Shown here: positions 1 to 64,000 of the stretch, piece after piece
Layout: every line of letters begins with the position of its first letter
Position numbering within the stretch: the first letter of the stretch is position 1
Assembly: GCA_943787745.1 (NCBI GenBank)
Contig: CALSNJ010000002.1
Span: 518,904 to 582,903 of the forward strand
Length of the DNA: 64,000 bases
DNA from: an uncultured Alphaproteobacteria bacterium
GTDB taxonomy: Bacteria > Pseudomonadota > Alphaproteobacteria > UBA6615
Direction: 5' to 3'
The notes under the pieces: generated by a model
Told to the model about the DNA's origin: nothing
Database searches by the model: none
Seen by the model: only the letters and a program-made list of their open reading frames with translations
Translations under genes and position numbers: made by a program

Positions 1-719
1 ACGCCTTCCTCGACAATCAGATCCTGTTCTTCAAGGAACAGTCAGAAATTCCGCCGGCAACACATATAGAAATTGCCAAGATGTTTGGCGAGCTGCATTT
101 CCATCCTGCCGCGCCCGGCATGGACGGTTATCCGGAAATCTTTGAAATCCACGCGCATGCAAAGTCAAAGATCGCGAATGGCGAGTTCTGGCACTCGGAT
201 GTGTCCTGCGATGAGGTGCCCCCGCTTGGCACCATGCTGCAGATACATATTCTGCCCGAATGCGGCGGTGACACGATGTTTGCAGACAGCTATGCGGCCT
301 GGGAAACTTTGTCAGAACCGATGCGCGAGATGCTTGATGGGCTCCATGGTGTGCATGAAAGCGAACATGTCTATCGGGGGCGTTATTCTGATCGTGGCAT
401 GGAGGATGAGGGCAAGGTCTATCCTTCGGCGCGCCATCCCATCGCGCGCACCCATCCGGAAACCGGGCGCAAGGCTCTTTATGTCAATCGGGCATTTACA
501 ACGGGGATAGCAGAGCTCGCGCCGGACGAAAGTTCAGCCATCCTCGCACTGTTGCTTGCCCATGCCGAACATGTGGACTTTCAGATCAGGTTTCGCTGGG
601 AAAAGAACGATATGGCCTTTTGGGACAATCGCTGCGCCATGCATCGTGCACTTTGGGACTACTGGCCCGCCGAGCGAAAAGGCAACCGGGTCACCATCAA
701 GGGTGATAGACCCAGCTGA
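1..719 (+). CDS. TauD/TfdA-family Fe(II)/2-oxoglutarate dioxygenase, 5' truncated
   Basis: The gene enters from outside the window. The open frame is readable from base 3 and gives about 238 residues, so roughly 40-60 N-terminal residues are missing compared with usual family length. An early segment FLDNQILFFKEQ fits the family's first conserved strand. The metal site is visible as HSD (visible residues ~64-66, in GEFWHSDVS) with a distal His in CAMHRALWDYW. The C-terminal RVTIKGDRP is the usual 2-oxoglutarate-binding Arg region. Members hydroxylate taurine, chlorophenoxyacetates or carnitine-type substrates; the substrate here cannot be told. Its stop abuts the stop of the convergent hydrolase with no gap. 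Confidence 0.9.
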   Translation, partial: AFLDNQILFFKEQSEIPPATHIEIAKMFGELHFHPAAPGMDGYPEIFEIHAHAKSKIANGEFWHSDVSCDEVPPLGTMLQIHILPECGGDTMFADSYAAWETLSEPMREMLDGLHGVHESEHVYRGRYSDRGMEDEGKVYPSARHPIARTHPETGRKALYVNRAFTTGIAELAPDESSAILALLLAHAEHVDFQIRFRWEKNDMAFWDNRCAMHRALWDYWPAERKGNRVTIKGDRPS

Positions 720-1463
720 TCAGGTGAGGTTTCGCCTGTAGAGGTCCAGAAGACGCTCCCAGTGACGCTCGGCAGCCGGTTTGTCATAGATGGACCGTTG
801 CGGAAATGCGAAGCCGTGATGGACACCGGGGTGAATTTCGATCTCACCACGTGTGCCCGCAGCATCGAACAATGTCTGGAGTTCCGCGACCATCGGTAAG
901 GGTGCCAGGTCATCGATTTCTGCACATGAAATGTAAGCTTCGCCTTTGATTTTCGCGAGATTGAGGTGGGGGCTTTCCTCGGCATCAGACACGATCCAGG
1001 TGCCGTAGAAGGATGCGGCGGCAGCAATACGGTCGGGATAGCGAGCGGCGGCTGCCAAGGCGAAAGGGCCACTCATGCAATAGCCATGGACTCCAAGGGG
1101 TCCCGGGCGTGCGAATTCAGGGCGATCATCAACGAAGGAAATCATGGCCCGGACATCATCCATGACCGGGGGAATCATCAGTGCTGTCCGGATTTCCCGC
1201 ATCCGCGTCCATTCCGCGCTTTCCTTGGTCAGGACGTCTGGCCCAAATTTTGTATCCCGCCCGGCGCGATAATAAAGATTGGGAAGCAGGACACAGTAGC
1301 CAGTCGTCGCCACCCGTCGCGCCATTTCATAAAGCTCTTCGCGGATGCCTGGCGCATCCATGAGCATCAGTACCGCTGGGTAGGGCCCGTTGCGCTCAGG
1401 TCGGCAAATGAAGGTTTCCATCGCACCGTCATCGGTGGCGATATCGATGATCTCTTCGATCAT
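720..1463 (-). CDS. Dienelactone hydrolase family protein
   Basis: This is a 247-residue alpha/beta hydrolase of the dienelactone hydrolase family. The nucleophile is a Cys in GVHGYCMSG (Cys ~129), the acid is likely in the SCAEIDDLAPL segment, and the His is in HPGVHHGFAF (~213), giving the Cys-Asp-His triad typical of the family. Length matches the family (about 230-250). The ATG at 1463 is preceded by a purine-rich stretch. It sits 25 nt downstream of malonyl-CoA decarboxylase on the same strand and may be co-transcribed. The substrate is unknown; many relatives are general carboxyl-ester or lactone hydrolases. Confidence 0.9.
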   Translation of the reverse strand: MIEEIIDIATDDGAMETFICRPERNGPYPAVLMLMDAPGIREELYEMARRVATTGYCVLLPNLYYRAGRDTKFGPDVLTKESAEWTRMREIRTALMIPPVMDDVRAMISFVDDRPEFARPGPLGVHGYCMSGPFALAAAARYPDRIAAAASFYGTWIVSDAEESPHLNLAKIKGEAYISCAEIDDLAPLPMVAELQTLFDAAGTRGEIEIHPGVHHGFAFPQRSIYDKPAAERHWERLLDLYRRNLT

Positions 1464-1488
1464 GGCGTTCTCCGCGCGTGCAGTCTGG

Positions 1489-2922
1489 TTAAAGGAGGTT
1501 GCGTACTACACTTGAAGCGGGAATTTCACTGCCGCTCACATAGGCTTCGTGGTTTTGCTCAATCTTGGACTTGTCGTAGAGGTAGTTCACCATCATTCCA
1601 GCAGATTGTGCGAAGCCTTTTTCTGACATATCGCCCAGCCAGTTGATGCGCTCGACGCGTGCGCCGTTGCTCAGATGGAAATGCGCGACCGGATCCAGGG
1701 CGGTACCTGTCGCTTCGCGGCGCTGATACAGCAGGTATCCCGCAACCAGATGGGTCACAATGGGCTGAAGTGCTTCGGTGATTGCCGGGTCATGGTGCCA
1801 GTTCGGGCGGTTCAGCAAGTTCTGCAGGACTGATTCGCCTTCAGCGACATCGCCAGCGACCGCCTGTAGTGAAGCTTCCTGTTCGTGATTGAGCAACTCA
1901 GCCCCGTCTGCAATCCTATCGTCCAGCCAACGGCGGAAACCCGGAATCGGCGAGAGTGTTGCAAAGGTTTTGACATTTGGAAGGCGTGCCGAAAGGCGCT
2001 CGACCACCTGTTTGATCAGGAAATCCCCAAAGCTGACACCAGACAGACCGCGCTGGGCATTGGAAATCGAGTAGAAGATCGCTGTATCAGCCTGCTCCGG
2101 GTCCTCGATCGGTGCCGCTTCATCAAGAAGTGCCTGAACATTTTTGGCAATGCCGTTGACCAGAGCGACTTCGACGAAGATAAGCGGTTCATCGGGCATC
2201 GACGGATGAAAAAACGCAAAGAAGCGGCGGTCCGATTCCAGTCTGTTCTTCATGTCGTTCCACGAGCGAATCTCGTGGACAGCTTCATATGCGATCAATT
2301 TTTCCAGAAGGTCAGCCGGCGCAGCCCACGTGATGCGGTGCAGGACGAGGAATCCGGCGTCAAACCAGGTGGACAACAAAAATTTAAGATCAGCATCGAG
2401 TGGGCGCAGTTCAGGGTTGTCGCGCAGAAGCCCAATCAGGTCTGCCCGAAGGTCAACCAAAAATTTGATTCCGTGCTCCAAGCCATTGAACTGACGAAAT
2501 AGTTTCATCCGAGGGGATTCAAGTCGCCCGCGCAACGCAGTGATGGCTTTGCCAAAGGCAGCGGGGTCGTCTGTGGCGTCCCGAACGGCGTCCATAGCGG
2601 TGTTCAGGTTCGTTGGCTCAATGCCGTACTCGAAGTGTAGCAACCGCAGAAAGCGCAGGCGGCCCTCATCATTAAGATCCAGATAGCAGCGGGCGAGCTC
2701 GCTCGCGTTGGAGCGGGCTGACGCTTCGCCACCACGGCCTGAAAGGCTGGCATCTATTTGCTGTTGTAAACGCGCCAGATCATCGTCGGGAAGATCTGGG
2801 TCTACCGAAAGTGCGCCGCGCGCTGTGAGACTGCTCGCGCTGTCCACGACATCGCGCAAGGCCCGCCGCAGCAAGCCTCGGGTACGGCTAAGGAAACTGG
2901 AAGAAACGGTGGTATCGCTCAT
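1489..2922 (-). CDS. Malonyl-CoA decarboxylase
   Basis: The 477-residue product matches malonyl-CoA decarboxylase over its whole length. It has an N-terminal helical oligomerisation region and a C-terminal acetyltransferase-like catalytic domain. Catalytic landmarks are visible: FYSISNAQRGLSGV (Ser equivalent to human MLYCD Ser329) and PVAHFHLSNGARVERINWL (~411-429, with the active-site His). The enzyme converts malonyl-CoA to acetyl-CoA and CO2 in malonate use or in control of fatty-acid synthesis. The usual bacterial companions malonyl-CoA synthetase (matB) and a malonate transporter are not adjacent, so its role here is inferred only from family. Divergent from the SDR gene at 3064. Confidence 0.93.
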   Translation of the reverse strand: MSDTTVSSSFLSRTRGLLRRALRDVVDSASSLTARGALSVDPDLPDDDLARLQQQIDASLSGRGGEASARSNASELARCYLDLNDEGRLRFLRLLHFEYGIEPTNLNTAMDAVRDATDDPAAFGKAITALRGRLESPRMKLFRQFNGLEHGIKFLVDLRADLIGLLRDNPELRPLDADLKFLLSTWFDAGFLVLHRITWAAPADLLEKLIAYEAVHEIRSWNDMKNRLESDRRFFAFFHPSMPDEPLIFVEVALVNGIAKNVQALLDEAAPIEDPEQADTAIFYSISNAQRGLSGVSFGDFLIKQVVERLSARLPNVKTFATLSPIPGFRRWLDDRIADGAELLNHEQEASLQAVAGDVAEGESVLQNLLNRPNWHHDPAITEALQPIVTHLVAGYLLYQRREATGTALDPVAHFHLSNGARVERINWLGDMSEKGFAQSAGMMVNYLYDKSKIEQNHEAYVSGSEIPASSVVRNLL

Positions 2923-3063
2923 AGGGGGATTCTGTCGAACAGGCTTCGGCTTAGCAAGCCACAGATTGGCAAACTCTTGTGACAGGGGCGTGAATTATCG
3001 TGAAAATGGTCTATCTTCAAACAATGAAAATCGTATGAATTCTTGATTAGGGGAAAGTTGGTT

Positions 3064-3765
3064 ATGGCGGACAAGGAAGTTGCACTGATTGTGGGAGCGG
3101 GTGAGGGGTTAAGTGCGTCTCTGACACGGCTTTGTGCACAACAGGGGATGGACGTTGCAGTTGCGGCACGAAATCCGGACAAACTGGCTGACCTGTGCGC
3201 TGAAACGGGCGCCACGGCTTATGCCTGTGACGTGATCGATGAAGCTTCGGTTGATGCCTTGTATGATGCCGTTGTGGCTGAAAAAGGCGTCCCCAATCTG
3301 GTGGTTTACAACCCGAGTGCGCGTGCGCGCGGCCCGATCACCGAACTGGACCGGGAAGCTGTTAAAAATGCGGTTCTGATCACCTGCTATGGCGGTTTCG
3401 TCGTGGCCCAGAAGGCTGCGGAACTCATGCTGAAGCGCGGGAACGGCACAATTCTCTTTACGGGTGCTTCTGCCAGTGTGAAGGGCTATCCGAACTCGTC
3501 TTCCTTCGCGATCGGCAAGTTCGGCCTGCGTGGCCTTGCTCAATCGATGGCGCGCGAGTTGCACCCCCAGAACATCCATATCGGTCATTTCGTGATTGAT
3601 GGCGGTATCGAAAAGAAATCCGGCGATGAGCGCGCTGCTGGCCGAGGCGACGACGGTATGCTCAGCGCCGATGCGATTGCCGAGAGTTATTTGCAATTTC
3701 ACCGACAGCACCGTAGTGCGTGGGCTTGGGAACTCGAACTGCGCCCCTGGGTGGAGAAGTTCTAG
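3064..3765 (+). CDS. SDR-family protein lacking the catalytic tyrosine
   Basis: This is a short-chain dehydrogenase/reductase-fold protein of 233 residues. The cofactor loop is visible as GAGEGLSASL near the N-terminus. At the active-site position the expected YxxxK is FAIGK (SSSFAIGKFG), so Phe replaces the proton-donating Tyr, while the upstream Ser (FTGASASVKG) and the Lys remain. I believe similar Phe-bearing SDRs exist in other Proteobacteria, so this is probably a genuine subgroup and not a local error. The ATG at 3064 is preferred: it follows AGGGGAAAG. A TTG further upstream (3043) has no such support. A small membrane protein follows 17 nt downstream. Confidence 0.88.
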   Translation: MADKEVALIVGAGEGLSASLTRLCAQQGMDVAVAARNPDKLADLCAETGATAYACDVIDEASVDALYDAVVAEKGVPNLVVYNPSARARGPITELDREAVKNAVLITCYGGFVVAQKAAELMLKRGNGTILFTGASASVKGYPNSSSFAIGKFGLRGLAQSMARELHPQNIHIGHFVIDGGIEKKSGDERAAGRGDDGMLSADAIAESYLQFHRQHRSAWAWELELRPWVEKF

Positions 3766-3782
3766 GCTTCGGTCTCTAAATC

Positions 3783-4067
3783 ATGCGCATGGCGATGCTT
3801 CGAGCGGCGCGCGCGGTCCTGATGGCTGTGTTTGCGCTGTTCGTTGCTGCGTTTGTCGGTTTGAGCGTTTATGCGGTGTTGCAGTTTGGCATGTGGTGGC
3901 CAACACGGTTTAATTTGGGCGCGACCACACGTCTCGTGCTGGCGGCCTTAACAATGCTGCCGTTCTTGCTGCTTTTTACAGTGTTGAACTGGTCCAAACC
4001 GACAGGATGGATTGCCGCGAGGTTCAATCGATTGGTTGAACCCATAGATCGGGCACTCGGGCGCTAG
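3783..4067 (+). CDS. Small two-TM membrane protein, unknown function
   Basis: The 94-residue product has two hydrophobic segments (about 10-33 and 46-66) separated by a short polar loop with a GMWWP element, and ends in a basic amphipathic tail. I do not recognise the family. It lies 17 nt behind the SDR gene on the same strand, suggesting co-transcription. Its last four bases overlap the stop of the convergent DM13 gene. Codon use resembles its neighbours, so I treat it as real, but no function can be assigned. Confidence 0.65.
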   Translation: MRMAMLRAARAVLMAVFALFVAAFVGLSVYAVLQFGMWWPTRFNLGATTRLVLAALTMLPFLLLFTVLNWSKPTGWIAARFNRLVEPIDRALGR

Positions 4068-4519
4068 TTTGGCTCGATCGTCGCAACCGCAAACAGCACC
4101 TTATAGGCCTCACACCACACGGCGACACTACGCCAGTCTGACAAGTCGATGTCCTTGGGAACGACGTAGTTCTGGTTCCCCGTCTGCCCCTTGAGGTCTC
4201 CCAGTGAGACGAATGCTGCGGTCACGTCTTCGGGAAACAGGGGGTCTGGGTCTTTTGCGAGATAAACGTAGAGATCCGGACCAGGTTTGACCTTTAGATT
4301 TTCCAATCGGAGGATTGTTCGTCCATCTGGGGCGACCAGTATTTTGAGTTGACCTGATCCTGTGTGGGCGGGATCGCCGTCCCGGAATTCACCAGTCGCA
4401 ATTTGCTTCGCCCCTTTGGGGAAGGCTTCGGAGATATGCCGGTCACTCGACTGTGCCAGGGCAGGTGTTGTTGCCCACAACAGAAGTGCAGCAACGAAAG
4501 CGAATTTAAGGCGACACAT
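4064..4519 (-). CDS. Secreted DM13-domain protein
   Basis: The 151-residue product has an N-terminal signal peptide (LKFAFVAALLLWATTPALAQ, cleavage after ALA about residue 22). It is followed by one DM13 domain: a GEFRDGD start, LRLENLKVKPGPDLYVYL in the middle and a C-terminal SVAVWCEAYKVLFAVA strand containing the conserved Cys. DM13 domains are predicted electron-transfer or redox domains of exported proteins. It is the last gene of a tight minus-strand operon, one base after the enoyl-reductase-like gene. Confidence 0.85.
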   Translation of the reverse strand: MCRLKFAFVAALLLWATTPALAQSSDRHISEAFPKGAKQIATGEFRDGDPAHTGSGQLKILVAPDGRTILRLENLKVKPGPDLYVYLAKDPDPLFPEDVTAAFVSLGDLKGQTGNQNYVVPKDIDLSDWRSVAVWCEAYKVLFAVATIEPN

Positions 4520-4520
4520 G

Positions 4521-5528
4521 TCAGCCTTCGGAATTGGGCAACAGGATTACTTTACCGTTTCGTTCACCGCGTGCGGCATGGGTGACCGCTTCCTTGATCT
4601 GCGAAAGTGGATAGGTGGCCTCAACTGCAGCATGCATGCGCCCCTCGGCGATATACCCGGCAAGTTCGCTATAGACAGCATGGCGCTCTTCGGGCGTTGA
4701 GTATTTGCGCAGCCAAAGCGTGAGCCAGACCCCGGTCAGGGTAATTTCGCGAAATATGATGTCATCGGGCCAAACCTGACACGGTTGCTTGGACAGCAGG
4801 CCATAATTGGCAATTGTGCCGCCATCGGCCAGACAATCTGCAAGATGCTGGGTGGCTTCACCGGCGACAGCGTCGATCGCCAGTTTGATGGGCGCTCCGC
4901 CAGTCGCTGCCTTGACGCGTTCGCCCAGATCAGGTCCATCGACGGCACAAACATCGCCACCGGCGGCGGTCACGAAGTCTTCCAAGCCCTCGCGTCGCAC
5001 CACGTTGACGGTTTTCAAACCATAAATACCGGCAAGCTGCATCACGTATTGACCAACGGCCGAGTTCCCGGCGTTCTGAATGACCCAGTCTCCCGGTTCA
5101 AGGTCAACGACGCTCTTGAGGAGCAGCCACGCGGTTGGTGGATTGGCCATGATCATGGCCATCTGCACCGGGTCGCCTTCCTCCGGGAACATGACGGCGA
5201 TGTCGGAAGCCTTGACCACCACCTGTTGGCGCCATGTGCCGGAGTAGGGTGGAATCATGACGCGGTCGCCAACTTTCACATTGGTGACGTTTTTCCCCAC
5301 TTCACCGATGATTCCAATGCCTTCGGCACCCGGTACGGCGGGAAGTTCGGGTTGGACGCCGTAGGATCCGGAAAGCGTCAACAAGTGGGAGGGATTGATC
5401 GCTGCGGCTTCAACGTCGATCAACGCATCATCATCGCCCACTGGGGCCGTTTCCATGTCGATATACTCGACAACATCAGCCGGGTTTCCCGTTCGTGAGA
5501 ACTGGACGGCTTTCTTGGTCGCGGTCAT
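4521..5528 (-). CDS. MDR-family oxidoreductase, MECR/2-enoyl thioester reductase-like
   Basis: The 335-residue medium-chain dehydrogenase/reductase has an N-terminal GroES-like domain and a Rossmann domain. The segment GDWVIQNAGNSAVGQYVMQL followed by KTVNVVRR is characteristic of the MECR/ETR1 enoyl-thioester-reductase branch of MDR enzymes, and no structural zinc Cys cluster is seen. Members reduce 2-enoyl-CoA/ACP or quinone-type substrates with NADPH. The start ATG is 6 nt from the stop of the YdhR-like gene, and its own stop is 1 nt from the DM13 start, so the three genes form one transcription unit. Confidence 0.88.
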   Translation of the reverse strand: MTATKKAVQFSRTGNPADVVEYIDMETAPVGDDDALIDVEAAAINPSHLLTLSGSYGVQPELPAVPGAEGIGIIGEVGKNVTNVKVGDRVMIPPYSGTWRQQVVVKASDIAVMFPEEGDPVQMAMIMANPPTAWLLLKSVVDLEPGDWVIQNAGNSAVGQYVMQLAGIYGLKTVNVVRREGLEDFVTAAGGDVCAVDGPDLGERVKAATGGAPIKLAIDAVAGEATQHLADCLADGGTIANYGLLSKQPCQVWPDDIIFREITLTGVWLTLWLRKYSTPEERHAVYSELAGYIAEGRMHAAVEATYPLSQIKEAVTHAARGERNGKVILLPNSEG

Positions 5529-5534
5529 GCTGGA

Positions 5535-5837
5535 CTAGTTGTGTTCGTTGTCGACGACAACTGGTGTCTCGAAGATCGTGATTTCGGGGTCGACACCGTA
5601 CATGGTCTGGATCGCTGTTTTCCAGGGCCCGCCATCCGCATAGACCTTTTGGGCGGCTTCCAGACTTTCCCAAGTGTAAACGCCACCGCCGACACCGCGG
5701 TCACCATCGAATATGAAATTCTTGCGAAGGAGACCCGGCATGCCATCAAATTTGGGGGCTGCTTTGTTCATGTTCGCAAACACCTCTTCCTGAGTGGTGC
5801 CGTCTTTGACTTTGAACTGTACAAGTGCCGTAATCAT
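5535..5837 (-). CDS. YdhR-like putative monooxygenase (ferredoxin-like fold)
   Basis: This is a 100-residue protein starting MITALVQFKVKDG, with a small alpha+beta barrel typical of YdhR-like putative monooxygenases: a middle GGVYTWESLEAAQKVY segment and a C-terminal PEITIFETPVVVD strand. The ATG at 5837 has a good ribosome site (GGAGAG about 7 nt upstream). A longer frame to 5909 begins at an alternative codon without support. It is the first gene of the minus-strand operon with the MECR-like reductase and DM13 protein. Substrate unknown. Confidence 0.82.
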   Translation of the reverse strand: MITALVQFKVKDGTTQEEVFANMNKAAPKFDGMPGLLRKNFIFDGDRGVGGGVYTWESLEAAQKVYADGGPWKTAIQTMYGVDPEITIFETPVVVDNEHN

Positions 5838-5931
5838 TGTGCTTCTCTCCTGAGATTCTAACCATTCATTTGGCACATTGTGGGCCAATCGATGGGGCTG
5901 CACAACCAATGCCCATGTCCGGAGCCCTTGT

Positions 5932-6849
5932 TTGACCCGTCCTGAAAACCGCAGACCCGTATGGCTGTCCCATAACCTTCAGGGCATGGGCTGGATGCTT
6001 GTCACAACGGTGCTCATCGTCACGATGCACACGATGATCCGTCACCTTGCCGAAGACGGCCTGCACCCGTTTGAAATCGGCTTTTTCCGAACTTTCTTCG
6101 GCGCCCCTGTTGTTGTGGTCTTGTTGCTCAAATATGGCTGGGGGATTCTTAAAACCGATCAGCTCAAGGTGCATGGCATTCGTTCGTTTGGCCATGTGGC
6201 CGCGATGATGCTGTTCTTTCTCGGTCTGTCCATGACCCCGCTGGCGACAGCCAACGCGCTCGCATTTACCGCCCCCTTATTTGCCACCGTGCTGGCGGTG
6301 ATTGCACTGGGTGAGACCATTCGATGGCGTCGTTGGGCCGCGCTGATATTCGGATTTGCGGGCACGCTGGTCATTATCCGTCCCGGTTTCGTGGATGTGG
6401 GGACGGGACCAATACTTGTTCTGGTGTCGTCAGCGATTTGGGCGGTGATTCTGATCGTCATCAAGACACTGGGCAAACGTGACAGTACCCCAACCATCGT
6501 TACCTATATGGTTCTGTTGATGTCTCCGATCGCACTTGTGCCTGCGCTGTTTGTCTGGGTTTGGCCAACATGGGAACAACTCGGGATCCTGCTCGTAATG
6601 GGCGTGATGGGGACCACAGCACATCTGACCTTGACGCAGGCTTTGCGGCTTGGCGATGCGGCAGTTGTGATGCCCATGGATTTCTTCAAATTAATTTGGG
6701 CCGCCGCATTCGGTGTTCTGATTTTTGGCGAATTTCCAACTCTTTACACATGGATCGGCGGTTTCATGATATTTGCCAGTGCAACTTATATCGCTCTCCG
6801 TGAACGTGCGTTGGCGCGCACACGTGCCGCAGCTAACAAGGATGTTTGA
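5932..6849 (+). CDS. EamA/DMT-family transporter
   Basis: This is a drug/metabolite transporter with about ten hydrophobic segments in two EamA repeats. The first repeat has HPFEIGFFRTFFGAP after TM1 and the second ends with FGEFPTLYTWIGGFMIF. The start is uncertain: TTG at 5932 has GGAG 7 nt upstream and leaves a normal short N-terminus before TM1, whereas ATG at 5986 starts inside TM1. The stop overlaps the next start by one base (TGATG), so it is translationally coupled to the type III polyketide synthase. Export of the polyketide product is a plausible inference only. Confidence 0.85.
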   Translation: MTRPENRRPVWLSHNLQGMGWMLVTTVLIVTMHTMIRHLAEDGLHPFEIGFFRTFFGAPVVVVLLLKYGWGILKTDQLKVHGIRSFGHVAAMMLFFLGLSMTPLATANALAFTAPLFATVLAVIALGETIRWRRWAALIFGFAGTLVIIRPGFVDVGTGPILVLVSSAIWAVILIVIKTLGKRDSTPTIVTYMVLLMSPIALVPALFVWVWPTWEQLGILLVMGVMGTTAHLTLTQALRLGDAAVVMPMDFFKLIWAAAFGVLIFGEFPTLYTWIGGFMIFASATYIALRERALARTRAAANKDV

Positions 6850-7895
6850 TGTTACCCAAAGCTCGTATTGGCGCGGTTGCGACTGCGTTTCCGCCTTATG
6901 TACTCGACCAGAACGAGGTCGTTGAACGCTCCCGTGAAATGTTCGCACCCGATGTGCCGGGCTTTGAACGCTTTACCGACGCATATAGGAATGCTGCGAT
7001 TGAAACGCGCCATTCCTGTGTGCCCATAGAATGGTATTCACAGAAGCATCCTTTCTCTGAACGCAACGACCTGTTCATCGAGAACGCTGTGGAATTGCTT
7101 GCCGAGGTGTCTGAGAAACTGTTTGCCCAAGCCGGGATCACTGCCGGTGATGTTGATGGCCTTGTTGTTGTCTCGACAACAGGAATCGCAACGCCAAGCC
7201 TTGATGCATTGTTGCTGGAGAAATTGCCGTTTCGCCGCGACGTTCAGCGATTGCCGATCTTCGGACTTGGTTGCGGCGGCGGTGTGACCGGGTTGGCCCG
7301 CGCCGCCCAATTGGCGATGACGCGACCTGACAGCTGCGTGTTGTTTCTGGTGGTCGAGCTGTGTGGCCTGACGTTTCGGGTCAACGACACATCCAAGAGC
7401 AATATTATCGCAACGGCACTCTTTGGTGATGGCGCGGCAGGGGCACTGCTGGGCTGCAACATGGACGGACCGGCTGTGAAAGCATGGGGTGAACATACCT
7501 GGGACGATTCCCTCGACGTGATGGGCTGGGAAATAGGGGACGACGGTTTGGGCGTGCTCTTTTCGCGGGATATCCCGCATCTGGTGCGCACGAAGCTCGG
7601 GGAGCCCGCGAAGGCGTTCCTGGCCGGGCAGGGGCTGAAGGTCGGTGATATTCGGCGCCATGCCTGTCACCCCGGAGGTGCGAAAGTTCTTGATGCGCTC
7701 GAGCAGCTCTATGAGTTGCCCGAGGGCGGGCTGAAAACCGCCCGTGATGTGTTGCGCAACAATGGAAATATGTCCGCGGCAACTGCGATGTTTGTTCTGG
7801 AGGAAACCCTGAAAGATAACGAGCCCGGGCACTGGCTGATGTCGGCGCTGGGGCCCGGCTTCACCGCAACCTTCGCGTTGCTGGAGGCGTCATGA
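6849..7895 (+). CDS. Type III polyketide synthase (chalcone/stilbene synthase family)
   Basis: The 348-residue product is a chalcone-synthase-like thiolase-fold enzyme. The nucleophilic Cys lies in FGLGCGGGVTGL (~140), the catalytic His in RHACHPGGAKVL, and the Asn in NNGNMSAATAMF. The C-terminal SALGPGFTATFALLE matches the family's GFGPG loop. Such enzymes condense malonyl-CoA extenders on an acyl-CoA starter, giving alkylpyrones, alkylresorcinols or related phenolics. ATG 6849 overlaps the transporter stop; its own stop overlaps the ICMT-like start (ATGA). The PKS-ICMT pairing resembles the bpsA-bpsB pair of Bacillus and srsA-srsB of Streptomyces. Confidence 0.92.
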   Translation: MLPKARIGAVATAFPPYVLDQNEVVERSREMFAPDVPGFERFTDAYRNAAIETRHSCVPIEWYSQKHPFSERNDLFIENAVELLAEVSEKLFAQAGITAGDVDGLVVVSTTGIATPSLDALLLEKLPFRRDVQRLPIFGLGCGGGVTGLARAAQLAMTRPDSCVLFLVVELCGLTFRVNDTSKSNIIATALFGDGAAGALLGCNMDGPAVKAWGEHTWDDSLDVMGWEIGDDGLGVLFSRDIPHLVRTKLGEPAKAFLAGQGLKVGDIRRHACHPGGAKVLDALEQLYELPEGGLKTARDVLRNNGNMSAATAMFVLEETLKDNEPGHWLMSALGPGFTATFALLEAS

Positions 7896-8389
7896 GCATC
7901 TGGTATTTGCTGGTTGCACTGATTGTTGTTCAGCGCCTCATTGAACTGGTAATCGCACGGATCAACACCAAACGTCTGATGGCGGAAGGCGCGGTTGAAC
8001 ATGGTGCGGGGCACTATCCTGTTATCGTTGCCCTGCACACGGCATGGCTTGTCAGTCTGGTCGTTTTTATTTCCGCTGACGCGATCATCAATCCCATCTT
8101 GCTGGTGGTATTCATCGCGCTCCAGTTGGGGCGTGTCTGGGTGCTGACATCACTGGGGCGCTACTGGACCACGCGTGTGATCACGGTGCCCGGGAAGCCA
8201 CTGGTTAAACGCGGCCCATTCCGGATCGTACGACACCCCAATTACCTGATTGTGGAAGCCGAACTGATTGTCGTGCCGCTGATCGCGGGCGCTTGGGAGC
8301 TGGCCGTTGTGTTCGGTGTTGCAAATGCGCTTGTTCTGGCCTGGCGTATCCGGGTCGAGGAACAGGCGCTTTCACCCCGACGCGACTAA
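7892..8389 (+). CDS. Isoprenylcysteine carboxyl methyltransferase (ICMT)-family membrane protein
   Basis: The 165-residue membrane protein has about four hydrophobic segments and the ICMT/PEMT hallmark GPFRIVRHPNYLIVEAEL (~108-125), where the RHPNY part contacts S-adenosylmethionine. It starts within the stop of the type III polyketide synthase (ATGA). In Bacillus BpsB and Streptomyces SrsB, homologues beside a type III PKS O-methylate alkylpyrones or alkylresorcinols. By that precedent this gene probably methylates the PKS product; that is inference. Confidence 0.88.
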   Translation: MSIWYLLVALIVVQRLIELVIARINTKRLMAEGAVEHGAGHYPVIVALHTAWLVSLVVFISADAIINPILLVVFIALQLGRVWVLTSLGRYWTTRVITVPGKPLVKRGPFRIVRHPNYLIVEAELIVVPLIAGAWELAVVFGVANALVLAWRIRVEEQALSPRRD

Positions 8390-8519
8390 CGCTTTGGTCC
8401 ATACAAACAGGACAAATGCCGCAACCGCGCCCGGTGTGTTGCCAAGTCATCAGCTTGCCAAGCGCTCTTGAAACCGGGCAAATCTGTTGTCTGAGAGAGT
8501 TCAAACGGAGATACAGCCA

Positions 8520-9020
8520 ATGAGAGATGCCATGTCTGGCCCGCTTTCGCGTCGCGCAACCGGGATTGACCGGCTGTTGGGTCTGGTTCTCTTTGCATCA
8601 CTCGTCGCCCTGATTGCAGGGCTTATTCTGCCTGCAATCACGATCCGCTCGATGTTTCTTGCGACGGATTTTTCTCTTCTCGAAAGCGTCTGGAAGTTTC
8701 TCGAAGGAGGGGACTGGTTTCTGTTTGTGATTACGTTCCTGTTCTCCGTCGCCTTTCCGATCGTGAAAATTCTGACAGGCTTGGCACTCTGGTTCTTTCT
8801 GGATTCCACAGGTGCTTACGCCCGCCCGGTAATTGGCTGGCTTGCTGCAATGTCAAAATGGTCGATGCTTGATGTGTTCGTTATCGCGCTGATCGTTCTT
8901 GTCGCGGATGGACGTTTATTGTCGAGCGCAGACATCCAGATCGGCGCGATTGTCTTCTCGTGTGCGGTTTTGGTTTCAACCTGGGCGACGCGCCGCCTCA
9001 GTGGTTTGGCTGGAAACTAG
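8520..9020 (+). CDS. Paraquat-inducible protein A (PqiA)-domain membrane protein
   Basis: The 166-residue product carries one PqiA-type membrane domain with four hydrophobic segments and the signature KWSMLDVFVIALIV near residue 120. Classical PqiA has two such domains and Cys motifs; this is a single-domain version without them. ATG 8520 is chosen because GGAG lies 9 nt upstream; a TTG at 8487 would add an unsupported tail. No pqiB/MCE-domain partner lies beside it. The final 4 bases overlap the stop of the convergent lipoprotein gene. Role probably in the cell envelope. Confidence 0.82.
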   Translation: MRDAMSGPLSRRATGIDRLLGLVLFASLVALIAGLILPAITIRSMFLATDFSLLESVWKFLEGGDWFLFVITFLFSVAFPIVKILTGLALWFFLDSTGAYARPVIGWLAAMSKWSMLDVFVIALIVLVADGRLLSSADIQIGAIVFSCAVLVSTWATRRLSGLAGN

Positions 9021-9481
9021 CGGGCCGGTGCCGGCGGGGCCGCACCCGGGACCGGACCTGACTGGCGCGGTGCAACGGTCACAGAGACGGTGCTGCCACC
9101 AAGGGTGCGGTTTTCGATCTGAACCGTGGCGGCTCGTTCACCACGTGTGAATGACAGAACGCTGACTTCGGCCTGCACACTCATGATGGGTTCCCACCCG
9201 AAGTTGGTCATTTCAGTCTGGTAGATGGCAAAGGTCTGCGGGGCACCCTGTCCGACATTGAGGATGATGCGCCCGGTCCAGCGATCCAGATCCCCCAGGA
9301 TCAGCGAACGCTCGACATCAAGTGTTGAGTTCGGCGGGATCGGAATATCCGTCAGCAGCGAAAAGCTTTTTTCAATCCCGCTCGGTGCGGCCGAAGAGGT
9401 CGGCTGCAATTTGGCCCCCTGTGTACAGCCGGTCAGGGCCAAACCTGATACCAGGGCGAAGCAGAGCACGTGACATTTCAT
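9017..9481 (-). CDS. Putative lipoprotein, unknown function
   Basis: The 154-residue product begins MKCHVLCFALVSGLALTGC, a lipoprotein signal peptide with lipobox LTGC (Cys ~19). The mature part contains beta-rich segments (TGRIILNVGQGAPQTFAIY; ATVQIENRTLGGSTVSVTV) and a Pro/Ala-rich tail. I do not recognise a named family. An upstream ATG at 9496 would add five residues (MFRSH); neither start has a clear Shine-Dalgarno, and I choose 9481 for the better signal peptide. Confidence 0.72.
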   Translation of the reverse strand: MKCHVLCFALVSGLALTGCTQGAKLQPTSSAAPSGIEKSFSLLTDIPIPPNSTLDVERSLILGDLDRWTGRIILNVGQGAPQTFAIYQTEMTNFGWEPIMSVQAEVSVLSFTRGERAATVQIENRTLGGSTVSVTVAPRQSGPVPGAAPPAPAR

Positions 9482-9554
9482 GTGGGATCTAAACATATGC
9501 TAGCCGTATCAACAGATGTTGAGTCGTCGCAATCCGATCTATTGACCTCGCGCG

Positions 9555-9896
9555 CTACGCACCGAAGGCGTCAAATGCGGCGAGTGCATCGGCGCCATAG
9601 ACAGTCGCCGGTCCGCCACCCATCTCAACCGCGACGGCGATCGCATCGCAAAGTTCCTCCCGGGTGGCCCCGTGAGAGACAGATTGTTTGGTGTGAAAGA
9701 CAACGCAACCCTCACAACGCTGAACGATGGCGATGGCGAGCGCCATAAGTTCGGTCGTCTTCACGTCCAGAGCTTTGGGCGTCTGTGCTGCCTGAGTGAC
9801 TGTCCGGTGGCCGCGCATGATTTCAGGAGCCGCGCGGAACAAATCGGCCGCGCGCTTGTCCTGGGCATCCGAGATGGCTTGGTAGTCCTTGGTCAT
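9555..9896 (-). CDS. Carboxymuconolactone decarboxylase/AhpD-like protein
   Basis: The 113-residue all-helical protein has the AhpD-type redox motif CEGCVVFH (Cys ~61 and ~64, His ~68) within the CMD domain, then TREELCDAIAVAVEMGGGPA. CMD proteins with CxxC act as peroxidase partners that use thiols to remove hydroperoxides; those without it are decarboxylases. The CxxC here favours the antioxidant role. It is a single-gene unit between the lipoprotein and the divergent EamA transporter. Confidence 0.88.
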   Translation of the reverse strand: MTKDYQAISDAQDKRAADLFRAAPEIMRGHRTVTQAAQTPKALDVKTTELMALAIAIVQRCEGCVVFHTKQSVSHGATREELCDAIAVAVEMGGGPATVYGADALAAFDAFGA

Positions 9897-10006
9897 CTGT
9901 CTTTCCTTTGGTTGGGTCTTGGGCCTAGTTTGTCCACTTGGGGTGAGGGGAGCCAGCGTTGTTCCCGCAAACCTGAAACATCTGCATAGTCTGGTCCGAA
10001 TTCACG

Positions 10007-10909
10007 ATGTCATCCAGCCCATCTCGTCCGTCTGACGCGCCCATTCGGGGCGTCCTGATGATGTGTTTCGCGGTCGCATGTTTTGCGACGATGAACACAT
10101 TTGTGAAGGAATTGCGGGTTCAGGAACTTCCCCTCGTGGAGATCATCTGGGGGCGGTATTTCTTCCATTTTTTGCTGGTGTTGCTGATCTTTCCAAGGCG
10201 CATCCCGACATTGCTCTCCGGGTCCGACAAGGGATTGCAGATTCTTCGCTCGGTGTTGGTGCTGTCAGCAACGGCGTGCATGTTCACCGCATTGGGGTTC
10301 ATGCCGCTGGCAGATGTCATTGCGATTACCTTTATCGCGCCTTTGCTGATCACCGCCTTGTCGGTCCCGTTTCTGGGCGAACATGTGGGGATACGACGCT
10401 GGATCGCAGTTTTTGTGGGTCTGGTGGGGATGCTGGTCATTGTTCGACCCGGTGGCGGCTTGTTCGAAGTCGCCGTGATCCTGCCGATTGTTGTCACAAT
10501 GCTTCATGCGGCCTACCAGATCGTCACCCGACTGATCAGTCATCGCACCGATCCGATCACGTCTGTGTTCTATACAGCGGTTGTCGGGGCGATCCTAATG
10601 TCTGCAATCGTGCCCTTCTTCTGGCAAACGCCGTCACTGATCCAGTGGCTGATGCTTCTTGGTGCGGGCTTCATGGGTGGACTGGGGCACTGGGCGATCA
10701 TTCTGGCCTACCAAAGAGCCGAAGCTCCGCTCGTCGCGCCGTTCGCTTATACCGAACTGATCTGGGCGACGATATTCGGGCTGACTTTCTTTGGGGATTT
10801 TCCCGATTTATGGACGTTCGTTGGGGCGGGCATCATCGCGGCCAGCGGAATCTACATCCTGCACAGGGAGCGCGTTCGCCGGCATGCGCGCGAGCTGGGG
10901 CAAGTCTGA
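10007..10909 (+). CDS. EamA/DMT-family transporter
   Basis: The 300-residue integral membrane protein has about ten hydrophobic segments forming two EamA halves. Landmarks are PLVEIIWGRYFFHFLL after TM1, LADVIAITFIAPLLITAL in the first half and EAPLVAPFAYTELIWATIFG in the second, followed by FFGDFPDLWTFVGA. This is the RarD/YdcZ-like metabolite exporter type; the substrate cannot be told. The C-terminal stop lies directly against the remains of a decayed DUF1194 gene on the other strand. Confidence 0.9.
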   Translation: MSSSPSRPSDAPIRGVLMMCFAVACFATMNTFVKELRVQELPLVEIIWGRYFFHFLLVLLIFPRRIPTLLSGSDKGLQILRSVLVLSATACMFTALGFMPLADVIAITFIAPLLITALSVPFLGEHVGIRRWIAVFVGLVGMLVIVRPGGGLFEVAVILPIVVTMLHAAYQIVTRLISHRTDPITSVFYTAVVGAILMSAIVPFFWQTPSLIQWLMLLGAGFMGGLGHWAIILAYQRAEAPLVAPFAYTELIWATIFGLTFFGDFPDLWTFVGAGIIAASGIYILHRERVRRHARELGQV

Positions 10910-11214
10910 CCGCGCAATCTGACCGCAAGGGCTTCGGCGGTTGGCGCATCTTCGATAATGCCCCAGTCGACAATCGTTTGCTGCGACCCAGCTCATTCCA
11001 CATAAGCGACAGCAATCGGACGAACGACCCTTTCGCGATCCGCTCCAAAACGCGCCTGTCTTTGAGTGCAGATATGTAGCCGGTGCGTTACAAGGCAGCT
11101 TTGCGGGCTTCAATGCTTGCCGATGCGTCAACTGCGAGTTCGAGGTCGACGGGAACGGGGTCTGCAGCCCTTGCACGCGCGGTGAATGCAACGAAAGCCG
11201 TCAAAGTCAAACAT
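10910..11214 (-). pseudogene. Decayed DUF1194 (VWA-like, secreted) gene remnant
   Basis: Read on the minus strand, this otherwise gene-free stretch gives a signal-peptide-like start (TLTAFVAFTARARAAD). The VWA-like opening PVDLELAVDASAS follows, then LxRTGYISALKDRRVLERIAKG, then in another frame RPIAVAYVE and AGSQQTIVDWGIIEDAPTA. This is the order of a DUF1194 domain, whose usual text is close to VDLELVLAVDVS..LQR.GY..A...IAVAYVEWAG...VVDW..I. Three lesions are seen: a TAA at 11088-11090 where Gln is expected (LQRTGY), a frame change near 11030, and a TGA at 10993-10995 where Trp is expected (VEWAG). The C-terminal part is gone at the transporter's stop. No plausible start codon is clear. Confidence 0.75.
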
Positions 11215-11306
11215 ATAAAATAAAAATGGAGCGCACATCAAAGACTATGCGGTGCAGCCAGGTTTGGGCCAAGGCCCATATTCAGATAACTGAGCGGGGG
11301 CTCGGG

Positions 11307-11801
11307 CTAACTCTTCCGAAAATACTCGACGAAAACCAGAAGCTTGTCGACGGTCTTGCCGTCGTCAGAAAGCGGCAAGATGACGTCGTCCGACGAAATG
11401 AAATTCGCATGCGGACCGACATAGGGCGTTTGATTTCTGAGGGGCTGCAGTGAACTCGCAACGTCGACACAGGCGGTGAAGATGTTGCTGGGCGCCGCCA
11501 TATGTCCGATCTTGCTGAACCAGGAGCCCGTCCAGTCCTCCGTAAGGTGATAGACGACATTTGTGCCAATCAACCGAAATCGGAAATCCCATGGGATCTG
11601 GCTAACATCCAACAGGATGATCTGAGGCAGGAGCTCGGGAATGTCGAGGGGATCAATATCACTGCGTGAAGGTATACGTCCGTCGATAACTTTGGATTCC
11701 CAGTAGGCAAGCCCAAGGTCGAGAACGTGGCCGCGGATTTCGCCAATAACTTCCGCGCGCAATGTACTGCGCGCGCGCATTGGCCCTGAGAATTGCTTCA
11801 T
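11307..11801 (-). CDS. PAS_5-family PAS domain protein
   Basis: The 164-residue product is a lone PAS-type domain of the alphaproteobacterial PAS_5 kind. It has the conserved run DPLDIPELLPQIILLDV (~49-65), then WDFRFRLIGTNVVYHLTEDWTG and a C-terminal VDKLLVFVEYFRK. There is no output domain. These proteins are common in alphaproteobacteria and mostly uncharacterised; a sensory or regulatory role is inferred from the fold. The start ATG at 11801 is followed by a basic N-terminus. Confidence 0.85.
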   Translation of the reverse strand: MKQFSGPMRARSTLRAEVIGEIRGHVLDLGLAYWESKVIDGRIPSRSDIDPLDIPELLPQIILLDVSQIPWDFRFRLIGTNVVYHLTEDWTGSWFSKIGHMAAPSNIFTACVDVASSLQPLRNQTPYVGPHANFISSDDVILPLSDDGKTVDKLLVFVEYFRKS

Positions 11802-11950
11802 GAGAAAACCCGATAAGAGTACCGCCGTTTCCGGCGACGTGTGCTGAGCACTATCTTACCATTTTTGCGCGATACACCGAGTATATTATTCGCCCAAACT
11901 TGAAATGTTTGACTTGTCAATCCGGTCCAAATGGTGCTGGACGGTGGCGG

Positions 11951-12577
11951 TTAATCACTCTTTCGATCCAGAGTGCTCCAGATCAGAAACGCCCCTGCGA
12001 AAAAACATATGGCTCCAATCAGGGTGAAGGTCGTGGCCCAGTTGATGATGAGCGCGTTCGTTGGTGCGGGTGGCGTGAATGCCAGTATCGCCGAAACGAG
12101 GAATGCCACACATCCCGCAAAATTGATGGCACCGATCCACCATGTGAGCTGGCGAATGTTCCAGCACCACCAGCGCTTGCAAATTTCAATCAACGCCAGA
12201 CTTCCCGATATCTGAAACAGGATTGATCCCAGTATGTTCGGCGTCCAGACCAGCAGATCCTGCGCGAACCAGCCAAGGTTAAAAAAGGCATCGAAGGTGT
12301 TCATGTTGAACATCAAGGTGCCGATAAATTGGCTGAAGGTGGACCAGAATGCGGTCCGGGATGTATTGCGCGCCTGTTGGAACTGGCAAAACGCGGCGGA
12401 TGTGAAGAAGAGGGAACCGGTGAAGAAGATGCTGTCGAGCAGGAACGCGTGACTTAACTTTGCCAGGAACAAAGCGGATCCGAGAGCGAACAAGGACGAC
12501 CCGATCATGAACAGAACAGCGATCCACCAGCCGAGTTGTTGGGGCGCCCAGGCCCAATAACGTATAGGTCGGTCCAT
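11951..12577 (-). CDS. Polytopic membrane protein, unknown function
   Basis: From ATG 12577 the product is 208 residues with about five to six hydrophobic segments, rich in Trp and Phe (LGWWIAVLFMIGSSLFALGS; LDSIFFTGSLFFTSAAF; LTWWIGAINFAGCVAFL). It may belong to the YrhK-like membrane families but I am not certain. A GTG at 12637 would add 20 residues that also look coding; neither start has a clear ribosome site. It stands alone between the PAS gene and tRNA-Asn. Confidence 0.65.
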   Translation of the reverse strand: MDRPIRYWAWAPQQLGWWIAVLFMIGSSLFALGSALFLAKLSHAFLLDSIFFTGSLFFTSAAFCQFQQARNTSRTAFWSTFSQFIGTLMFNMNTFDAFFNLGWFAQDLLVWTPNILGSILFQISGSLALIEICKRWWCWNIRQLTWWIGAINFAGCVAFLVSAILAFTPPAPTNALIINWATTFTLIGAICFFAGAFLIWSTLDRKSD

Positions 12578-12921
12578 CAATCTGAGACCCGCTGCTTGGC
12601 CGCCAATTTCATAGTCTGTCCCGTTGCTGTCCGTCACGCTTGTGTGAGGACAGGCCCTTGATGATCTCGGTGTATGACAGTGCGGATATCCTGGCACACG
12701 CTATGATATGTTTGATTGTGATTTCTTTGGATCACCGCAATTCCGGTTGCTCAAGATTGGCAACGCTTCATTATTCCCGCTGGAATATCGCCATACGGCC
12801 AGCTTTGAAGCAGACATAAATCGCCAAAATCGAGCGGGCCGGCGGAGACATCTGCTGGCCCGATTTCGTTCCGGGAACACCGATCCCGGTCCCCTCGGTT
12901 GAAACCCGTGCCGACAAAATT

Positions 12922-12953
12922 AGAGGGTTTCCGGCATTAGCTGGAAACCCTCT
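12922..12953 (-). terminator. Terminator hairpin downstream of tRNA-Asn
   Basis: A perfect 11-bp stem (AGAGGGTTTCC / GGAAACCCTCT) with a 10-nt loop lies 9 nt past the tRNA 3' end. On the minus strand it is followed by AATTTTGT, a short U-rich run. The position and the tail fit intrinsic termination of the tRNA transcript. Confidence 0.7.
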
Positions 12954-12961
12954 GGAATTCT

Positions 12962-13037
12962 TGGCTCCGGCGACAGGACTCGAACCTGTGACCCGCTGAT
13001 TAACAGTCAGCTGCTCTACCAACTGAGCTACACCGGA
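12962..13037 (-). tRNA. tRNA-Asn (anticodon GTT)
   Basis: The 76-nt minus-strand sequence folds as a standard cloverleaf. The acceptor arm is TCCGGTG / CGCCGGA with one G-T pair, the D-arm reads AGCTCAGTTGGTAGAGC, and the anticodon stem GCTGA/TCAGC encloses CTGTTAA, giving GTT for Asn. The T-arm is CAGGTTCGAGTCCTG. Discriminator G and an encoded CCA end are present. Confidence 0.97.
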
Positions 13038-13049
13038 ATAGAGCGCGCG

Positions 13050-13077
13050 GTTATATCAAACCCCGCCCAATTCGCAA
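13050..13077 (-). promoter_or_regulatory. Putative promoter of tRNA-Asn
   Basis: On the minus strand TTGCGA and TATAAC are separated by 16 nt, and the -10 element ends 12 nt before the tRNA 5' end. This matches a housekeeping sigma-70-like promoter at the expected distance. Assigned by pattern only. Confidence 0.5.
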
Positions 13078-13102
13078 TAGGCGTCTTGTCGTTTCTGCTT
13101 TC

Positions 13103-13795
13103 TCAGTCTTCGAAGATCGCGACCGCCCGGATCGGACTGGCGGTTCCACCCTTGATCTTCAGGGGGAAGCCGGCGAAGCGGAAACGGCCTTTCCCGACCA
13201 GCTTGTCGAGATTCATAAGGCATTCCATATGGGTTATGCCGCGTTCAGCGCAGGCCAGATGCGCCAGATAGTTCGGCTCACCCTCTGGTGCCGGACTGAC
13301 GGCTTCGACTCCGAACATCGTAATTTTGTGATCGGCGAGCCAATGAACGGCCTCCACGGAAAGTCCCGGGAAGTCGTGGACATAGGCCGGGGAACCATAG
13401 AGTTCGTTGTGGATGCCCATATGGATCATTACGGTGTCGCCGGGTTTGATGGTTTCACCGGATGCCGCAAGCGCCGCTTCCATTTCGGCGACCGTCGCTT
13501 CGTGTTTGCGCGGGGCAGGGGCAAGGTCGAGGCAGATCGCTTCGGTGTAGAAATTCTCCAGCGGAACTTCATCGATCGATGCGGCGTTGGGATCAGGATT
13601 GAAGTGAACCGGTGCGTCCACATGCGTGCAGGAGTGATCGCTCAGGGAGATCGAAAGCGATTTGGATGTGAACTCGGTTTTGCCGGCGCGTTTGATCTCC
13701 GAATGATCGTTCCACACCGTGACCACGACGGGAGGGTGGGATGGATGGGCAGGGGCCCGGTGATGAATTTCACGACTCAAATCGATGATGTGCAT
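13103..13795 (-). CDS. Cyclase-family (kynurenine formamidase-like) metal hydrolase
   Basis: The 230-residue product belongs to the cyclase/KynB family. The metal-binding motif HSCTHVDAPVHFNPD (~50-64) is the family's HxGTHxDxPxHF with Cys in place of Gly. A second half contains VMIHMGIHNELYG and FGVEAVSPAPEGEP. Members hydrolyse N-formylkynurenine or other cyclic amides, or dehydrate polyketide-like substrates. ATG 13795 is chosen because GGGGAGC sits 6-7 nt upstream; the ATG at 13816 precedes that site. It follows the VOC gene by about 70 nt on the same strand and may share its transcript. Confidence 0.87.
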   Translation of the reverse strand: MHIIDLSREIHHRAPAHPSHPPVVVTVWNDHSEIKRAGKTEFTSKSLSISLSDHSCTHVDAPVHFNPDPNAASIDEVPLENFYTEAICLDLAPAPRKHEATVAEMEAALAASGETIKPGDTVMIHMGIHNELYGSPAYVHDFPGLSVEAVHWLADHKITMFGVEAVSPAPEGEPNYLAHLACAERGITHMECLMNLDKLVGKGRFRFAGFPLKIKGGTASPIRAVAIFED

Positions 13796-13866
13796 AGCAA
13801 TGCTCCCCGTATTCATTGTTGTTATTTGGCGATGTTACACAAATTGGCGCGCGGGCCACACCATTG

Positions 13867-14733
13867 CTAGCGATTGTGGTAAAGCGCGTCCTGTCCGGGA
13901 ACATAGGTTGATATCATCTGGGCCGGGTTCCGGTTGATCAGCGGCCGGGCATACAGCGGATGGCGCAGACTGCGCACTTCGTGTTCCAGGGCGAAGATTT
14001 TCTCGCCTGTGTCCAGATTCAGAATGTCCTCGAACCGATACTGATGCGCGTCGGATTCTTCCGTGATCAGATTTCGTTCCAGCAACCGCGCATGGGGCCC
14101 GGAGAAGTCTGAGATGTAGATCTGGATGTGGTGGCCATCAAACGCCGGCAACGCGTTCTGCGTTTCGCGGAAATAGAGTTTCTGGTCGGCACCCACGGTG
14201 ACTTGGGCGGCGGGTGCGCCACTGAACGTGGTCACGTCTGTTGAGGCACCAAGCATCGAGGAATAGAACGCCGCAATGGGCGCCGCTGCGCCGGTCGGCA
14301 CATCGAGCACGACATAGGGCATCCCCACAGTCATCGCTCCAAATTCCGGACTGACCGGATGGCACCGAATGCGGTTGCCCCAGGGGCAGGTGACGTCGAT
14401 GAAGGCGTTGTGCTGCTTGAAGGTGAATTGCGTGCCTTCCAGCAGGCGCGCAGCGGCCTTTAGCCGCGCGGGCAGGGAATCAAACCATGGCATGACCAGA
14501 CCCGTATAGCCGCGCAGGACATGGGTCCCACGCGTTGGCAAATGGAACTGGCTCAACCCGATATTGGCCCACATATTATCAACGCCGGTCATCATGAAGG
14601 GGTCACGGGTCAGGCCAAGAGCGGAAATATAAAAGGATGTTGCGAGGGACTGGTCGGGGACACAGACATTCACATGTTCAAGACTGACAATATTACCCAC
14701 GTCGTCGGTTGCGCGGTTGAAGGTCTGAGTCAT
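13867..14733 (-). CDS. Two-domain VOC (glyoxalase/dioxygenase fold) protein
   Basis: The 288-residue product has an N-terminal VOC module (SLEHVNVCVPDQSLATSFYI, with the first metal-type His) and a second related half (MPYVVLDVPTGAAAPIAAFY...HHIQIYISDF), as in extradiol-dioxygenase or glyoxalase-fold proteins. The pair of halves fits one active site. The substrate is unknown. It lies upstream of the cyclase-family gene; together they could process an aromatic or cyclic intermediate, which is inference. Confidence 0.78.
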   Translation of the reverse strand: MTQTFNRATDDVGNIVSLEHVNVCVPDQSLATSFYISALGLTRDPFMMTGVDNMWANIGLSQFHLPTRGTHVLRGYTGLVMPWFDSLPARLKAAARLLEGTQFTFKQHNAFIDVTCPWGNRIRCHPVSPEFGAMTVGMPYVVLDVPTGAAAPIAAFYSSMLGASTDVTTFSGAPAAQVTVGADQKLYFRETQNALPAFDGHHIQIYISDFSGPHARLLERNLITEESDAHQYRFEDILNLDTGEKIFALEHEVRSLRHPLYARPLINRNPAQMISTYVPGQDALYHNR

Positions 14734-14816
14734 GATCTTCCTGACGTCTCGCTAGTTTGAATAATGTTCTTTGGCGCAATCTACGCGGGTACAGGCCAGA
14801 TGCAAAATATGGCAGT

Positions 14817-15746
14817 TCAGCTACGCGGGCTGTTTAGCTCCATTCCGGAAGCTTCTTCGCGCAGCCATCTCCGGAACGCCTGAACATTCGGGTTCGCTGC
14901 CTTTACCGGAGTTGTCACGCTGTAAATGCCGCCGCGAAACGGGAGATCAAGATCGAAGGGTGCGATCAAACGACCTTGCTCAAGATCACGGCTGGACATT
15001 GATCTGCGTCCCAATACGACACCAGAACCCGCGATTGCCGCATCGACGCAATGATCGGAATGGTCGAAATGTAACCCTGCGCTGTAATCAAATTCCGGTA
15101 CTCCTGCGAGAGCCAGCCATTCCGACCAGCCCGAGCTGCCCGGCCAGTGCCGAATCAAGGTTTCATCATGGATCAATGTGTGGTGGCGCAAATCGCCCGG
15201 CGTTCGTATCGGTTGATCTCCATGGTACAAAGCAGGACTGCACATTGGGGTGACAGCTTCATCCATCAATTTTTCGGCCACCAGACCGTCGTTGTTCCCG
15301 AGATTGTAGCGAATTGCGATATCTGCCTTGTCCGTTGTCAGATCGACTGTTGTGTTGCTGGCAGCAATACGCAGGTCAATTTCAGGATGACGCTCGATGA
15401 ACAATGTCAGGCGCGGGACCAGCCATTTGGCCGCCATATGGGGTGAGATGGTTGCGATCACGACATTGTCGGTGCGTGCCGAATCTTCGATCCGATCGAC
15501 CGCGCGGCGCAGACCTTCAAAGCTGTTCTTCACGCCGGGATACATCAGGGCACCAGCTTCGGTCAGAACGATGGCCCTGTTGAGTCGACGGAACAGTTTG
15601 ACCTTTAATGTGTTCTCGAGAGACCGAATTTGATAGCTGATTGCAGCTGGCGTGACATGCAGTTCTTCGGCAGCTTTGGCAAAGCTGAGATTGCGGGCGG
15701 CAGCTTCAAAGGCGCGCAATCCGTTCAATGGCGGCAAATCATACAT
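14817..15746 (-). CDS. LysR-family transcriptional regulator (GcvA-like)
   Basis: The 309-residue product begins with a LysR winged helix: LPPLNGLRAFEAAARNLSFA, AAEELHVTPAAISYQIRSLE, then KLFRRLNRAIVLTEAG. The effector domain runs from ~90 with the GcvA-type WLVPRLTLFIERHPEIDL. ATG 15746 is chosen over an adjacent TTG six bases upstream. It is divergent from the quinone-reductase gene at 15925, the usual arrangement for a LysR regulator and its target, with 178 bp between them. Confidence 0.9.
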   Translation of the reverse strand: MYDLPPLNGLRAFEAAARNLSFAKAAEELHVTPAAISYQIRSLENTLKVKLFRRLNRAIVLTEAGALMYPGVKNSFEGLRRAVDRIEDSARTDNVVIATISPHMAAKWLVPRLTLFIERHPEIDLRIAASNTTVDLTTDKADIAIRYNLGNNDGLVAEKLMDEAVTPMCSPALYHGDQPIRTPGDLRHHTLIHDETLIRHWPGSSGWSEWLALAGVPEFDYSAGLHFDHSDHCVDAAIAGSGVVLGRRSMSSRDLEQGRLIAPFDLDLPFRGGIYSVTTPVKAANPNVQAFRRWLREEASGMELNSPRS

Positions 15747-15877
15747 AGCCAATTCAGATTAAATATCCTTGTGTGAAAACGCAACAATACTCGTTTGTCG
15801 GACCCCAAAATCCCAGTAATTATTGCGGTAGAGACAGAATCGGAATTACGGTTCGAGTTAAATAGATAAAACCAATT

Positions 15878-15907
15878 AGGTCCGCGCTTCCAAATAGCAG
15901 CGGACCT
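15878..15907. repeat. 8-bp inverted repeat in the leader of the quinone reductase gene
   Basis: AGGTCCGC and GCGGACCT form perfect 8-bp arms around a 14-nt loop. The element ends 3 nt before the ribosome site (AAGGA, 15911-15915) of the downstream gene. It could be an RNA hairpin in the leader, or an operator for the divergent LysR protein. There is no T-run, so it does not look like a terminator. Confidence 0.5.
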
Positions 15908-15924
15908 CGTAAGGAACGCAAATC

Positions 15925-16914
15925 ATGTCAGACAACAAAATGCAGGCCGTCATACTGACCGAAGACGGTGTCACGCTCGCTGAAGTGGACCGGCCCGAAG
16001 TGAAGCCGACACAAGTGCTGGTGAAAGTCGCAAGTTGCAGCGTGAACAGGTCGGATTTGCTGACCACTCAGGGCAAGAACTATGGCCATGTCGGCGGCGC
16101 AGCGAAGGTCATGGGCGCGGCGTGTTGTGGTGAGGTCGTCGAAGTTGGTTCCGAGGTGAGCGGTGTTTCCCGCGGAGATCGCGTTATGGCCGTCGGCGCG
16201 GCGGGCTGGGCGGAATATGCCTTGGCGGATTACCGCCGGACATTGCCGGTCCCCGATGGCATGGATCTTATTCTGGGTGGCTCATACTCATCAGCTTTTC
16301 TGACGATGCATGATGCCATCGTCACCAATGGTGAGTTCAAGCCCGGCCAGTCGATTTTGATCCAGGGCGCCAGCACAGGCGTTGGCATCATGGGCATGCA
16401 GATGGGTAAGCATTTGGGCGCCAATCTTGTGATCGGGACATCAACCAACGCCGAACGGCGTGCACGACTGTCGGAGTTTGGTGCTGACCTGGCGCTCGAT
16501 TCCAGTGACCCGAATTGGGTGGATCAGGTGCTCGATGCGACGGACGGGAAGGGTGTTGATCTGGCGATCGATCAAATTTCGGGCAGCATTTTCAATCAGA
16601 CCATGTCGGCCACAAAGATTCATGGCCGGATCATCAATGTCGGCCGCCTTGGCGGCGAGAAAGCCGAGTTTGATTTCAACATGCTGGCCGAACGTCGCCT
16701 GACCTATATCGGCACGACGGGCCGCACACGCTCGCTCGAGGAACACGCCGAAGTGTTCCGAAGTGCCAAGGCTGACCTTTGGGGTGCCATGGAGGCCGGT
16801 GTCTTCAGGATGCCGATCGACAGCACCTTCGACATTTCAGAGGCTGCTGCTGCGCTGGAGCGTGCCGCGGCCAACAAGCATTTCGGGCGCATCATGTTGA
16901 CGGTCAACGCGTAG
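15925..16914 (+). CDS. Zinc-binding-dehydrogenase/quinone oxidoreductase family protein
   Basis: The 329-residue MDR enzyme has an N-terminal GroES-like domain (VNRSDLLTTQGKNYG) and a Rossmann domain with ILIQGASTGVGIMGMQMGKH (~143-162). This resembles NADPH:quinone reductase and PIG3-type proteins and lacks the zinc-binding Cys cluster of alcohol dehydrogenases. ATG 15925 follows AAGGA at 15911-15915. The LysR gene is divergent and probably controls it. A second MDR gene follows after 50 nt. Confidence 0.88.
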   Translation: MSDNKMQAVILTEDGVTLAEVDRPEVKPTQVLVKVASCSVNRSDLLTTQGKNYGHVGGAAKVMGAACCGEVVEVGSEVSGVSRGDRVMAVGAAGWAEYALADYRRTLPVPDGMDLILGGSYSSAFLTMHDAIVTNGEFKPGQSILIQGASTGVGIMGMQMGKHLGANLVIGTSTNAERRARLSEFGADLALDSSDPNWVDQVLDATDGKGVDLAIDQISGSIFNQTMSATKIHGRIINVGRLGGEKAEFDFNMLAERRLTYIGTTGRTRSLEEHAEVFRSAKADLWGAMEAGVFRMPIDSTFDISEAAAALERAAANKHFGRIMLTVNA

Positions 16915-16964
16915 CGTGACACGCCAAGCTACCAAGTGACTGCGTTCATAAGAGGGATCATCTG

Positions 16965-17978
16965 ATGAGTCCAAACCTGACAAACCGCCGCGTCATTTTG
17001 TCGAGCCGACCCAAGGGTGTTCCCACGGCAGAGCATTTCACGGTCGATGAATGCGCCGTGCCGGAACTCAATGACGGCGAAATCCTGATCAAGACTGAGT
17101 ACTGGTCAATTGATCCTGCGATGCGCGGTTGGACGAATGATGCACCGAATTACATGCCTCCCGTTGAACTGGGCACAGCCATGCGGTCATTTGCGGTCGG
17201 AGAGGTGGTGGCGAGCCGTAATCCGGAATTTTCCGAAGGGGAAATCGTGTCCGGCTTGCTGGGCTGGCAACGCTTTGCCGTGAGCGACGGCAGCAATGTG
17301 CAAGGCAGGTTCACCAACACCGATCTGCCGTCTTCGCTGGCGCTGGGCATTCTGGGGCTGAACGGCGTGACCGCCTATTTCGGCTTACTCGACATTTGCG
17401 AACCCAAAGAAGGGGACACGGTTGTTGTCTCCACAGCAGCGGGTGCTGTTGGGTCCGCTGTGGGCCAGATTGCCAAGCTCAAGGGGTGCCGGACCGTCGG
17501 CATCACGGGCAGCGACGAGAAGGTCGATCTTTGCAAAGAGAGCTTTGGCTACGATGCGGCGATCAACTACCGCACGGGGGATTTGGGCGCGGCGCTCAAG
17601 CAGGCCTGCCCGGACGGTGTCGATTGCTACTTTGACAACACCTGCGGTCCGATCAGCGACACCGTTATGACTCAGTTGGCGCACGGCGCACGTATCACGG
17701 TTTGCGGCACTGTCTCCCTGACCGATTGGGACCCAATTCCCGTCGGCCCCCGGGTCCACCGTCAGTTGATGGTGGCGCGGGCGCGCATGCAGGGCCTTTT
17801 GGTTTTCGATTTCAAAGAACGTTTCCCCGAAGCCATCGACCAACTCGCGACTTGGGTGCGTGACGGCAAAGTGGCGCAGAATGAGCACATTCTCGAAGGT
17901 GCGGAAGCTGCACGCGGCGGGATTGAAATGCTCTATGAGGGGAAAAACACCGGCAAGTTGCTGGTCCGCGTTGACTAG
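16965..17978 (+). CDS. NADP-dependent MDR oxidoreductase (CurA/PTGR-like)
   Basis: The 337-residue product matches the leukotriene B4 dehydrogenase/prostaglandin reductase/CurA branch of MDR enzymes. Landmarks are EYWSIDPAMRGW near the N-terminus, ILGLNGVTAYFGLLDI, then VVSTAAGAVGSAVGQIAKLKG for NADPH and YFDNTCGPISDTVM. These enzymes reduce alkenals, enones or curcumin double bonds. It follows the quinone-reductase-like gene on the same strand, so both may belong to one LysR-controlled detoxification unit. Confidence 0.9.
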   Translation: MSPNLTNRRVILSSRPKGVPTAEHFTVDECAVPELNDGEILIKTEYWSIDPAMRGWTNDAPNYMPPVELGTAMRSFAVGEVVASRNPEFSEGEIVSGLLGWQRFAVSDGSNVQGRFTNTDLPSSLALGILGLNGVTAYFGLLDICEPKEGDTVVVSTAAGAVGSAVGQIAKLKGCRTVGITGSDEKVDLCKESFGYDAAINYRTGDLGAALKQACPDGVDCYFDNTCGPISDTVMTQLAHGARITVCGTVSLTDWDPIPVGPRVHRQLMVARARMQGLLVFDFKERFPEAIDQLATWVRDGKVAQNEHILEGAEAARGGIEMLYEGKNTGKLLVRVD

Positions 17979-18049
17979 CGGTTTCCACTATCGATCGCTG
18001 GGTTGTCGCTGAAACGCCTTGGTTTGACCTGCGCTGATAGCGCCGGCAT

Positions 18050-18123
18050 TGGAGGCCCGGGCCGGAATCGAACCGGCATACAAGGATTTGCAGTCCTCTG
18101 CATCACCACTCTGCCACCGGGCC
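18050..18123 (-). tRNA. tRNA-Cys (anticodon GCA)
   Basis: The 74-nt minus-strand sequence forms a cloverleaf. Acceptor GGCCCGG pairs with CCGGGCC, the anticodon stem AGGA/TCCT encloses CTGCAAA giving GCA for Cys, and the T-arm is CCGGTTCGATTCCGG. The discriminator is T and CCA is encoded, as expected for tRNA-Cys. Confidence 0.97.
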
Positions 18124-18276
18124 ATCCGGATGCGGGTCGATGCGACGGCGCTTCATATCCCAGATAATCGAACGGATTGAAACCCCCTGGAAAGGTTTCT
18201 GATGTGATTGTCTTTGTTATGGGCGCTGGCCTATAAGTCAGACATTGATTCCGCAAACCCGCAGGACGGTTGATCG

Positions 18277-18939
18277 ATGAGCGAATTCGATACGGCACGC
18301 CAAAATATGGTCGATGGGCAGTTGCGTCCCACCAAGGTCACAGATTCACGCCTTCTGGACGTGATGTCGACACTCCCCCGGGAGATGTTTGTCGACAAAT
18401 CACGTCAGGGGATTGCCTACATTGATGAAGATATCGAGGTGTCCGAGGGGCGTCACCTCATGGAGCCCGTGGTTCTTGCCCGATTGGTTCAGTCACTTGA
18501 GTTGACGGAAGCAGATTCTGTTCTCGTGATTGGCTCTGCGACGGGTTACGACGCGGCCTTGATCGGGCGGCTGGCTGGTCCTGTGGTGGCCGTGGAGAGT
18601 TCCTCGGCGCTTGCGGAGCAATCCTCAATGGTGATCAACCATCTGGGGATCGACAATGTGGCTGTGGTCGAAGGCCCTCTGGCGCGCGGTTTTGCGGAAC
18701 AGGCGCCCTATGACGTGATTTTTATTTGTGGCGCGATTGACGAGGTGCCCGACGATATTGTTCGCCAGCTGGCGCCGAATGGTCGGATGGTGGCGGTCAT
18801 CGGGGGGCAGGAAGACGGAATTCTCGGCCGCGCCAATCTGATGACACGAAGCGGTGATGGCCTGTCGCTGCGGCCATTATTTGATGCCGGTACGCCTGCG
18901 TTGCCGGGGTTTGCGAAGGAAGCCGCTTTCGTATTCTGA
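18277..18939 (+). CDS. Protein-L-isoaspartate O-methyltransferase-like protein
   Basis: The 220-residue product is a PCMT-family class I methyltransferase: ARQNMVDGQLRPTKVTDSRL, then VLVIGSATGYDAALIGRLAG (SAM-binding motif I, ~86-105) and VAVESSSALAEQ. Here motif I reads GSATGYD in place of the typical GTGSGY, and this alphaproteobacterial group just upstream of tolC differs from true Pcm (also present at 51108). Its true substrate is unclear. The tolC start is about 60 nt downstream; the pair is often found together in alphaproteobacteria. Confidence 0.88.
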   Translation: MSEFDTARQNMVDGQLRPTKVTDSRLLDVMSTLPREMFVDKSRQGIAYIDEDIEVSEGRHLMEPVVLARLVQSLELTEADSVLVIGSATGYDAALIGRLAGPVVAVESSSALAEQSSMVINHLGIDNVAVVEGPLARGFAEQAPYDVIFICGAIDEVPDDIVRQLAPNGRMVAVIGGQEDGILGRANLMTRSGDGLSLRPLFDAGTPALPGFAKEAAFVF

Positions 18940-19000
18940 GTTTGCATTTGGCCGAGCACTCGGGCAGGTTTGCCCGGTGAGCACCAAGCGGAGAAATCCT

Positions 19001-20422
19001 ATGGGACTCAATGTCTTAAATGTTTGTGAGAGATCAATTCCTATGACTTTCAAATATGGCGCCAGCGCCATTGCTCTGATGGCTGTTTTCGGATTCTCTG
19101 CGGTCGAAGTCCACGCAGAAAGTCTTCAGGAAGCACTTTCGCTGACATACGACACAAACCCGGAGCTGGCGGCTTCGCGCGCCGGGTTGCGCGGCACGGA
19201 TGAGTCAGTTCCGCAGGCATTGGCAAACTGGCGTCCGAATGTGCAAGTGGACGGCTCTTATGGATTTCGGAAACGGGAGCGTGAATTTTCGACCGGTGTA
19301 ACTCTGGACAATACAGATCAGCCGCAGACGATAGGGCTGTCGGTTTCTCAGAATCTGTTCCGCGGTCTCCGGACGATTGCCCAGACCGATCAGTCACGCA
19401 ATCAGGTCGCCGCTGGTCGAGCAAATCTGATTACGAGCGAGCAGTCTGTTCTGCTTGAGGCAGTTACAGCCTTCATGAACGTCAAGCGTGACCGCGCTAT
19501 TCTTGACTTGCGCCAAAACAATGTTCGGGTTCTGACCCAACAGCAGAGTGCAACGCGTGATCGTTTTGAAGTTGGCGAGTTGACGCGTACCGACACCGCG
19601 CAGGCCGACAGCCGTCTCGCGACGGCGGTGGCCGATGAAACCGCTGCAAAGGGAACGCTCGACACGTCGATTGCCAGTTATGTTGGGGTTGTCGGGCGTG
19701 CACCGGGGGCTCTGGATGCGCCTGAGTTGCCGCCGGGACTGCCGGCCAACGAAGAGGAGGCGGTCGAACTGGCGCGCACCAACAATCCTAGTGTTGTCGC
19801 GGCCGATTTCACAGAACGTGCCGCGCGGGATGCAATAGATCTTACGTCTGGTGAGCTTCTGCCAACTCTGACACTGGATGGTGAGGTTCAGAGGAGTAAG
19901 GACGTCCTGGGTTCCGATGTGGTGGCTGATGAAAAATCGGTAACGCTGAATCTGACGGTGCCGCTCTATCAGTCCGGGGAGGTTTATTCCCGTATCCGTG
20001 AAGCCAAGCACAATGCCAATCAACAAATGCTGGATTTCTCGGAGCAAATTCGTGAGGCACAGGAACAGGCGCGCTCGAGTTGGGCGGACTTGGTTTCAGC
20101 ACGTGCTCGAATTACCTCGCTGCAGGCCAGCGTGGACGCACAGCAGATTGCCTTCGACGGTGTTCAGCAGGAAGCTCAGGTCGGTTCCCGCACCGTTCTT
20201 GATGTTCTTGATGCGGAGCAGGAATTGCTCGATGCGAGGGTAAGCCTGGTGCGTGCCCAGCGCGACCTCATTGTGGCCGGGTATCAGGTGCTTTCATCAA
20301 CAGGTCGCCTGACGGCTGTTGATCTTGGGTTGTCGGTTGATCTGTATGATCCGACGCGCAACTTCGACGAAGTTGAAGATCAACTTTTCGGTGGAGACAT
20401 CCTTTACGACCGGAACCAATAA
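19001..20422 (+). CDS. tolC: TolC-family outer-membrane efflux/type I secretion protein
   Basis: This is an outer-membrane factor of about 473 residues. A signal peptide ends near VEVHA and is followed by ESLQEALSLTYDTNPELAASRAGLR. Two OEP repeats follow, with the typical GLSVSQNLFRGL and LNLTVPLYQSG strands and long helices (QEQARSSWADLVSARARI; GSRTVLDVLDAEQELLDARV). It forms the trimeric outer-membrane channel for type I secretion or RND pumps. ATG 19001 has GCGGAGAAA upstream; ATG 19043 is an alternative giving a shorter signal peptide. No inner-membrane partner genes lie beside it. Confidence 0.93.
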   Translation: MGLNVLNVCERSIPMTFKYGASAIALMAVFGFSAVEVHAESLQEALSLTYDTNPELAASRAGLRGTDESVPQALANWRPNVQVDGSYGFRKREREFSTGVTLDNTDQPQTIGLSVSQNLFRGLRTIAQTDQSRNQVAAGRANLITSEQSVLLEAVTAFMNVKRDRAILDLRQNNVRVLTQQQSATRDRFEVGELTRTDTAQADSRLATAVADETAAKGTLDTSIASYVGVVGRAPGALDAPELPPGLPANEEEAVELARTNNPSVVAADFTERAARDAIDLTSGELLPTLTLDGEVQRSKDVLGSDVVADEKSVTLNLTVPLYQSGEVYSRIREAKHNANQQMLDFSEQIREAQEQARSSWADLVSARARITSLQASVDAQQIAFDGVQQEAQVGSRTVLDVLDAEQELLDARVSLVRAQRDLIVAGYQVLSSTGRLTAVDLGLSVDLYDPTRNFDEVEDQLFGGDILYDRNQ

Positions 20423-20510
20423 AAGTCGCTAAGGTCTTGCAATAGTACCGTTTCGCCAATTTTCCCCTCGCATTGACTCGATCCGTTTTCTACGGTCGGT
20501 TTAGTTAACA

Positions 20511-20518
20511 TTAACCAT
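20511..20518 (+). promoter_or_regulatory. Possible CtrA-type half-site upstream of popZ
   Basis: TTAACCAT lies 21 nt before the popZ start, within GTTAACATTAACCATT. It resembles the alphaproteobacterial CtrA recognition sequence (full site TTAA-N7-TTAA; TTAACCAT half-sites are also described). The spacing to the neighbouring TTAA is only two bases, so this is not a full canonical site. Suggestive only. Confidence 0.3.
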
Positions 20519-20538
20519 TTTCTGCGGTCATAGGCGCC

Positions 20539-21152
20539 ATGAGCGATTCTAACACCGATCAACAAGAACCCTCGATGGAAGAGATACTCGCGTCCATCCG
20601 CCGAATCATTTCGGAAGATGGCGAAGAGATCGCTTATGGTGAGGATGCACCGGAACCTGTTGAGGCTGACGCAGATAACGTCGAGACCGAACCGGAAGCC
20701 GTCTCCGAGCCCCTCATGGACGATGGTGATGACGACATTCTTGAGCTGACAGATGCACTCGATGACGAGATCGAGGAAGTATCTGAGCCGGAACCCGAGC
20801 CCGAGCCGAACCAGAACCCGAGCCAGAACCCGAGCCGGAACCTGAGCCCGATCCGGAACCCGAGCCAGTTGCCGAAGAAGAGCCGGAAATCGAAGTCATT
20901 GATGACGATGTCGACGATGACAAATTGGTGTCCGATGAGGTCGAGGAAGTCAGCGTTGCCACGATGTCAGGATTGACGGCGGCTCTCGCTGCAACGGCGC
21001 TCGTGGGGAATGGTGAAAAGACTCTTGAAGAACTGACGAAGGAATTACTTCGCCCCATTCTCAAGGAATGGCTCGACACGAATTTGCCTGACATGGTTGA
21101 GCGCATCGTGCGCGAAGAAGTCGAACGGATCGCTGATCGCGCAAAAAAATAG
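20539..21152 (+). pseudogene. popZ: PopZ/DUF2497 polar organising protein, frameshifted in the Glu-Pro repeat
   Basis: The N-terminal helix QEPSMEEILASIRRIISED is the PopZ client-binding signature. The C-terminal module (LTKELLRPILKEWLDTNL... VERIVREEVERIADRAKK) is the oligomerisation region. They lie in different frames (20539 frame and 20808 frame). In the acidic Pro linker, GAG CCG AAC should read GAG CCG GAA, so one G is missing after 20808. The continuing frame then reads PEPEPEPEP...VAEEEPEIEVIDDDVDDD into the C-terminal module, a 204-residue protein if joined. As written, translation stops at 20976 with loss of the C-terminus. Either a real mutation in a repeat tract or an assembly error. 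The neighbours tolC and valS are the usual ones for this gene. Confidence 0.85.
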
Positions 21153-21278
21153 GGCGACGGATCTCAGGTTTTCCTGATTGCAAAGCGGTAAAGGTCTAGC
21201 CGCCGGGCGTGCGCTTCGCTAAACCGTGCGGCGGCGCAGTCAATTGTGTCTGCACAACGCGAATCTCGGTTCAAAGTG

Positions 21279-24032
21279 ATGACGACACTCGAAAAAACAT
21301 ACGCTCCGGCAGATATCGAAGGGCGGCTTTACGAGCACTGGGAAGAGACCGGTGCATTCGCATGTGGCCGCACCGAAAACGCGACCTACACGATCGTCAT
21401 TCCGCCGCCGAACGTGACCGGCAGCCTGCATATGGGGCACGCCCTCAACAACACATTGCAGGACCTGCTGATCCGCTGGCGCCGCATGCAGGGATATGAC
21501 GTCCTCTGGCAGCCGGGCCTCGACCATGCCGGCATCGCCACCCAGATGGTGGTCGAGCGCCAGTTGGGTGAACAGGGCATCAAGTTGGACCGCGGACGTC
21601 GTCTCGAAGATCGCGACGAGAACCTGATTGGCCGTGAAGATTTTCTGGAGAAAGTCTGGGAGTGGAAAGGAGAATCCGGTGGGACGATCCTGAACCAGCT
21701 CAAACGTCTGGGTGCGTCCTGTGACTGGTCGCGCGAACGTTTCACCATGGATGAAGGCCTGTCCAAGGCCGTGCTGAAAGTGTTCGTGGCGCTCCACAAG
21801 CAGGGGCTGATCTACAAGGACAAGCGTCTGGTCAACTGGGACCCGAAGCTGCACACCGCAATTTCCGATCTCGAAGTGGTGCAGAAAGAGACCGACGGAA
21901 ACCTCTGGTATTTCCGCTATCCCATCGAAGGCGAAGAAGACCGTTTCATCACGGTCGCGACCACACGTCCGGAAACCATGCTGGGGGATACCGGCGTGGC
22001 CGTGCATCCCGAAGACGAGCGCTATACGGATATCATTGGCAAATACGCGATCCTGCCGATTGCCGGTAGACGTCTGAAAATCGTCGCGGATGACTACGCC
22101 GACCCCGAGCAGGGATCCGGTGCGGTGAAGATCACGCCAGCCCATGACTTCAATGATTTTGAAGTTGGTAAACGCGGCGACCTGGGCATGATCAATGTAC
22201 TCGATGCGTCAGCCAATGTGGTGATCGACACAGATGAGTTTCGTGCAGACACCAGCGCCAGCAAATGGGCCGATCCTGATGCCGCGATTGCCAAGTACAA
22301 CGGGCTCGATCGCTTTGAGGCACGCAAGGCCATTGTTGCCGATATGGAAGCACGTGGTTTGCTTGCCGAGATCGAGCCCCACAAACATATGATTCCGTTC
22401 GGGGATCGCTCCGACGTGGTGATCGAGCCATGGCTGACGGATCAGTGGTATGTCGATGCCGAGACCCTTGCGCAGCCCGCGATCAAGGCGGTCGAAAGCG
22501 GCGAAACCCGTTTCGTGCCCGAGAACTGGTCGAAAACCTATTTCGAATGGCTGCGCAACATTCAGCCCTGGTGCATTTCACGGCAGCTCTGGTGGGGACA
22601 TCAGATCCCCGCCTGGTACGGACCCGATGGCGAAGTCTTCGTGGCCGAAAGCGAGGAAGAAGCCGCTGTGGCCGCGCATGCCCATTACGGCAAGGACGAA
22701 GTGCTGAACCGGGACCCCGATGTGCTCGACACATGGTTTTCGTCAGCGCTTTGGCCGTTCTCCACCCTTGGCTGGCCCGACGAAGCGCCCGAAGTCGATC
22801 GCTACTACCCGACTAGCGTTCTCGTGACCGGTTTTGACATCATCTTCTTCTGGGTCGCCCGGATGATGATGATGGGCCTGCATTTCATGGAAGACGAGGA
22901 CGGCAAGCCACAGGTGCCGTTTGCCGATGTCTATATCCACGCGCTCGTCCGGGACGAGAAAGGCGCCAAGATGTCCAAGTCCAAGGGCAACGTTATGGAC
23001 CCGCTCGAGATCGTCGACGAGTACGGGGCCGATGCGCTGCGTTTCACCCTGACGGCCATGGCCGCCATGGGCCGGGACATCAAGCTGGCGACATCACGCG
23101 TGCAGGGCTATCGGAACTTCGGGACCAAGCTCTGGAATGTTGCGCGCTTCTGTCAGATCAACGAATGCAGCGCGCCGGCTGATTTTGATCCCGCGGGTGT
23201 CGAACTCACGCTGAACAAGTGGATTACCGGTGGTGTCGCTGAAGCGACCACAACCGTGAACAAGGCGCTCGAAGAATATCGTTTCGATCAGGCTGCTGCG
23301 GGCATCTACCAGTTCACCTGGCATACCTTCTGTGACTGGTATGTCGAATTCGCCAAACCGATCCTGCAAGGCGACGACGAAGCCGCGAAGGCTGAAACCC
23401 GCGCCACGGCAGGCTGGGTGCTGCAGCAGATCCTAAAAATCTTGCATCCGATCATGCCTTTCATCACCGAAGAGCTCTGGAGTTCCTTTGGTGACGGCAA
23501 GAGCATGCTGATCCACGCCGAATGGCCAGCCGATGATATTGCCCCGATCAATGAGGACGCCAAGGCCGAGCTCGACTGGGCGGTGCGTTTCATTTCGGAA
23601 GTCCGCACGGTGCGCAGTGAACTGAACGTGCCCGCCGGTGCACGCATTCCCGCGATCCTGCGCGGCGCATCCGATCAGACAAAGGCACGTCTTACGGCCA
23701 ATGAAGGTCAGATCAAAAGCATGGCGCGTATCGAAGAAATTCTCATTGATGCCGAGCTTCCCGCCGGCGCGGTGCAGACCGTGTTGGGCGAAGCCACTCT
23801 CGCCCTACCGCTTGCCGATATCATCGATCTGGATGCCGAACGCGCGCGCCTGTCGAAAGAGATCGACAAGCTGGCCAAGGAAATCACCGGTTACGATAAA
23901 AAGCTGGCAAACGAGGCTTTCCTCGCCAAGGCGCCCGATGCAGTGGTTGAGGAGCAGCACGAGCGTCGCAGGGATGCACATGCTGCAAAGAAGAAGCTCC
24001 AAAGTGCGTTGGAGCGCTTGAGCGCAGCCTGA
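21279..24032 (+). CDS. valS: Valyl-tRNA synthetase
   Basis: The class I synthetase is 917 residues from ATG 21279 (MTTLEKTYAPADIEGRLYEHW, the usual ValS start). The HIGH-type motif is PPPNVTGSLHMGHAL (~37-51) and the KMSKS loop is DEKGAKMSKSKGNVMDP. The editing domain (TTRPETMLGDTGVAVHP) and the C-terminal coiled coil (LDAERARLSKEIDKLAKEI) are present. It charges tRNA-Val and edits threonine. A GTG at 21246 would add 11 unlikely residues. Follows popZ, with 126 nt between. Confidence 0.97.
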   Translation: MTTLEKTYAPADIEGRLYEHWEETGAFACGRTENATYTIVIPPPNVTGSLHMGHALNNTLQDLLIRWRRMQGYDVLWQPGLDHAGIATQMVVERQLGEQGIKLDRGRRLEDRDENLIGREDFLEKVWEWKGESGGTILNQLKRLGASCDWSRERFTMDEGLSKAVLKVFVALHKQGLIYKDKRLVNWDPKLHTAISDLEVVQKETDGNLWYFRYPIEGEEDRFITVATTRPETMLGDTGVAVHPEDERYTDIIGKYAILPIAGRRLKIVADDYADPEQGSGAVKITPAHDFNDFEVGKRGDLGMINVLDASANVVIDTDEFRADTSASKWADPDAAIAKYNGLDRFEARKAIVADMEARGLLAEIEPHKHMIPFGDRSDVVIEPWLTDQWYVDAETLAQPAIKAVESGETRFVPENWSKTYFEWLRNIQPWCISRQLWWGHQIPAWYGPDGEVFVAESEEEAAVAAHAHYGKDEVLNRDPDVLDTWFSSALWPFSTLGWPDEAPEVDRYYPTSVLVTGFDIIFFWVARMMMMGLHFMEDEDGKPQVPFADVYIHALVRDEKGAKMSKSKGNVMDPLEIVDEYGADALRFTLTAMAAMGRDIKLATSRVQGYRNFGTKLWNVARFCQINECSAPADFDPAGVELTLNKWITGGVAEATTTVNKALEEYRFDQAAAGIYQFTWHTFCDWYVEFAKPILQGDDEAAKAETRATAGWVLQQILKILHPIMPFITEELWSSFGDGKSMLIHAEWPADDIAPINEDAKAELDWAVRFISEVRTVRSELNVPAGARIPAILRGASDQTKARLTANEGQIKSMARIEEILIDAELPAGAVQTVLGEATLALPLADIIDLDAERARLSKEIDKLAKEITGYDKKLANEAFLAKAPDAVVEEQHERRRDAHAAKKKLQSALERLSAA

Positions 24033-24069
24033 TAGGCTTTGGTCTTCCAATTTAACCGGAGACCGGACC

Positions 24070-24672
24070 ATGCCCCATATCCCCGCTCTCAAACGCGAAG
24101 ACCTGCCGGAGCTCGAGGACTACTTCGAGCGCTCTGATGACCGGATGGGGTTTGTGACCAATGCGCAGCTGACGATGGCGCACCGTCCGCCGATCTTCAA
24201 AGCCTTCGTCGAACTGGCTGCGGCCACATTTCAGGAATACGGCAATGTCAGTCTGGGGCTGAAAGCCCTGGTCGGGAATATCGCCAGTAAAACCGCCGGG
24301 TGTCAGTACTGCATGTCCCACACGGCCTCCAATGCCATGCGGCCGGGATACGACACCGATGAAGCCAAGGTGGCCGTGGTCTGGGAATACAAGACCAACC
24401 CGATATTCTCGGACGCCGAACGCGCGGCGCTGGAATTCGCCCAATGCGCGGCGTCCTTGCCAAATCTTGTCACCGAGGAGCACATCACCCGACTGCGCGA
24501 GCACTTCACCGATGCCGAGATCGTGGAAATCAATGCCGTCGTGGCGTTCTACGGGTTTCTGAACCGCTGGAACGACAGCATGGCGACCGAATTGGAAGAC
24601 GATATGCGGGAAATCGGTGAGCGGGTGCTTGGCGACAAGGGCTGGACCATCGGCAAGCACGCCGCAGAATAG
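24070..24672 (+). CDS. Carboxymuconolactone decarboxylase/peroxidase-related AhpD-like protein
   Basis: The 200-residue helical protein carries the AhpD-type site KTAGCQYCMSHTASNAM (Cys ~79 and ~82, His ~85) in its first half, followed by a second helical half (DAERAALEFAQCAAS; DAEIVEINAVVAFYGFLNRW). The C-terminal W/E-rich end matches the uncharacterised peroxidase-related family. A role in hydroperoxide removal is likely by family. It starts 37 nt after valS. Confidence 0.88.
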   Translation: MPHIPALKREDLPELEDYFERSDDRMGFVTNAQLTMAHRPPIFKAFVELAAATFQEYGNVSLGLKALVGNIASKTAGCQYCMSHTASNAMRPGYDTDEAKVAVVWEYKTNPIFSDAERAALEFAQCAASLPNLVTEEHITRLREHFTDAEIVEINAVVAFYGFLNRWNDSMATELEDDMREIGERVLGDKGWTIGKHAAE

Positions 24673-24691
24673 GTGTTCAGCCTGTCCCAGC

Positions 24692-24790
24692 ATCCTTCGA
24701 GATGCTCGCTTTGCTCGCTCCTCAGGATGAGGATTATGCAGTATTCACCGTCCTCATCCTGAGGAGGCGCAGAGCGCCGTCTCGAAGGAT
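24692..24790. repeat. REP-like imperfect inverted repeat
   Basis: Two arms of about 40 nt are inverted repeats of each other: ATCCTTCGAGA... CTCAGGATGAGGA (24692-24733) and its imperfect reverse complement (24751-24790), separated by 17 nt. The CTCAGGATGAGG core and CTTCGAGA ends are typical of dispersed palindromic elements found between genes of many alphaproteobacteria. I saw no second copy in the window. It fills the gap between the AhpD-like gene and ilvD and may also act as a transcriptional hairpin. Confidence 0.7.
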
Positions 24791-24916
24791 ACTGAGACGC
24801 GGACCTGTGCTGTAACATTTGCGTCTTCATCAATCTGGTCAGTGGTTTGTCGCAGGCGTATGCTCGACGGTAACAATCACGCATGCAGAAACCCGAAATC
24901 GGGGAAGGAAGACGAA

Positions 24917-26653
24917 ATGGACGGAAATACACCTGGCGGAGAATGGGACAAATCGAAACTGCCGAGCCGGCATGTTTCGATCGGCAATACGAGCGCACCT
25001 CATCGCGCGTTCTACTACGCCATGGGCATGACCGACGAAGAGATCAAACAGCCCTTCGTCGGCGTCGTTACAACCTGGAACGAGGCCGCGCCGTGCAATA
25101 TCGCGCTGTCACGTCAGGCACAGGCCGCCAAAGCGGGTGTGCGTGAAGCTGGCGGCACGCCGCGTGAGTTCACGACGATCACCGTGACCGACGGCATCGC
25201 CATGGGCCATGACGGCATGCGCTCTTCGCTGGTCAGCCGGGAAGTCATTGCAGATTCCACCGAGTTGACCGTCCGCGGCCATTCCTATGACGCGATTGTT
25301 GGTCTGGCTGGCTGTGACAAGTCTCTGCCGGGACTGATGATGGCGATGCTGCGCCTCAACGTGCCGTCTGTCTTCATGTATGGCGGCTCGATCCTGCCGG
25401 GTCACTTCAAGGGCAAAGACGTCACCATCATCGACGTGTTTGAGGCTGTCGGTGCGAACGCAGCCGGGACCATGTCGGACGAAGACCTGCTGGAACTCGA
25501 ATGTATTGCCTGCCCGTCCGCCGGTGCTTGTGGCGGTCAGTTCACGGCCAACACCATGGCTTGTGTGTCTGAGGCCATTGGTCTGGCGCTGCCGCATTCC
25601 GCTGGCGCGCCCGCCGTGTACGAGAACCGCGACGAATATGCCGTTGCCAGTGGCAAGGCGGTGATGGAGCTGGTGAAAACCCAGCTGCGCCCGCGCGATA
25701 TCGTGACCCGCAAATCCTTCGAGAACGCCGCCGCCATCGTGGCCGCGACCGGTGGCTCGACCAATGCCGGGCTGCATTTGCCTGCCATGGCGTCGGAAGC
25801 CGGAATCGAATTCGATCTCATGGATGTCTGCGAAATCTTTCGCAAGACGCCCTACATCGCCGATCTGAAGCCGGGCGGGCGTTATGTCGCCAAGGATATG
25901 TTCGAAGTTGGCGGTGTCGGGGTGGTCATCAAGGAATTGCTCAAGGGCGGTTACATGCACGGTGATTGCATGACCGTAACGGGCAAGACATTGGCCGAAA
26001 ATTATGCCGATGTGGAATTCCCGGAAGACCAGGACGTCATCCGTCCGATCACCAACCCGCTGTCGACCACAGGTGGCGTTGTCGGCCTGATGGGCAATCT
26101 GGCGCCGCAGGGCGCGATTGTGAAGATCGCCGGTCTTGAGAAAATCACGTTTACCGGTCCCGCGCTTGTGTTTGAGCGCGAGGAAGACTGCCTGCAGGCG
26201 GTTCTGGATCGCAAATACTCCGAAGGCGATGTGCTCGTCATCCGCAACGAAGGCCCCAAGGGCGGTCCGGGCATGCGGGAAATGCTGTCGACGACAGGCG
26301 CGCTTTATGGTCAGGGTATGGGCGACAAGGTCGCGCTCATCACCGACGGGCGTTTCTCGGGCGGTACGCGCGGGTTCTGTATCGGTCATGTCGGCCCGGA
26401 AGCTGCTGTTGGCGGCCCGATCGGTTTGCTCGAAAATGGCGATATGATCACCATTGATGGTGAGAAGGGGACGCTTGAGGTGGACTTGTCAGACGCCGAA
26501 CTCGAAGCCCGCCGCGCCAAATGGAAACCGCTTGAGACAAACTACCAGTCCGGAACCATCTGGAAATACACCCAGACGGTCGGTGATGCGCGCTATGGTG
26601 CGACGACCCATCCGGGTGCCAAGGCTGAAACCCACGTCTATGCGGACCTCTAG
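24917..26653 (+). CDS. ilvD: Dihydroxy-acid dehydratase
   Basis: The 578-residue product of the IlvD/Edd family catalyses the dehydration of 2,3-dihydroxy-isovalerate and -methylvalerate in valine and isoleucine synthesis. Iron-sulphur cluster Cys residues are visible in [13 protein letters not shown] and [16 protein letters not shown]. The conserved [17 protein letters not shown] and C-terminal [22 protein letters not shown] are present. ATG 24917 is preferred because GGAAGGAAG lies just upstream; the frame opens further upstream without support. Confidence 0.96.
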
Positions 26654-26691
26654 CCGCTAAGACCCATCAACGACAGGCAAGGGAGACCATC

Positions 26692-27090
26692 ATGCTGCGA
26701 CGTTTGCTCGAGGGAGTGGGTTTGCTTTTGCTTGTCGCCTTGGTGTTCAGCCGGTTTGAGGTTGGTTTCATGTTGCCGATCCTCTCGGTCCTTGCCGTGA
26801 TCGGGTTTACCGCATGGCGGATCAAGAACCTGTGGCATCGCTATCAGGTGCACACGATGGTACATCGGATGCCAGCCAATCGGAACGTTGCGGTCGAGAA
26901 CGAGATGCTGGCCTTGCGTGGGCAACAACATGGGCGAGGTGCGGAGCTTACCTTCTGGACCGGTTTCATGATGGGGGGCGCCATGGCGGCTGATTCTCCG
27001 GCTGTTCATGCTGGTGATGGTGGTGATGTCTCGGGCGCCGGTGGAGAAGGTGGCATGGATATGGGCGGCGGATTCGGCGGCGATATGTAA
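26692..27090 (+). CDS. Gly-tailed small membrane protein preceding lemA
   Basis: The 132-residue product has two hydrophobic segments (about 5-20 and 27-42), a basic stretch (WRIKNLWHRYQVH) and a C-terminus rich in Gly, Asp and Met (GGEGGMDMGGGFGGDM). I do not recognise a family. It leads a six-gene run with LemA and four TPM proteins, with 27 nt to lemA. The Gly-rich tail resembles those of two TPM proteins in the same run, which suggests a common partner or location at the membrane. Confidence 0.7.
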   Translation: MLRRLLEGVGLLLLVALVFSRFEVGFMLPILSVLAVIGFTAWRIKNLWHRYQVHTMVHRMPANRNVAVENEMLALRGQQHGRGAELTFWTGFMMGGAMAADSPAVHAGDGGDVSGAGGEGGMDMGGGFGGDM

Positions 27091-27117
27091 ACCTGCTGTT
27101 GTTCGGGAGAACACAGA

Positions 27118-27735
27118 ATGATCAGTCTGATATTTGGAAAATTGCGCAGTCCGTTGTTGCTTGTTGGTTTCGCCTTTGTGCTGACGGCCTGCGATATCAA
27201 TGCGGTGCCGAAGTTCGATGAACAGGTAAATGCCGCGTGGTCGCAGGTGGAGAATCAGTATCAGCGCCGCGCCGATCTGGTCCCCAATCTGGTGGCCACG
27301 GTGCAGGGTTTTGCAACCCAGGAGCGCGAGGTTCTGCAAAATGTGGTGGAAGCCCGGGCCAAGGTCGGCCAGATGCAAATCCCCGCGAATATCCTTCAAA
27401 ATCCTGATGCTTTGAAGATGTTCGAACAGAACCAGGGGGCATTGTCGTCCGCGCTTTCCCGACTTCTGGTGGTGGTGGAACGCTATCCTGATCTGAAATC
27501 GAACCAGAACTTTCTGACCTTGCAATCCCAGCTTGAGGGGACCGAGAACCGCATTGCCGTGGCACGTCGCGATTACATCGCCGCCGTGCGCGACTACAAC
27601 ACCGAATTGCGCACCATTCCCGGCAAATGGATCGCGGCATGGCTTTACCCCGAAGCCGAAATCAAACCAACCTTCACGGCGACCACAGACAACGCTGATC
27701 AGGCACCGGTGGTCAACTTCAACTCGGGGTCGTAA
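27118..27735 (+). CDS. lemA: LemA-family lipoprotein
   Basis: The 205-residue product has a signal sequence with lipobox-like LTAC (Cys ~25), then the LemA core: EQVNAAWSQVENQYQRRADL VPNLV (~39-63), VVEARAKVGQ and VARRDYIAAVRDYNTELRTIPGKW. LemA proteins form helical coiled structures at the membrane and often pair with TPM/YgcG proteins or M48 peptidases. A GTG start for the first TPM protein follows directly after its stop. Confidence 0.9.
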   Translation: MISLIFGKLRSPLLLVGFAFVLTACDINAVPKFDEQVNAAWSQVENQYQRRADLVPNLVATVQGFATQEREVLQNVVEARAKVGQMQIPANILQNPDALKMFEQNQGALSSALSRLLVVVERYPDLKSNQNFLTLQSQLEGTENRIAVARRDYIAAVRDYNTELRTIPGKWIAAWLYPEAEIKPTFTATTDNADQAPVVNFNSGS

Positions 27736-28470
27736 GTGCCTTCTTGGAGATCACGCTGGACGGCAGCGGTTACGTTTTTCGTGGCGACGTTGCTGGCCGT
27801 TTCGGCTCTGGCGCAGATTCAATTCCCGGAACTGACCGGGCGCGTCGTTGATGAAGCCAATCTGCTGACGCCAGCCAAAGAAGCCGAAATTTCAGGAATG
27901 CTCCGTGTTCATGAGGAGGCGACTGGCAATCAGGTGGTTGTCGTTACTGTCCAGAGTCTGCAGGACCGGACCATCGAGGAATACACGGTTGAACTTGGTC
28001 GTTTTTGGGGGATTGGACAGGAAGACCGGGACAACGGTGTCCTGCTGCTTGTGGCGCCCAATGAACGACAGGTTCGCATCGAGGTCGGCTACGGACTTGA
28101 AGGCCTGCTGACCGATGCCCGGGCCAGCGTCATCATCCAGAATGAAATAATTCCCGCGTTTCGTACTGGCAACCGGGTGAAGGGCATTGTCGATGGCGTC
28201 CGCGGAATTCTGGCCGCGCTGGAGCAGGAAGCTGATACGGTTTCGGGGGTGGCGCCTGAGAAACAGAAATTTGCGCTTCCGCCCGTCATCATCTTTTTTA
28301 TCTTCATCCTGATTATCATGAGTTTCCTCTCGTTCGGGCGCTCTTCACGGCGCTATTCACGCAGCTCCCGGGGATGGTCTTCGGGCGGCGGATTTTCGGG
28401 CAGCAGCAGTGGCGGTTTCTCTGGGGGCGGGGGAAGCTTTGGCGGCGGCGGGTCGTCGGGGAGTTGGTGA
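27736..28470 (+). CDS. TPM-domain (YgcG-like) membrane protein 1
   Basis: The 244-residue product starts at GTG 27736 immediately after the lemA stop. It has a signal peptide (to VSALAQ), a TPM domain (TGRVVDEANLLTPAKE ... EEYTVELGRFWGIGQ ... VRIEVGYGLEGLLTDARA), one TM segment (~188-204) and a Ser/Gly-rich tail ending GGGGSFGGGGSSGSW. TPM domains are thought to act in membrane-associated processes such as photosystem or quality-control functions in the TLP18.3/YgcG lineage; the exact role here is unknown. Confidence 0.88.
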   Translation: MPSWRSRWTAAVTFFVATLLAVSALAQIQFPELTGRVVDEANLLTPAKEAEISGMLRVHEEATGNQVVVVTVQSLQDRTIEEYTVELGRFWGIGQEDRDNGVLLLVAPNERQVRIEVGYGLEGLLTDARASVIIQNEIIPAFRTGNRVKGIVDGVRGILAALEQEADTVSGVAPEKQKFALPPVIIFFIFILIIMSFLSFGRSSRRYSRSSRGWSSGGGFSGSSSGGFSGGGGSFGGGGSSGSW

Positions 28471-28471
28471 C

Positions 28472-29098
28472 ATGACTGTAATGACAGCAGAGCAACGCGA
28501 TACGCTGCGTGACAAGATCAAGGCCGCCGAAAGCCGGACCAGTGCGGAATTCGTGACGGTCATCGCGGACTCAGCAGAACCCTATCTGTTTATTCCGACA
28601 TTGTTTGCCGCAGTTGCGACACTTTTAATTTCAGGTGTTGCTCTGTTCTTTGAGGACTCTCTGGGGCTCACCACGATTGAATTCTATGTGGGGCAGGTGA
28701 TCGTCTTTGCGTGTCTTGCTCTGATTTTCCGTATTCCGGAAATTCGTTTCGCGCTGGTGCCGAAATCCATTCGGCACAGCAGAGCTTCACGCCTGGCACG
28801 ACACATGTTTCTCGACCTCGGCATGACCGAGACCGAAGACCGGAACGCAGTGCTGTTCTTCGTCGCCATGGGCGAACGCTATGTCGAGGTGATCGCTGAT
28901 GTCGGGCTGCAGCAGAAACTTGAGGACGAGGGCGTCTGGGACAAAATCGTAGAAAAATTTGTCGAGGATGTCCGTGAAGGCGAAGTCGCGGATGGCTTTA
29001 CCCGCGCCATCGATGGCTGCGCAGAGGTGATGGCGCAACACTTTCCGAACCGTGATGGCGCGCCGAACCGTTTTTCAGACAGGTTGATCGAGATTTAG
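28472..29098 (+). CDS. TPM-domain membrane protein 2 with internal TM pair
   Basis: The 208-residue product starts with MTVMTAEQRDTLRDKIKAAE and TSAEFVTVIADSAEPYLF, then two hydrophobic segments (~47-65 and ~75-94) interrupt the TPM fold before SRASRLARHMFLDLGM, RNAVLFFVAMGERYVEVIADVG and a helical end. A TPM domain split by membrane segments occurs in related proteins. ATG 28472 follows the stop of TPM 1 by one base. Confidence 0.83.
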   Translation: MTVMTAEQRDTLRDKIKAAESRTSAEFVTVIADSAEPYLFIPTLFAAVATLLISGVALFFEDSLGLTTIEFYVGQVIVFACLALIFRIPEIRFALVPKSIRHSRASRLARHMFLDLGMTETEDRNAVLFFVAMGERYVEVIADVGLQQKLEDEGVWDKIVEKFVEDVREGEVADGFTRAIDGCAEVMAQHFPNRDGAPNRFSDRLIEI

Positions 29099-29120
29099 CC
29101 TGATCTGTCGGGGCCTCGAA

Positions 29121-29996
29121 ATGCGTATTGGCGTTTTTCTGTGCCTGTTCTGTTTGTTGGGAATTCCCAATTCAACATCCTATGCAGATGACGCAATTAC
29201 TTTTCGGCACGGCGGTGAAACATTTTCCCTTCGAGACGGACGACTTCAGAACATTCAGGAACGCAGCCGTTATCCCACGCTGAGCGGTCGGGTTGTTGAT
29301 CAAGCCAATATTTTGTCTGCAAACACGGAGGCATTTCTGACGCAGCAACTTCAGGCCCATGAAGTTGCGACCGGGAACCAGCTCGTGGTGGTCACGCTAA
29401 ACAGCTTGCAGGGACGCACCATCGAAGAATACGGCGTCGGACTGGGGCGGCACTGGGGCATTGGCCAGGCCGGAGAGGACAACGGTGTTCTCCTGATTGT
29501 CGCCCCGCACGAACGCTGGGTGCGTATCGAGGTCGGTTATGGGCTGGAGGGGGTCCTGACAGATGCGCGCGCCCACAAAATCATTCAGCAAGCCATTCTC
29601 CCGCGGTTTCGGCAGAAGAAGAATTACACCTTGGGCATTACACGCGGCGTTGACCTGATTTTGAAGACACTTGATCCGCAAAAGAGCCATCGCAGCGTAG
29701 AAAAGAAACCGGAGGGCCTGAAGTGGAGCGTCCCTCTGATCATGTTGATCCATTCGCTTCTTGTTATCGTGTTGGCGATTGTTCTGATGGTTCGGCATGT
29801 CCTGCGTTTAGACCGTCATCTCAAAGCTGGCGGAAGTTTCGAAGACGAGATTTCCAGGCATGACGGCAAGTCATTGGCTGATGATCGGGATTCGACACTT
29901 GAAAAAATTCTCACCGTGGCAAGCCTGGGGCGAACTGGCGGTTTTAAAGGCGGCGGTGGCAGCTTTGGCGGTGGCGGCGCTTCCGGGAGCTGGTAG
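29121..29996 (+). CDS. TPM-domain membrane protein 3
   Basis: The 291-residue product has a signal peptide (VFLCLFCLLGIPNSTSYA), then a TPM domain very like TPM 1: SGRVVDQANILSANTEA, GRTIEEYGVGLGRHWGIG, VRIEVGYGLEGVLTDARA. A TM segment (~210-229) and a tail ending GGGGSFGGGGASGSW follow. The shared GYGLEG block and identical-style tails show it and TPM 1 arose by duplication. It precedes TPM 4 by three bases. Confidence 0.87.
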   Translation: MRIGVFLCLFCLLGIPNSTSYADDAITFRHGGETFSLRDGRLQNIQERSRYPTLSGRVVDQANILSANTEAFLTQQLQAHEVATGNQLVVVTLNSLQGRTIEEYGVGLGRHWGIGQAGEDNGVLLIVAPHERWVRIEVGYGLEGVLTDARAHKIIQQAILPRFRQKKNYTLGITRGVDLILKTLDPQKSHRSVEKKPEGLKWSVPLIMLIHSLLVIVLAIVLMVRHVLRLDRHLKAGGSFEDEISRHDGKSLADDRDSTLEKILTVASLGRTGGFKGGGGSFGGGGASGSW

Positions 29997-29999
29997 CAA

Positions 30000-30620
30000 A
30001 TGAAGCAGGGGTTATGGTTCGGACTAATGTTTTTGATATTGGGTGGCCCCGTTCAAGCCCAATCCGACTTCCTGGGGCACTTGGGGCACGTCGTCGACAA
30101 TGCCGATCTCCTGACCGTCGGCGAAGAACTCCGAATTGCGCGGAAGCTTGAGGCCCGGGTGCGTGAAGCCGATCAGCGTGTGGTTGTCGTCTCGGTCGGG
30201 TCGCTCAACGGTAAATCCATCGAAAAATATGCCTTCGAGCTGGGGCAGCACTGGAGTATCCATGACTGGCCGGGCGAGGCCGGTGCCCTGTTTCTGATCG
30301 CCGACAACGAACGGCAGGTCCGGATTGAATTCGGGCCGCCGGTGCGGGGTTCCATGATCGATGTCTGCTCCAGTCAGATGGTGCAGCGCGTTATCCTGCC
30401 GGCGTTTCGGGCTGGGCAGTTCGAGATTGGGATAGAGGCAGGCCTGGACGAGTTGTTCACCATGCTGGACACAGGCGTGGCCCAATCCTCGGACGAGGCG
30501 CGTCACCTGTCCGAGTTTATTCTCGACAAACGGATGCTGATTCCGCTCGTTCTTTTGGTCTGTCTGGGTGTGATTGTTCTTTGCTCAGCGGACCGCGCGC
30601 CATGCCGGCGCGCGGAGTAA
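30000..30620 (+). CDS. TPM-domain membrane protein 4, degenerate
   Basis: The 206-residue product has a signal peptide (to GGPVQAQ), a divergent TPM domain and a C-terminal TM (~180-196), but no Gly-rich tail. Compared with TPM 1 and 3, the GYGLEG block is GPPVRG and the EEY part is changed (GKSIEKYAFELGQHWSI). The sequence has drifted and is shorter, as in a paralogue losing or changing function. It starts three bases after TPM 3. Confidence 0.78.
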   Translation: MKQGLWFGLMFLILGGPVQAQSDFLGHLGHVVDNADLLTVGEELRIARKLEARVREADQRVVVVSVGSLNGKSIEKYAFELGQHWSIHDWPGEAGALFLIADNERQVRIEFGPPVRGSMIDVCSSQMVQRVILPAFRAGQFEIGIEAGLDELFTMLDTGVAQSSDEARHLSEFILDKRMLIPLVLLVCLGVIVLCSADRAPCRRAE

Positions 30621-30632
30621 TGCGGGAACTGT

Positions 30633-30956
30633 CTACTGAACGACGGACTTCTTGTTGGGAACGATCCGCTGGACCTGGATTTTCTTCCGGTCCATCAGCT
30701 TGCCCACGAGCGGGGAAATTTCGTTCACCCAATGTGGGTCTTCATAGACGGCCTTGTAGAGACGCACGCGTTCTTTTTCGGTGTTGAAGCGGCGCATCCA
30801 GACAAAGACGGAATCATCGGTTTCGCCATGGAACGACCCGCAGATCACCATGCCTTTGGCGGTCTGGAAGGGGACAACTTCCTCATCAAACAACTTTAGC
30901 CATTCGGCCATTTTCCCGCGTTTGATCTTGTATTGGCGAAGTTCGAAAAATGCCAT
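30633..30956 (-). CDS. NIPSNAP-family protein
   Basis: The 107-residue product begins MAFFELRQYKIKRGKMAEWL and contains VVICG-type middle strands and VFVWMRRFNTEKERVRLYKAVYED, typical of the NIPSNAP ferredoxin-like fold. ATG 30956 has GGAGAG upstream; a longer frame is unsupported. It ends a four-gene minus-strand set with two 2-oxoglutarate-type oxygenases, 29 nt after the second. No enzymatic role is established for most bacterial members. Confidence 0.82.
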   Translation of the reverse strand: MAFFELRQYKIKRGKMAEWLKLFDEEVVPFQTAKGMVICGSFHGETDDSVFVWMRRFNTEKERVRLYKAVYEDPHWVNEISPLVGKLMDRKKIQVQRIVPNKKSVVQ

Positions 30957-30985
30957 GGGTCTACTCTCCTGAATTTGGGGTCGGC

Positions 30986-32038
30986 TTAGGGATTGGCCGG
31001 TTTGTTGTCCCCGAGTTTTACCTTGCCGTAATGGCCAAAGGTGTTGGTCATGTACCAGTTGAAAAATTCCCAGTAGGTCTGGGTCGGAAATTGTGGCGGA
31101 TTGTCCGGTCCGGTGCAGGTCGGCAGGCACTCGCTGATCGCTTCAAAGCCCGGATTGACGAAGCAGGCCAAGGAATACCGGTCGTTGATTTTTGGCGGCA
31201 CCACACGGTGCGGTGTCGCCCGGAACCGCTTGTTGGTCCAACGTTCGAGGAACTGCCCCATATTGACGATCAGTGCGTCCTCACGCACCTCGGGCCAGAA
31301 CCACTGTCCATCGGTGTCGAGGATTTGAATGCCTTCCTCGTCGGCGGGCGGCAGGAAGGTCATGAACCCTGTGTCCACATGGGCCTGAAGCCCCAGCTCC
31401 CCGTCATCCAGATCAGGCTTGGGCGGATACTTTGCCATCCGGAAATAGGTGTAGGCGTTCTCGAACTTTGAATCGAAGAAGTCGGCATCGAGCTCCAGGG
31501 AGCGCACCCAGACCGGCAGGAGCTTCCTTCCAAGGTCTGTGATCGTTGTCATGTACTCTTCTGCAGCGGCTCGGAAGCCAGGCAAGGCAGCATCAGGCAG
31601 CCAGGGCATCAGGCCATAGAATTGCTTGCCTGCGACCACATCGGGGTGGTTTGCCGGATAGTCGGTGGCCAGAACCAGACACTCCACGGTGTCAGGTTTA
31701 CGGCTCTCATGGAATTCGGAATGGGTGGTGATGCCGGCCTTGGTCGGGATGTAGCCCTTTTGATCGCGTGTCACCGGGATCGACATTTTCACATCATGAG
31801 GAAGATCGTGGAACGCCTTTGCGGCGTCAGTCATGCGTTGGGTGACTGTTTTTGAAACACCATGATTGATGATGCTCATGAAGCCGACGCCTTCCCAGAT
31901 AACGCGCCACTCGAGAGCGAGTGCTTCGATTGCGTCCGGGTCCCCTGTCAGGGCCAGACCGACATCAAGAACCCGAAGGCTTCTGCGCGGCAACTCGCGG
32001 GACTGACGGCCGAATTCGGTTTCAACTGCGAGTGACAT
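30986..32038 (-). CDS. Isopenicillin-N-synthase-family Fe(II) oxygenase, paralogue A
   Basis: The 350-residue product is a 2OG-Fe(II)/IPNS-family oxygenase. It has an N-terminal DIOX_N domain (WEGVGFMSIINHGVS) and a jelly-roll core with LQAHVDTGFMTFL (HxD), ATPHRVV (distal His) and NDRYSLACF (RxS, which binds 2-oxoglutarate or substrate). ATG 32038 is preceded by AGGAG at about 9 nt. It is closely similar along its length to paralogue B (32493), so the pair arose by duplication. Substrate unknown; such proteins hydroxylate, desaturate or close rings. Confidence 0.9.
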   Translation of the reverse strand: MSLAVETEFGRQSRELPRRSLRVLDVGLALTGDPDAIEALALEWRVIWEGVGFMSIINHGVSKTVTQRMTDAAKAFHDLPHDVKMSIPVTRDQKGYIPTKAGITTHSEFHESRKPDTVECLVLATDYPANHPDVVAGKQFYGLMPWLPDAALPGFRAAAEEYMTTITDLGRKLLPVWVRSLELDADFFDSKFENAYTYFRMAKYPPKPDLDDGELGLQAHVDTGFMTFLPPADEEGIQILDTDGQWFWPEVREDALIVNMGQFLERWTNKRFRATPHRVVPPKINDRYSLACFVNPGFEAISECLPTCTGPDNPPQFPTQTYWEFFNWYMTNTFGHYGKVKLGDNKPANP

Positions 32039-32101
32039 CCGCTGATCTCCTGAAGTTTCCACTGCACTATAGGGCGATAGGTCGTTGGCGTGCCAGCGTG
32101 G

Positions 32102-32509
32102 CTAGAGCAGTGCCGGGGCAAGGGCGTATCGCATGAAACTTGCAACCATCAGCATGAGATAGAAGGGCGCCAGAAGCGTGACGATCAAAGGGCCGACAAT
32201 TCGCAGCAGCCGGATCTTCGGACGGGTCATGTCCGTGGCATCAAACGCACAGCGGAGGACCGGGTAGGTCATCATCACAAGAATGAACAGGCCGGTGTGA
32301 ATGAAGATATTCTGGATGACGAAAAGGGTCGTAGATGGCGTTTCTCCGCCCGCAAGCATGAAGCTGACCCCGAATGCAAAAATCCAGAACCCTATGCCAT
32401 AGGCAAGAAAGGATTGCCGAAACCCACGTTTACCAAGATAGAAACTCAGCAGATATCGCCAGATCAGTTTTGTACGGCCAGGAGCCGGTGCACTAAGCGG
32501 AGACGTCAT
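32102..32509 (-). CDS. Three-TM membrane protein between the paralogous oxygenases
   Basis: The 135-residue product has about three hydrophobic segments (~37-57, ~65-87, ~105-127) with a PVLRCAFDATDM loop. I do not recognise the family. Its ATG at 32509 overlaps the last 17 bases of oxygenase B, so translation is probably coupled. A GTG at 32518 would add three residues. Its placement between two related oxygenases suggests they share a pathway, possibly with transport. Confidence 0.65.
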   Translation of the reverse strand: MTSPLSAPAPGRTKLIWRYLLSFYLGKRGFRQSFLAYGIGFWIFAFGVSFMLAGGETPSTTLFVIQNIFIHTGLFILVMMTYPVLRCAFDATDMTRPKIRLLRIVGPLIVTLLAPFYLMLMVASFMRYALAPALL

Positions 32510-33545
32510 TCTTGCCACTCACTTTCAGCTTGCCGTAGTGGGTGTATGAATTCTTCATGTACCAGTCGAAATACTCCCAATAGGTCATCTCGGGATATTG
32601 CGGTGGGTTGGCCGCGCTCGTACAGGTCGGCAAGGCCGCACCCGATGTTCTGAAGTTGGGGTTGACGAAGCACGCAAACGAATAGCGGTCGTGTTCGGTC
32701 GGCGGGATCACACGATGTGGTGTGGCGCGGAAGCGGTTGTTGGTCCAGCGCTCGAAGAAGTAGCCCATATTCACCATGATCGCACCTTCGGGCAGGTCCG
32801 GCCAGAACCACTGGTCGTCTTCGCCCAGAATCTGGATGCCTTCTTCATTGGCGGGCGGCAGAAAGGTCATGAATCCCGTGTCGCAATGGGCGTTGGAGCC
32901 AAGTTCACCATCTTCGAGGTCACTTTTGGGCGGATATTTGGCGACCCGAAAGTAAGTGTAGCTCTCTTCAAAGAACTCATCGAAGAACCCGGCATCGAGA
33001 TCGAGTGAGCGAGCCCAGACAGGCAGCAGTGATTTTCCCAGTTCGGTGATCCGCGCCATATAATTTTCGGCAGTCGCCCGAAATCCCGGAACGACATCAT
33101 CTGGCAACCATGGCGTCGGGCCGTAAAAGCGTTTGCCCTCAGCCAGATTCGGGTCGTCTTCGGGAAAATCAGTCGCCAACACAAGGCATTCAACCGTGTT
33201 GAGCTTCTTGCTGTTGTGAAACTTCGAATGGGTCGTCAGACCGCCACGCGCGGGGACGTAACCCTTCTGGTCGTGGGTAACTTTGACCTGGAGCTTGGTT
33301 TCCAGCGGCAGATCATGGAATTGCTTTGCCGCATCCCGCATGCCGTCAATCAATTCTGGCTCAAGCCCGTGATTGACGATGCACAGAAATCCAAGACTTT
33401 CCCAGACTTCACGCCATCGGGCCGCGACCTCTTCGATGGCGGCAGCGTCTCCCATACGGGCTTTGCCGACATCAATGACGGGCAGGGCACGGCGCGGCAC
33501 ACCGCGGACAGATTTGGCAAATTCGGTTTCAACGGCGAGAGACAT
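32493..33545 (-). CDS. Isopenicillin-N-synthase-family Fe(II) oxygenase, paralogue B
   Basis: The 350-residue product has the same architecture as paralogue A: VWESLGFLCIVNHGLE in DIOX_N, SNAHCDTGFMTFL (HxD), ATPHRVI (distal His) and HDRYSFACF (RxS). The ATG is preceded by a strong site, AAGGAGAATTCC. The two copies share MSLAVETEF at the start and most of the core. It is downstream of the exonuclease III gene (33 nt), so it could be co-transcribed with it. Confidence 0.9.
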   Translation of the reverse strand: MSLAVETEFAKSVRGVPRRALPVIDVGKARMGDAAAIEEVAARWREVWESLGFLCIVNHGLEPELIDGMRDAAKQFHDLPLETKLQVKVTHDQKGYVPARGGLTTHSKFHNSKKLNTVECLVLATDFPEDDPNLAEGKRFYGPTPWLPDDVVPGFRATAENYMARITELGKSLLPVWARSLDLDAGFFDEFFEESYTYFRVAKYPPKSDLEDGELGSNAHCDTGFMTFLPPANEEGIQILGEDDQWFWPDLPEGAIMVNMGYFFERWTNNRFRATPHRVIPPTEHDRYSFACFVNPNFRTSGAALPTCTSAANPPQYPEMTYWEYFDWYMKNSYTHYGKLKVSGKNDVSA

Positions 33546-33578
33546 GGAATTCTCCTTTGAGACCGGGAAACTATAGCG

Positions 33579-34364
33579 TCAGGCGGCCAACTCGCACCAG
33601 ACCGGCGTGTGGTCTGATGCTTTCGTCTTTCCGCGCGGGCCGCTGTCGATCTCACATTTGGAGAGTTTGTCGGAGGCTTGCGGTGATAGCAGAAAATGGT
33701 CGATCCGGATGCCGTTGTCTTTTTGCCAGGCACCGCCCTGATAGTCCCAGAATGAATAGATGTTCTTCTCCGTGTGGAGCGTGCGCCAGGCTTCGGTGTA
33801 ACCGAGGTTGAGCAGAGTGCGGAACTTGGCGCGGGTCTGAGGCAGAAACAGCGCATCGCTTGCCCAGGCCGCCGGGTCGTAGCAGTCTTCGTCAGCTGGA
33901 ATAACGTTGTAGTCACCGCCCAAAACGACTGGCTCTTCGGATTCGAGAAGAGCTCTTGCCCGATCGGCAAGATGATCCATCCAGCGAAGTTTGTAGTCGT
34001 ATTTGTCACCGGGGGTTGGGTTGCCGTTGGGAAGATAGATGGACGCAACCCGCACGCCATCATTGCCGCCAGCATCGACCCAGGCTTCGATATAGCGCGC
34101 CTGATCATCGTCTTCATTACCGGGCAGACCGGTCATCACGTCTTCGAGCGGATGTTTGGACAGGATGGCGACCCCGTTGTAGCTCTTCTGTCCGTGGATG
34201 GCGCAGTTGTAGCCACGTTCCTCTATCTCCATCGCCGGAAAGGTCTCGTCGACGGTCTTGATTTCCTGCAACAGGGCGACATCGGGCTGCGCCGCGTCGA
34301 GCCATTCGAGCACGTTGGGCAAGCGGGCCTTGATGGAGTTGACGTTCCAGGTCGCGATTTTCAT
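33579..34364 (-). CDS. xthA: Exodeoxyribonuclease III
   Basis: The 261-residue endonuclease/exonuclease/phosphatase-family enzyme cleaves at abasic sites in base excision repair. Visible motifs are MKIATWNVNSIKARL at the start, VALLQEIKTVDETFP, ASIYLPNGNP, VVLGGDYNVIP, and the C-terminal DNGIRIDHFLLS and KASDHTPVWCEL with the catalytic Asp-His. Length is normal. Confidence 0.95.
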   Translation of the reverse strand: MKIATWNVNSIKARLPNVLEWLDAAQPDVALLQEIKTVDETFPAMEIEERGYNCAIHGQKSYNGVAILSKHPLEDVMTGLPGNEDDDQARYIEAWVDAGGNDGVRVASIYLPNGNPTPGDKYDYKLRWMDHLADRARALLESEEPVVLGGDYNVIPADEDCYDPAAWASDALFLPQTRAKFRTLLNLGYTEAWRTLHTEKNIYSFWDYQGGAWQKDNGIRIDHFLLSPQASDKLSKCEIDSGPRGKTKASDHTPVWCELAA

Positions 34365-34447
34365 GTTGCTGTGCCGTTTTGATGAGGTCTGCGGAGCAAT
34401 CTAGTGGGTTGCACCGTGCTTGCGAAGTGGACAGCTTTGTCGCGACA

Positions 34448-35293
34448 CTAATTCTGCGTGTTGACGAAACCTGTGATGATCGCGAGGACTTCCTTATCCT
34501 GACCCCCAAAGCCGTGAGGTTCTTTTCCCTTGCAGGCTTTCACAGTCAGTTTGGTTGAATTGTCATCCGAACCGTCGTCAACGGTAATCAGCTTCCCTGA
34601 AGTGCCTACTGCACGCTCGATCACCTTGGCGCCGAGGGCAGGCGGCGTGCGGACGCATTTGTCGTCTCGGTGCACGACCACGGCAAGAGGACCAGTGATA
34701 TTCTGCAGCGGAAGATCAAACACCGTCTGCGCAAACCAAGCTTTGTGAGCGCCTTCACGTCCGGATGTGACGGGGGAGAAGAGCATTGTGCCAGCCAGAG
34801 CCCGGTCGCCCGTTAGTCGGACTGCCGCATTGGCTGCTGAGATCGTTCCACGACTTATGCCCACAACGTAGATCGGAAGCTTTGTCCGTTCGCGGATGTC
34901 GGAAATAATTAGGCTCAGATCTTTGGCGTGATCTGGATCGGCACGAAACCCGCCCAAACCATCTTTTCCCTGATAGTCGGTCGGCGCGTCAACGACAGCG
35001 GTCGCGAAACCTGCGCGTCCCAGAGAAGCTTGGTTGCGCACCAAAGTGTTTCCGCTGAGTTTTCGAGCGCATCCGTTTTCATCGAGATTCAGAAAACCAT
35101 GTCCCCCGGCGAGCAGCACGAGGGCTGCTTTTGGTGTGTCAGTTTCATGCGGTCTGAAACTGTAGGAGATCTTTTCGCCACGAGATTCCAGTTCCACGAT
35201 TTCACCGCATCGTTCTGAGGCCTGTGCAGGTGGACCGCTGAATGTCGTGAGAGCGAGAGCCACAATTGGGAGAAGGAAATGTCGGGGATGCAC
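34448..35293 (-). CDS. Secreted alpha/beta-hydrolase-like protein
   Basis: The 281-residue product has a signal peptide (FLLPIVALALTTFSGPPAQA, cleavage near residue 25), then an alpha/beta-hydrolase-like fold: AALVLLAGGHGFLNLD, IYVVGISRGTISAANAA (nucleophile Ser in GISRG) and a late EPHGFGGQDKEV with His. The usual GxSxG is present as GISRG. The start is GTG 35293 with AGAGG about 10 nt upstream. Divergent from the hxlR gene. Substrate unknown. Confidence 0.78.
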   Translation of the reverse strand: MHPRHFLLPIVALALTTFSGPPAQASERCGEIVELESRGEKISYSFRPHETDTPKAALVLLAGGHGFLNLDENGCARKLSGNTLVRNQASLGRAGFATAVVDAPTDYQGKDGLGGFRADPDHAKDLSLIISDIRERTKLPIYVVGISRGTISAANAAVRLTGDRALAGTMLFSPVTSGREGAHKAWFAQTVFDLPLQNITGPLAVVVHRDDKCVRTPPALGAKVIERAVGTSGKLITVDDGSDDNSTKLTVKACKGKEPHGFGGQDKEVLAIITGFVNTQN

Positions 35294-35355
35294 AGTGGGC
35301 GGCCTCTTTGTGGGGAGTTGATTATTGACGGGAAAAGGAGGTCATGTCACTACTG

Positions 35356-35372
35356 ACTTCAATTAGTGAAGT
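35356..35372. promoter_or_regulatory. Inverted repeat, possible HxlR operator
   Basis: ACTTCA-ATTAG-TGAAGT forms perfect 6-bp arms around a 5-bp centre, 8 nt before the hxlR start. A second pair of arms (GTCACT at 35346-35351 and AGTGAC nearby) overlaps the same place. The size and position suit an HxlR dimer controlling its own promoter and that of the coupled nitronate monooxygenase gene. Confidence 0.4.
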
Positions 35373-35380
35373 GACCCATC

Positions 35381-35860
35381 ATGAGCCGGACAAATCTTTC
35401 TGAAAAAGCCTGCACCGTGGCGCGTGCCGCTGAGGTGTTTGGAGATGTCTGGATGATGATGATCCTGCGGGAGATGTTTCTCGGCGGTCGCCGTTTTGAT
35501 GCCCTGCAGCGTCAGACGGGTGCACCAACCGCGAGTTTGAGTACACGTCTGAAACGGCTCGAGAGTGTTGGCGTGCTTCGACGCGACGCCTACAGCGAAC
35601 ATCCGCCACGATACGAATACCGGCTCACGGCGATGGGGCGCGATTTGTGGCCTATCGTCGTGAGCATGAAGGCTTGGGGCGACAAGTGGATGGGGTCGGG
35701 AGAAACGCCTGTTGAGATCATTCACAAGACGTGTGGCCACTCCGTGACGCCGCAAATGGTTTGTCCTGATTGTCATGAACCCATGCAGGCCCATGACGCA
35801 GAACCACGCCTATCAACCGCATTCGAGCAAGAACGCGAAGCCGCCAGAGGAAAATCATGA
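35381..35860 (+). CDS. HxlR-family transcriptional regulator
   Basis: The 159-residue winged-helix protein has the HxlR signature: CTVARAAEVFGDVWMMMILRE, FLGGRRFDALQRQTGAPTASLSTRLK (split in two helices), then VLRRDAYSEHPPRYEYRLTAMG. The C-terminal KTCGHSVTPQMVCPDCHEPM has three Cys and a His that may bind a metal. ATGA overlap with the nitronate monooxygenase start shows coupling, so it probably senses substrates of that enzyme. Confidence 0.9.
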   Translation: MSRTNLSEKACTVARAAEVFGDVWMMMILREMFLGGRRFDALQRQTGAPTASLSTRLKRLESVGVLRRDAYSEHPPRYEYRLTAMGRDLWPIVVSMKAWGDKWMGSGETPVEIIHKTCGHSVTPQMVCPDCHEPMQAHDAEPRLSTAFEQEREAARGKS

Positions 35861-36834
35861 AAACACGCATCACAGAAATGCTGGGTATCGAACACCCGAT
35901 TATCCAGGGTGGCATGCACTATGTTGGATTTGCCGAACTGGCGGCTGCGGTTTCGAATGCTGGTGGTTTGGGCACGATCACAGGGCTGACCCAGACGTCA
36001 GCCGGCGACCTCGCCAATGAGATCGCGAAATGTCACGACCTGACCGAAAAACCCTTCGCGGTGAACCTGACCTTTCTGCCGAGTGTTGCAGCACCGGATT
36101 ACCCCGGTTACGTGAAGGCGATCATTGACGGTGGTGTGAAGGTGGTGGAAACCGCCGGGCGCAATCCCGTGCAGGTACTGCCATATCTGAAAGACGCCGG
36201 CATTACGGTGATCCACAAATGCACGTCTGTCCGTCATTCGCTCAAAGCTCAGGAAATCGGCTGTGATGCCGTTTCCGTCGACGGTTTCGAATGTGGCGGC
36301 CATCCGGGCGAAGATGACATTCCAAATATGATCCTGCTGCCCCGGGCGGCGGATGAACTGGAAATTCCGTTTGTTTCATCCGGTGGCATGGCTGATGCGC
36401 GCTCCCTTGTGGCCTCGCTTGCCATGGGGGCGGAAGGCATGAACATGGGTACCCGTTTTATCGCGACGCAAGAAGCGCCAGTTCATGAAAAGGTGAAGCA
36501 GGCCATTGTCGCGGCCAGTGAACTCGACACGCGTTTGGTCATGCGGCCGTTGCGCAACACCGAACGTGTTCTCAACAATCCTGCCGTTGAGCGTCTTCTG
36601 GAGAAAGAAAAAGCGCTCGGGGACAAGATTGAATTCGACGACATCATGGAGGAGGTGGCCGGGGTCTATCCCAAGGTCATGCTTGATGGCGACATGGATG
36701 CCGGGGCTTGGTCCTGCGGCATGGTCGCGGGGCTGATCGATGACATCCCGACCTGTAAGGAACTGATCGACCGGATTATGACGGAGGCCGACAGCCTGAT
36801 CCGTCAGCGGCTCGAAGGCATGGCGGCGGCTTGA
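35857..36834 (+). CDS. Nitronate monooxygenase (2-nitropropane dioxygenase family)
   Basis: The 325-residue FMN-dependent TIM-barrel enzyme begins MLGIEHPIIQGGMHYVG and contains VSVDGFECGGHPGEDDI (GGH catalytic His), PFVSSGGMADARSLVASLAM and GAEGMNMGTRF of the FMN phosphate site. It oxidises nitronates such as propionate-3-nitronate. Its start overlaps the hxlR stop. NMO-family members also include FMN enoyl reductases, so exact chemistry is not certain. Confidence 0.9.
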   Translation: MKTRITEMLGIEHPIIQGGMHYVGFAELAAAVSNAGGLGTITGLTQTSAGDLANEIAKCHDLTEKPFAVNLTFLPSVAAPDYPGYVKAIIDGGVKVVETAGRNPVQVLPYLKDAGITVIHKCTSVRHSLKAQEIGCDAVSVDGFECGGHPGEDDIPNMILLPRAADELEIPFVSSGGMADARSLVASLAMGAEGMNMGTRFIATQEAPVHEKVKQAIVAASELDTRLVMRPLRNTERVLNNPAVERLLEKEKALGDKIEFDDIMEEVAGVYPKVMLDGDMDAGAWSCGMVAGLIDDIPTCKELIDRIMTEADSLIRQRLEGMAAA

Positions 36835-36956
36835 TCTGATGATTATTTCATATCCGGGGTCTTGAACCCCATGCCGGAATGCGAGAGACCTACAGGGAAA
36901 TCTTTGGTCTGTGACCAACACCTATAAACATCAATCCGAAATTCAGGGAACTGAAC

Positions 36957-38399
36957 ATGACCAACGCCTATCCAAATACAGAACTCCACATCAATGGTAA
37001 GTGGACCGCTGCAGCCGGCGGGGAGACGCTGGATGTTCTCAACCCAGCCACAGAAGAGCCCATTGGCAACGTTGCCCATGCGCGCATCGCCGATCTGGAT
37101 GCCGCGCTTGAGGCCGCAGAGGCTGGTTTCCGCGTTTGGAAACAGGTTCCGGCTCTGGAGCGCTACAACGTCATGCGCAAGGCCGCCAATCTTGTCCGTG
37201 AGCGCGCAGACGAGATCGCAGCCATGATGACAATGGAACAGGGAAAACCCATTGGTGAAGCCATGGGCGAGACGATGTTCGGCGCCGACATTATTGATTG
37301 GTTCGCCGAAGAAGCACGTCGGACCTATGGTTGGGTGATACCGGCCCGGATGGGGGGCGTGACCCAGATGGTCGTCAAGGAGCCGGTCGGCCCCGTGGCA
37401 GCGTTCACACCCTGGAATTTCCCGATCAATCAGGCCGTCCGCAAGCTTTCGGGCGCTGTGGCTGCAGGTTGCTCGATCATTTTGAAAGGCCCGGAAGAGA
37501 CTCCTGCCAGCTGTGCCGCACTTTTTCGCGCTTTCGTCGATGCCGGCCTGCCCGATGGTGTGGTCAATCTGGTGTACGGCATTCCGTCTGAAATTTCCGA
37601 GTATCTGATCCCGCACAAGACGATACGTAAGGTCACGTTCACCGGTTCAACCGCAGTCGGCAAGCAGTTGGCTGCCATGGCGGGCGAGCACATGAAGCGT
37701 GTCACGATGGAGCTCGGCGGACATTCCCCGGCCATCGTGTTTGAAGATGCAGACGTCGAAGTGGCGCTTAAGGTGCTGACCGCCAACAAGTTCCGTAATG
37801 CCGGTCAGGTTTGTGTGTCGCCGACGCGTTTCCTCGTCCATGAGAAGCACTACAAGCGTTTCGTCGAGGGCTTCACCGAGTTTGCCGCGAATCTGCCCGT
37901 CGGCGACGGCATGGATCCGGCCAACAAGATGGGCCCGCTCGCACATGACCGTCGTGTCGATGCCATTGAAGGTTTTGTCTCCGATGCCGTCGCGAAGGGC
38001 GCAACCCTGCAGACAGGCGGCAAGCGGAAGGGCAACAAGGGCTACTTCTTTGAGCCGACCGTGATGACCGATGTTCCGATGGACGCGCGCATCATGAATG
38101 AAGAGCCATTCGGTCCGGTTGCGCCGATCTCCTCGTTTACGGATTTTGACGCAGTGGTAGCGGAGGCCAACCGGCTCGATTACGGGCTCGCAGCCTATGC
38201 CTACACAACGTCAGCAAAAACAGCCGAAGCAATTGGTTCCGCATTTGAAAGCGGCATGGTCTCGATCAACCATCATGGTCTTGGACTGATCGAAACGCCG
38301 TTCGGCGGGGTCAAGGATTCTGGTTATGGCTCGGAAGGCGGCTCGGAAGCCATTGATGCCTATCTCAACACCAAGTTCATCACCCAGGCTGGCCTCTAG
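36957..38399 (+). CDS. gabD: NAD(P)-dependent succinate-semialdehyde dehydrogenase-like aldehyde dehydrogenase
   Basis: The 480-residue aldehyde dehydrogenase has general base Glu in MELGGHSPAIVFEDAD (~250-265) and nucleophilic Cys in NAGQVCVSPTRFLVH (~287-301). FTPWNFPINQAVRKLS and VTFTGSTAVGKQLA are typical of SSADH. The N-terminal ELHINGKWTAAAGGET is usual for GabD. It oxidises succinate semialdehyde to succinate in GABA catabolism; other semialdehydes are possible. No gabT or GABA transporter lies nearby. Ends at the terminator at 38425. Confidence 0.9.
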   Translation: MTNAYPNTELHINGKWTAAAGGETLDVLNPATEEPIGNVAHARIADLDAALEAAEAGFRVWKQVPALERYNVMRKAANLVRERADEIAAMMTMEQGKPIGEAMGETMFGADIIDWFAEEARRTYGWVIPARMGGVTQMVVKEPVGPVAAFTPWNFPINQAVRKLSGAVAAGCSIILKGPEETPASCAALFRAFVDAGLPDGVVNLVYGIPSEISEYLIPHKTIRKVTFTGSTAVGKQLAAMAGEHMKRVTMELGGHSPAIVFEDADVEVALKVLTANKFRNAGQVCVSPTRFLVHEKHYKRFVEGFTEFAANLPVGDGMDPANKMGPLAHDRRVDAIEGFVSDAVAKGATLQTGGKRKGNKGYFFEPTVMTDVPMDARIMNEEPFGPVAPISSFTDFDAVVAEANRLDYGLAAYAYTTSAKTAEAIGSAFESGMVSINHHGLGLIETPFGGVKDSGYGSEGGSEAIDAYLNTKFITQAGL

Positions 38400-38424
38400 G
38401 TCAGTCCGACACCCAGATACAGAG

Positions 38425-38452
38425 AAGGCCGCCCTTCGGGGCGGCCTTTTTC
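38425..38452. terminator. Strong bidirectional rho-independent terminator
   Basis: A perfect 10-bp stem AAGGCCGCCC / GGGCGGCCTT with a TTCG tetraloop is followed on the plus strand by TTTC; A-rich bases precede the left arm. It sits between gabD (plus) and erpA (minus), which converge, and can end both transcripts. Confidence 0.9.
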
Positions 38453-38473
38453 GTGTTGGGATGTGTTTGAGGA

Positions 38474-38845
38474 CTAGAAGACCGAGAACGAGGATCCACA
38501 GCCGCATGATGATGTGGCGTTCGGGTTTTCCAACGTGAAATGGGTGCCGCCGAGGGATTCCACGAAGTTGAGGACCGCGCCGTCGATGAATTCGAGAGAT
38601 GCAACATCGACCACAACCTTCACACCATCGGTCTCGAAGGTTTTGTCGTCGTCATTGGACTTATCATCGAAATCAAAGCTGTAGGTGAAGCCAGAGCAAC
38701 CACCACCATTGACGGTAATGCGCAGCATCTGATCATTGTTGCCCTCGGCCTCGATCAGGCTGGAAAGCTGTTTCACAGCACTTTCGCTCAAGCCAACACC
38801 GGCGGGCGCTTCGGAGTCGTTCGGAATGGTCGCTGATTCGCTCAT
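38474..38845 (-). CDS. erpA: Iron-sulphur cluster insertion protein ErpA/IscA family
   Basis: The 123-residue A-type carrier has the three conserved Cys: [15 protein letters not shown] and [12 protein letters not shown] at the C-terminus. The N-terminal part [17 protein letters not shown] is usual. A-type proteins pass Fe-S clusters to apo-enzymes. It is divergent from dgt, an arrangement seen in other alphaproteobacteria. Confidence 0.93.
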
Positions 38846-38943
38846 GGGCGTTATGTTACCTCAATTCCCTCAGTTATTTAGTCATAACCTGCGAATTGTC
38901 AAATTTCCGTTGCAATCGGTGCGTGCACACGTACTTTCCGCAA

Positions 38944-40170
38944 ATGTCTGAAACCCCTGCCGATCTCAAGCTCACACCCGCGGGCCCTGACCATTACGGT
39001 CCGGTACTGGCGCCTTATGCCTGCGATCCATTGGCAACGCGGGGCAGGTTCCACGCGGAGCCCGAAAGCGGATATCGCAGCTGTTACCAGCGCGATCGCG
39101 ACCGGATTATTCATTCCAGCGCGTTCCGGAGGCTTAAGCACAAGACACAGGTCTTCGTTTATCACGAGGGCGATTACTACCGCACGCGTCTCACACATTC
39201 GCTGGAGGTCGCTCAAATTGCGCGCACTGTCGCGCGGGCCCTGGGTTTGAATGAAGATCTGGCTGAGGCGCTCGCGCTGGCCCATGACTTTGGTCATACG
39301 CCTTTCGGTCATGCCGGGGAGGATGCTCTGGATGCAGCCATGGCGCCATTCGGCGGATTTGACCACAACGCGCAGACACTCCGTATCCTGACCAAACTTG
39401 AGGAGCGGTATCCGACTTTTGATGGCCTGAACCTGACTTGGGAGACTCTCGAGGGAGTGGTGAAACACAATGGCCCCCTGACAGGGCACCATGCGGTGTC
39501 TGAGCGTGCTTTACCCGCTGCCATCGTGGAATACGTGTCGGATCACGATCTCGAACTTGATACCTATGCCTCGGCGGAAGCGCAGGTGGCCGCGATTTCG
39601 GATGATATCGCCTATAACAGCCACGATATCGACGATGGATTGCGGGCCGGACTGTTCGATCTGGAAGATTTGCGTGAATTGCCGCTTGTCGGGCCGGCTT
39701 TCGAGGCAGTTCAGGCTGCGCACGGGGATATAGACCGTACGCGCTTCATTCATGTTGGAATCAGCCAGATGATTGGCGCCATGGTGGCTGATGTTCTTGC
39801 AGAAGCCCGTCGTCGTTTGGCAGAGAGCAATGTCGGGTCTCCCGAAGAGGTTCGGGCGCTTGATCACGCCGTTGTGGGGCTGTCAGACGAGATTGCAGAG
39901 GCAGATCGCGCGGTTAAAGCCTTCCTGCACGAAAACATGTATCGCCATTACCGGGTAAACCGTATGACCTCAAAGGCACGGCGGGTGGTCACCCAGATGT
40001 TCGACCTGCTGTTCCATGAGCCGGAGTTGTTGCCGACGGCATGGCGCGCGCGCGCGCAGGAAAAAGACGAACATGGGCGTGCCCGTGTGATCGCCGACTA
40101 TATTGCTGGCATGACAGATCGTTATGCCCTTGAATTGCACCGTAAGCTGTTTGATCCGGAAGTTATTTAA
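38944..40170 (+). CDS. dgt: Deoxyguanosinetriphosphate triphosphohydrolase-like HD-domain protein
   Basis: The 408-residue dNTPase-family protein contains [19 protein letters not shown], then [19 protein letters not shown] (first HD His) and [20 protein letters not shown] (HD). NYN-type metal ligands are completed by the later [14 protein letters not shown]. It hydrolyses dNTPs to nucleoside and triphosphate, helping keep pools balanced. ATG 38944 replaces an upstream TTG. Its stop overlaps the argS start by one base (TAATG). Confidence 0.92.
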
Positions 40171-41927
40171 TGAATGTATTCAGTGCCTTTAAGGCGAATA
40201 TTGAGAAAGAAATTAAAATCATGATCGCCAATGGCGATCTTCCGGACGACACGAATTCAAGCCGGGTTTCGGTCGAACTGCCGCGTGATCCAAGTCACGG
40301 GGATCTATCGACCAATGCCGCCATGGTTCTCGCAAAACCTGCGGGGTTAAAGCCCCGGGATCTCGCCGAGACGATCGCCGAACGCCTCAAAGCCTATGAT
40401 TCGGTCGAAAGTTCTGAAGTTGCCGGGCCAGGTTTCATAAATCTTCGTTTGTCCGACAATTTCTGGTGTCAGCGTCTGATTGAAATACTGCAGGCAGGAA
40501 CCGATTACGGCTCCGGCGAACTCGGTCAGAACCGCGCCGTAAACGTCGAATACGTTTCGGCCAATCCAACCGGACCTTTGCATGTCGGTCACGCACGGGG
40601 CGCTGTCGTTGGTGATGTGCTGGCCTCACTGCTCGCGAAAGCCGGGTTTGCGGTCACGCGGGAGTATTACATCAACGATGCTGGCGGTCAGGTCGATGTA
40701 CTCGCGCGATCGGCTTATCTGCGCTATCGCGAAGCATTGGGAGAAGATATCGGCGAAATACCCGAAGGGCTCTATCCCGGCGAATATCTGAAACCTGTTG
40801 GTGAATCGCTCGTTGCCCGTGACGGGGACAAATGGCAGAACGCGGACGAGGTGGATTGGCTCCCGGAAATCCGGGAAGTTGCTGTTGACGCCATGCTGGA
40901 CCTGATCCGCGATGATCTTGGGGTGCTCGGTATCGCCCACGACCTGTTTTCGTCTGAACGCGCGCTGGTGGAAGCCGGGGCCGTCGATACGGTGATGAAA
41001 ACACTGGAGGCAGATGGCCTGCTTTACGTCGGCACGCTGGAGCCACCAAAGGGCAAATTGCCCGACGATTGGGAAGAGCGCCCGCAAACTCTTTTCAAAG
41101 CTTCGGAATTTGGTGACGACACAGATCGTCCATTGATGAAATCAGACGGTTCATGGACATATTTCGCCAGTGATCTCGCTTACCATCAGGACAAGTACCA
41201 ACGCGGTTTCCCGGTCATGATTGATGTCTGGGGAGCCGATCACGGGGGCTATGTGAAGCGGGTGGCGGCTGGCATCAAGGCTTTGACGGGTGATGAAGGA
41301 GAGTTGGACGTCAAACTCTGCCAGATGGTCCGTCTGCTCGAGAACGGCGAGCCCGCTAAAATGTCGAAACGGTCAGGCAATTTCGTGACCTTGCGCGACC
41401 TTGTCGAGGCGGTTGGCAAGGATGTTGTGCGGTTCATCATGCTGACGCGCAAGAATGATGCGCCATTGGATTTCGACTTGGTGAAAGTGCGCGAGCAAAG
41501 CCGCGACAATCCGGTGTTCTATGTCCAATACGCCCATGCACGGTGCCATTCGGTGGCCAACATGGCGCAGGACGCGTTTCCCGGAGCCGATTTCACGACC
41601 AAGAGCTTGATCGAAGCAGACCTGTCTCAGTTGACCGACTCGGATGAGCTTGCGTTGATCAGAGCGCTCGCGGCGTGGCCCCGCACGGTAGAAGGGGCCG
41701 CAGAAGCGCACGAGCCGCATCGCTTGGCGTTTTATCTCTACGACCTTGCTGCAGCATTTCATGCACTATGGAGCAAGGCACGCGAGGAACCAGGCCTTCG
41801 GTTCGTGATAGCCGACGATCAGGAATTGACGCGGGCCCGCATGGCGCTGGTTCGTGCGGTACAAACAGTGATTGCCTCCGGGCTCGGCGTGATGGGCGTT
41901 ACCCCGGTCGACGAATTGCGGGAGTGA
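40170..41927 (+). CDS. argS: Arginyl-tRNA synthetase
   Basis: The 585-residue class I synthetase has the HIGH-type motif [20 protein letters not shown] (~130-149), the KMSK loop [15 protein letters not shown], and the C-terminal DALR anticodon-binding domain ([16 protein letters not shown]). The N-terminal domain [20 protein letters not shown] is also usual. Its start is coupled to dgt (TAATG) and the SPOR gene follows in 9 nt. Confidence 0.97.
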
Positions 41928-41936
41928 GGCAAGGAC

Positions 41937-42845
41937 ATGAGCGACCCAGAAATTATTGGTCCCAACGACAAGTTTGACGATCCATTTGCAGACGAACCGT
42001 TTGCCGAACCAAATACGGGCATGAGCAGGCGCGCCAAATTATTTGCTGGTGGCGCGATCCTGATCGGATTGGTTTCGGTCGTCGTTGTTGGATGGTTTGC
42101 ATTTCAGCAAGGTATTCGTTCAGGCGCCGAAGAAGCTGCCCCCGTGGTTCGCGCTGCGAGTGAAGCGTTCAAGCGGAAGCCGGATGAACCCGGCGGCCTT
42201 GATGTGCCGCATCAGGACAAGCTGGTGTTCAACAGGTTGGCGCCAGGGCAGGTTCAAGAACCAGTCGAGCGCTTGCTCCCGCCACCCGAAGAACCCACAG
42301 AGCGCCCTCCGGCACCTGCTGTGACCGAACCCATGCCTGCCGCGCCGCCGCAACAGGTCACGGCTCCGCCATCTGATCTGCCCGAACGCGTGGTGGCCGC
42401 AACACCACCGCCTTCAGCTGTGCCTGAGCCGGCAGCTGAACCAGCTCCGCCACCGCCGCCAGCGCCTCCCGTTGCAACAAGCAAGCCCGCAGAAGTTGCT
42501 GCGGCCCCGCCGGCTGTTCCTGCACCATTCGTGCGCGAAGCCGAACCGCAGGCCGCGCCGAAACCGGCGGCAGCGCCCAAACCCGCCGCTTCGGCCGGTA
42601 AGGGCTGGAAAATTCAGCTCGCTGCCGTATCGAGCGAAGCCGCGGCGAAGAGTGAATGGTCTGGCATGAAGGCTAAAAATTCTGACCTCTTGGGCTCCTT
42701 GGCCCTCAACATCCAGACCATAAAGCTGGACCGCGGAACGTTTTATCGGATCCAGGCTGGTCCATTGGCGAATGCCGATGCGGCACGCGCACTTTGTGGA
42801 AAGTTGAAAGCGCGTAGTCAGGACTGCCTGATTGTCGCGCCCTGA
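41937..42845 (+). CDS. SPOR-domain membrane protein
   Basis: The 302-residue product has a cytoplasmic N-terminus, one TM (about 33-54, GGAILIGLVSVVVVGWFAF), a long Pro/Ala-rich periplasmic linker (~95-220) and a C-terminal SPOR domain (GKGWKIQLAAVSSEAAAKS ... GTFYRIQAGPLANADAA ... CLIVAP). SPOR binds denuded peptidoglycan at division sites. Its position between argS and nagZ is conserved in alphaproteobacteria. Confidence 0.92.
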   Translation: MSDPEIIGPNDKFDDPFADEPFAEPNTGMSRRAKLFAGGAILIGLVSVVVVGWFAFQQGIRSGAEEAAPVVRAASEAFKRKPDEPGGLDVPHQDKLVFNRLAPGQVQEPVERLLPPPEEPTERPPAPAVTEPMPAAPPQQVTAPPSDLPERVVAATPPPSAVPEPAAEPAPPPPPAPPVATSKPAEVAAAPPAVPAPFVREAEPQAAPKPAAAPKPAASAGKGWKIQLAAVSSEAAAKSEWSGMKAKNSDLLGSLALNIQTIKLDRGTFYRIQAGPLANADAARALCGKLKARSQDCLIVAP

Positions 42846-42875
42846 CATGCCGGTTCATCTTACGCGATTTGTCTC

Positions 42876-43889
42876 GTGACACCACCGCGCGCTGTTGTTT
42901 TCGGCATTGCCGGGACAATTCTGACGGCTGATGAAAAGGCGTTCCTGCGGGATGCAGATCCGCTTGGTTTCATCCTGTTTGGTCGAAATTGCGAAGAACC
43001 CGATGCCATACGAGGTTTGACGGCAGAGTTACGAAACACCGTTGGACGAGACGATGCGCCGGTCCTGATTGATCAGGAAGGCGGACCTGTCATGCGCCTT
43101 CGACCGCCGATCTGGCATGATGCACCTGCGGCACAGACCCTTGGAAACCTGTATCTTGATGACCCTGACCGCGCGATCAATGCCACACGAGCGCTTGGGT
43201 CAATGTTCGGCGCTGAACTGTTGGAATTGGGCATAGACGTCGACTGCGCGCCCGTCGCTGATCTGGCGCGACCTGAAACCACAGATGCAATCGGGACAAG
43301 AGCTTACTCTGACAATCCGCAAATAGTTGCGGTGCTGGCCCGCGCAATGGCCGAAGGACTGCAGCAGGAGGGGTGCCTGCCGGTTATCAAACACATTCCC
43401 GGTCACGGGCGGGCACAGGTCGACAGCCATCAGGTTCTCCCGCATGTATCGGCAGATAGGGAAGCGCTTCAAACTACTGATTTTTTGGTATTTGCGGAGT
43501 TGTGCGACCTGCCTTTGGGGATGAGCGCGCATGTTGTCTTTGAGGCCTTCGACCCGGATGATCCTGCGACGACCTCCAGGACAGTCATCGAGCAGTTAAT
43601 TCGCGGTCATATCGGCTTTGATGGGTTTCTGTTCAGTGACGACATTGTCATGTCGGCGCTGAGCGGGAGCCCCTCCGAACGCACGCGGCGCGTGCTCGAA
43701 GCTGGCTGTGACGCCGTCCTGCATTGTTCAGGAGAGTTGTCAGAGATGATTGATGTTGCTGCGGCAGCAGAGCCTCTTACCCATGCTTCCATGTTGCGAT
43801 GGAACAAAGCCCAGAGCGCGCGAATCCCGAAATCAGGTTACGGTGCCGGCCACTATGCGGACCAACTCGCAGAACTCCTGACCAGCTGA
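42876..43889 (+). CDS. nagZ: Beta-N-acetylhexosaminidase NagZ
   Basis: The 337-residue GH3 enzyme of the cell-wall recycling pathway removes GlcNAc from anhydro-muropeptides. It starts at GTG 42876 (MTPPRAVVFGIAG). Motifs are LGFILFGRNCEEPD, PVLIDQEGGPVMRLRPP, CAPVADLARPETTDAIGTRA, KHIPGHGRAQVDSHQVLP (catalytic His loop) and FLFSDDIVMSAL (catalytic Asp). It ends 10 nt before the M50 gene. Confidence 0.93.
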   Translation: MTPPRAVVFGIAGTILTADEKAFLRDADPLGFILFGRNCEEPDAIRGLTAELRNTVGRDDAPVLIDQEGGPVMRLRPPIWHDAPAAQTLGNLYLDDPDRAINATRALGSMFGAELLELGIDVDCAPVADLARPETTDAIGTRAYSDNPQIVAVLARAMAEGLQQEGCLPVIKHIPGHGRAQVDSHQVLPHVSADREALQTTDFLVFAELCDLPLGMSAHVVFEAFDPDDPATTSRTVIEQLIRGHIGFDGFLFSDDIVMSALSGSPSERTRRVLEAGCDAVLHCSGELSEMIDVAAAAEPLTHASMLRWNKAQSARIPKSGYGAGHYADQLAELLTS

Positions 43890-43899
43890 CGCGGATCGC

Positions 43900-44583
43900 A
43901 TGGATATCAACGAAATTCTTTATCTTGCGTCGATCTGGGTTTTGCCCGTCCTGTTGGCAATCACGATGCATGAAGCTGCACATGGATGGGCAGCCTGGAA
44001 GCTCGGAGACGACACGGCCAAGCTTCAGGGGCGGGTCACATTCAATCCGCTTTCGCATATCGATATGTTCGGAACCATCATTCTTCCCGGTCTTTTGATC
44101 ACACTGGGCGGAGTTCTGTTTGGCTGGGCAAAGCCGGTTCCGGTGAATTTTAGCCGACTCGGACATCCGCGGCGCGACATGGTGCTGGTTGCGGCAGCAG
44201 GCCCGGCGATCAATATCGGCCTTGCGGTTGTCTCAGCAATTGGCCTTCATTTCGTTCAGTTTCTCAGTCCTGACGCGGGTGAATGGGCAGCGCGAAACCT
44301 GATTAATTCAATTAATCTCAATCTGTTACTGGCAATATTTAATATGTTGCCTTTGCCCCCGCTGGATGGTGGGCGGGTTGCGGTCGGTATCCTTCCTTAC
44401 AAACTTGCAGTGCAGCTTGCAAAATTGGAGCGGTACGGTTTGTTTATTCTGATAGGACTGATCTTTATCCTGCCGATGGCGGGCCGTGAGCTGGGAATTG
44501 ATCTGAACATCTTTCGCTGGCTTGTCGGTGTTCCGCTGGAATTCTTGCGAGGCGTTCTGCTCAACGCCGTTGGATTGATATGA
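43900..44583 (+). CDS. Site-2-protease-family (M50) membrane metallopeptidase
   Basis: The 227-residue polytopic product has the zinc motif ITMHEAAHGWAAWKLGD (HExxH, ~25-29) and the second motif FNMLPLPPLDGGRVAVGILP (NxxPxPPLDG). It belongs to the SpoIVFB/YdiL-like short S2P group without a PDZ domain. It probably cuts membrane proteins in regulated proteolysis. The stop overlaps the scpA start (ATGA), an odd link between an S2P and SMC-partner genes. Confidence 0.93.
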   Translation: MDINEILYLASIWVLPVLLAITMHEAAHGWAAWKLGDDTAKLQGRVTFNPLSHIDMFGTIILPGLLITLGGVLFGWAKPVPVNFSRLGHPRRDMVLVAAAGPAINIGLAVVSAIGLHFVQFLSPDAGEWAARNLINSINLNLLLAIFNMLPLPPLDGGRVAVGILPYKLAVQLAKLERYGLFILIGLIFILPMAGRELGIDLNIFRWLVGVPLEFLRGVLLNAVGLI

Positions 44584-45437
44584 GCGAGACCACAGAAAAC
44601 TTCGAACAGGCTGTTCCGGATTATCAGGCTGCTGCGGGTGCGGCACTGGATCCGCATGAGCTTGTCGTCAATCTTGAGGGATTTGAAGGTCCACTTGATC
44701 TGCTGCTCTCGCTTGCCCGCGATCAGAAGGTCGACCTGACCAAGATTTCGGTTCTGGCGCTCGCTGAGCAGTACCTGACTTTTATCAACGAGGCCAAAGA
44801 ACTCAGGCTGGAAATCGCGGCTGATTATCTGGTGATGGCGGCCTGGCTTGCCTACCTGAAGTCGCGTTTGCTGCTCCCCGTTGAAGTCACCGAAGGTGAG
44901 GAGCCAACGGCGGCAGAGATGGCCGCCGCGCTGCAATTTCAGCTGCAGCGTCTGGAATCCATGCGCAAAGCCGCCGAAACCCTGTTTGGCCTCCCTCTGT
45001 TGGGGCAAGATGTGTTTTCACGTGGTGCGCCGGAAGGCATACGCGTTATCACCCGTCCGATCTATGAAGCCTCGCTGTTTGAGATGTTGGAGGCTTATGG
45101 CTCCATTCAGCGGCGCGGCAAGGTTGAAACATTGACAATTGAGCAGTTTGAGCTGTTCTCCATGGACGACGCGCTTGGGCGTCTACGTGCCATTCTGGGG
45201 AAAATGCCGGATTGGGCGACACTCTCAAGTTTTTTGCCCGAAGGACTGCTGCAGGGTCTTCCGACACGAGCCGCGATCGCCGCAACATTCGCCGCCAGTC
45301 TGGAACTCGTGCGCGACGGACATGCCGAGATCCGTCAGGACGAGCGGTTTGGACCGATTTATTTCCGCAGTCGCCCGGAAGACGCAGAAAACACAACAGA
45401 GCCAGCAGGGGAAGCTAGCCTTGACGATCAATCCTGA
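44580..45437 (+). CDS. scpA: Segregation and condensation protein A
   Basis: The 285-residue kleisin has LEGFEGPLDLLLSLARDQKVDL (N-terminal helix binding SMC; the segment spans ~34-55), DYLVMAAWLAYLKSRLLLP and a C-terminal winged helix (VEIRQDERFGPIYFRSR region). With ScpB and SMC it compacts the chromosome. The start is coupled to the M50 stop; ScpB overlaps its end. Confidence 0.94.
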   Translation: MSETTENFEQAVPDYQAAAGAALDPHELVVNLEGFEGPLDLLLSLARDQKVDLTKISVLALAEQYLTFINEAKELRLEIAADYLVMAAWLAYLKSRLLLPVEVTEGEEPTAAEMAAALQFQLQRLESMRKAAETLFGLPLLGQDVFSRGAPEGIRVITRPIYEASLFEMLEAYGSIQRRGKVETLTIEQFELFSMDDALGRLRAILGKMPDWATLSSFLPEGLLQGLPTRAAIAATFAASLELVRDGHAEIRQDERFGPIYFRSRPEDAENTTEPAGEASLDDQS

Positions 45438-46113
45438 AGTTGAACCGGATGCACGAACCGAATTGCTGCGTTTGGCAGAAGCGGTGCTGTTTGCTGCTGT
45501 CGAACCGCTCGACAATGCTTCAATTGCGGCCCAACTGCCCAATGACACCAATGTCGACGAGGTGATCGAAGACCTTCGCAAGCTCTATGCAGGGCGCGGG
45601 GTCAATGTGGTCAATGTGGGCGGGAAATGGACGTTACGCACGGCACCCGATTTGGCGGAGCGTCTGAAGATTGAACGGATATCGCAGCGACGCTTGTCTC
45701 GTGCTGCGCATGAGACGCTTGCTGTCGTTGCCTATCATCAGCCGGTCACACGCGCTGAAATCGAAGAAATTCGTGGCGTCAGCTTGAGCAAAGGCACCAT
45801 GGACACGCTTTTGGAGGTGAACTGGATTCGTCCCGGCCGCCGACGCAATTCTCCCGGGCGCCCGCTGACCTGGGTGACAACGGAAGAGTTTCTCTCCCAT
45901 TTCGGGATCGAGAACCTGAAAGACCTGCCGGGTATCCAGGAGCTGAAAGCAGCTGGTTTGATCGATCAGCGACCCGCAGTGAACATCTATGCCACGTCAT
46001 CGGTTCGTGATGAGCTGCCGCTTGAATCCATCACTGGCGAGGATGAGAACCCTCCCGAACTTGATGCCCCCCTCGAGGATGAAGAAGAGGGCGAAGACGA
46101 AACTGGCACCTGA
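45421..46113 (+). CDS. scpB: Segregation and condensation protein B
   Basis: The 230-residue protein has two winged-helix domains: LLRLAEAVLFAAVEPLDNASI and LSRAAHETLAVVAYHQPVTRAEIEEIRGVS (the latter as ~95-124), then LTWVTTEEFLSHFGIENLKDLPGIQEL. The start is TTG 45421 with CAGGGGAAG just upstream, within the end of scpA; no ATG fits. The acidic tail ends EDEEEGEDETGT. It partners ScpA. Confidence 0.92.
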   Translation: MTINPEVEPDARTELLRLAEAVLFAAVEPLDNASIAAQLPNDTNVDEVIEDLRKLYAGRGVNVVNVGGKWTLRTAPDLAERLKIERISQRRLSRAAHETLAVVAYHQPVTRAEIEEIRGVSLSKGTMDTLLEVNWIRPGRRRNSPGRPLTWVTTEEFLSHFGIENLKDLPGIQELKAAGLIDQRPAVNIYATSSVRDELPLESITGEDENPPELDAPLEDEEEGEDETGT

Positions 46114-46191
46114 GTCCGAGTGCCGGTTGCGGCTGATAATCGTTTTCAATAGGTTTCCGGAAAATCGCGCCCACGTATTGGGGCAGGCTGA

Positions 46192-47250
46192 ATGATGGTT
46201 TCCGACGTGAACGATCTCGCAATTGAGCATGTGACGCACCGCTTCGGCGCTACGCTTGCCGTCGATGACGCCGAATTGTCTGTTGGGGCAGGTGAACTGG
46301 TGTGTCTGGTAGGACCATCAGGATGCGGCAAAACCACATTGCTGCGCATTGCCGCCGGTCTGGAAGCGCTTCAGGAAGGTCGCGTGACCATCGGTGGCTC
46401 GATCATGGCCGACAGTCAGGGATCTGTCGCTCCGGAGAGCCGTAATGTCGGGCTCGTGTTTCAGGACTTCGCTCTGTTTCCCCACCTGACAGTCCGCGGG
46501 AACATTGCTTTCGGCCTGCAAAATCACAGTACCTCGGAACGCGATCAGCTTGTGGCGCAGGCTTTGGAGCGAACCGGGATGAACGGCTATGCCAAGACTT
46601 ACCCGCATCAATTGTCTGGTGGTCAGCAACAACGTGTGGCCCTTGCACGCGCGTTGGCGCCGCGACCACGTGTGGTTTTGCTCGACGAACCATTTTCCGG
46701 ACTGGACACTTCGCTGCGTCACCGGGTGCGGGACCAGACAGCGAAAATCCTGCGCGACAGCGGCATTGCAACCTTGATGGTGACCCATGACCCCGAAGAA
46801 GCGATGTATCTCGCAGACCGGATCGCCGTCATGGACAAGGGGCGCATTCGGCAGATCGGAACACCGGACGAGATATACCTGAAACCCGCGGATGCATTTG
46901 TCGCGGCCTTCTTTGGAGACGTGAACCGCTTTGAAGGCATTGTTCAGAATGGGCAGGTTGAAACAGCATTGGGGCAGGTTGCCGCAAACGGGGTGCCTGA
47001 AGGTACGAAAGCCGATGTTCTTATTCGTCCCGAAGCCCTGTCGATTAAAGTTGGCAATGGAAACGGTACGGTGACCGCCGCGCGTTTTCTTGGCCGGAGT
47101 AGCCTGATCGACGTCGGATTGGGCGATTCCGGGACTGTAACAGTGCGTATCCATATTCCGGGCCGGTTCTTGCCAGCAGTGGGGGACGCTGTAGCGGTGA
47201 CCCACGACGCGGCGCAGACATTCGTCTTTAGTCGCACAGAATCTACTTAA
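46192..47250 (+). CDS. ABC transporter ATP-binding protein (FbpC/PotA-like)
   Basis: The 352-residue product has Walker A GPSGCGKTT, Q-loop GLVFQDFALFPHLTVRGN, signature LSGGQQQRVALARAL, Walker B VVLLDEPFSGLDTSLR and H-loop MVTHDPEEAMYLADR. A C-terminal TOBE domain (KADVLIRPEALSIKVGNG; FLGRSSLIDVGLG) is present, as in Fe3+, spermidine or sulphate importers. No permease or binding protein is adjacent, so it is an orphan ATPase here, between scpB and tatA. Confidence 0.9.
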   Translation: MMVSDVNDLAIEHVTHRFGATLAVDDAELSVGAGELVCLVGPSGCGKTTLLRIAAGLEALQEGRVTIGGSIMADSQGSVAPESRNVGLVFQDFALFPHLTVRGNIAFGLQNHSTSERDQLVAQALERTGMNGYAKTYPHQLSGGQQQRVALARALAPRPRVVLLDEPFSGLDTSLRHRVRDQTAKILRDSGIATLMVTHDPEEAMYLADRIAVMDKGRIRQIGTPDEIYLKPADAFVAAFFGDVNRFEGIVQNGQVETALGQVAANGVPEGTKADVLIRPEALSIKVGNGNGTVTAARFLGRSSLIDVGLGDSGTVTVRIHIPGRFLPAVGDAVAVTHDAAQTFVFSRTEST

Positions 47251-47297
47251 ACGCTTGAGATCGCACGGGAACCCCAAGCAATTGCGCGTGAGGCCCG

Positions 47298-47326
47298 TTG
47301 CGGGCTGATACCCTTTCTGCGATAGT
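47298..47326 (+). promoter_or_regulatory. Putative promoter for tatABC
   Basis: TTGCGG and GATAGT are separated by 17 nt, 55 nt before the tatA start. The site lies in the 130-nt gap after the ABC gene. Both hexamers are partial matches to a housekeeping promoter. Confidence 0.35.
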
Positions 47327-47380
47327 GCGGTGCAACATCCCGGAACCCGGGGTCACCATTATCCAACGGAGCAGCTGAGT

Positions 47381-47602
47381 ATGGGCACGTTTTCAATCTG
47401 GCATTGGCTCATCGTCCTCGTTGTCGTCCTCGTTCTCTTTGGCGGACGCGGCAAAATTCCCAGTCTGATGGGAGATGTCGCCAAAGGCATCAAGTCTTTC
47501 AAGAGCAACATGAAGGACGAGAACGCAGCATCTTCAGAGAAGGTCGAAGAAGCTGAGACGATCACCGCAACCAAGCGTGAAGACGAGACAGCCAAAAGCT
47601 GA
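47381..47602 (+). CDS. tatA: Sec-independent translocase subunit TatA
   Basis: The 73-residue product starts [20 protein letters not shown] (TM) and continues with the amphipathic helix [20 protein letters not shown] and an acidic tail. ATG 47381 has GGAG upstream; an upstream start is unsupported. TatA oligomers form the pore for folded twin-arginine substrates. It is first in tatABC, with 56 nt to tatB. Confidence 0.95.
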
Positions 47603-47658
47603 TTCTTCCGACGCAAGGCAGCCCGGTTCCGACCGGACTGTAAACGGATTCCGCGCAT

Positions 47659-48120
47659 ATGTTTGACCTCGGCTGGCCAGAGCTCATGCTCATCATGCTT
47701 GTGGCACTGGTTGTCATAGGCCCGAAAGAGCTGCCGAATGCCATTCGCACGGTCATGGGAATCGTCAGAAAATTGCGTGGCGCAGCACGTGAGTTTCAGT
47801 CGGGCCTTGACGATATCGCCAAGGAATCCGGGCTCGACGACATGAAACGCGATCTCGAAAACAATCTCGACTACTATGACCCGGGCGAAGCGCTGAAGAG
47901 CATCGAGGAATCCGACAAGGATATCATGGACCTCGACGATGACCCGTTTGCAGCCGGAAACAGCATTCTTGACCCTGCGACCAAGCCCGAAGAGCCAGCA
48001 GCAGATGCCGATTCCGCCGCTGACGCGGATAAGATAGATCCGGCGGGTGCAAGCCAAGAGACTGCGTCTGATCAGGCTGCAGCTGACCGTCCCAAAACAC
48101 CGGACAATGCGGCGTCATGA
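47659..48120 (+). CDS. tatB: Sec-independent translocase subunit TatB
   Basis: The 153-residue product starts MFDLGWPELMLIMLVALVVI (TM) with GPKELPNAIRTVMGIVRKL, the TatB amphipathic helix. A long acidic Ala/Asp-rich tail follows. TatB works with TatC to receive signal peptides. Its stop overlaps tatC (ATGA). Confidence 0.95.
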   Translation: MFDLGWPELMLIMLVALVVIGPKELPNAIRTVMGIVRKLRGAAREFQSGLDDIAKESGLDDMKRDLENNLDYYDPGEALKSIEESDKDIMDLDDDPFAAGNSILDPATKPEEPAADADSAADADKIDPAGASQETASDQAAADRPKTPDNAAS

Positions 48121-48971
48121 CTTCGGATACCGAGACCGACAAACTTGAGGGCCCCGGGCCCGATGATGTTCCCGATTCCGAGGATGGAAATTTGGATGAT
48201 CGGAAGATGTCCCTCATTGAGCATCTGACCGAACTGCGCAAACGCCTGATGTTTGCAGCCATCGGGTTCATCGTGATTTTCCTGATTTGTTTCTATTTCG
48301 CCAATCCGTTCTTCAACTTCCTTGTCGCGCCGCTAGCCGAAGTCTGGGAGGGCGACCCAAATCGCCGCCTGATCTTTACAGCGATGCATGAGAAGTTTTT
48401 CACCAACATCAAGGTGGCGTTCTTCGCCGCGGCGTTTATCTCGTTTCCGATCTTCGCGTCCCAGGTCTGGATGTTTGTCGCGCCGGGTCTCTACAAGAAC
48501 GAGAAGGGGGCATTCCTTCCGTTTCTGATCGCGACACCGTTCCTGTTTTTCGGTGGTGGTGCTTTCGTCTACTACTTCGTAATGCCTGTCGCCTGGGAAT
48601 TCTTCACCAGTTTCGAGCAACTCTCCGTGGGTGCGGGTGAACTGGCCATTGAGCTTGAACCCAAGGTCAATGAGTACCTGTCTTTGGTCATGCGACTGAT
48701 CTTTGCATTCGGACTGAGCTTTGAGCTGCCGGTGGTGCTGTCACTGATGGCACGCGTCGGGATCGTCACACCCGATGGTCTCCGAAAGAAGCGGCGTTAC
48801 GCCATTGTGTCGGCCTTCATCGCGGCGGCTGTTCTGACACCGCCCGATCCACTGAGCCAGCTGGCGCTCGCGATCCCGATTATCATCCTCTATGAGGTCT
48901 CAATCTACTGTGCGACGCTGATTTGGCGCTCGAAGGATCGAGCGGCAGCAGAAGCAGCTGGTGACAGCTGA
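48117..48971 (+). CDS. tatC: Sec-independent translocase subunit TatC
   Basis: The 284-residue polytopic protein has an unusually long acidic N-terminus of about 30 residues, then MSLIEHLTELRKRLMFAAIG (TatC signature, ~31-50), and six TM segments with FFAAAFISFPIFASQVWMFV and the late PDPLSQLALAIPIIILYEVS. It is the Tat receptor core. Confidence 0.95.
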   Translation: MTSDTETDKLEGPGPDDVPDSEDGNLDDRKMSLIEHLTELRKRLMFAAIGFIVIFLICFYFANPFFNFLVAPLAEVWEGDPNRRLIFTAMHEKFFTNIKVAFFAAAFISFPIFASQVWMFVAPGLYKNEKGAFLPFLIATPFLFFGGGAFVYYFVMPVAWEFFTSFEQLSVGAGELAIELEPKVNEYLSLVMRLIFAFGLSFELPVVLSLMARVGIVTPDGLRKKRRYAIVSAFIAAAVLTPPDPLSQLALAIPIIILYEVSIYCATLIWRSKDRAAAEAAGDS

Positions 48972-49031
48972 TCTGGACGCGATTCGCGTGCATCCCTATA
49001 ACGGCGCGAACCCTTATTCGGCGTAAAACTC

Positions 49032-50318
49032 ATGCACGACCTGAAATGGATTCGCGAGAATCCCGAAGCCCTGGACCGCAGCCTGCAACGTCGCGGCGAT
49101 GAACCCGTCTCCGCGCGCGTTCTGGAGATCGATACTGACCGCCGGGCGGCGCAAACCCGCTTGCAGGAAATGCAGGAGCGACGCAACGCGGCGTCGAAGC
49201 TAATCGGTGCGGCCATGAAGGACGGGCGTGGCGATGAAGCAGAAGCGCTCAAGGCGGAAGTCTCCGGTCTGAAAGATCAGATGGAGACAGTCGAAGCCGA
49301 AGAGCGCGCGGCATCCAGCGGGTTGAACGACCTTCTGTCGGGTCTTCCCAATGTTCTTGATGATGATGTGCCCGAAGGCGCCGATGAAGACGACAATCGC
49401 GAACTGCGCATTGTGGGAAGTCCACCAAGATTCGATTTCGAACCCAAAGCGCATTTCGATTTGGGTGAAGACCTCGGCCTGATGGATTTTGAGACGGCAT
49501 CGGAATTGTCGGGGTCTCGTTTTGTCATCCTGAAAGGCGCGTTGGCGCGGATGGAGCGCGCACTTGCCGACTTCATGCTGGACATCCAGACCGAGGATTT
49601 TGGCTACACTGAGGTTAGTCCGCCATTGCTCGTTCGTGAGGATGCGCTTTATGGCACCGGACAGCTGCCGAAATTTGGCGATGACTTGTTCCGGACAACC
49701 GATGAACGTTGGTTGATTCCTACAGCCGAAGTGCCACTGACCAATATGGTTGCAGGCAGGATCCTCGAGGAAAGTGAACTTCCATACCGCGTCACAGCAC
49801 ACACGGCCTGTTTCCGTGCCGAAGCCGGTGCAGCGGGTAAGGATACCCGCGGCATGTTGCGCCAACACCAGTTCTACAAGGTGGAGCTGGTCTCGATTGT
49901 GAAGCCGGAAGACTCCGAGGCCGAACTGGACCGCATGACCGGATGTGCGGAGGAAATTCTCAAACGTCTGGGGCTCGCCTATCGCGTGGTTGTTCTGTGC
50001 AGTGGTGACACAGGCTTTGGGGCGGCCAAGACTCATGACCTTGAAGTCTGGATGCCGGGGCAGGACACATACCGGGAAATCTCCAGCGTTTCGAACACCA
50101 GGGGGTTTCAGGCACGTCGCATGAACGCTCGCTATCGACCAGCCGGCGACGGGCAAGGGCCCGAGCATGTGCACACATTGAACGGATCTGGCGTGGCTGT
50201 TGGTCGCGCCCTGATCGCCGTGCTCGAGAATTATCAGAACGCGGATGGTTCAATCACCATTCCCGAAGCACTGCGCCCGTACATGGGTGGACGAGAGGTT
50301 ATCCGAGCTGATGCATAA
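49032..50318 (+). CDS. serS: Seryl-tRNA synthetase
   Basis: The 428-residue class II synthetase has an N-terminal coiled coil ([38 protein letters not shown]) and catalytic motif 2 ([20 protein letters not shown] ... HQFYKVEL). Motif 3 follows ([20 protein letters not shown] with [16 protein letters not shown]). It charges tRNA-Ser and tRNA-Sec if present. surE starts inside its last codons. Confidence 0.97.
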
Positions 50319-51108
50319 GTTTCCTCGAAAGCTCGACAACCTACGTATCCTGATATCCAACGATGACGGCGTTCGGGCCCCTGGCATCAAGGCGCTTGAG
50401 CGGATTGCTCGTACGATTACCGATGACGTGTGGGTGTGTGCGCCCATGGAAGAACAAAGTGGAGCAGGTCACTCGCTGACCCTGCGCTACCCGCTCTGGC
50501 TGCGGAAGCTTGCCAAGCGGCGGTTTGCTGTGGAGGGCACACCCACAGACAGCGTGCTCGTGGGCATTCACCATGCCGTTGCTGATCGCAAACCCGACCT
50601 GGTGCTGTCGGGGGTGAACCGGGGCAGCAATATGGGTGAGTTCATCACTTACTCGGGCACCTGCTCGGCGGCCATGGAAGCGACAATTCTTGGTGTGCCG
50701 GCGATCGCCTTCAGTCAGCAGACCGATTTCGATCGCAGCAACACCCATTGGGCCACGGCCGAAAAACATGCGCCGGCTCTGATTCGCAAACTTCTCAAGA
50801 CAGGCTGGCCGGACCGGACCTTTATCAACGTGAATTTCCCTGACTGCCTGCCTGATGAAGTGGAAGGCGTGGAAGTCACCTCGCAAGGTTCCCGGCCGAT
50901 GGGGGATTCCCTTGTTGAAAGCCGACACCCGCGTGGTGGTCGGTATTTCTGGGTGGGCGCACTGCCAACCCACAGCTCAGGCAAAAAGGGGACCGATCTC
51001 GCCGCCGTCGAAGAACGGAAGATTTCCGTGACGCCGATTGATCTGGATTTCACCAATCGCCGCGCGCTCAAGCCGTTGGCGGCGGCCCTCGATACCAAAC
51101 TCCGGTAA
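50311..51108 (+). CDS. surE: 5'/3'-nucleotidase SurE
   Basis: The 265-residue phosphatase has [17 protein letters not shown] (metal site, ~14-30), [37 protein letters not shown] and [20 protein letters not shown]. It dephosphorylates nucleoside monophosphates. ATG 50311 overlaps the serS end by 8 bases; the next gene overlaps by one base (TAATG). Confidence 0.95.
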
Positions 51109-51755
51109 TGAGTACGCCAGCACATCGTGCGCGTCTGGTGCTCTCGCTGCGCAGCGCGGGAATCACGAACACAAGCGTGTTGTCAGCCATTGAAAGCGTA
51201 CCGCGCGAATTGTTCGTGCCGGAAACGTTCGTCGATCGTGCCTATGAAGATACAGCACTGCCAATCGGCTATGGCCAAACCCTCAGCCAGCCGTTGGTTG
51301 TGGCTACAATGATTCAGGCTCTGGAGCTTGATGAACGTGTGAAACTGTTCGAAGTGGGTACCGGTTCAGGCTACCACGCCGCAATTTTGTCCCATTTGTG
51401 TCGCCGAGTGTACACGATCGAGCGTCACAAGCCGCTGCTGGCAGAAGCCCAGACGCGTTTTGAAGCGCTTGGTCTGGCGAATGTAACGGCAATGGCGGGG
51501 GATGGCATGAAAGGCTGGCCGGAACAGGCACCGTTTGATCGCATCAGCGTGACGGCAGCGGGTGACGCGCCGCCACAATCCTTGCTGGACCAACTCAAGG
51601 TCGGTGGGATCATGGTGATGCCCGTCGGTGGACAGAGTCGCCTGCAACAATTGGTTCGATTCCGGCGCACCGAAGACGGCTACGACAGTGAAGTCATGAT
51701 GGATGTTCGCTTCGTTCCGTTGTTGCCCGGTATGGCGAGCGAGACCGGAACCTGA
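51108..51755 (+). CDS. pcm: Protein-L-isoaspartate O-methyltransferase
   Basis: The 215-residue product is true Pcm: AHRARLVLSLRSAGITNTSV, IGYGQTLSQPLVVATMIQAL, then motif I KLFEVGTGSGYHAAILSHLC (~82-101), VYTIERHKPLL and FDRISVTAAGDAPPQ. It repairs isoaspartyl residues. The surE-pcm-nlpD order matches that of E. coli. Confidence 0.95.
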   Translation: MSTPAHRARLVLSLRSAGITNTSVLSAIESVPRELFVPETFVDRAYEDTALPIGYGQTLSQPLVVATMIQALELDERVKLFEVGTGSGYHAAILSHLCRRVYTIERHKPLLAEAQTRFEALGLANVTAMAGDGMKGWPEQAPFDRISVTAAGDAPPQSLLDQLKVGGIMVMPVGGQSRLQQLVRFRRTEDGYDSEVMMDVRFVPLLPGMASETGT

Positions 51756-51758
51756 TTC

Positions 51759-52766
51759 ATGAGCAATGACAGGGGCCGACCTTTTACCTTACGCACGCCT
51801 CTCTTTTTGGCTCTGGCGGCAATAATTCTTGCGGCATGCGCCGGGCCGGGTGGGCGTGCACAGGTTATCGACCGTAGCTATGACAACCGCTCACAGGCAC
51901 CTGTTGCTGCCGGTACACATCTGATTAAGCGCGGCGAAACAGTTTATGGCATCGCCCAACGCTACGGTGTCTCAACACGAGCGCTGATTGACTGGAACAC
52001 GTTGCGCCCGCCATACCGATTAATTCCCGGGGAACGCCTTCGCTTGCCGCAAAGTCAGGGCTATGTCGTGCAGCGTGGTGATTCCGTCTATGCGATTTCC
52101 CGTCGTTTCGGGGTCGATATGGCCACGCTCGTGCGGGCCAATAACATGCAGCCGCCCTACAATATTCAGGTCGGACAGCGCTTGCAGCTGCCCGCGAATG
52201 CCAATTCACAGGCGCGCACAGCTTCCGCGCCCACACAGACAGCATCAGCCCCGGTGCAACGTCGGGCGCTCCCGCCGGCGTCATCACAATCTGCGCAGAC
52301 TTCAACCGTCTCGTCGGCGGCCCGCCCGGCTGCCAAACCGTCGCCACCGCGCAAGGTCACGACGGTGGCAAAGCCTCCGCCGCGCGCATCATCGGGATTC
52401 ATCTGGCCTGTCGAAGGTCGGATTTTGTCATCCTTCGGCGCAAAGAAAAACGGCCTTCACAATGATGGTGTGAACATCGCCGCGCCGCGAGGTGCGGCGG
52501 TCAGGGCCGCAGACAATGGGGTTGTGGCTTATGCCGGCAAGGAAATCCGTGGCTTTGGAAATCTCCTGCTGATCAAGCACGATGGCGGGCTCATTACGGC
52601 ATACGCCCACACCGATACGCTTCTTGTGGCTCGGGGAGATACCGTCACCCGGGGGCAGGTCATCGGAAAAGTCGGCACAACGGGCGGCGTTGAAACCCCG
52701 CAACTCCATTTTGAGGTGCGTCAGGGCACGCGTGCCGTCGATCCGTCCAAGTATCTTCCGAGTTAG
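51759..52766 (+). CDS. nlpD: LysM-LytM (M23) lipoprotein, NlpD-like
   Basis: The 335-residue product has a lipoprotein signal (LALAAIILAAC, Cys ~27), two LysM repeats (HLIKRGETVYGIAQRYGVS; YVVQRGDSVYAISRRFGVD), an Ala/Pro linker, and a LytM domain starting GFIWPVEGRILSSFGAKK. The zinc site looks incomplete: HNDGVNIAAP has Asn where active enzymes have Asp (HxxxD), although AYAHTDT and LHFEVR keep His. This fits an NlpD/DipM-type activator of amidases and not a peptidase. Confidence 0.92.
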   Translation: MSNDRGRPFTLRTPLFLALAAIILAACAGPGGRAQVIDRSYDNRSQAPVAAGTHLIKRGETVYGIAQRYGVSTRALIDWNTLRPPYRLIPGERLRLPQSQGYVVQRGDSVYAISRRFGVDMATLVRANNMQPPYNIQVGQRLQLPANANSQARTASAPTQTASAPVQRRALPPASSQSAQTSTVSSAARPAAKPSPPRKVTTVAKPPPRASSGFIWPVEGRILSSFGAKKNGLHNDGVNIAAPRGAAVRAADNGVVAYAGKEIRGFGNLLLIKHDGGLITAYAHTDTLLVARGDTVTRGQVIGKVGTTGGVETPQLHFEVRQGTRAVDPSKYLPS

Positions 52767-52777
52767 AGGCCCTGGCG

Positions 52778-53647
52778 CTACAGGTCGATTGGTTTGCCCA
52801 GACGGCCGGCGACTTCCTGAACGAACTGCCATGCCACGCGGCCGGAACGCGAACCGCGGGTGACCGTCCATTCCTTGGCTTCGGCCCGCAGTTTCTCGGG
52901 TTCGATATCCAGATCGAAATGTTTACAGTAGGCCTCAATCATCGCGAAGAACGTATCCTGATCGGTGTTGTGAAAACCGAGCCAAAGCCCGAACCGATCC
53001 GAGAGAGAAACTTTCTCCTCGACGGCTTCAGACGGATTGATCGCCGTTGAGCGTTCGTTCTCGATCATGTCGCGGGGCAACAGATGGCGCCGGTTCGATG
53101 TCGCATAGAAGACAACATTCCGGGGCCGACCCTCAATCCCGCCTTCAAGAACGGCTTTGAGCGATTTGTAGCTTGTATCCGAGTTGTCGAAACTCAGATC
53201 ATCGCAGAACAGGATGGCCTGACGGCCGCCATCACGAAGGATTGTGAGCAGGGCGGGCAGGGTATGAATATCTTCACGGTGAATTTCGACCAGCAACAGG
53301 CCTTCGGGCACTTCGGCGTCGATTTCTGCGTGAGCCGCCTTCACAAGACTGGATTTTCCGGTTCCCCGTGATCCCCAGAGCAGGGCATTGTTGGCAGGAA
53401 GCCCCTTGGCGAAGCGTCGGGTGTTCTCGATCAGGGTATCTGCCTGGCGATCTATCCCCTGCAAAAGCGTCAGCGGAACACGATTCACTGCGGGAATAGG
53501 TTCGAGGTATCCGGAATCATTCCCCTCAGCATGCCACACGAAGGCAGAGGCGGCGGAAAGGTCCGTATTTCCAGCGCTCTCCGGCGCTATTCTCTCAAGA
53601 GCTTCGGCAATTCGTGTCAGGAGAGGGACGAGATCGGGCTCGTTCAT
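52778..53647 (-). CDS. DUF815-family AAA-like ATPase
   Basis: The 289-residue product has Walker A LLWGSRGTGKSSLVKAAHAE (~90-109), Walker B-like AILFCDDLSFDNSDTSYKSL and VVFYATSNRRHLLPRDM (sensor-like). This DUF815 family protein has no known partner. It is on the minus strand between nlpD and yajC, and is divergent from yajC over a gap containing inverted GCAATTC repeats. Confidence 0.9.
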   Translation of the reverse strand: MNEPDLVPLLTRIAEALERIAPESAGNTDLSAASAFVWHAEGNDSGYLEPIPAVNRVPLTLLQGIDRQADTLIENTRRFAKGLPANNALLWGSRGTGKSSLVKAAHAEIDAEVPEGLLLVEIHREDIHTLPALLTILRDGGRQAILFCDDLSFDNSDTSYKSLKAVLEGGIEGRPRNVVFYATSNRRHLLPRDMIENERSTAINPSEAVEEKVSLSDRFGLWLGFHNTDQDTFFAMIEAYCKHFDLDIEPEKLRAEAKEWTVTRGSRSGRVAWQFVQEVAGRLGKPIDL

Positions 53648-53689
53648 CTTTAAACGTCCATTGGTCAGTTGAAGGCGGGCGGACCCTAT

Positions 53690-53749
53690 CGGTCGAATTG
53701 CCGCAATTCAAACCCATTTTCGCACCATACTCACATTGCAATTCGACCG
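53690..53749. repeat. GCAATTC inverted and direct repeats upstream of yajC
   Basis: CGGTCGAATTGC (53690-53701) and GCAATTCGACCG (53738-53749) form perfect 12-bp inverted arms 36 nt apart. GAATTGC-C-GCAATTC (53695-53709) is a second, tight palindrome. GCAATTC thus occurs three times, two of them 35 bp apart in the same direction. The block lies between divergent yajC and DUF815 genes, ending 48 nt before the yajC start, where a regulator could bind both. Confidence 0.7.
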
Positions 53750-53797
53750 CGCACCGCTATCATCCGGCAACTTTGAGCCAAGCACCCTGGAGGGGAC

Positions 53798-54220
53798 ATG
53801 TTTATTACGCCGGCCTATGCGCAGGGTGTTGGAGGTGGAGACGCCTTCACGTCTTTCCTGCCGATCATTCTGATTTTCGTCATTTTCTATTTTCTGCTGA
53901 TCCGTCCGCAGCAAAAGAAGATGAAAGCCCATCGGGCCATGCTCGGTCAGGTTAAACGCGGCGACCGCGTCCTGACAGGTGGCGGCATCATTGGCACCAT
54001 CACCAAGGTCAAAGAAGAGACCGACGAGGTGACTGTTGAAATCGCCGATGGTGTTCGTGTCGACATTCTGCGTGGCACGATTACCGATGTTCTGAACGCG
54101 CCTGCAGCGCCAGGTGCGGCAAACACACCGGGCAAGGGGGGGGCCACTGTCGTTGGTCCTGCTGCGAATGACGGCAGGTCCGGCGGATTGCTGGGCGGCC
54201 TGTTCGGCGGACGCAAGTAA
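53798..54220 (+). CDS. yajC: Preprotein translocase subunit YajC
   Basis: The 140-residue protein begins MFITPAYAQG, then one TM (FLPIILIFVIFYFLLIRPQQ) followed by the conserved KKMKAHRAMLGQVKRGDRVL, TGGGIIGTI and a Gly-rich end. It joins SecDF in the translocase. The start ATG 53798 has TGGAGGGG 5-12 nt upstream. It is first in yajC-secD-secF-Mth938. Confidence 0.94.
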   Translation: MFITPAYAQGVGGGDAFTSFLPIILIFVIFYFLLIRPQQKKMKAHRAMLGQVKRGDRVLTGGGIIGTITKVKEETDEVTVEIADGVRVDILRGTITDVLNAPAAPGAANTPGKGGATVVGPAANDGRSGGLLGGLFGGRK

Positions 54221-54244
54221 CCCAGACCCAGAAGGCGCGCCGAG

Positions 54245-55819
54245 ATGGTCAATTATCCGCGTTGGGCGATGATCCTTACGATCGTCGTCGCGTTGCTCGG
54301 CGTGATTTACGCATCGCCGAATTTCCTGCTGACATCCGAAGAGTCCGAGCAGGCGACAGGTGTCCTGCCATCAAAGCAGATGAATCTCGGCCTCGACCTG
54401 CAGGGTGGGTCGTCACTTCTGCTGAATGTGGAAGTCGATGTCGCGATCAAGGAATTGATGGAGTCGGTTGAAACCACCGTGCGTCGTGAACTGCGCCGGT
54501 CGGGTGATCGCATCGGCTATACCGGTCTTCGCACGCAGCAGAACGCGGTTCTGTTTGATCTTCGGAATATCACAGACAGCGACAAGGTCCGCGACCGCCT
54601 GCGCAACATTGAAAACGGTTTCGAACTGACCGACACCGGTGGCGGTAAATTCCGTCTGGAGATGACCGAAGAAGAAGCTCAGGCCCGGCGTCAGAGTATT
54701 GTTGAGCAATCAATCGAGATCGCACGCGTTCGCATAGATGAACTTGGCGTTTCCGAGCCTGTCATCCAGCAGCAGGGTGCCGAACGCATTCTGGTCCAGG
54801 TACCTGGTGTGGGTGATCCGGAACGGCTGATTGACCTCCTTGGTGAGGTCGCAAAGATGACCTTTCATCTCGTCAATGAAGAGGTCAGCCTTCAGGAAGC
54901 ACTGAACGGAAATGTCCCGGCGGGCTCGTTTGTCCGCTTTGGCCCGGAAGAAGAGGGCCGAATTCCTTATGTCGTCCGCCGTGAGGTCGTCGTAGGCGGA
55001 GAGCGCCTCGTTGATGCCCAACCCTCATTCCAGGACGGCCAGCCGATCGTATCCTTCCGGTTTGATGCCGCTGGCGGACAGAAATTCGGTGAGGTCACCT
55101 CGCAGAATGTCGGTGTTCGTCTGGCCATTCTCCTTGATGATGAAGTGATCAGCGCACCTGTGATCCGGGGCGCCATTCTGGGCGGCAGCGGGATCATCAC
55201 CGGCCGGTTTACGGTTGAACAGGTCAATGACCTGTCGTTGCTTCTGCGAGCCGGTGCCTTGCCGGCGCCGATGACGGTTCTCGAAGTCCGTACGGTCGGC
55301 CCGGGGCTGGGGCAGGATTCGATTGATGCAGGCAAGATCGCCAGCATGATCGGACTTGCTGCGGTGATCGTGTTCATGATTGCCAGTTACGGTTTGTTCG
55401 GACTGATGGCAGCGGTTGCGTTGTTGTTCAACCTGTCACTGATCGTGGCCTTGCTGTCCTTCCTGCAGGCGACCCTTACCCTTCCGGGTATTGCAGGTAT
55501 CGTATTGACCATCGGTATGGCGGTGGATGCGAATGTTCTGATCCTTGAACGTATCAAGGAGGAAACCCGCAACGGTCGAACGCCGATCTCCGCGATCGAT
55601 GCCGGATACCGGCGTGCGCTCACCACCATTATCGACTCCAATTTGACGACGCTGATTGCTGCGATCCTGCTGTTTCAGTTCGGCTCAGGTCCCATCAAGG
55701 GTTTTGCCGTCACACTTTCCATCGGAATTCTGACTTCGATGTTCACAGCCCTGATGCTGACGCGGCTGTTTGTTGTTGTCTGGTTGCGTCGCACCCGACC
55801 GAAAACTCTGGCGATCTAG
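54245..55819 (+). CDS. secD: Protein translocase subunit SecD
   Basis: The 524-residue protein has TM1 (~7-25), the conserved LGLDLQGGSSLLLNVEVDV (~49-67), a periplasmic domain with ILVQVPGVGDPERLIDLL, and five C-terminal TMs including GLAAVIVFMIASYGLFGL and LTLPGIAGIVLTIGMAVDAN (TM4-type Asp site) with VLILERIKEE. SecDF uses proton force to pull exported proteins. secF follows in 9 nt. Confidence 0.97.
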   Translation: MVNYPRWAMILTIVVALLGVIYASPNFLLTSEESEQATGVLPSKQMNLGLDLQGGSSLLLNVEVDVAIKELMESVETTVRRELRRSGDRIGYTGLRTQQNAVLFDLRNITDSDKVRDRLRNIENGFELTDTGGGKFRLEMTEEEAQARRQSIVEQSIEIARVRIDELGVSEPVIQQQGAERILVQVPGVGDPERLIDLLGEVAKMTFHLVNEEVSLQEALNGNVPAGSFVRFGPEEEGRIPYVVRREVVVGGERLVDAQPSFQDGQPIVSFRFDAAGGQKFGEVTSQNVGVRLAILLDDEVISAPVIRGAILGGSGIITGRFTVEQVNDLSLLLRAGALPAPMTVLEVRTVGPGLGQDSIDAGKIASMIGLAAVIVFMIASYGLFGLMAAVALLFNLSLIVALLSFLQATLTLPGIAGIVLTIGMAVDANVLILERIKEETRNGRTPISAIDAGYRRALTTIIDSNLTTLIAAILLFQFGSGPIKGFAVTLSIGILTSMFTALMLTRLFVVVWLRRTRPKTLAI

Positions 55820-55828
55820 GGGCGCATC

Positions 55829-56797
55829 ATGTTTAAACTCAATTTCGTTCCCCAAAACACCAAGGTCAATTTTGTTGGGTACCGGCGGTTCTCGTACCCA
55901 TTCTCAGCGCTGCTGGTTGTGGCGTCGATTGCCTTGTTCCTGGTTCAGGGCCTCAACTTCGGCATTGATTTCAAGGGCGGGTTCCTGATCGAGGTCAAAA
56001 CCGAAGGCCCGGCCGATGTGAGTGAACTCCGCAACACACTCGGAGGCCTCGGACTTGGTGAAGTGCAGGTGCAGGAATTTGGCGCACCCGACGATATCCT
56101 GATCCGTGTTCAGCAGCAGGATGGCTCGGAAGGTGAGCAGGCGGCTGTCATCGCGCAGATCAAGGGCGCACTTGGCTCTCAGGTCGCCGAGTATCGCCGA
56201 ACAGAGTTCGTCGGCCCGACTGTGGGAGCCGAGCTCATTGAGTCTGCAATCTGGGCTGTGGTTCTCGCGATTGGCGCGATCCTGATCTACATCTGGTTCC
56301 GCTTTGAGTGGCAGTTCGGTGTCGGGGCGGTCATTGCCCTGACCCATGACGTGATCACAACTATCGGTCTGTTTGCGCTCACGCAGCTGGAATTTAATCT
56401 TGCGACGGTCGCGGCGATCCTGACCATTGCGGGTTACTCGATCAACGATACGGTCGTGATCTATGACCGTGTTCGTGAAGAGCTGCGCCGTTACAAGAAA
56501 ATGGATATGGACGCGCTGCTCAATCTGGCAGCCAACCGAACGCTGTCGCGTACCTTCATGACGAGTGTGACCACCTTGATCGCCCTGACAGCCCTGGCGA
56601 TCTTTGGCGGCACCATCATCCGCGACTTTGCCTTCGCCATGATCTGGGGTGTCGTGATCGGGACATATTCCTCCGTATTCATCGCTGTGCCCGTATTGCT
56701 CGGCCTCAAGCTCAGCCGCGAATCGCTTTCGGCTGGGTTGGAGGAAGATGGATCATCGAAGGACGACAAGGCGGCGGAAACGCCACCTGAGAAGTAG
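55829..56797 (+). CDS. secF: Protein translocase subunit SecF
   Basis: The 322-residue protein begins MFKLNFVPQNTKVNFVGYRR, contains LNFGIDFKGGFLIEV, VGPTVGAELIESAIWAVVL, GVGAVIALTHDVITTIGLFA and YSINDTVVIYDRVREELRRY (SecF signature), and ends with an acidic tail. It is the partner of SecD. The next gene starts 2 nt later at a GTG. Confidence 0.97.
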   Translation: MFKLNFVPQNTKVNFVGYRRFSYPFSALLVVASIALFLVQGLNFGIDFKGGFLIEVKTEGPADVSELRNTLGGLGLGEVQVQEFGAPDDILIRVQQQDGSEGEQAAVIAQIKGALGSQVAEYRRTEFVGPTVGAELIESAIWAVVLAIGAILIYIWFRFEWQFGVGAVIALTHDVITTIGLFALTQLEFNLATVAAILTIAGYSINDTVVIYDRVREELRRYKKMDMDALLNLAANRTLSRTFMTSVTTLIALTALAIFGGTIIRDFAFAMIWGVVIGTYSSVFIAVPVLLGLKLSRESLSAGLEEDGSSKDDKAAETPPEK

Positions 56798-56799
56798 TC

Positions 56800-57183
56800 G
56801 TGTCTGAGACCAAATCTGGTTCGGCAGGCGCCTATCAGGTTGTAGAGGGCTACGGACCCGGACGTTTCCGCATATCGGGAAATGTCCATGAACACTCCGT
56901 TCTTGTCTTCGCAGAACGCACGGTGCCCTGGAACGTCAAAAGCTTCGCCGACGTGACCCCCGACAGTTTTGCTGATGTGATGAGTGTGGCTGAGGATATC
57001 GAGATCCTGCTGCTCGGCTGTGGTGAACGCATGGAGCTGGTGCCACAAAGTCTGCGTGGTCCCTTGCGTGCAAAGGGCATCGTTATTGAGCCCATGGATA
57101 GTGGCGCGGCAGCACGAACCTTCAACCTGTTGCTCTCTGAAGACCGGAAGGTCGCAGCCGCATTGATCGCGCTGCCTGAGTAG
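56800..57183 (+). CDS. Mth938/NDUFAF3-like domain protein
   Basis: The 127-residue product has the Mth938 fold: VVEGYGPGRFRISGNVHEHS, DVMSVAEDIEILLLGCGERM, then VPQSLRGPLRAKGIVIEPMD and SGAAARTFNLLLSEDRKVAA. The human relative NDUFAF3 is a complex I assembly factor. GTG 56800 lies 2 nt after secF. Together with the nearby NDUFAF6-like gene (57964) it suggests a complex I link, which is inference. Confidence 0.9.
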   Translation: MSETKSGSAGAYQVVEGYGPGRFRISGNVHEHSVLVFAERTVPWNVKSFADVTPDSFADVMSVAEDIEILLLGCGERMELVPQSLRGPLRAKGIVIEPMDSGAAARTFNLLLSEDRKVAAALIALPE

Positions 57184-57197
57184 TCCCCAAAAGAAAA

Positions 57198-57217
57198 CGG
57201 GGCCCGATGGGGCCCCG
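57198..57217. terminator. Terminator hairpin between convergent genes
   Basis: CGGGGCCC-GATG-GGGCCCCG forms a perfect 8-bp GC-rich stem. It is preceded by AAAA and followed by CTTTA, so both strands have a weak U-run. It lies between Mth938 (plus) and the urate-hydroxylase-like gene (minus). Confidence 0.75.
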
Positions 57218-57242
57218 CTTTAACAATCTAAACTGCGAACGA

Positions 57243-57746
57243 TCAGAACGGTGGGTTCTGGAACGCCACCATGCCGTAAAGCATGGGGATCGAAAGCAAT
57301 GTGTTCGTCCGTGAGAAGAGCATAGCGCGACGCGCAGAACCCGGCTTCTTCTCAGCCGGTGCATCGACGATACCCAGTGCGATCTTCTGGTTTGGCCAGA
57401 TCACGAACCAGACATTGAATGCCATGATCAGTCCGAACCACATGGCGATACCCAACAAGGACATTGCCATGCCGCCACCATTCGTGCCGATTGCCAGTGC
57501 GCTGCCAAGATAACCGCTCATCCATGCGAGCAGCAGACCAAAGAACACGGTCGCGGCCGCACTCCAGCGGAACCAGAACAACACGGCCGGAGCAATGTGC
57601 TTGCCGATCGCAGGTTTCATCTCATCGGGAATTTTCGGCATGGTCGGAACCTGAACAAAATTCAGATACCAAAGCAGGCCAATCCACATCACGCCGCTGA
57701 TCACATGGAGCCAGCGAACCAGATGTAATGCAAAATCCATATCCAT
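57243..57746 (-). CDS. Urate-hydroxylase (PuuD)-like membrane-domain protein
   Basis: The 167-residue product has four hydrophobic segments and starts MDMDFALHLVRWLHVISGVM, with VMWIGLLWYLNFVQVPTMPK. These agree with the Urate_ox_N membrane domain of PuuD. The cytochrome c half of full PuuD is absent, so the function may differ. ATG 57746 has GGAGATAATTG upstream; a TTG at 57749 is an alternative. It lies 20 nt behind a 31-codon gene and probably shares its transcript. Confidence 0.82.
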   Translation of the reverse strand: MDMDFALHLVRWLHVISGVMWIGLLWYLNFVQVPTMPKIPDEMKPAIGKHIAPAVLFWFRWSAAATVFFGLLLAWMSGYLGSALAIGTNGGGMAMSLLGIAMWFGLIMAFNVWFVIWPNQKIALGIVDAPAEKKPGSARRAMLFSRTNTLLSIPMLYGMVAFQNPPF

Positions 57747-57766
57747 CAATTATCTCCGTTCCACGC

Positions 57767-57862
57767 CTAAGCGGCGATGCCTTGAGCCACGATGACCATG
57801 ATGACGGTCAGCACGACCCCCAGCACAACTGTCGTTGGCAGTGATTCCAATGGGTTTTTCAT
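57767..57862 (-). CDS. Small single-TM protein (31 aa)
   Basis: On the minus strand, ATG at 57862 to TAG at 57767 encodes MKNPLESLPTTVVL followed by a hydrophobic stretch GVVLTVIMVIVAQGIAA. A strong site, GAGGGGGAAACC, precedes the ATG. The 14-residue N-terminus plus one TM looks like a bona fide small membrane protein, short enough to be missed by most gene callers. It lies directly upstream of the urate-hydroxylase-like gene, so it may be a subunit of that protein. Confidence 0.65.
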   Translation of the reverse strand: MKNPLESLPTTVVLGVVLTVIMVIVAQGIAA

Positions 57863-57963
57863 GGTTTCCCCCTCAGTGATTACCCGAATCGGACTATAGC
57901 AAATCCTCTGCGTCGAACATACGCGGTACATTGGGCTCCTTAAAACCGACTAAAACCGCAAAA

Positions 57964-58803
57964 ATGACCCTGAGCACGAGTGATCAATACTGTTTGGATG
58001 AGGTACGGCGGCTGGACCATGACCGTTACCTGACGGCGCTACTTCTTCCCGCTGCCGCACGTTCCGATGTGCTGGCTCTGTACGCCTTCAGTCTTGAAGT
58101 GGCCCGCACGCGCGAAATCGTCAGCGAACCCATACTTGGTCAGATCCGACTGCAATGGTGGCGCGAAACACTGGAAGGGATTTACGCCGAAACGCCGCGT
58201 GAACATCCGGTCGTTGAGGCCCTTGCGACAGCGTGCCAGCGCAATCAACTGGATCGGGGTGCTCTCGAGGCACTGGTTAATGCACGCGAAGCGGATATGG
58301 AAGACACACCGCCCTCCGATCTGGCTGCGCTTGAAACATATGGACGAGAGACATCCGGTCAGCTTTCAGAACTGGTTATGCGTGTTTTGGGCGGCGATGA
58401 CATTGCGATTACGACAGCGCGGAAAATCGGGACAGCATGGGCTCTGGTCGGTTTGGCGCGTTCCGTGGCGTTTCACGCGCAATCTCAACGCATATATATC
58501 CCTGAAGATCTGCTGACAGAATACGAAGTCGAACGCCGTAAAGTGCTCGACCTGAAACCGACAGCCGGACTTGATGCAGCAATTCGAAGAATCGTTGAGC
58601 GGGCAGAAATTCTCCTGAGAGAGGCGCGTGGAGCACGAAAAAACATCCCTGCGCCGCAACGAAGAGGCCTCCTGTTGGCCACATTGGCGGACCGCCATAT
58701 CGCGAATATGCGCAAAGCAGGATTCGACCCGTTCGCGTTCCCTCAACTTGATCCGGCGGGGCCGATCCGACTGACATGGAACGCCTGGCGCAACCGCTAC
58801 TAA
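57964..58803 (+). CDS. Squalene/phytoene synthase-fold protein, NDUFAF6-like
   Basis: The 279-residue product has the trans-prenyl-synthase fold: DQYCLDEVRRLDHDRYLTAL, LYAFSLEVARTREIVSEPIL, RLQWWRETLEGIYAETPRE. The first Asp-rich motif (DxxxD) needed for catalysis is absent; it reads ARTREIVSE. Non-catalytic members include human NDUFAF6, a complex I assembly factor. ATG 57964 is chosen over a TTG at 57931. Confidence 0.88.
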   Translation: MTLSTSDQYCLDEVRRLDHDRYLTALLLPAAARSDVLALYAFSLEVARTREIVSEPILGQIRLQWWRETLEGIYAETPREHPVVEALATACQRNQLDRGALEALVNAREADMEDTPPSDLAALETYGRETSGQLSELVMRVLGGDDIAITTARKIGTAWALVGLARSVAFHAQSQRIYIPEDLLTEYEVERRKVLDLKPTAGLDAAIRRIVERAEILLREARGARKNIPAPQRRGLLLATLADRHIANMRKAGFDPFAFPQLDPAGPIRLTWNAWRNRY

Positions 58804-58833
58804 AACACCCCTAAAGGCAAAAACCTCTGATTT

Positions 58834-58853
58834 ATCAAGCCTTTCGGCTTGAT
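58834..58853 (+). terminator. Hairpin after the NDUFAF6-like gene
   Basis: ATCAAGCC-TTTC-GGCTTGAT makes a perfect 8-bp stem, 30 nt after the stop. It is followed by TGTTGAGG, with few T residues, so it is a weak terminator or a processing site. Confidence 0.4.
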
Positions 58854-58970
58854 TGTTGAGGATGAAACCCCATGTGCCATGTGTGCGCCATATAAGTCGT
58901 TATCCGGTCTCTGAACCAGATCAATGCTGGGGCGTTTTGTATTTGCAACCATCACCAAAAGAGCGTTCCC

Positions 58971-59579
58971 ATGTCCTTTGAACTTCCCGATCTTCCTTAT
59001 GCCTATGACAGCCTGGCTCCCTATATGTCCGCTGAAACACTGGAGTTTCATCACGACAAACACCACAACGCCTATGTAGTGAACGGCAACAAGCTGCTCG
59101 AGGAAAGCGGCCTCAAGGGCAAGTCGCTGGAGGAAGTCATTGTTGGTTCCTACAACGGTGGTGCTGTTGGCGGGCTGTTCAACAATGCCGCACAGCACTG
59201 GAACCATGTTGAGTTCTGGAATTGGATGAAGCCGAATGGCGGCGGTGCGATTCCGGGTGACCTGGAGAAGAAGCTGATTGAGGATTTCGGCAGCGTCGAT
59301 GCGTTCAAGGACGCGTTTGTACAGGCTGGCGTTACCCAGTTTGGGTCCGGCTGGTGCTGGCTTGTTCTCGGTACCGATGGGAAGCTGCAGGTCACCAAGA
59401 CGGCAAACGGCATCAATCCGATCGCCACAGGCGAGGGAACAGCGCTTCTTGGTTGTGATGTCTGGGAACACTCCTATTACATCGACTATCGCAACGCGCG
59501 CCCCGATTACGTGAAGGCGTTCGTCAATGATCTGGTCAATTGGGAGCGTGTTGCCGAATTGTTTGAGGCGGCCAGCTAA
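58971..59579 (+). CDS. sodB: Iron-type superoxide dismutase
   Basis: The 202-residue enzyme has metal ligands in LEFHHDKHHNAYV (His ~27), NNAAQHWNHVEFWNW (His ~74) and CDVWEHSYYIDYRNARPDY (Asp ~161 and His ~165). The NNAAQHWNH text with Gln next to the His is typical of Fe-SOD; Mn-SOD has GHxNH. It detoxifies superoxide in the cytoplasm. Confidence 0.95.
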   Translation: MSFELPDLPYAYDSLAPYMSAETLEFHHDKHHNAYVVNGNKLLEESGLKGKSLEEVIVGSYNGGAVGGLFNNAAQHWNHVEFWNWMKPNGGGAIPGDLEKKLIEDFGSVDAFKDAFVQAGVTQFGSGWCWLVLGTDGKLQVTKTANGINPIATGEGTALLGCDVWEHSYYIDYRNARPDYVKAFVNDLVNWERVAELFEAAS

Positions 59580-59603
59580 CAACCAGCCAAAAAAGTGAAT
59601 GAC

Positions 59604-59632
59604 GTCATGCCCGGGTCTGTCCCGGGCATGAC
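59604..59632. terminator. Strong terminator hairpin after sodB
   Basis: GTCATGCCCGGG-TCTGT-CCCGGGCATGAC forms a perfect 12-bp stem, followed by TCATTTTGG. It lies between sodB and the convergent cupin gene, and can serve both strands. Confidence 0.8.
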
Positions 59633-59650
59633 TCATTTTGGAGACTGGTT

Positions 59651-60253
59651 CTATCCGGCCGCGTCGCGGCCATCTTCGACTCCGGCTTCGAACGTCACGC
59701 CGATCCCACGAAGCTTATCGAGCATATCGTCACCGAACTGATCGGCAAGGCGGTCGGCTTCGACCTGCGGATGATCTATGTCGTTAAACTCCTCTTCGGA
59801 GTCGCCATTGATCCAGACCAGCAGACGACCGGTTTCATCGCTGATGTTCTCGAAACGGCGCACAACTCCCGGGGGCACAGCGATCATGTCGTACTTGTCG
59901 AGTTCGATCTGGTTTTCTCCCTCGTCACCCCACTGAATTTTGAATCGACCGTCGAGGCACATGAAGGTCTCGCGCGTGAACTGGTGAGCGTGGAGCAGGG
60001 GACCATCACCCGGCGGACATTCCGCGATGATGACACTCATTTTGTCCTGAGTGACCACGGCAGGTGCCTGGGCCATCGGGCCGCCCTGATTTTCAGGCGA
60101 CATCAGCAGATACAGAGTACGCGCGGTCATCGTCTCATAGACTTCCGCAGGGATACCCACTTCGGCATCGTAGCTACTGGACTGCGGTTTCAAATCCTTG
60201 AACCGCGCGATCCGCGTGCTCATTTCCTGCTGCGTGAAATTCACAGTTTTCAT
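59651..60253 (-). CDS. Cupin-domain protein
   Basis: The 200-residue product carries one cupin domain with PLLHAHQFTRETFMCLDGRF (motif 1, HAHx..E) and YDMIAVPPGVVRRFENISDE (motif 2). The N-terminus is long and the C-terminus acidic. Motif 1 keeps two His and a Glu for a metal, while motif 2 has Arg where His is usual. It is the last gene of a minus-strand group with two VOC proteins. Reaction unknown. Confidence 0.85.
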   Translation of the reverse strand: MKTVNFTQQEMSTRIARFKDLKPQSSSYDAEVGIPAEVYETMTARTLYLLMSPENQGGPMAQAPAVVTQDKMSVIIAECPPGDGPLLHAHQFTRETFMCLDGRFKIQWGDEGENQIELDKYDMIAVPPGVVRRFENISDETGRLLVWINGDSEEEFNDIDHPQVEADRLADQFGDDMLDKLRGIGVTFEAGVEDGRDAAG

Positions 60254-60297
60254 CGTTCTCTCCTGCTCTGCAGATCTTCTGTTCGTGGTTGCATCGG

Positions 60298-60726
60298 CTA
60301 ATTGAAGTCCGGGTCCGGTGGCCCCTTGAGTTCGACCGTGTTGCCTTCCGGGTCTTTGATATAAATAGCTGGACCTTCACCCTCTGCACCACCCCGAATC
60401 ATGGTGCTACCGAGCTCCACATTGTGCGACGCCAGATAGGCCCGGATCGCGTCATCATCATAGGGTTCTACCTGGATCGCAAAATGATCCATATTGTGGC
60501 CGTCACGTCCTGGCGCAGGGCCTCCATGCGCGCCCATCGGTTCTTCGACAGGAGCCAAATCAATCAGATGATCACCTGCACGAACTTGATATAGACCAAG
60601 TTCCTTGTCCTCATCTTCCAGTGTGCAGCCCAGCACATCGCAATAGAAATGCAGCATCGACGTTAAGTCGATGCATCGGATCACGACATGATCGAGACCC
60701 TTCATGGCGTAAGGCTGCTTGGACAT
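60298..60726 (-). CDS. VOC-family protein, paralogue 1
   Basis: The 142-residue single-module VOC protein has GLDHVVIRCIDLTSMLHFYC (His ~13) and HNMDHFAIQVEPYDDDAIRA (second His ~84), then IYIKDPEGNTVELKGPPD (Glu ~132). The three ligands suit glyoxalase/dioxygenase metal binding as a dimer. It is closely similar to the VOC gene just upstream (60745), a tandem duplication. Confidence 0.88.
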   Translation of the reverse strand: MSKQPYAMKGLDHVVIRCIDLTSMLHFYCDVLGCTLEDEDKELGLYQVRAGDHLIDLAPVEEPMGAHGGPAPGRDGHNMDHFAIQVEPYDDDAIRAYLASHNVELGSTMIRGGAEGEGPAIYIKDPEGNTVELKGPPDPDFN

Positions 60727-60744
60727 GTACTTGCTCCTGAAAAT

Positions 60745-61176
60745 CTAATTCAATGCGGGATCCGGCGGTCCTTTGAGCTCCACGGTATTTCCTTCGGGGT
60801 CAAGCATGTAGATGCTCGGTCCAGTGCCTTCCGCGCCGTAGCGCGGGCCGGATTCAACAATCTGAATATTGTGTTCGCCAAGATAGCTGCGCAGTTCGTC
60901 CTCATCGAAGGAATCGATCTGAATGGCGAAGTGATCAAGGTTCAGTCCGTCTTTATACGGGGCAGGGCCGCCCTTTTTCCCCAGCATCCCATCGATGGGC
61001 ACAAGATCGATCAGATGCGCACCCGCACGGACCTGAAAAAGGCCGAATTCCTTGTTGTGGCGGTCAACGGTGCAGCCCAGCACGTCACAGTAGAAACGCC
61101 GCATGGCATCCAGGTCAACGCAACGGATCACCAGATGATCCAGACCGTGCATTTGGAAGGGTGGTTGTCGCGTCAT
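60745..61176 (-). CDS. VOC-family protein, paralogue 2
   Basis: The 143-residue protein has GLDHLVIRCVDLDAMRRFYC, LNLDHFAIQIDSFDEDELRS and IYMLDPEGNTVELKGPPD with the same ligand set as paralogue 1. Its start overlaps the methyltransferase stop by four bases (61173-61176), so translation is coupled. The tandem pair with a cupin and methyltransferase may act on one aromatic or enol compound; that is inference. Confidence 0.88.
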   Translation of the reverse strand: MTRQPPFQMHGLDHLVIRCVDLDAMRRFYCDVLGCTVDRHNKEFGLFQVRAGAHLIDLVPIDGMLGKKGGPAPYKDGLNLDHFAIQIDSFDEDELRSYLGEHNIQIVESGPRYGAEGTGPSIYMLDPEGNTVELKGPPDPALN

Positions 61177-61802
61177 CGGTTCTTCCTCCGGCCCCGCAGT
61201 TGTACGACCATGGCGGGTCCGCCATGACGTTCACTGTCCGGGATTACGGTCTTCACCTCAGCCAGATGTTCGATATCCAGCATGTCTGCAAAATCTTCGC
61301 GCAACCCGGCCTCGGTGAACATCATTATTTTGTCGGAGGGGCCACCCCGGCCATAACCCAGATGGTCGGGTGAAAATCCCTCGAGCAAGAGCAGGCCGCC
61401 AGGCTTAAGCGTTTCCGCGACACGGTGATGCACTGCTGTCCGTTCATCAACATCGACATGAACAAAGGCAAGCACAGCTAGGTCAAAGGTTGATTTGGGC
61501 GGGTTCCAGTCACGCAGATCGGCGATCTGCGTGTTGATTTCAACGCCACGCGCGGCCGCCAGATATTGCGCCTTCTCGACGCCGACCTGAGACGCATCAA
61601 CGGTTGTAACCACCAGACCACGCTCTGCGAGCCAGACACCGTTCCGGCCTTCACCATCACCGGGGACAAGCGCCGTCATACCCTCGGTCAGAAGACTTTC
61701 ATGGCTTGCCATCCACAAATTGGGGTCCTGACCAAACACATAGTCATCGCCGTCATAACGTCGGTCCCAGAACTCACCAGGTGCCTTCGCAGACTTGCTC
61801 AT
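61173..61802 (-). CDS. Class I SAM-dependent methyltransferase
   Basis: The 209-residue product starts MSKSAKAPGEFWDRRYDGDD, with YVFGQDPNLWM, then motif I ALVPGDGEGRNGVWLAERG (~43-61), VTTVDASQVGVEKAQYLA, and DLAVLAFVHVDVDER. This matches tellurite-resistance/thiopurine-type small methyltransferases. ATG 61802 is chosen over a longer unsupported frame. Its substrate is unknown. Confidence 0.87.
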   Translation of the reverse strand: MSKSAKAPGEFWDRRYDGDDYVFGQDPNLWMASHESLLTEGMTALVPGDGEGRNGVWLAERGLVVTTVDASQVGVEKAQYLAAARGVEINTQIADLRDWNPPKSTFDLAVLAFVHVDVDERTAVHHRVAETLKPGGLLLLEGFSPDHLGYGRGGPSDKIMMFTEAGLREDFADMLDIEHLAEVKTVIPDSERHGGPAMVVQLRGRRKNR

Positions 61803-61806
61803 GGTT

Positions 61807-63192
61807 TTATTCCGCCGCCATGGGTGTGTCGCTGAACCAGACAGCAATATCGGACAGCGCACGGCGCGACATGAACTGCCGTCGCATGATTTTGCGCTCC
61901 TTCCGTTTGACGTCTTCCAGCGCGCCGTCTTCGAGCGGTGGCAGCAGACCAAAATTGATGTTCATCGGCTGGAACGTCTCCGCATCCGCGCCGCCCGTAA
62001 CATGGGCGAGCAAGGCACCATGGGTTGTCGTCGGTGGCGGCAGATCAAGGGCCTCACCAAGCCGCTCGGCCGCTGCGAACCGGCCCGCCAGAAGTCCCAT
62101 AGCCGCACTTTCAACATAACCTTCAACGCCGGTCACCTGACCGGCAAATCGAAGCCGCGGCATCGCTTTCAGGCGCAGTGTTTCGTCGAGCAGGCGTGGA
62201 CTGTTCAGGAAGGTGTTGCGATGAATACCGCCAAGTCGTGCAAACTCGGCATTCTCCAGTCCGGGGATGCTGCGGAAAACCTCCTGCTGCGGGCCATAAC
62301 GCAGCTTTGTCTGGAACCCGACCATGTTGAACAGAGTGCCCAGCGCATTGTCCTGACGCAGCTGCACCACGGCATGGGGCCTGGAGCCATCATGAGCGTT
62401 TGTGAGACCCACGGGCTTCATCGGACCAAAGCGCAGGGTTTGACGGCCGCGCTCGGCCATGACCTCGATCGGGAGACAGCCTTCGAAGTAGGGGGTGTTT
62501 TCCTCCCACTCGTGGAACGCCACCTTGTCACCCTCAATCAGCGCGTCGATGAAGGCCTCGAACTGGGCTTCGTCGAGGGGACAGTTGATGTAATCCTTGC
62601 CCGTGCCTCCGGGGCCGGGCTTGTCATAGCGCGACTGGAACCACGCCTTGTTCATGTCGATGCTTTCGGCATGGATGATCGGTGCAATCGCATCAAAGAA
62701 GGCGAGATTTTCCTCCCCTGAGAGTTCGATGATCGCCGCGCTGAGGGCCGGGGACGTCAGCGGACCTGTGGCAATGATCACATTGTCCCAGTCTTCGGGC
62801 GGCAGTCCTTCAACTTCACCACGCACAATCTCGATCAGCGGGTGCGAATGAAGCGTTCGGGTGACCTGTGCGGCAAAGCCCTCCCGGTCGACCGCCAACG
62901 CACCGCCGGCGGGCACCTTGTGGGTATCCGCAGCTGCCATAATCAACGACCCCAGCACCCGCATTTCCGCATGCAATATGCCGACAGCGTTGTTTTCGGA
63001 ATCATCGGACCGGAACGAATTGGAACACACCAGTTCCGCAAGGTCTTCGGTCTGGTGGGCGTCGGTTTTTCGTTCCGGGCGCATTTCGTGAAGCATGACC
63101 GGTACGCCAGCGCGTGCGAGTTGCCACGCAGCTTCGCTGCCGGCGAGGCCGCCGCCAATGATGTGAACGGGATGAGGTGTCGTGTTTGCCAT
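61807..63192 (-). CDS. trmFO: tRNA (m5U54) methyltransferase TrmFO
   Basis: The 461-residue FAD- and folate-dependent enzyme begins with the FAD motif [68 protein letters not shown] (catalytic Cys), [11 protein letters not shown]-type segments and [19 protein letters not shown] are present. It forms ribothymidine at tRNA position 54. ATG 63192 is chosen; an ATG at 63213 is an alternative. The methyltransferase gene starts 4 nt after its stop. Confidence 0.95.
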
Positions 63193-63306
63193 CCTCAGGA
63201 CATAGCGAGCCATGGGTGGGAAGGCAATCGTATCCGCAATCTTGTGAATTGACGCTGTCCTGCTCCCGATGTCAGGCTTCTGCTTGAAATCCGGGAGAAA
63301 CTCGAA

Positions 63307-64000
63307 ATGCGCGCAATCAAGCCGTCGACACTTGCGGCGCTGCCGTTCCTGATATTGGCGGGACCAGCGATCGCTGATCCGCAGATGCTCGGAGTCATCC
63401 AGACCGCATCTGCTGTTCCTCTTCAATGCACCGGCGCTGGCTGCACAGCAGAGTTGACTTCGATCTGCCTTCACGAGAAGCGTCCGACACCCATCTCGGG
63501 CTATCCCTATTTACCCCACAATCCAGACGCACTGCGGGTCACCGCAACACGCACCGACGGAACCAGGGTCCAACTCAACCCGGAATCCATTCTGAACTTC
63601 GCCGCGTCGCGGGGCTTCACCACAGTGCGCGTCAGCGTTCCTGCAGCCGTGATGGAGAATGCCGGACTTGTATCGCTGGCGGTTCAGGTGAAGAAACCTC
63701 TCACGCTCATTCCGGCCGGACAGACAGATGCACGCGCTGCGCCGCTAACCGAAGGCGATATCGAACTGGGTGCCGGCCCCATGCGGGCGACCGCCCAAAA
63801 TATCGTAGATGGCGACACCGACACCATGCATGCCAGCCAGGTGCTTGCCCGGATGATCGATGTATTGCCGACCCGAGGAAGAGCAGATTCGGACCTTCGG
63901 GCCGGGGTCTGGACGACCAACGCCGCGTCGCAGAGCGCCGGAATTTCTGAGCTCGGAAAACATCGTGCGCGCAGCACATATAATCGCTGCTACCGACAGA
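63307..64000 (+). CDS. Secreted protein of unknown function, 3' truncated by the window
   Basis: From ATG 63307 an open frame continues to the window end (231 codons visible). A signal peptide ([18 protein letters not shown], cleavage about residue 23) is followed by [20 protein letters not shown], then [20 protein letters not shown] with four Cys between residues ~42 and 53 and a mostly beta-rich region. I do not recognise the family. The ribosome site GGGAGAAAC lies 6-14 nt upstream. Divergent from trmFO. Confidence 0.7.

Follow-up and report, generated by a model that had tools for sequence, protein, structure and literature searches.

A probable BpsA-BpsB-like polyketide synthase and methyltransferase gene pair beside a separable EamA transporter gene in an uncultured alphaproteobacterium

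Results

The type III polyketide synthase (PKS) gene of an uncultured alphaproteobacterium and the ICMT-family methyltransferase gene that follows it most probably constitute a functional unit working like BpsA-BpsB, with the upstream EamA transporter gene being a neighbour that the pair can dispense with; we assign this reading a probability of roughly 0.78. Judging from the sequence, the pair probably makes a methylated alkylpyrone or alkylresorcinol lipid. The case for a BpsAB-like lipid is well supported, because of the clade to which the PKS belongs, the conserved adjacency of PKS and ICMT genes and the finding of PKS11 as the best solved relative. PKS-ICMT pairs are a standard, already known bacterial unit, of which the window (the whole stretch of 64,000 nt that was analysed) holds another example.

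Gene organization

The relevant features of the window are the following.

5932..6849, + strand: EamA/DMT-family transporter gene (PF00892, 107 bits)
6838..6848, + strand: Shine-Dalgarno-like AAGGA before the PKS start (read from the sequence)
6849..7895, + strand: type III PKS, 348 aa (PF00195, 77.5 bits; PF02797, 49 bits)
7882..7891, + strand: Shine-Dalgarno-like GGAGG before the ICMT start (read from the sequence)
7892..8389, + strand: ICMT-family membrane methyltransferase, 165 aa (PF04140, 92.8 bits)

The original prediction described three co-directional genes overlapping by 1 and 4 nt, an intact Cys-His-Asn triad in the PKS and an RHPNY motif in the ICMT protein, all of which were borne out. 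The EamA stop and the PKS ATG both lie at 6849 (1 nt overlap), and the ICMT ATG is at 7892, with the PKS stop at 7895 (4 nt overlap); the start of EamA is ambiguous (TTG 5878, TTG 5932 or ATG 5986). Scanning for promoters and terminators produced a signal no better than that of shuffles. There is one match each to the PKS and ICMT families in the source genome, and the pair is surrounded by genes for EamA, PqiA-like, YdhR-like and zinc dehydrogenase proteins. The PqiA-like gene (8520-9020 in the window), encoding a stand-alone single-domain membrane protein 130 nt 3' of the ICMT gene and on the same strand, is retained across close relatives.

Residues and phylogeny of the PKS

Alignment placed the catalytic residues in the motifs GLGCGGG (Cys), HPGG (His) and NNGNMS (Asn). 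The window PKS has a Thr at the position of THNS Cys106 and a Cys at that of PKS18 Cys205; the features of THNS/RppA enzymes are absent, as there is no second active-site Cys (Cys106) and the protein is placed outside the RppA clade. Among enzymes of solved structure, the best match was M. tuberculosis PKS11 at 191 bits, well ahead of S. coelicolor THNS at 121. PKS11 is an alkylpyrone synthase with 34% identity to the window PKS; it differs in using methylmalonyl-CoA as extender and in its genomic context. The switch between pyrone and resorcinol formation is ArsB-Trp281/ArsC-Gly284; ArsC (3VS8) was absent from the PDB matches listed. The Trp of an MGW motif is invariant in the aligned ICMT-paired PKSs and in PKS11, and may have a part in the choice between pyrone and resorcinol cyclisation.

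The maximum-likelihood tree that we built has 65 rows, made up of the window PKS, loci from related genomes, named plasmid records and four enzymes of solved structure; BpsA, SrsA, ArsB and ArsC sequences were not included, and the Lysinibacillus PKS served as a proxy for BpsA. The window PKS shares one branch (99/92) with PKS11, CylI and all ICMT-paired PKSs. RppA/THNS, a PhlD-annotated PKS and PKS18 lie outside it, as do PKSs whose partner is a class I methyltransferase (together with an FAD oxidoreductase in Deinococcus, Mesorhizobium and Sphingobium). The window PKS groups with the Bacillota ICMT-paired PKS, represented by the Lysinibacillus proxy, in this larger clade and also on an inner branch (94/73). 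A PKS tree had been proposed as a check on the original prediction, and its outcome agrees with it, with the window PKS beside enzymes for alkylpyrones (PKS11) and alkylresorcinols (CylI) and apart from RppA/THNS.

From these sequence comparisons, the window PKS is predicted to be a long-chain acyl-CoA alkylpyrone/alkylresorcinol synthase. A non-lipid product, built on a short or aromatic starter (a RePKS-like heptaketide pyrone or a THN-like compound) and methylated by the ICMT-family enzyme, seems quite improbable: the clade alone does not fix starter specificity, because RePKS, itself a clade member, can also turn acetyl-CoA into a heptaketide in vitro (PMC6274091), but the clade holds the long-chain enzymes PKS11 and CylI, Thr occupies the equivalent of THNS Cys106, and an integral membrane methyltransferase as partner suits a lipid substrate.

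Conservation of the PKS-ICMT pair

Of 289 alphaproteobacterial species, sampled evenly, 56 had a clade PKS in their genome, and in 54 of these the ICMT gene was directly downstream; one exception was a break at a contig end and the other had ~600 nt between the two genes. Such an ICMT occurred without the PKS in only three of the 289 genomes (Fisher p about 1e-56 for co-occurrence). The order of the two genes is therefore kept beyond chance, and this adjacency, together with the grouping with the Lysinibacillus proxy, upholds the likeness to BpsA-BpsB that was originally proposed. With the pair in about a fifth of the sampled species, the lipid may be a widespread membrane component.

Among the fetched loci, the ICMT gene of clade members starts at most ~15 nt downstream of the PKS and on the same strand, with the R. 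etli p42d locus as sole exception, and none of the 12 PKSs outside the clade is followed by an ICMT gene. In RefSeq, the pair is annotated for Azospirillum, Sulfitobacter, Nitrobacter, Alloyangia, Rhizobium BG4, Sphingomonas and, within the Bacillota, Lysinibacillus; Sulfitobacter indolifex and Azospirillum lipoferum are culturable carriers of it. Elsewhere, the pair adjoins genes for amidase, Sel1, fatty acid desaturase, histidine kinase or MFS proteins. The desaturase gene (L062 of genome G027, 6508-7530) lies 25 nt downstream of the pair, which may mean that the starter or the chain is unsaturated. A block of Bacillota type (metG, fosB, rsgA, PKS-ICMT, rpmG) is found in the record CP031730, which is labelled as a Stenotrophomonas rhizophila plasmid, and the PKS-ICMT part of the block is nearly identical to that of Lysinibacillus fusiformis pMGMM7; the record is probably mislabelled or contaminated.

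Comparison with characterised systems

The bpsA-bpsB genes of B. subtilis lead to triketide pyrones and minor alkylresorcinols (PMC5686519). Like this system, whose products are triketide alkylpyrones and their methyl ethers, the window pair consists of two genes, PKS then ICMT; unlike it, the window pair is alphaproteobacterial and has EamA upstream. The comparison was made through the Lysinibacillus pair, which has the BpsAB layout, falls in the same tree clade and shows 40% (PKS) and 37% (ICMT) identity to the window proteins. The phenolic lipid operon SrsA-SrsB-SrsC of Streptomyces griseus also has a type III PKS followed by a methyltransferase of the ICMT family, to which SrsB-type enzymes belong (PMC6669644), although no gene for an FAD-dependent monooxygenase (SrsC) accompanies the window pair.

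The PKS of R. etli p42d belongs to the same clade and is 44% identical to the window PKS, but lacks an ICMT partner. We infer that it is very probably the characterised RePKS, an enzyme that converts C4-C18 acyl-CoAs into tri- and tetraketide pyrones (PMC6274091). If so, it is the only clade enzyme characterised in the literature searched.

Predicted methyltransferase and pathway

The ICMT protein contains RHPNY plus a C-terminal R..EE, and RHPNY and the C-terminal EE are common to the ICMTs of the window, the Lysinibacillus pair and the Streptomyces pair. Its score against NF040696, the NCBIfam equivalog for protein isoprenylcysteine O-methyltransferase, is 24.8 bits, below the 160-bit cut-off. 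We predict, from its family, that it acts as the O-methyltransferase of the PKS product.

By analogy with the family, the likely chemistry would start with a long-chain fatty acyl-CoA priming the PKS Cys, followed by the addition of two or three malonyl-CoA, or possibly methylmalonyl-CoA, units by decarboxylative condensation. Lactonisation would then give an alkylpyrone, and aldol closure might yield an alkylresorcinol as well. The ICMT-family enzyme, in the membrane and with SAM, would methylate a ring hydroxyl (or carboxyl), so that the end product would be a membrane-resident methylated phenolic or pyrone lipid. The 4 nt overlap may bring about translational coupling, keeping PKS and ICMT in step, and the pair would sit inside the EamA transcription unit in the family of the window.

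EamA as a neighbour of the pair

The three genes had been proposed to make and export a methylated polyketide lipid through a built-in transporter. The tree, the adjacency of the pair and PKS11 speak for the making of such a lipid; the exporter part was not supported, since EamA and the pair are found one without the other. EamA is upstream of the pair only in the window's own family, where the order EamA-PKS-ICMT recurs in about 12 loci and a tight junction between EamA and PKS is confined to close relatives. The gene neighbourhood in this family runs through malonyl-CoA decarboxylase, SDR, a small protein, DM13, zinc dehydrogenase, YdhR-like and EamA and, beyond EamA and the pair, PqiA-like, CMD and a second EamA, some of these genes being absent from more distant genera.

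Four genomes of the same family (G022, G006, G014 and G018) contain an intact EamA in the same gene order without PKS-ICMT, several of the relatives being metagenome-assembled genomes. In G022 (L111, C60), 23 residues of the PKS N-terminus (61% identical, ~4428-4496) survive just after the intact EamA, and the next gene is the one lying beyond ICMT in sister genomes; conservation of EamA is 77%, as compared with 74-78% for the sisters. The remnant beside an intact EamA of sister-like divergence indicates that G022 lost the pair and kept EamA.

It is thus unlikely that the three genes form a dedicated cassette in which EamA exports or flips the methylated lipid. Their shared direction, the 1 nt overlap and the recurrent order in the family would fit such a role, and transporter coupling is not unique to the window, as a DHA2 MFS gene overlaps the ICMT gene of a like pair in Rhizobium sp. 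BG4; however, EamA persists without the pair in the four genomes named above, is as conserved in G022 as in its sisters, is missing beside the pair in most clade members, and belongs to a set of about 11 EamA paralogues in the source genome. From its retention without the pair, its absence beside most pairs and its many paralogues, EamA is best read as a co-directional neighbour, a general DMT transporter with no dedicated role in the pair. No relative of solved structure was found for it by sequence. It is probably co-transcribed with the pair, for which it perhaps supplies the promoter, and it might play a secondary part in export. A 1 nt overlap can mislead, since here a tightly overlapping transporter gene proved separable.

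It is also unlikely that a pre-existing EamA was recruited in the window's family as flippase or exporter of a methylated alkylpyrone lipid, in one of several independent pairings with unrelated transporters (EamA; the DHA2 MFS of BG4). In the BG4 plasmid pRPC2 (L127, 4001-7114), the genes for PKS, ICMT and the DHA2 MFS transporter overlap in that order.

The genes for malonyl-CoA decarboxylase, SDR, DM13, YdhR-like and zinc dehydrogenase proteins were considered as parts of the pathway and rejected, being in place in genomes without the PKS. The malonyl-CoA decarboxylase gene (1489-2922 in the window), also present in such genomes, lies near a PKS predicted to use malonyl-CoA.
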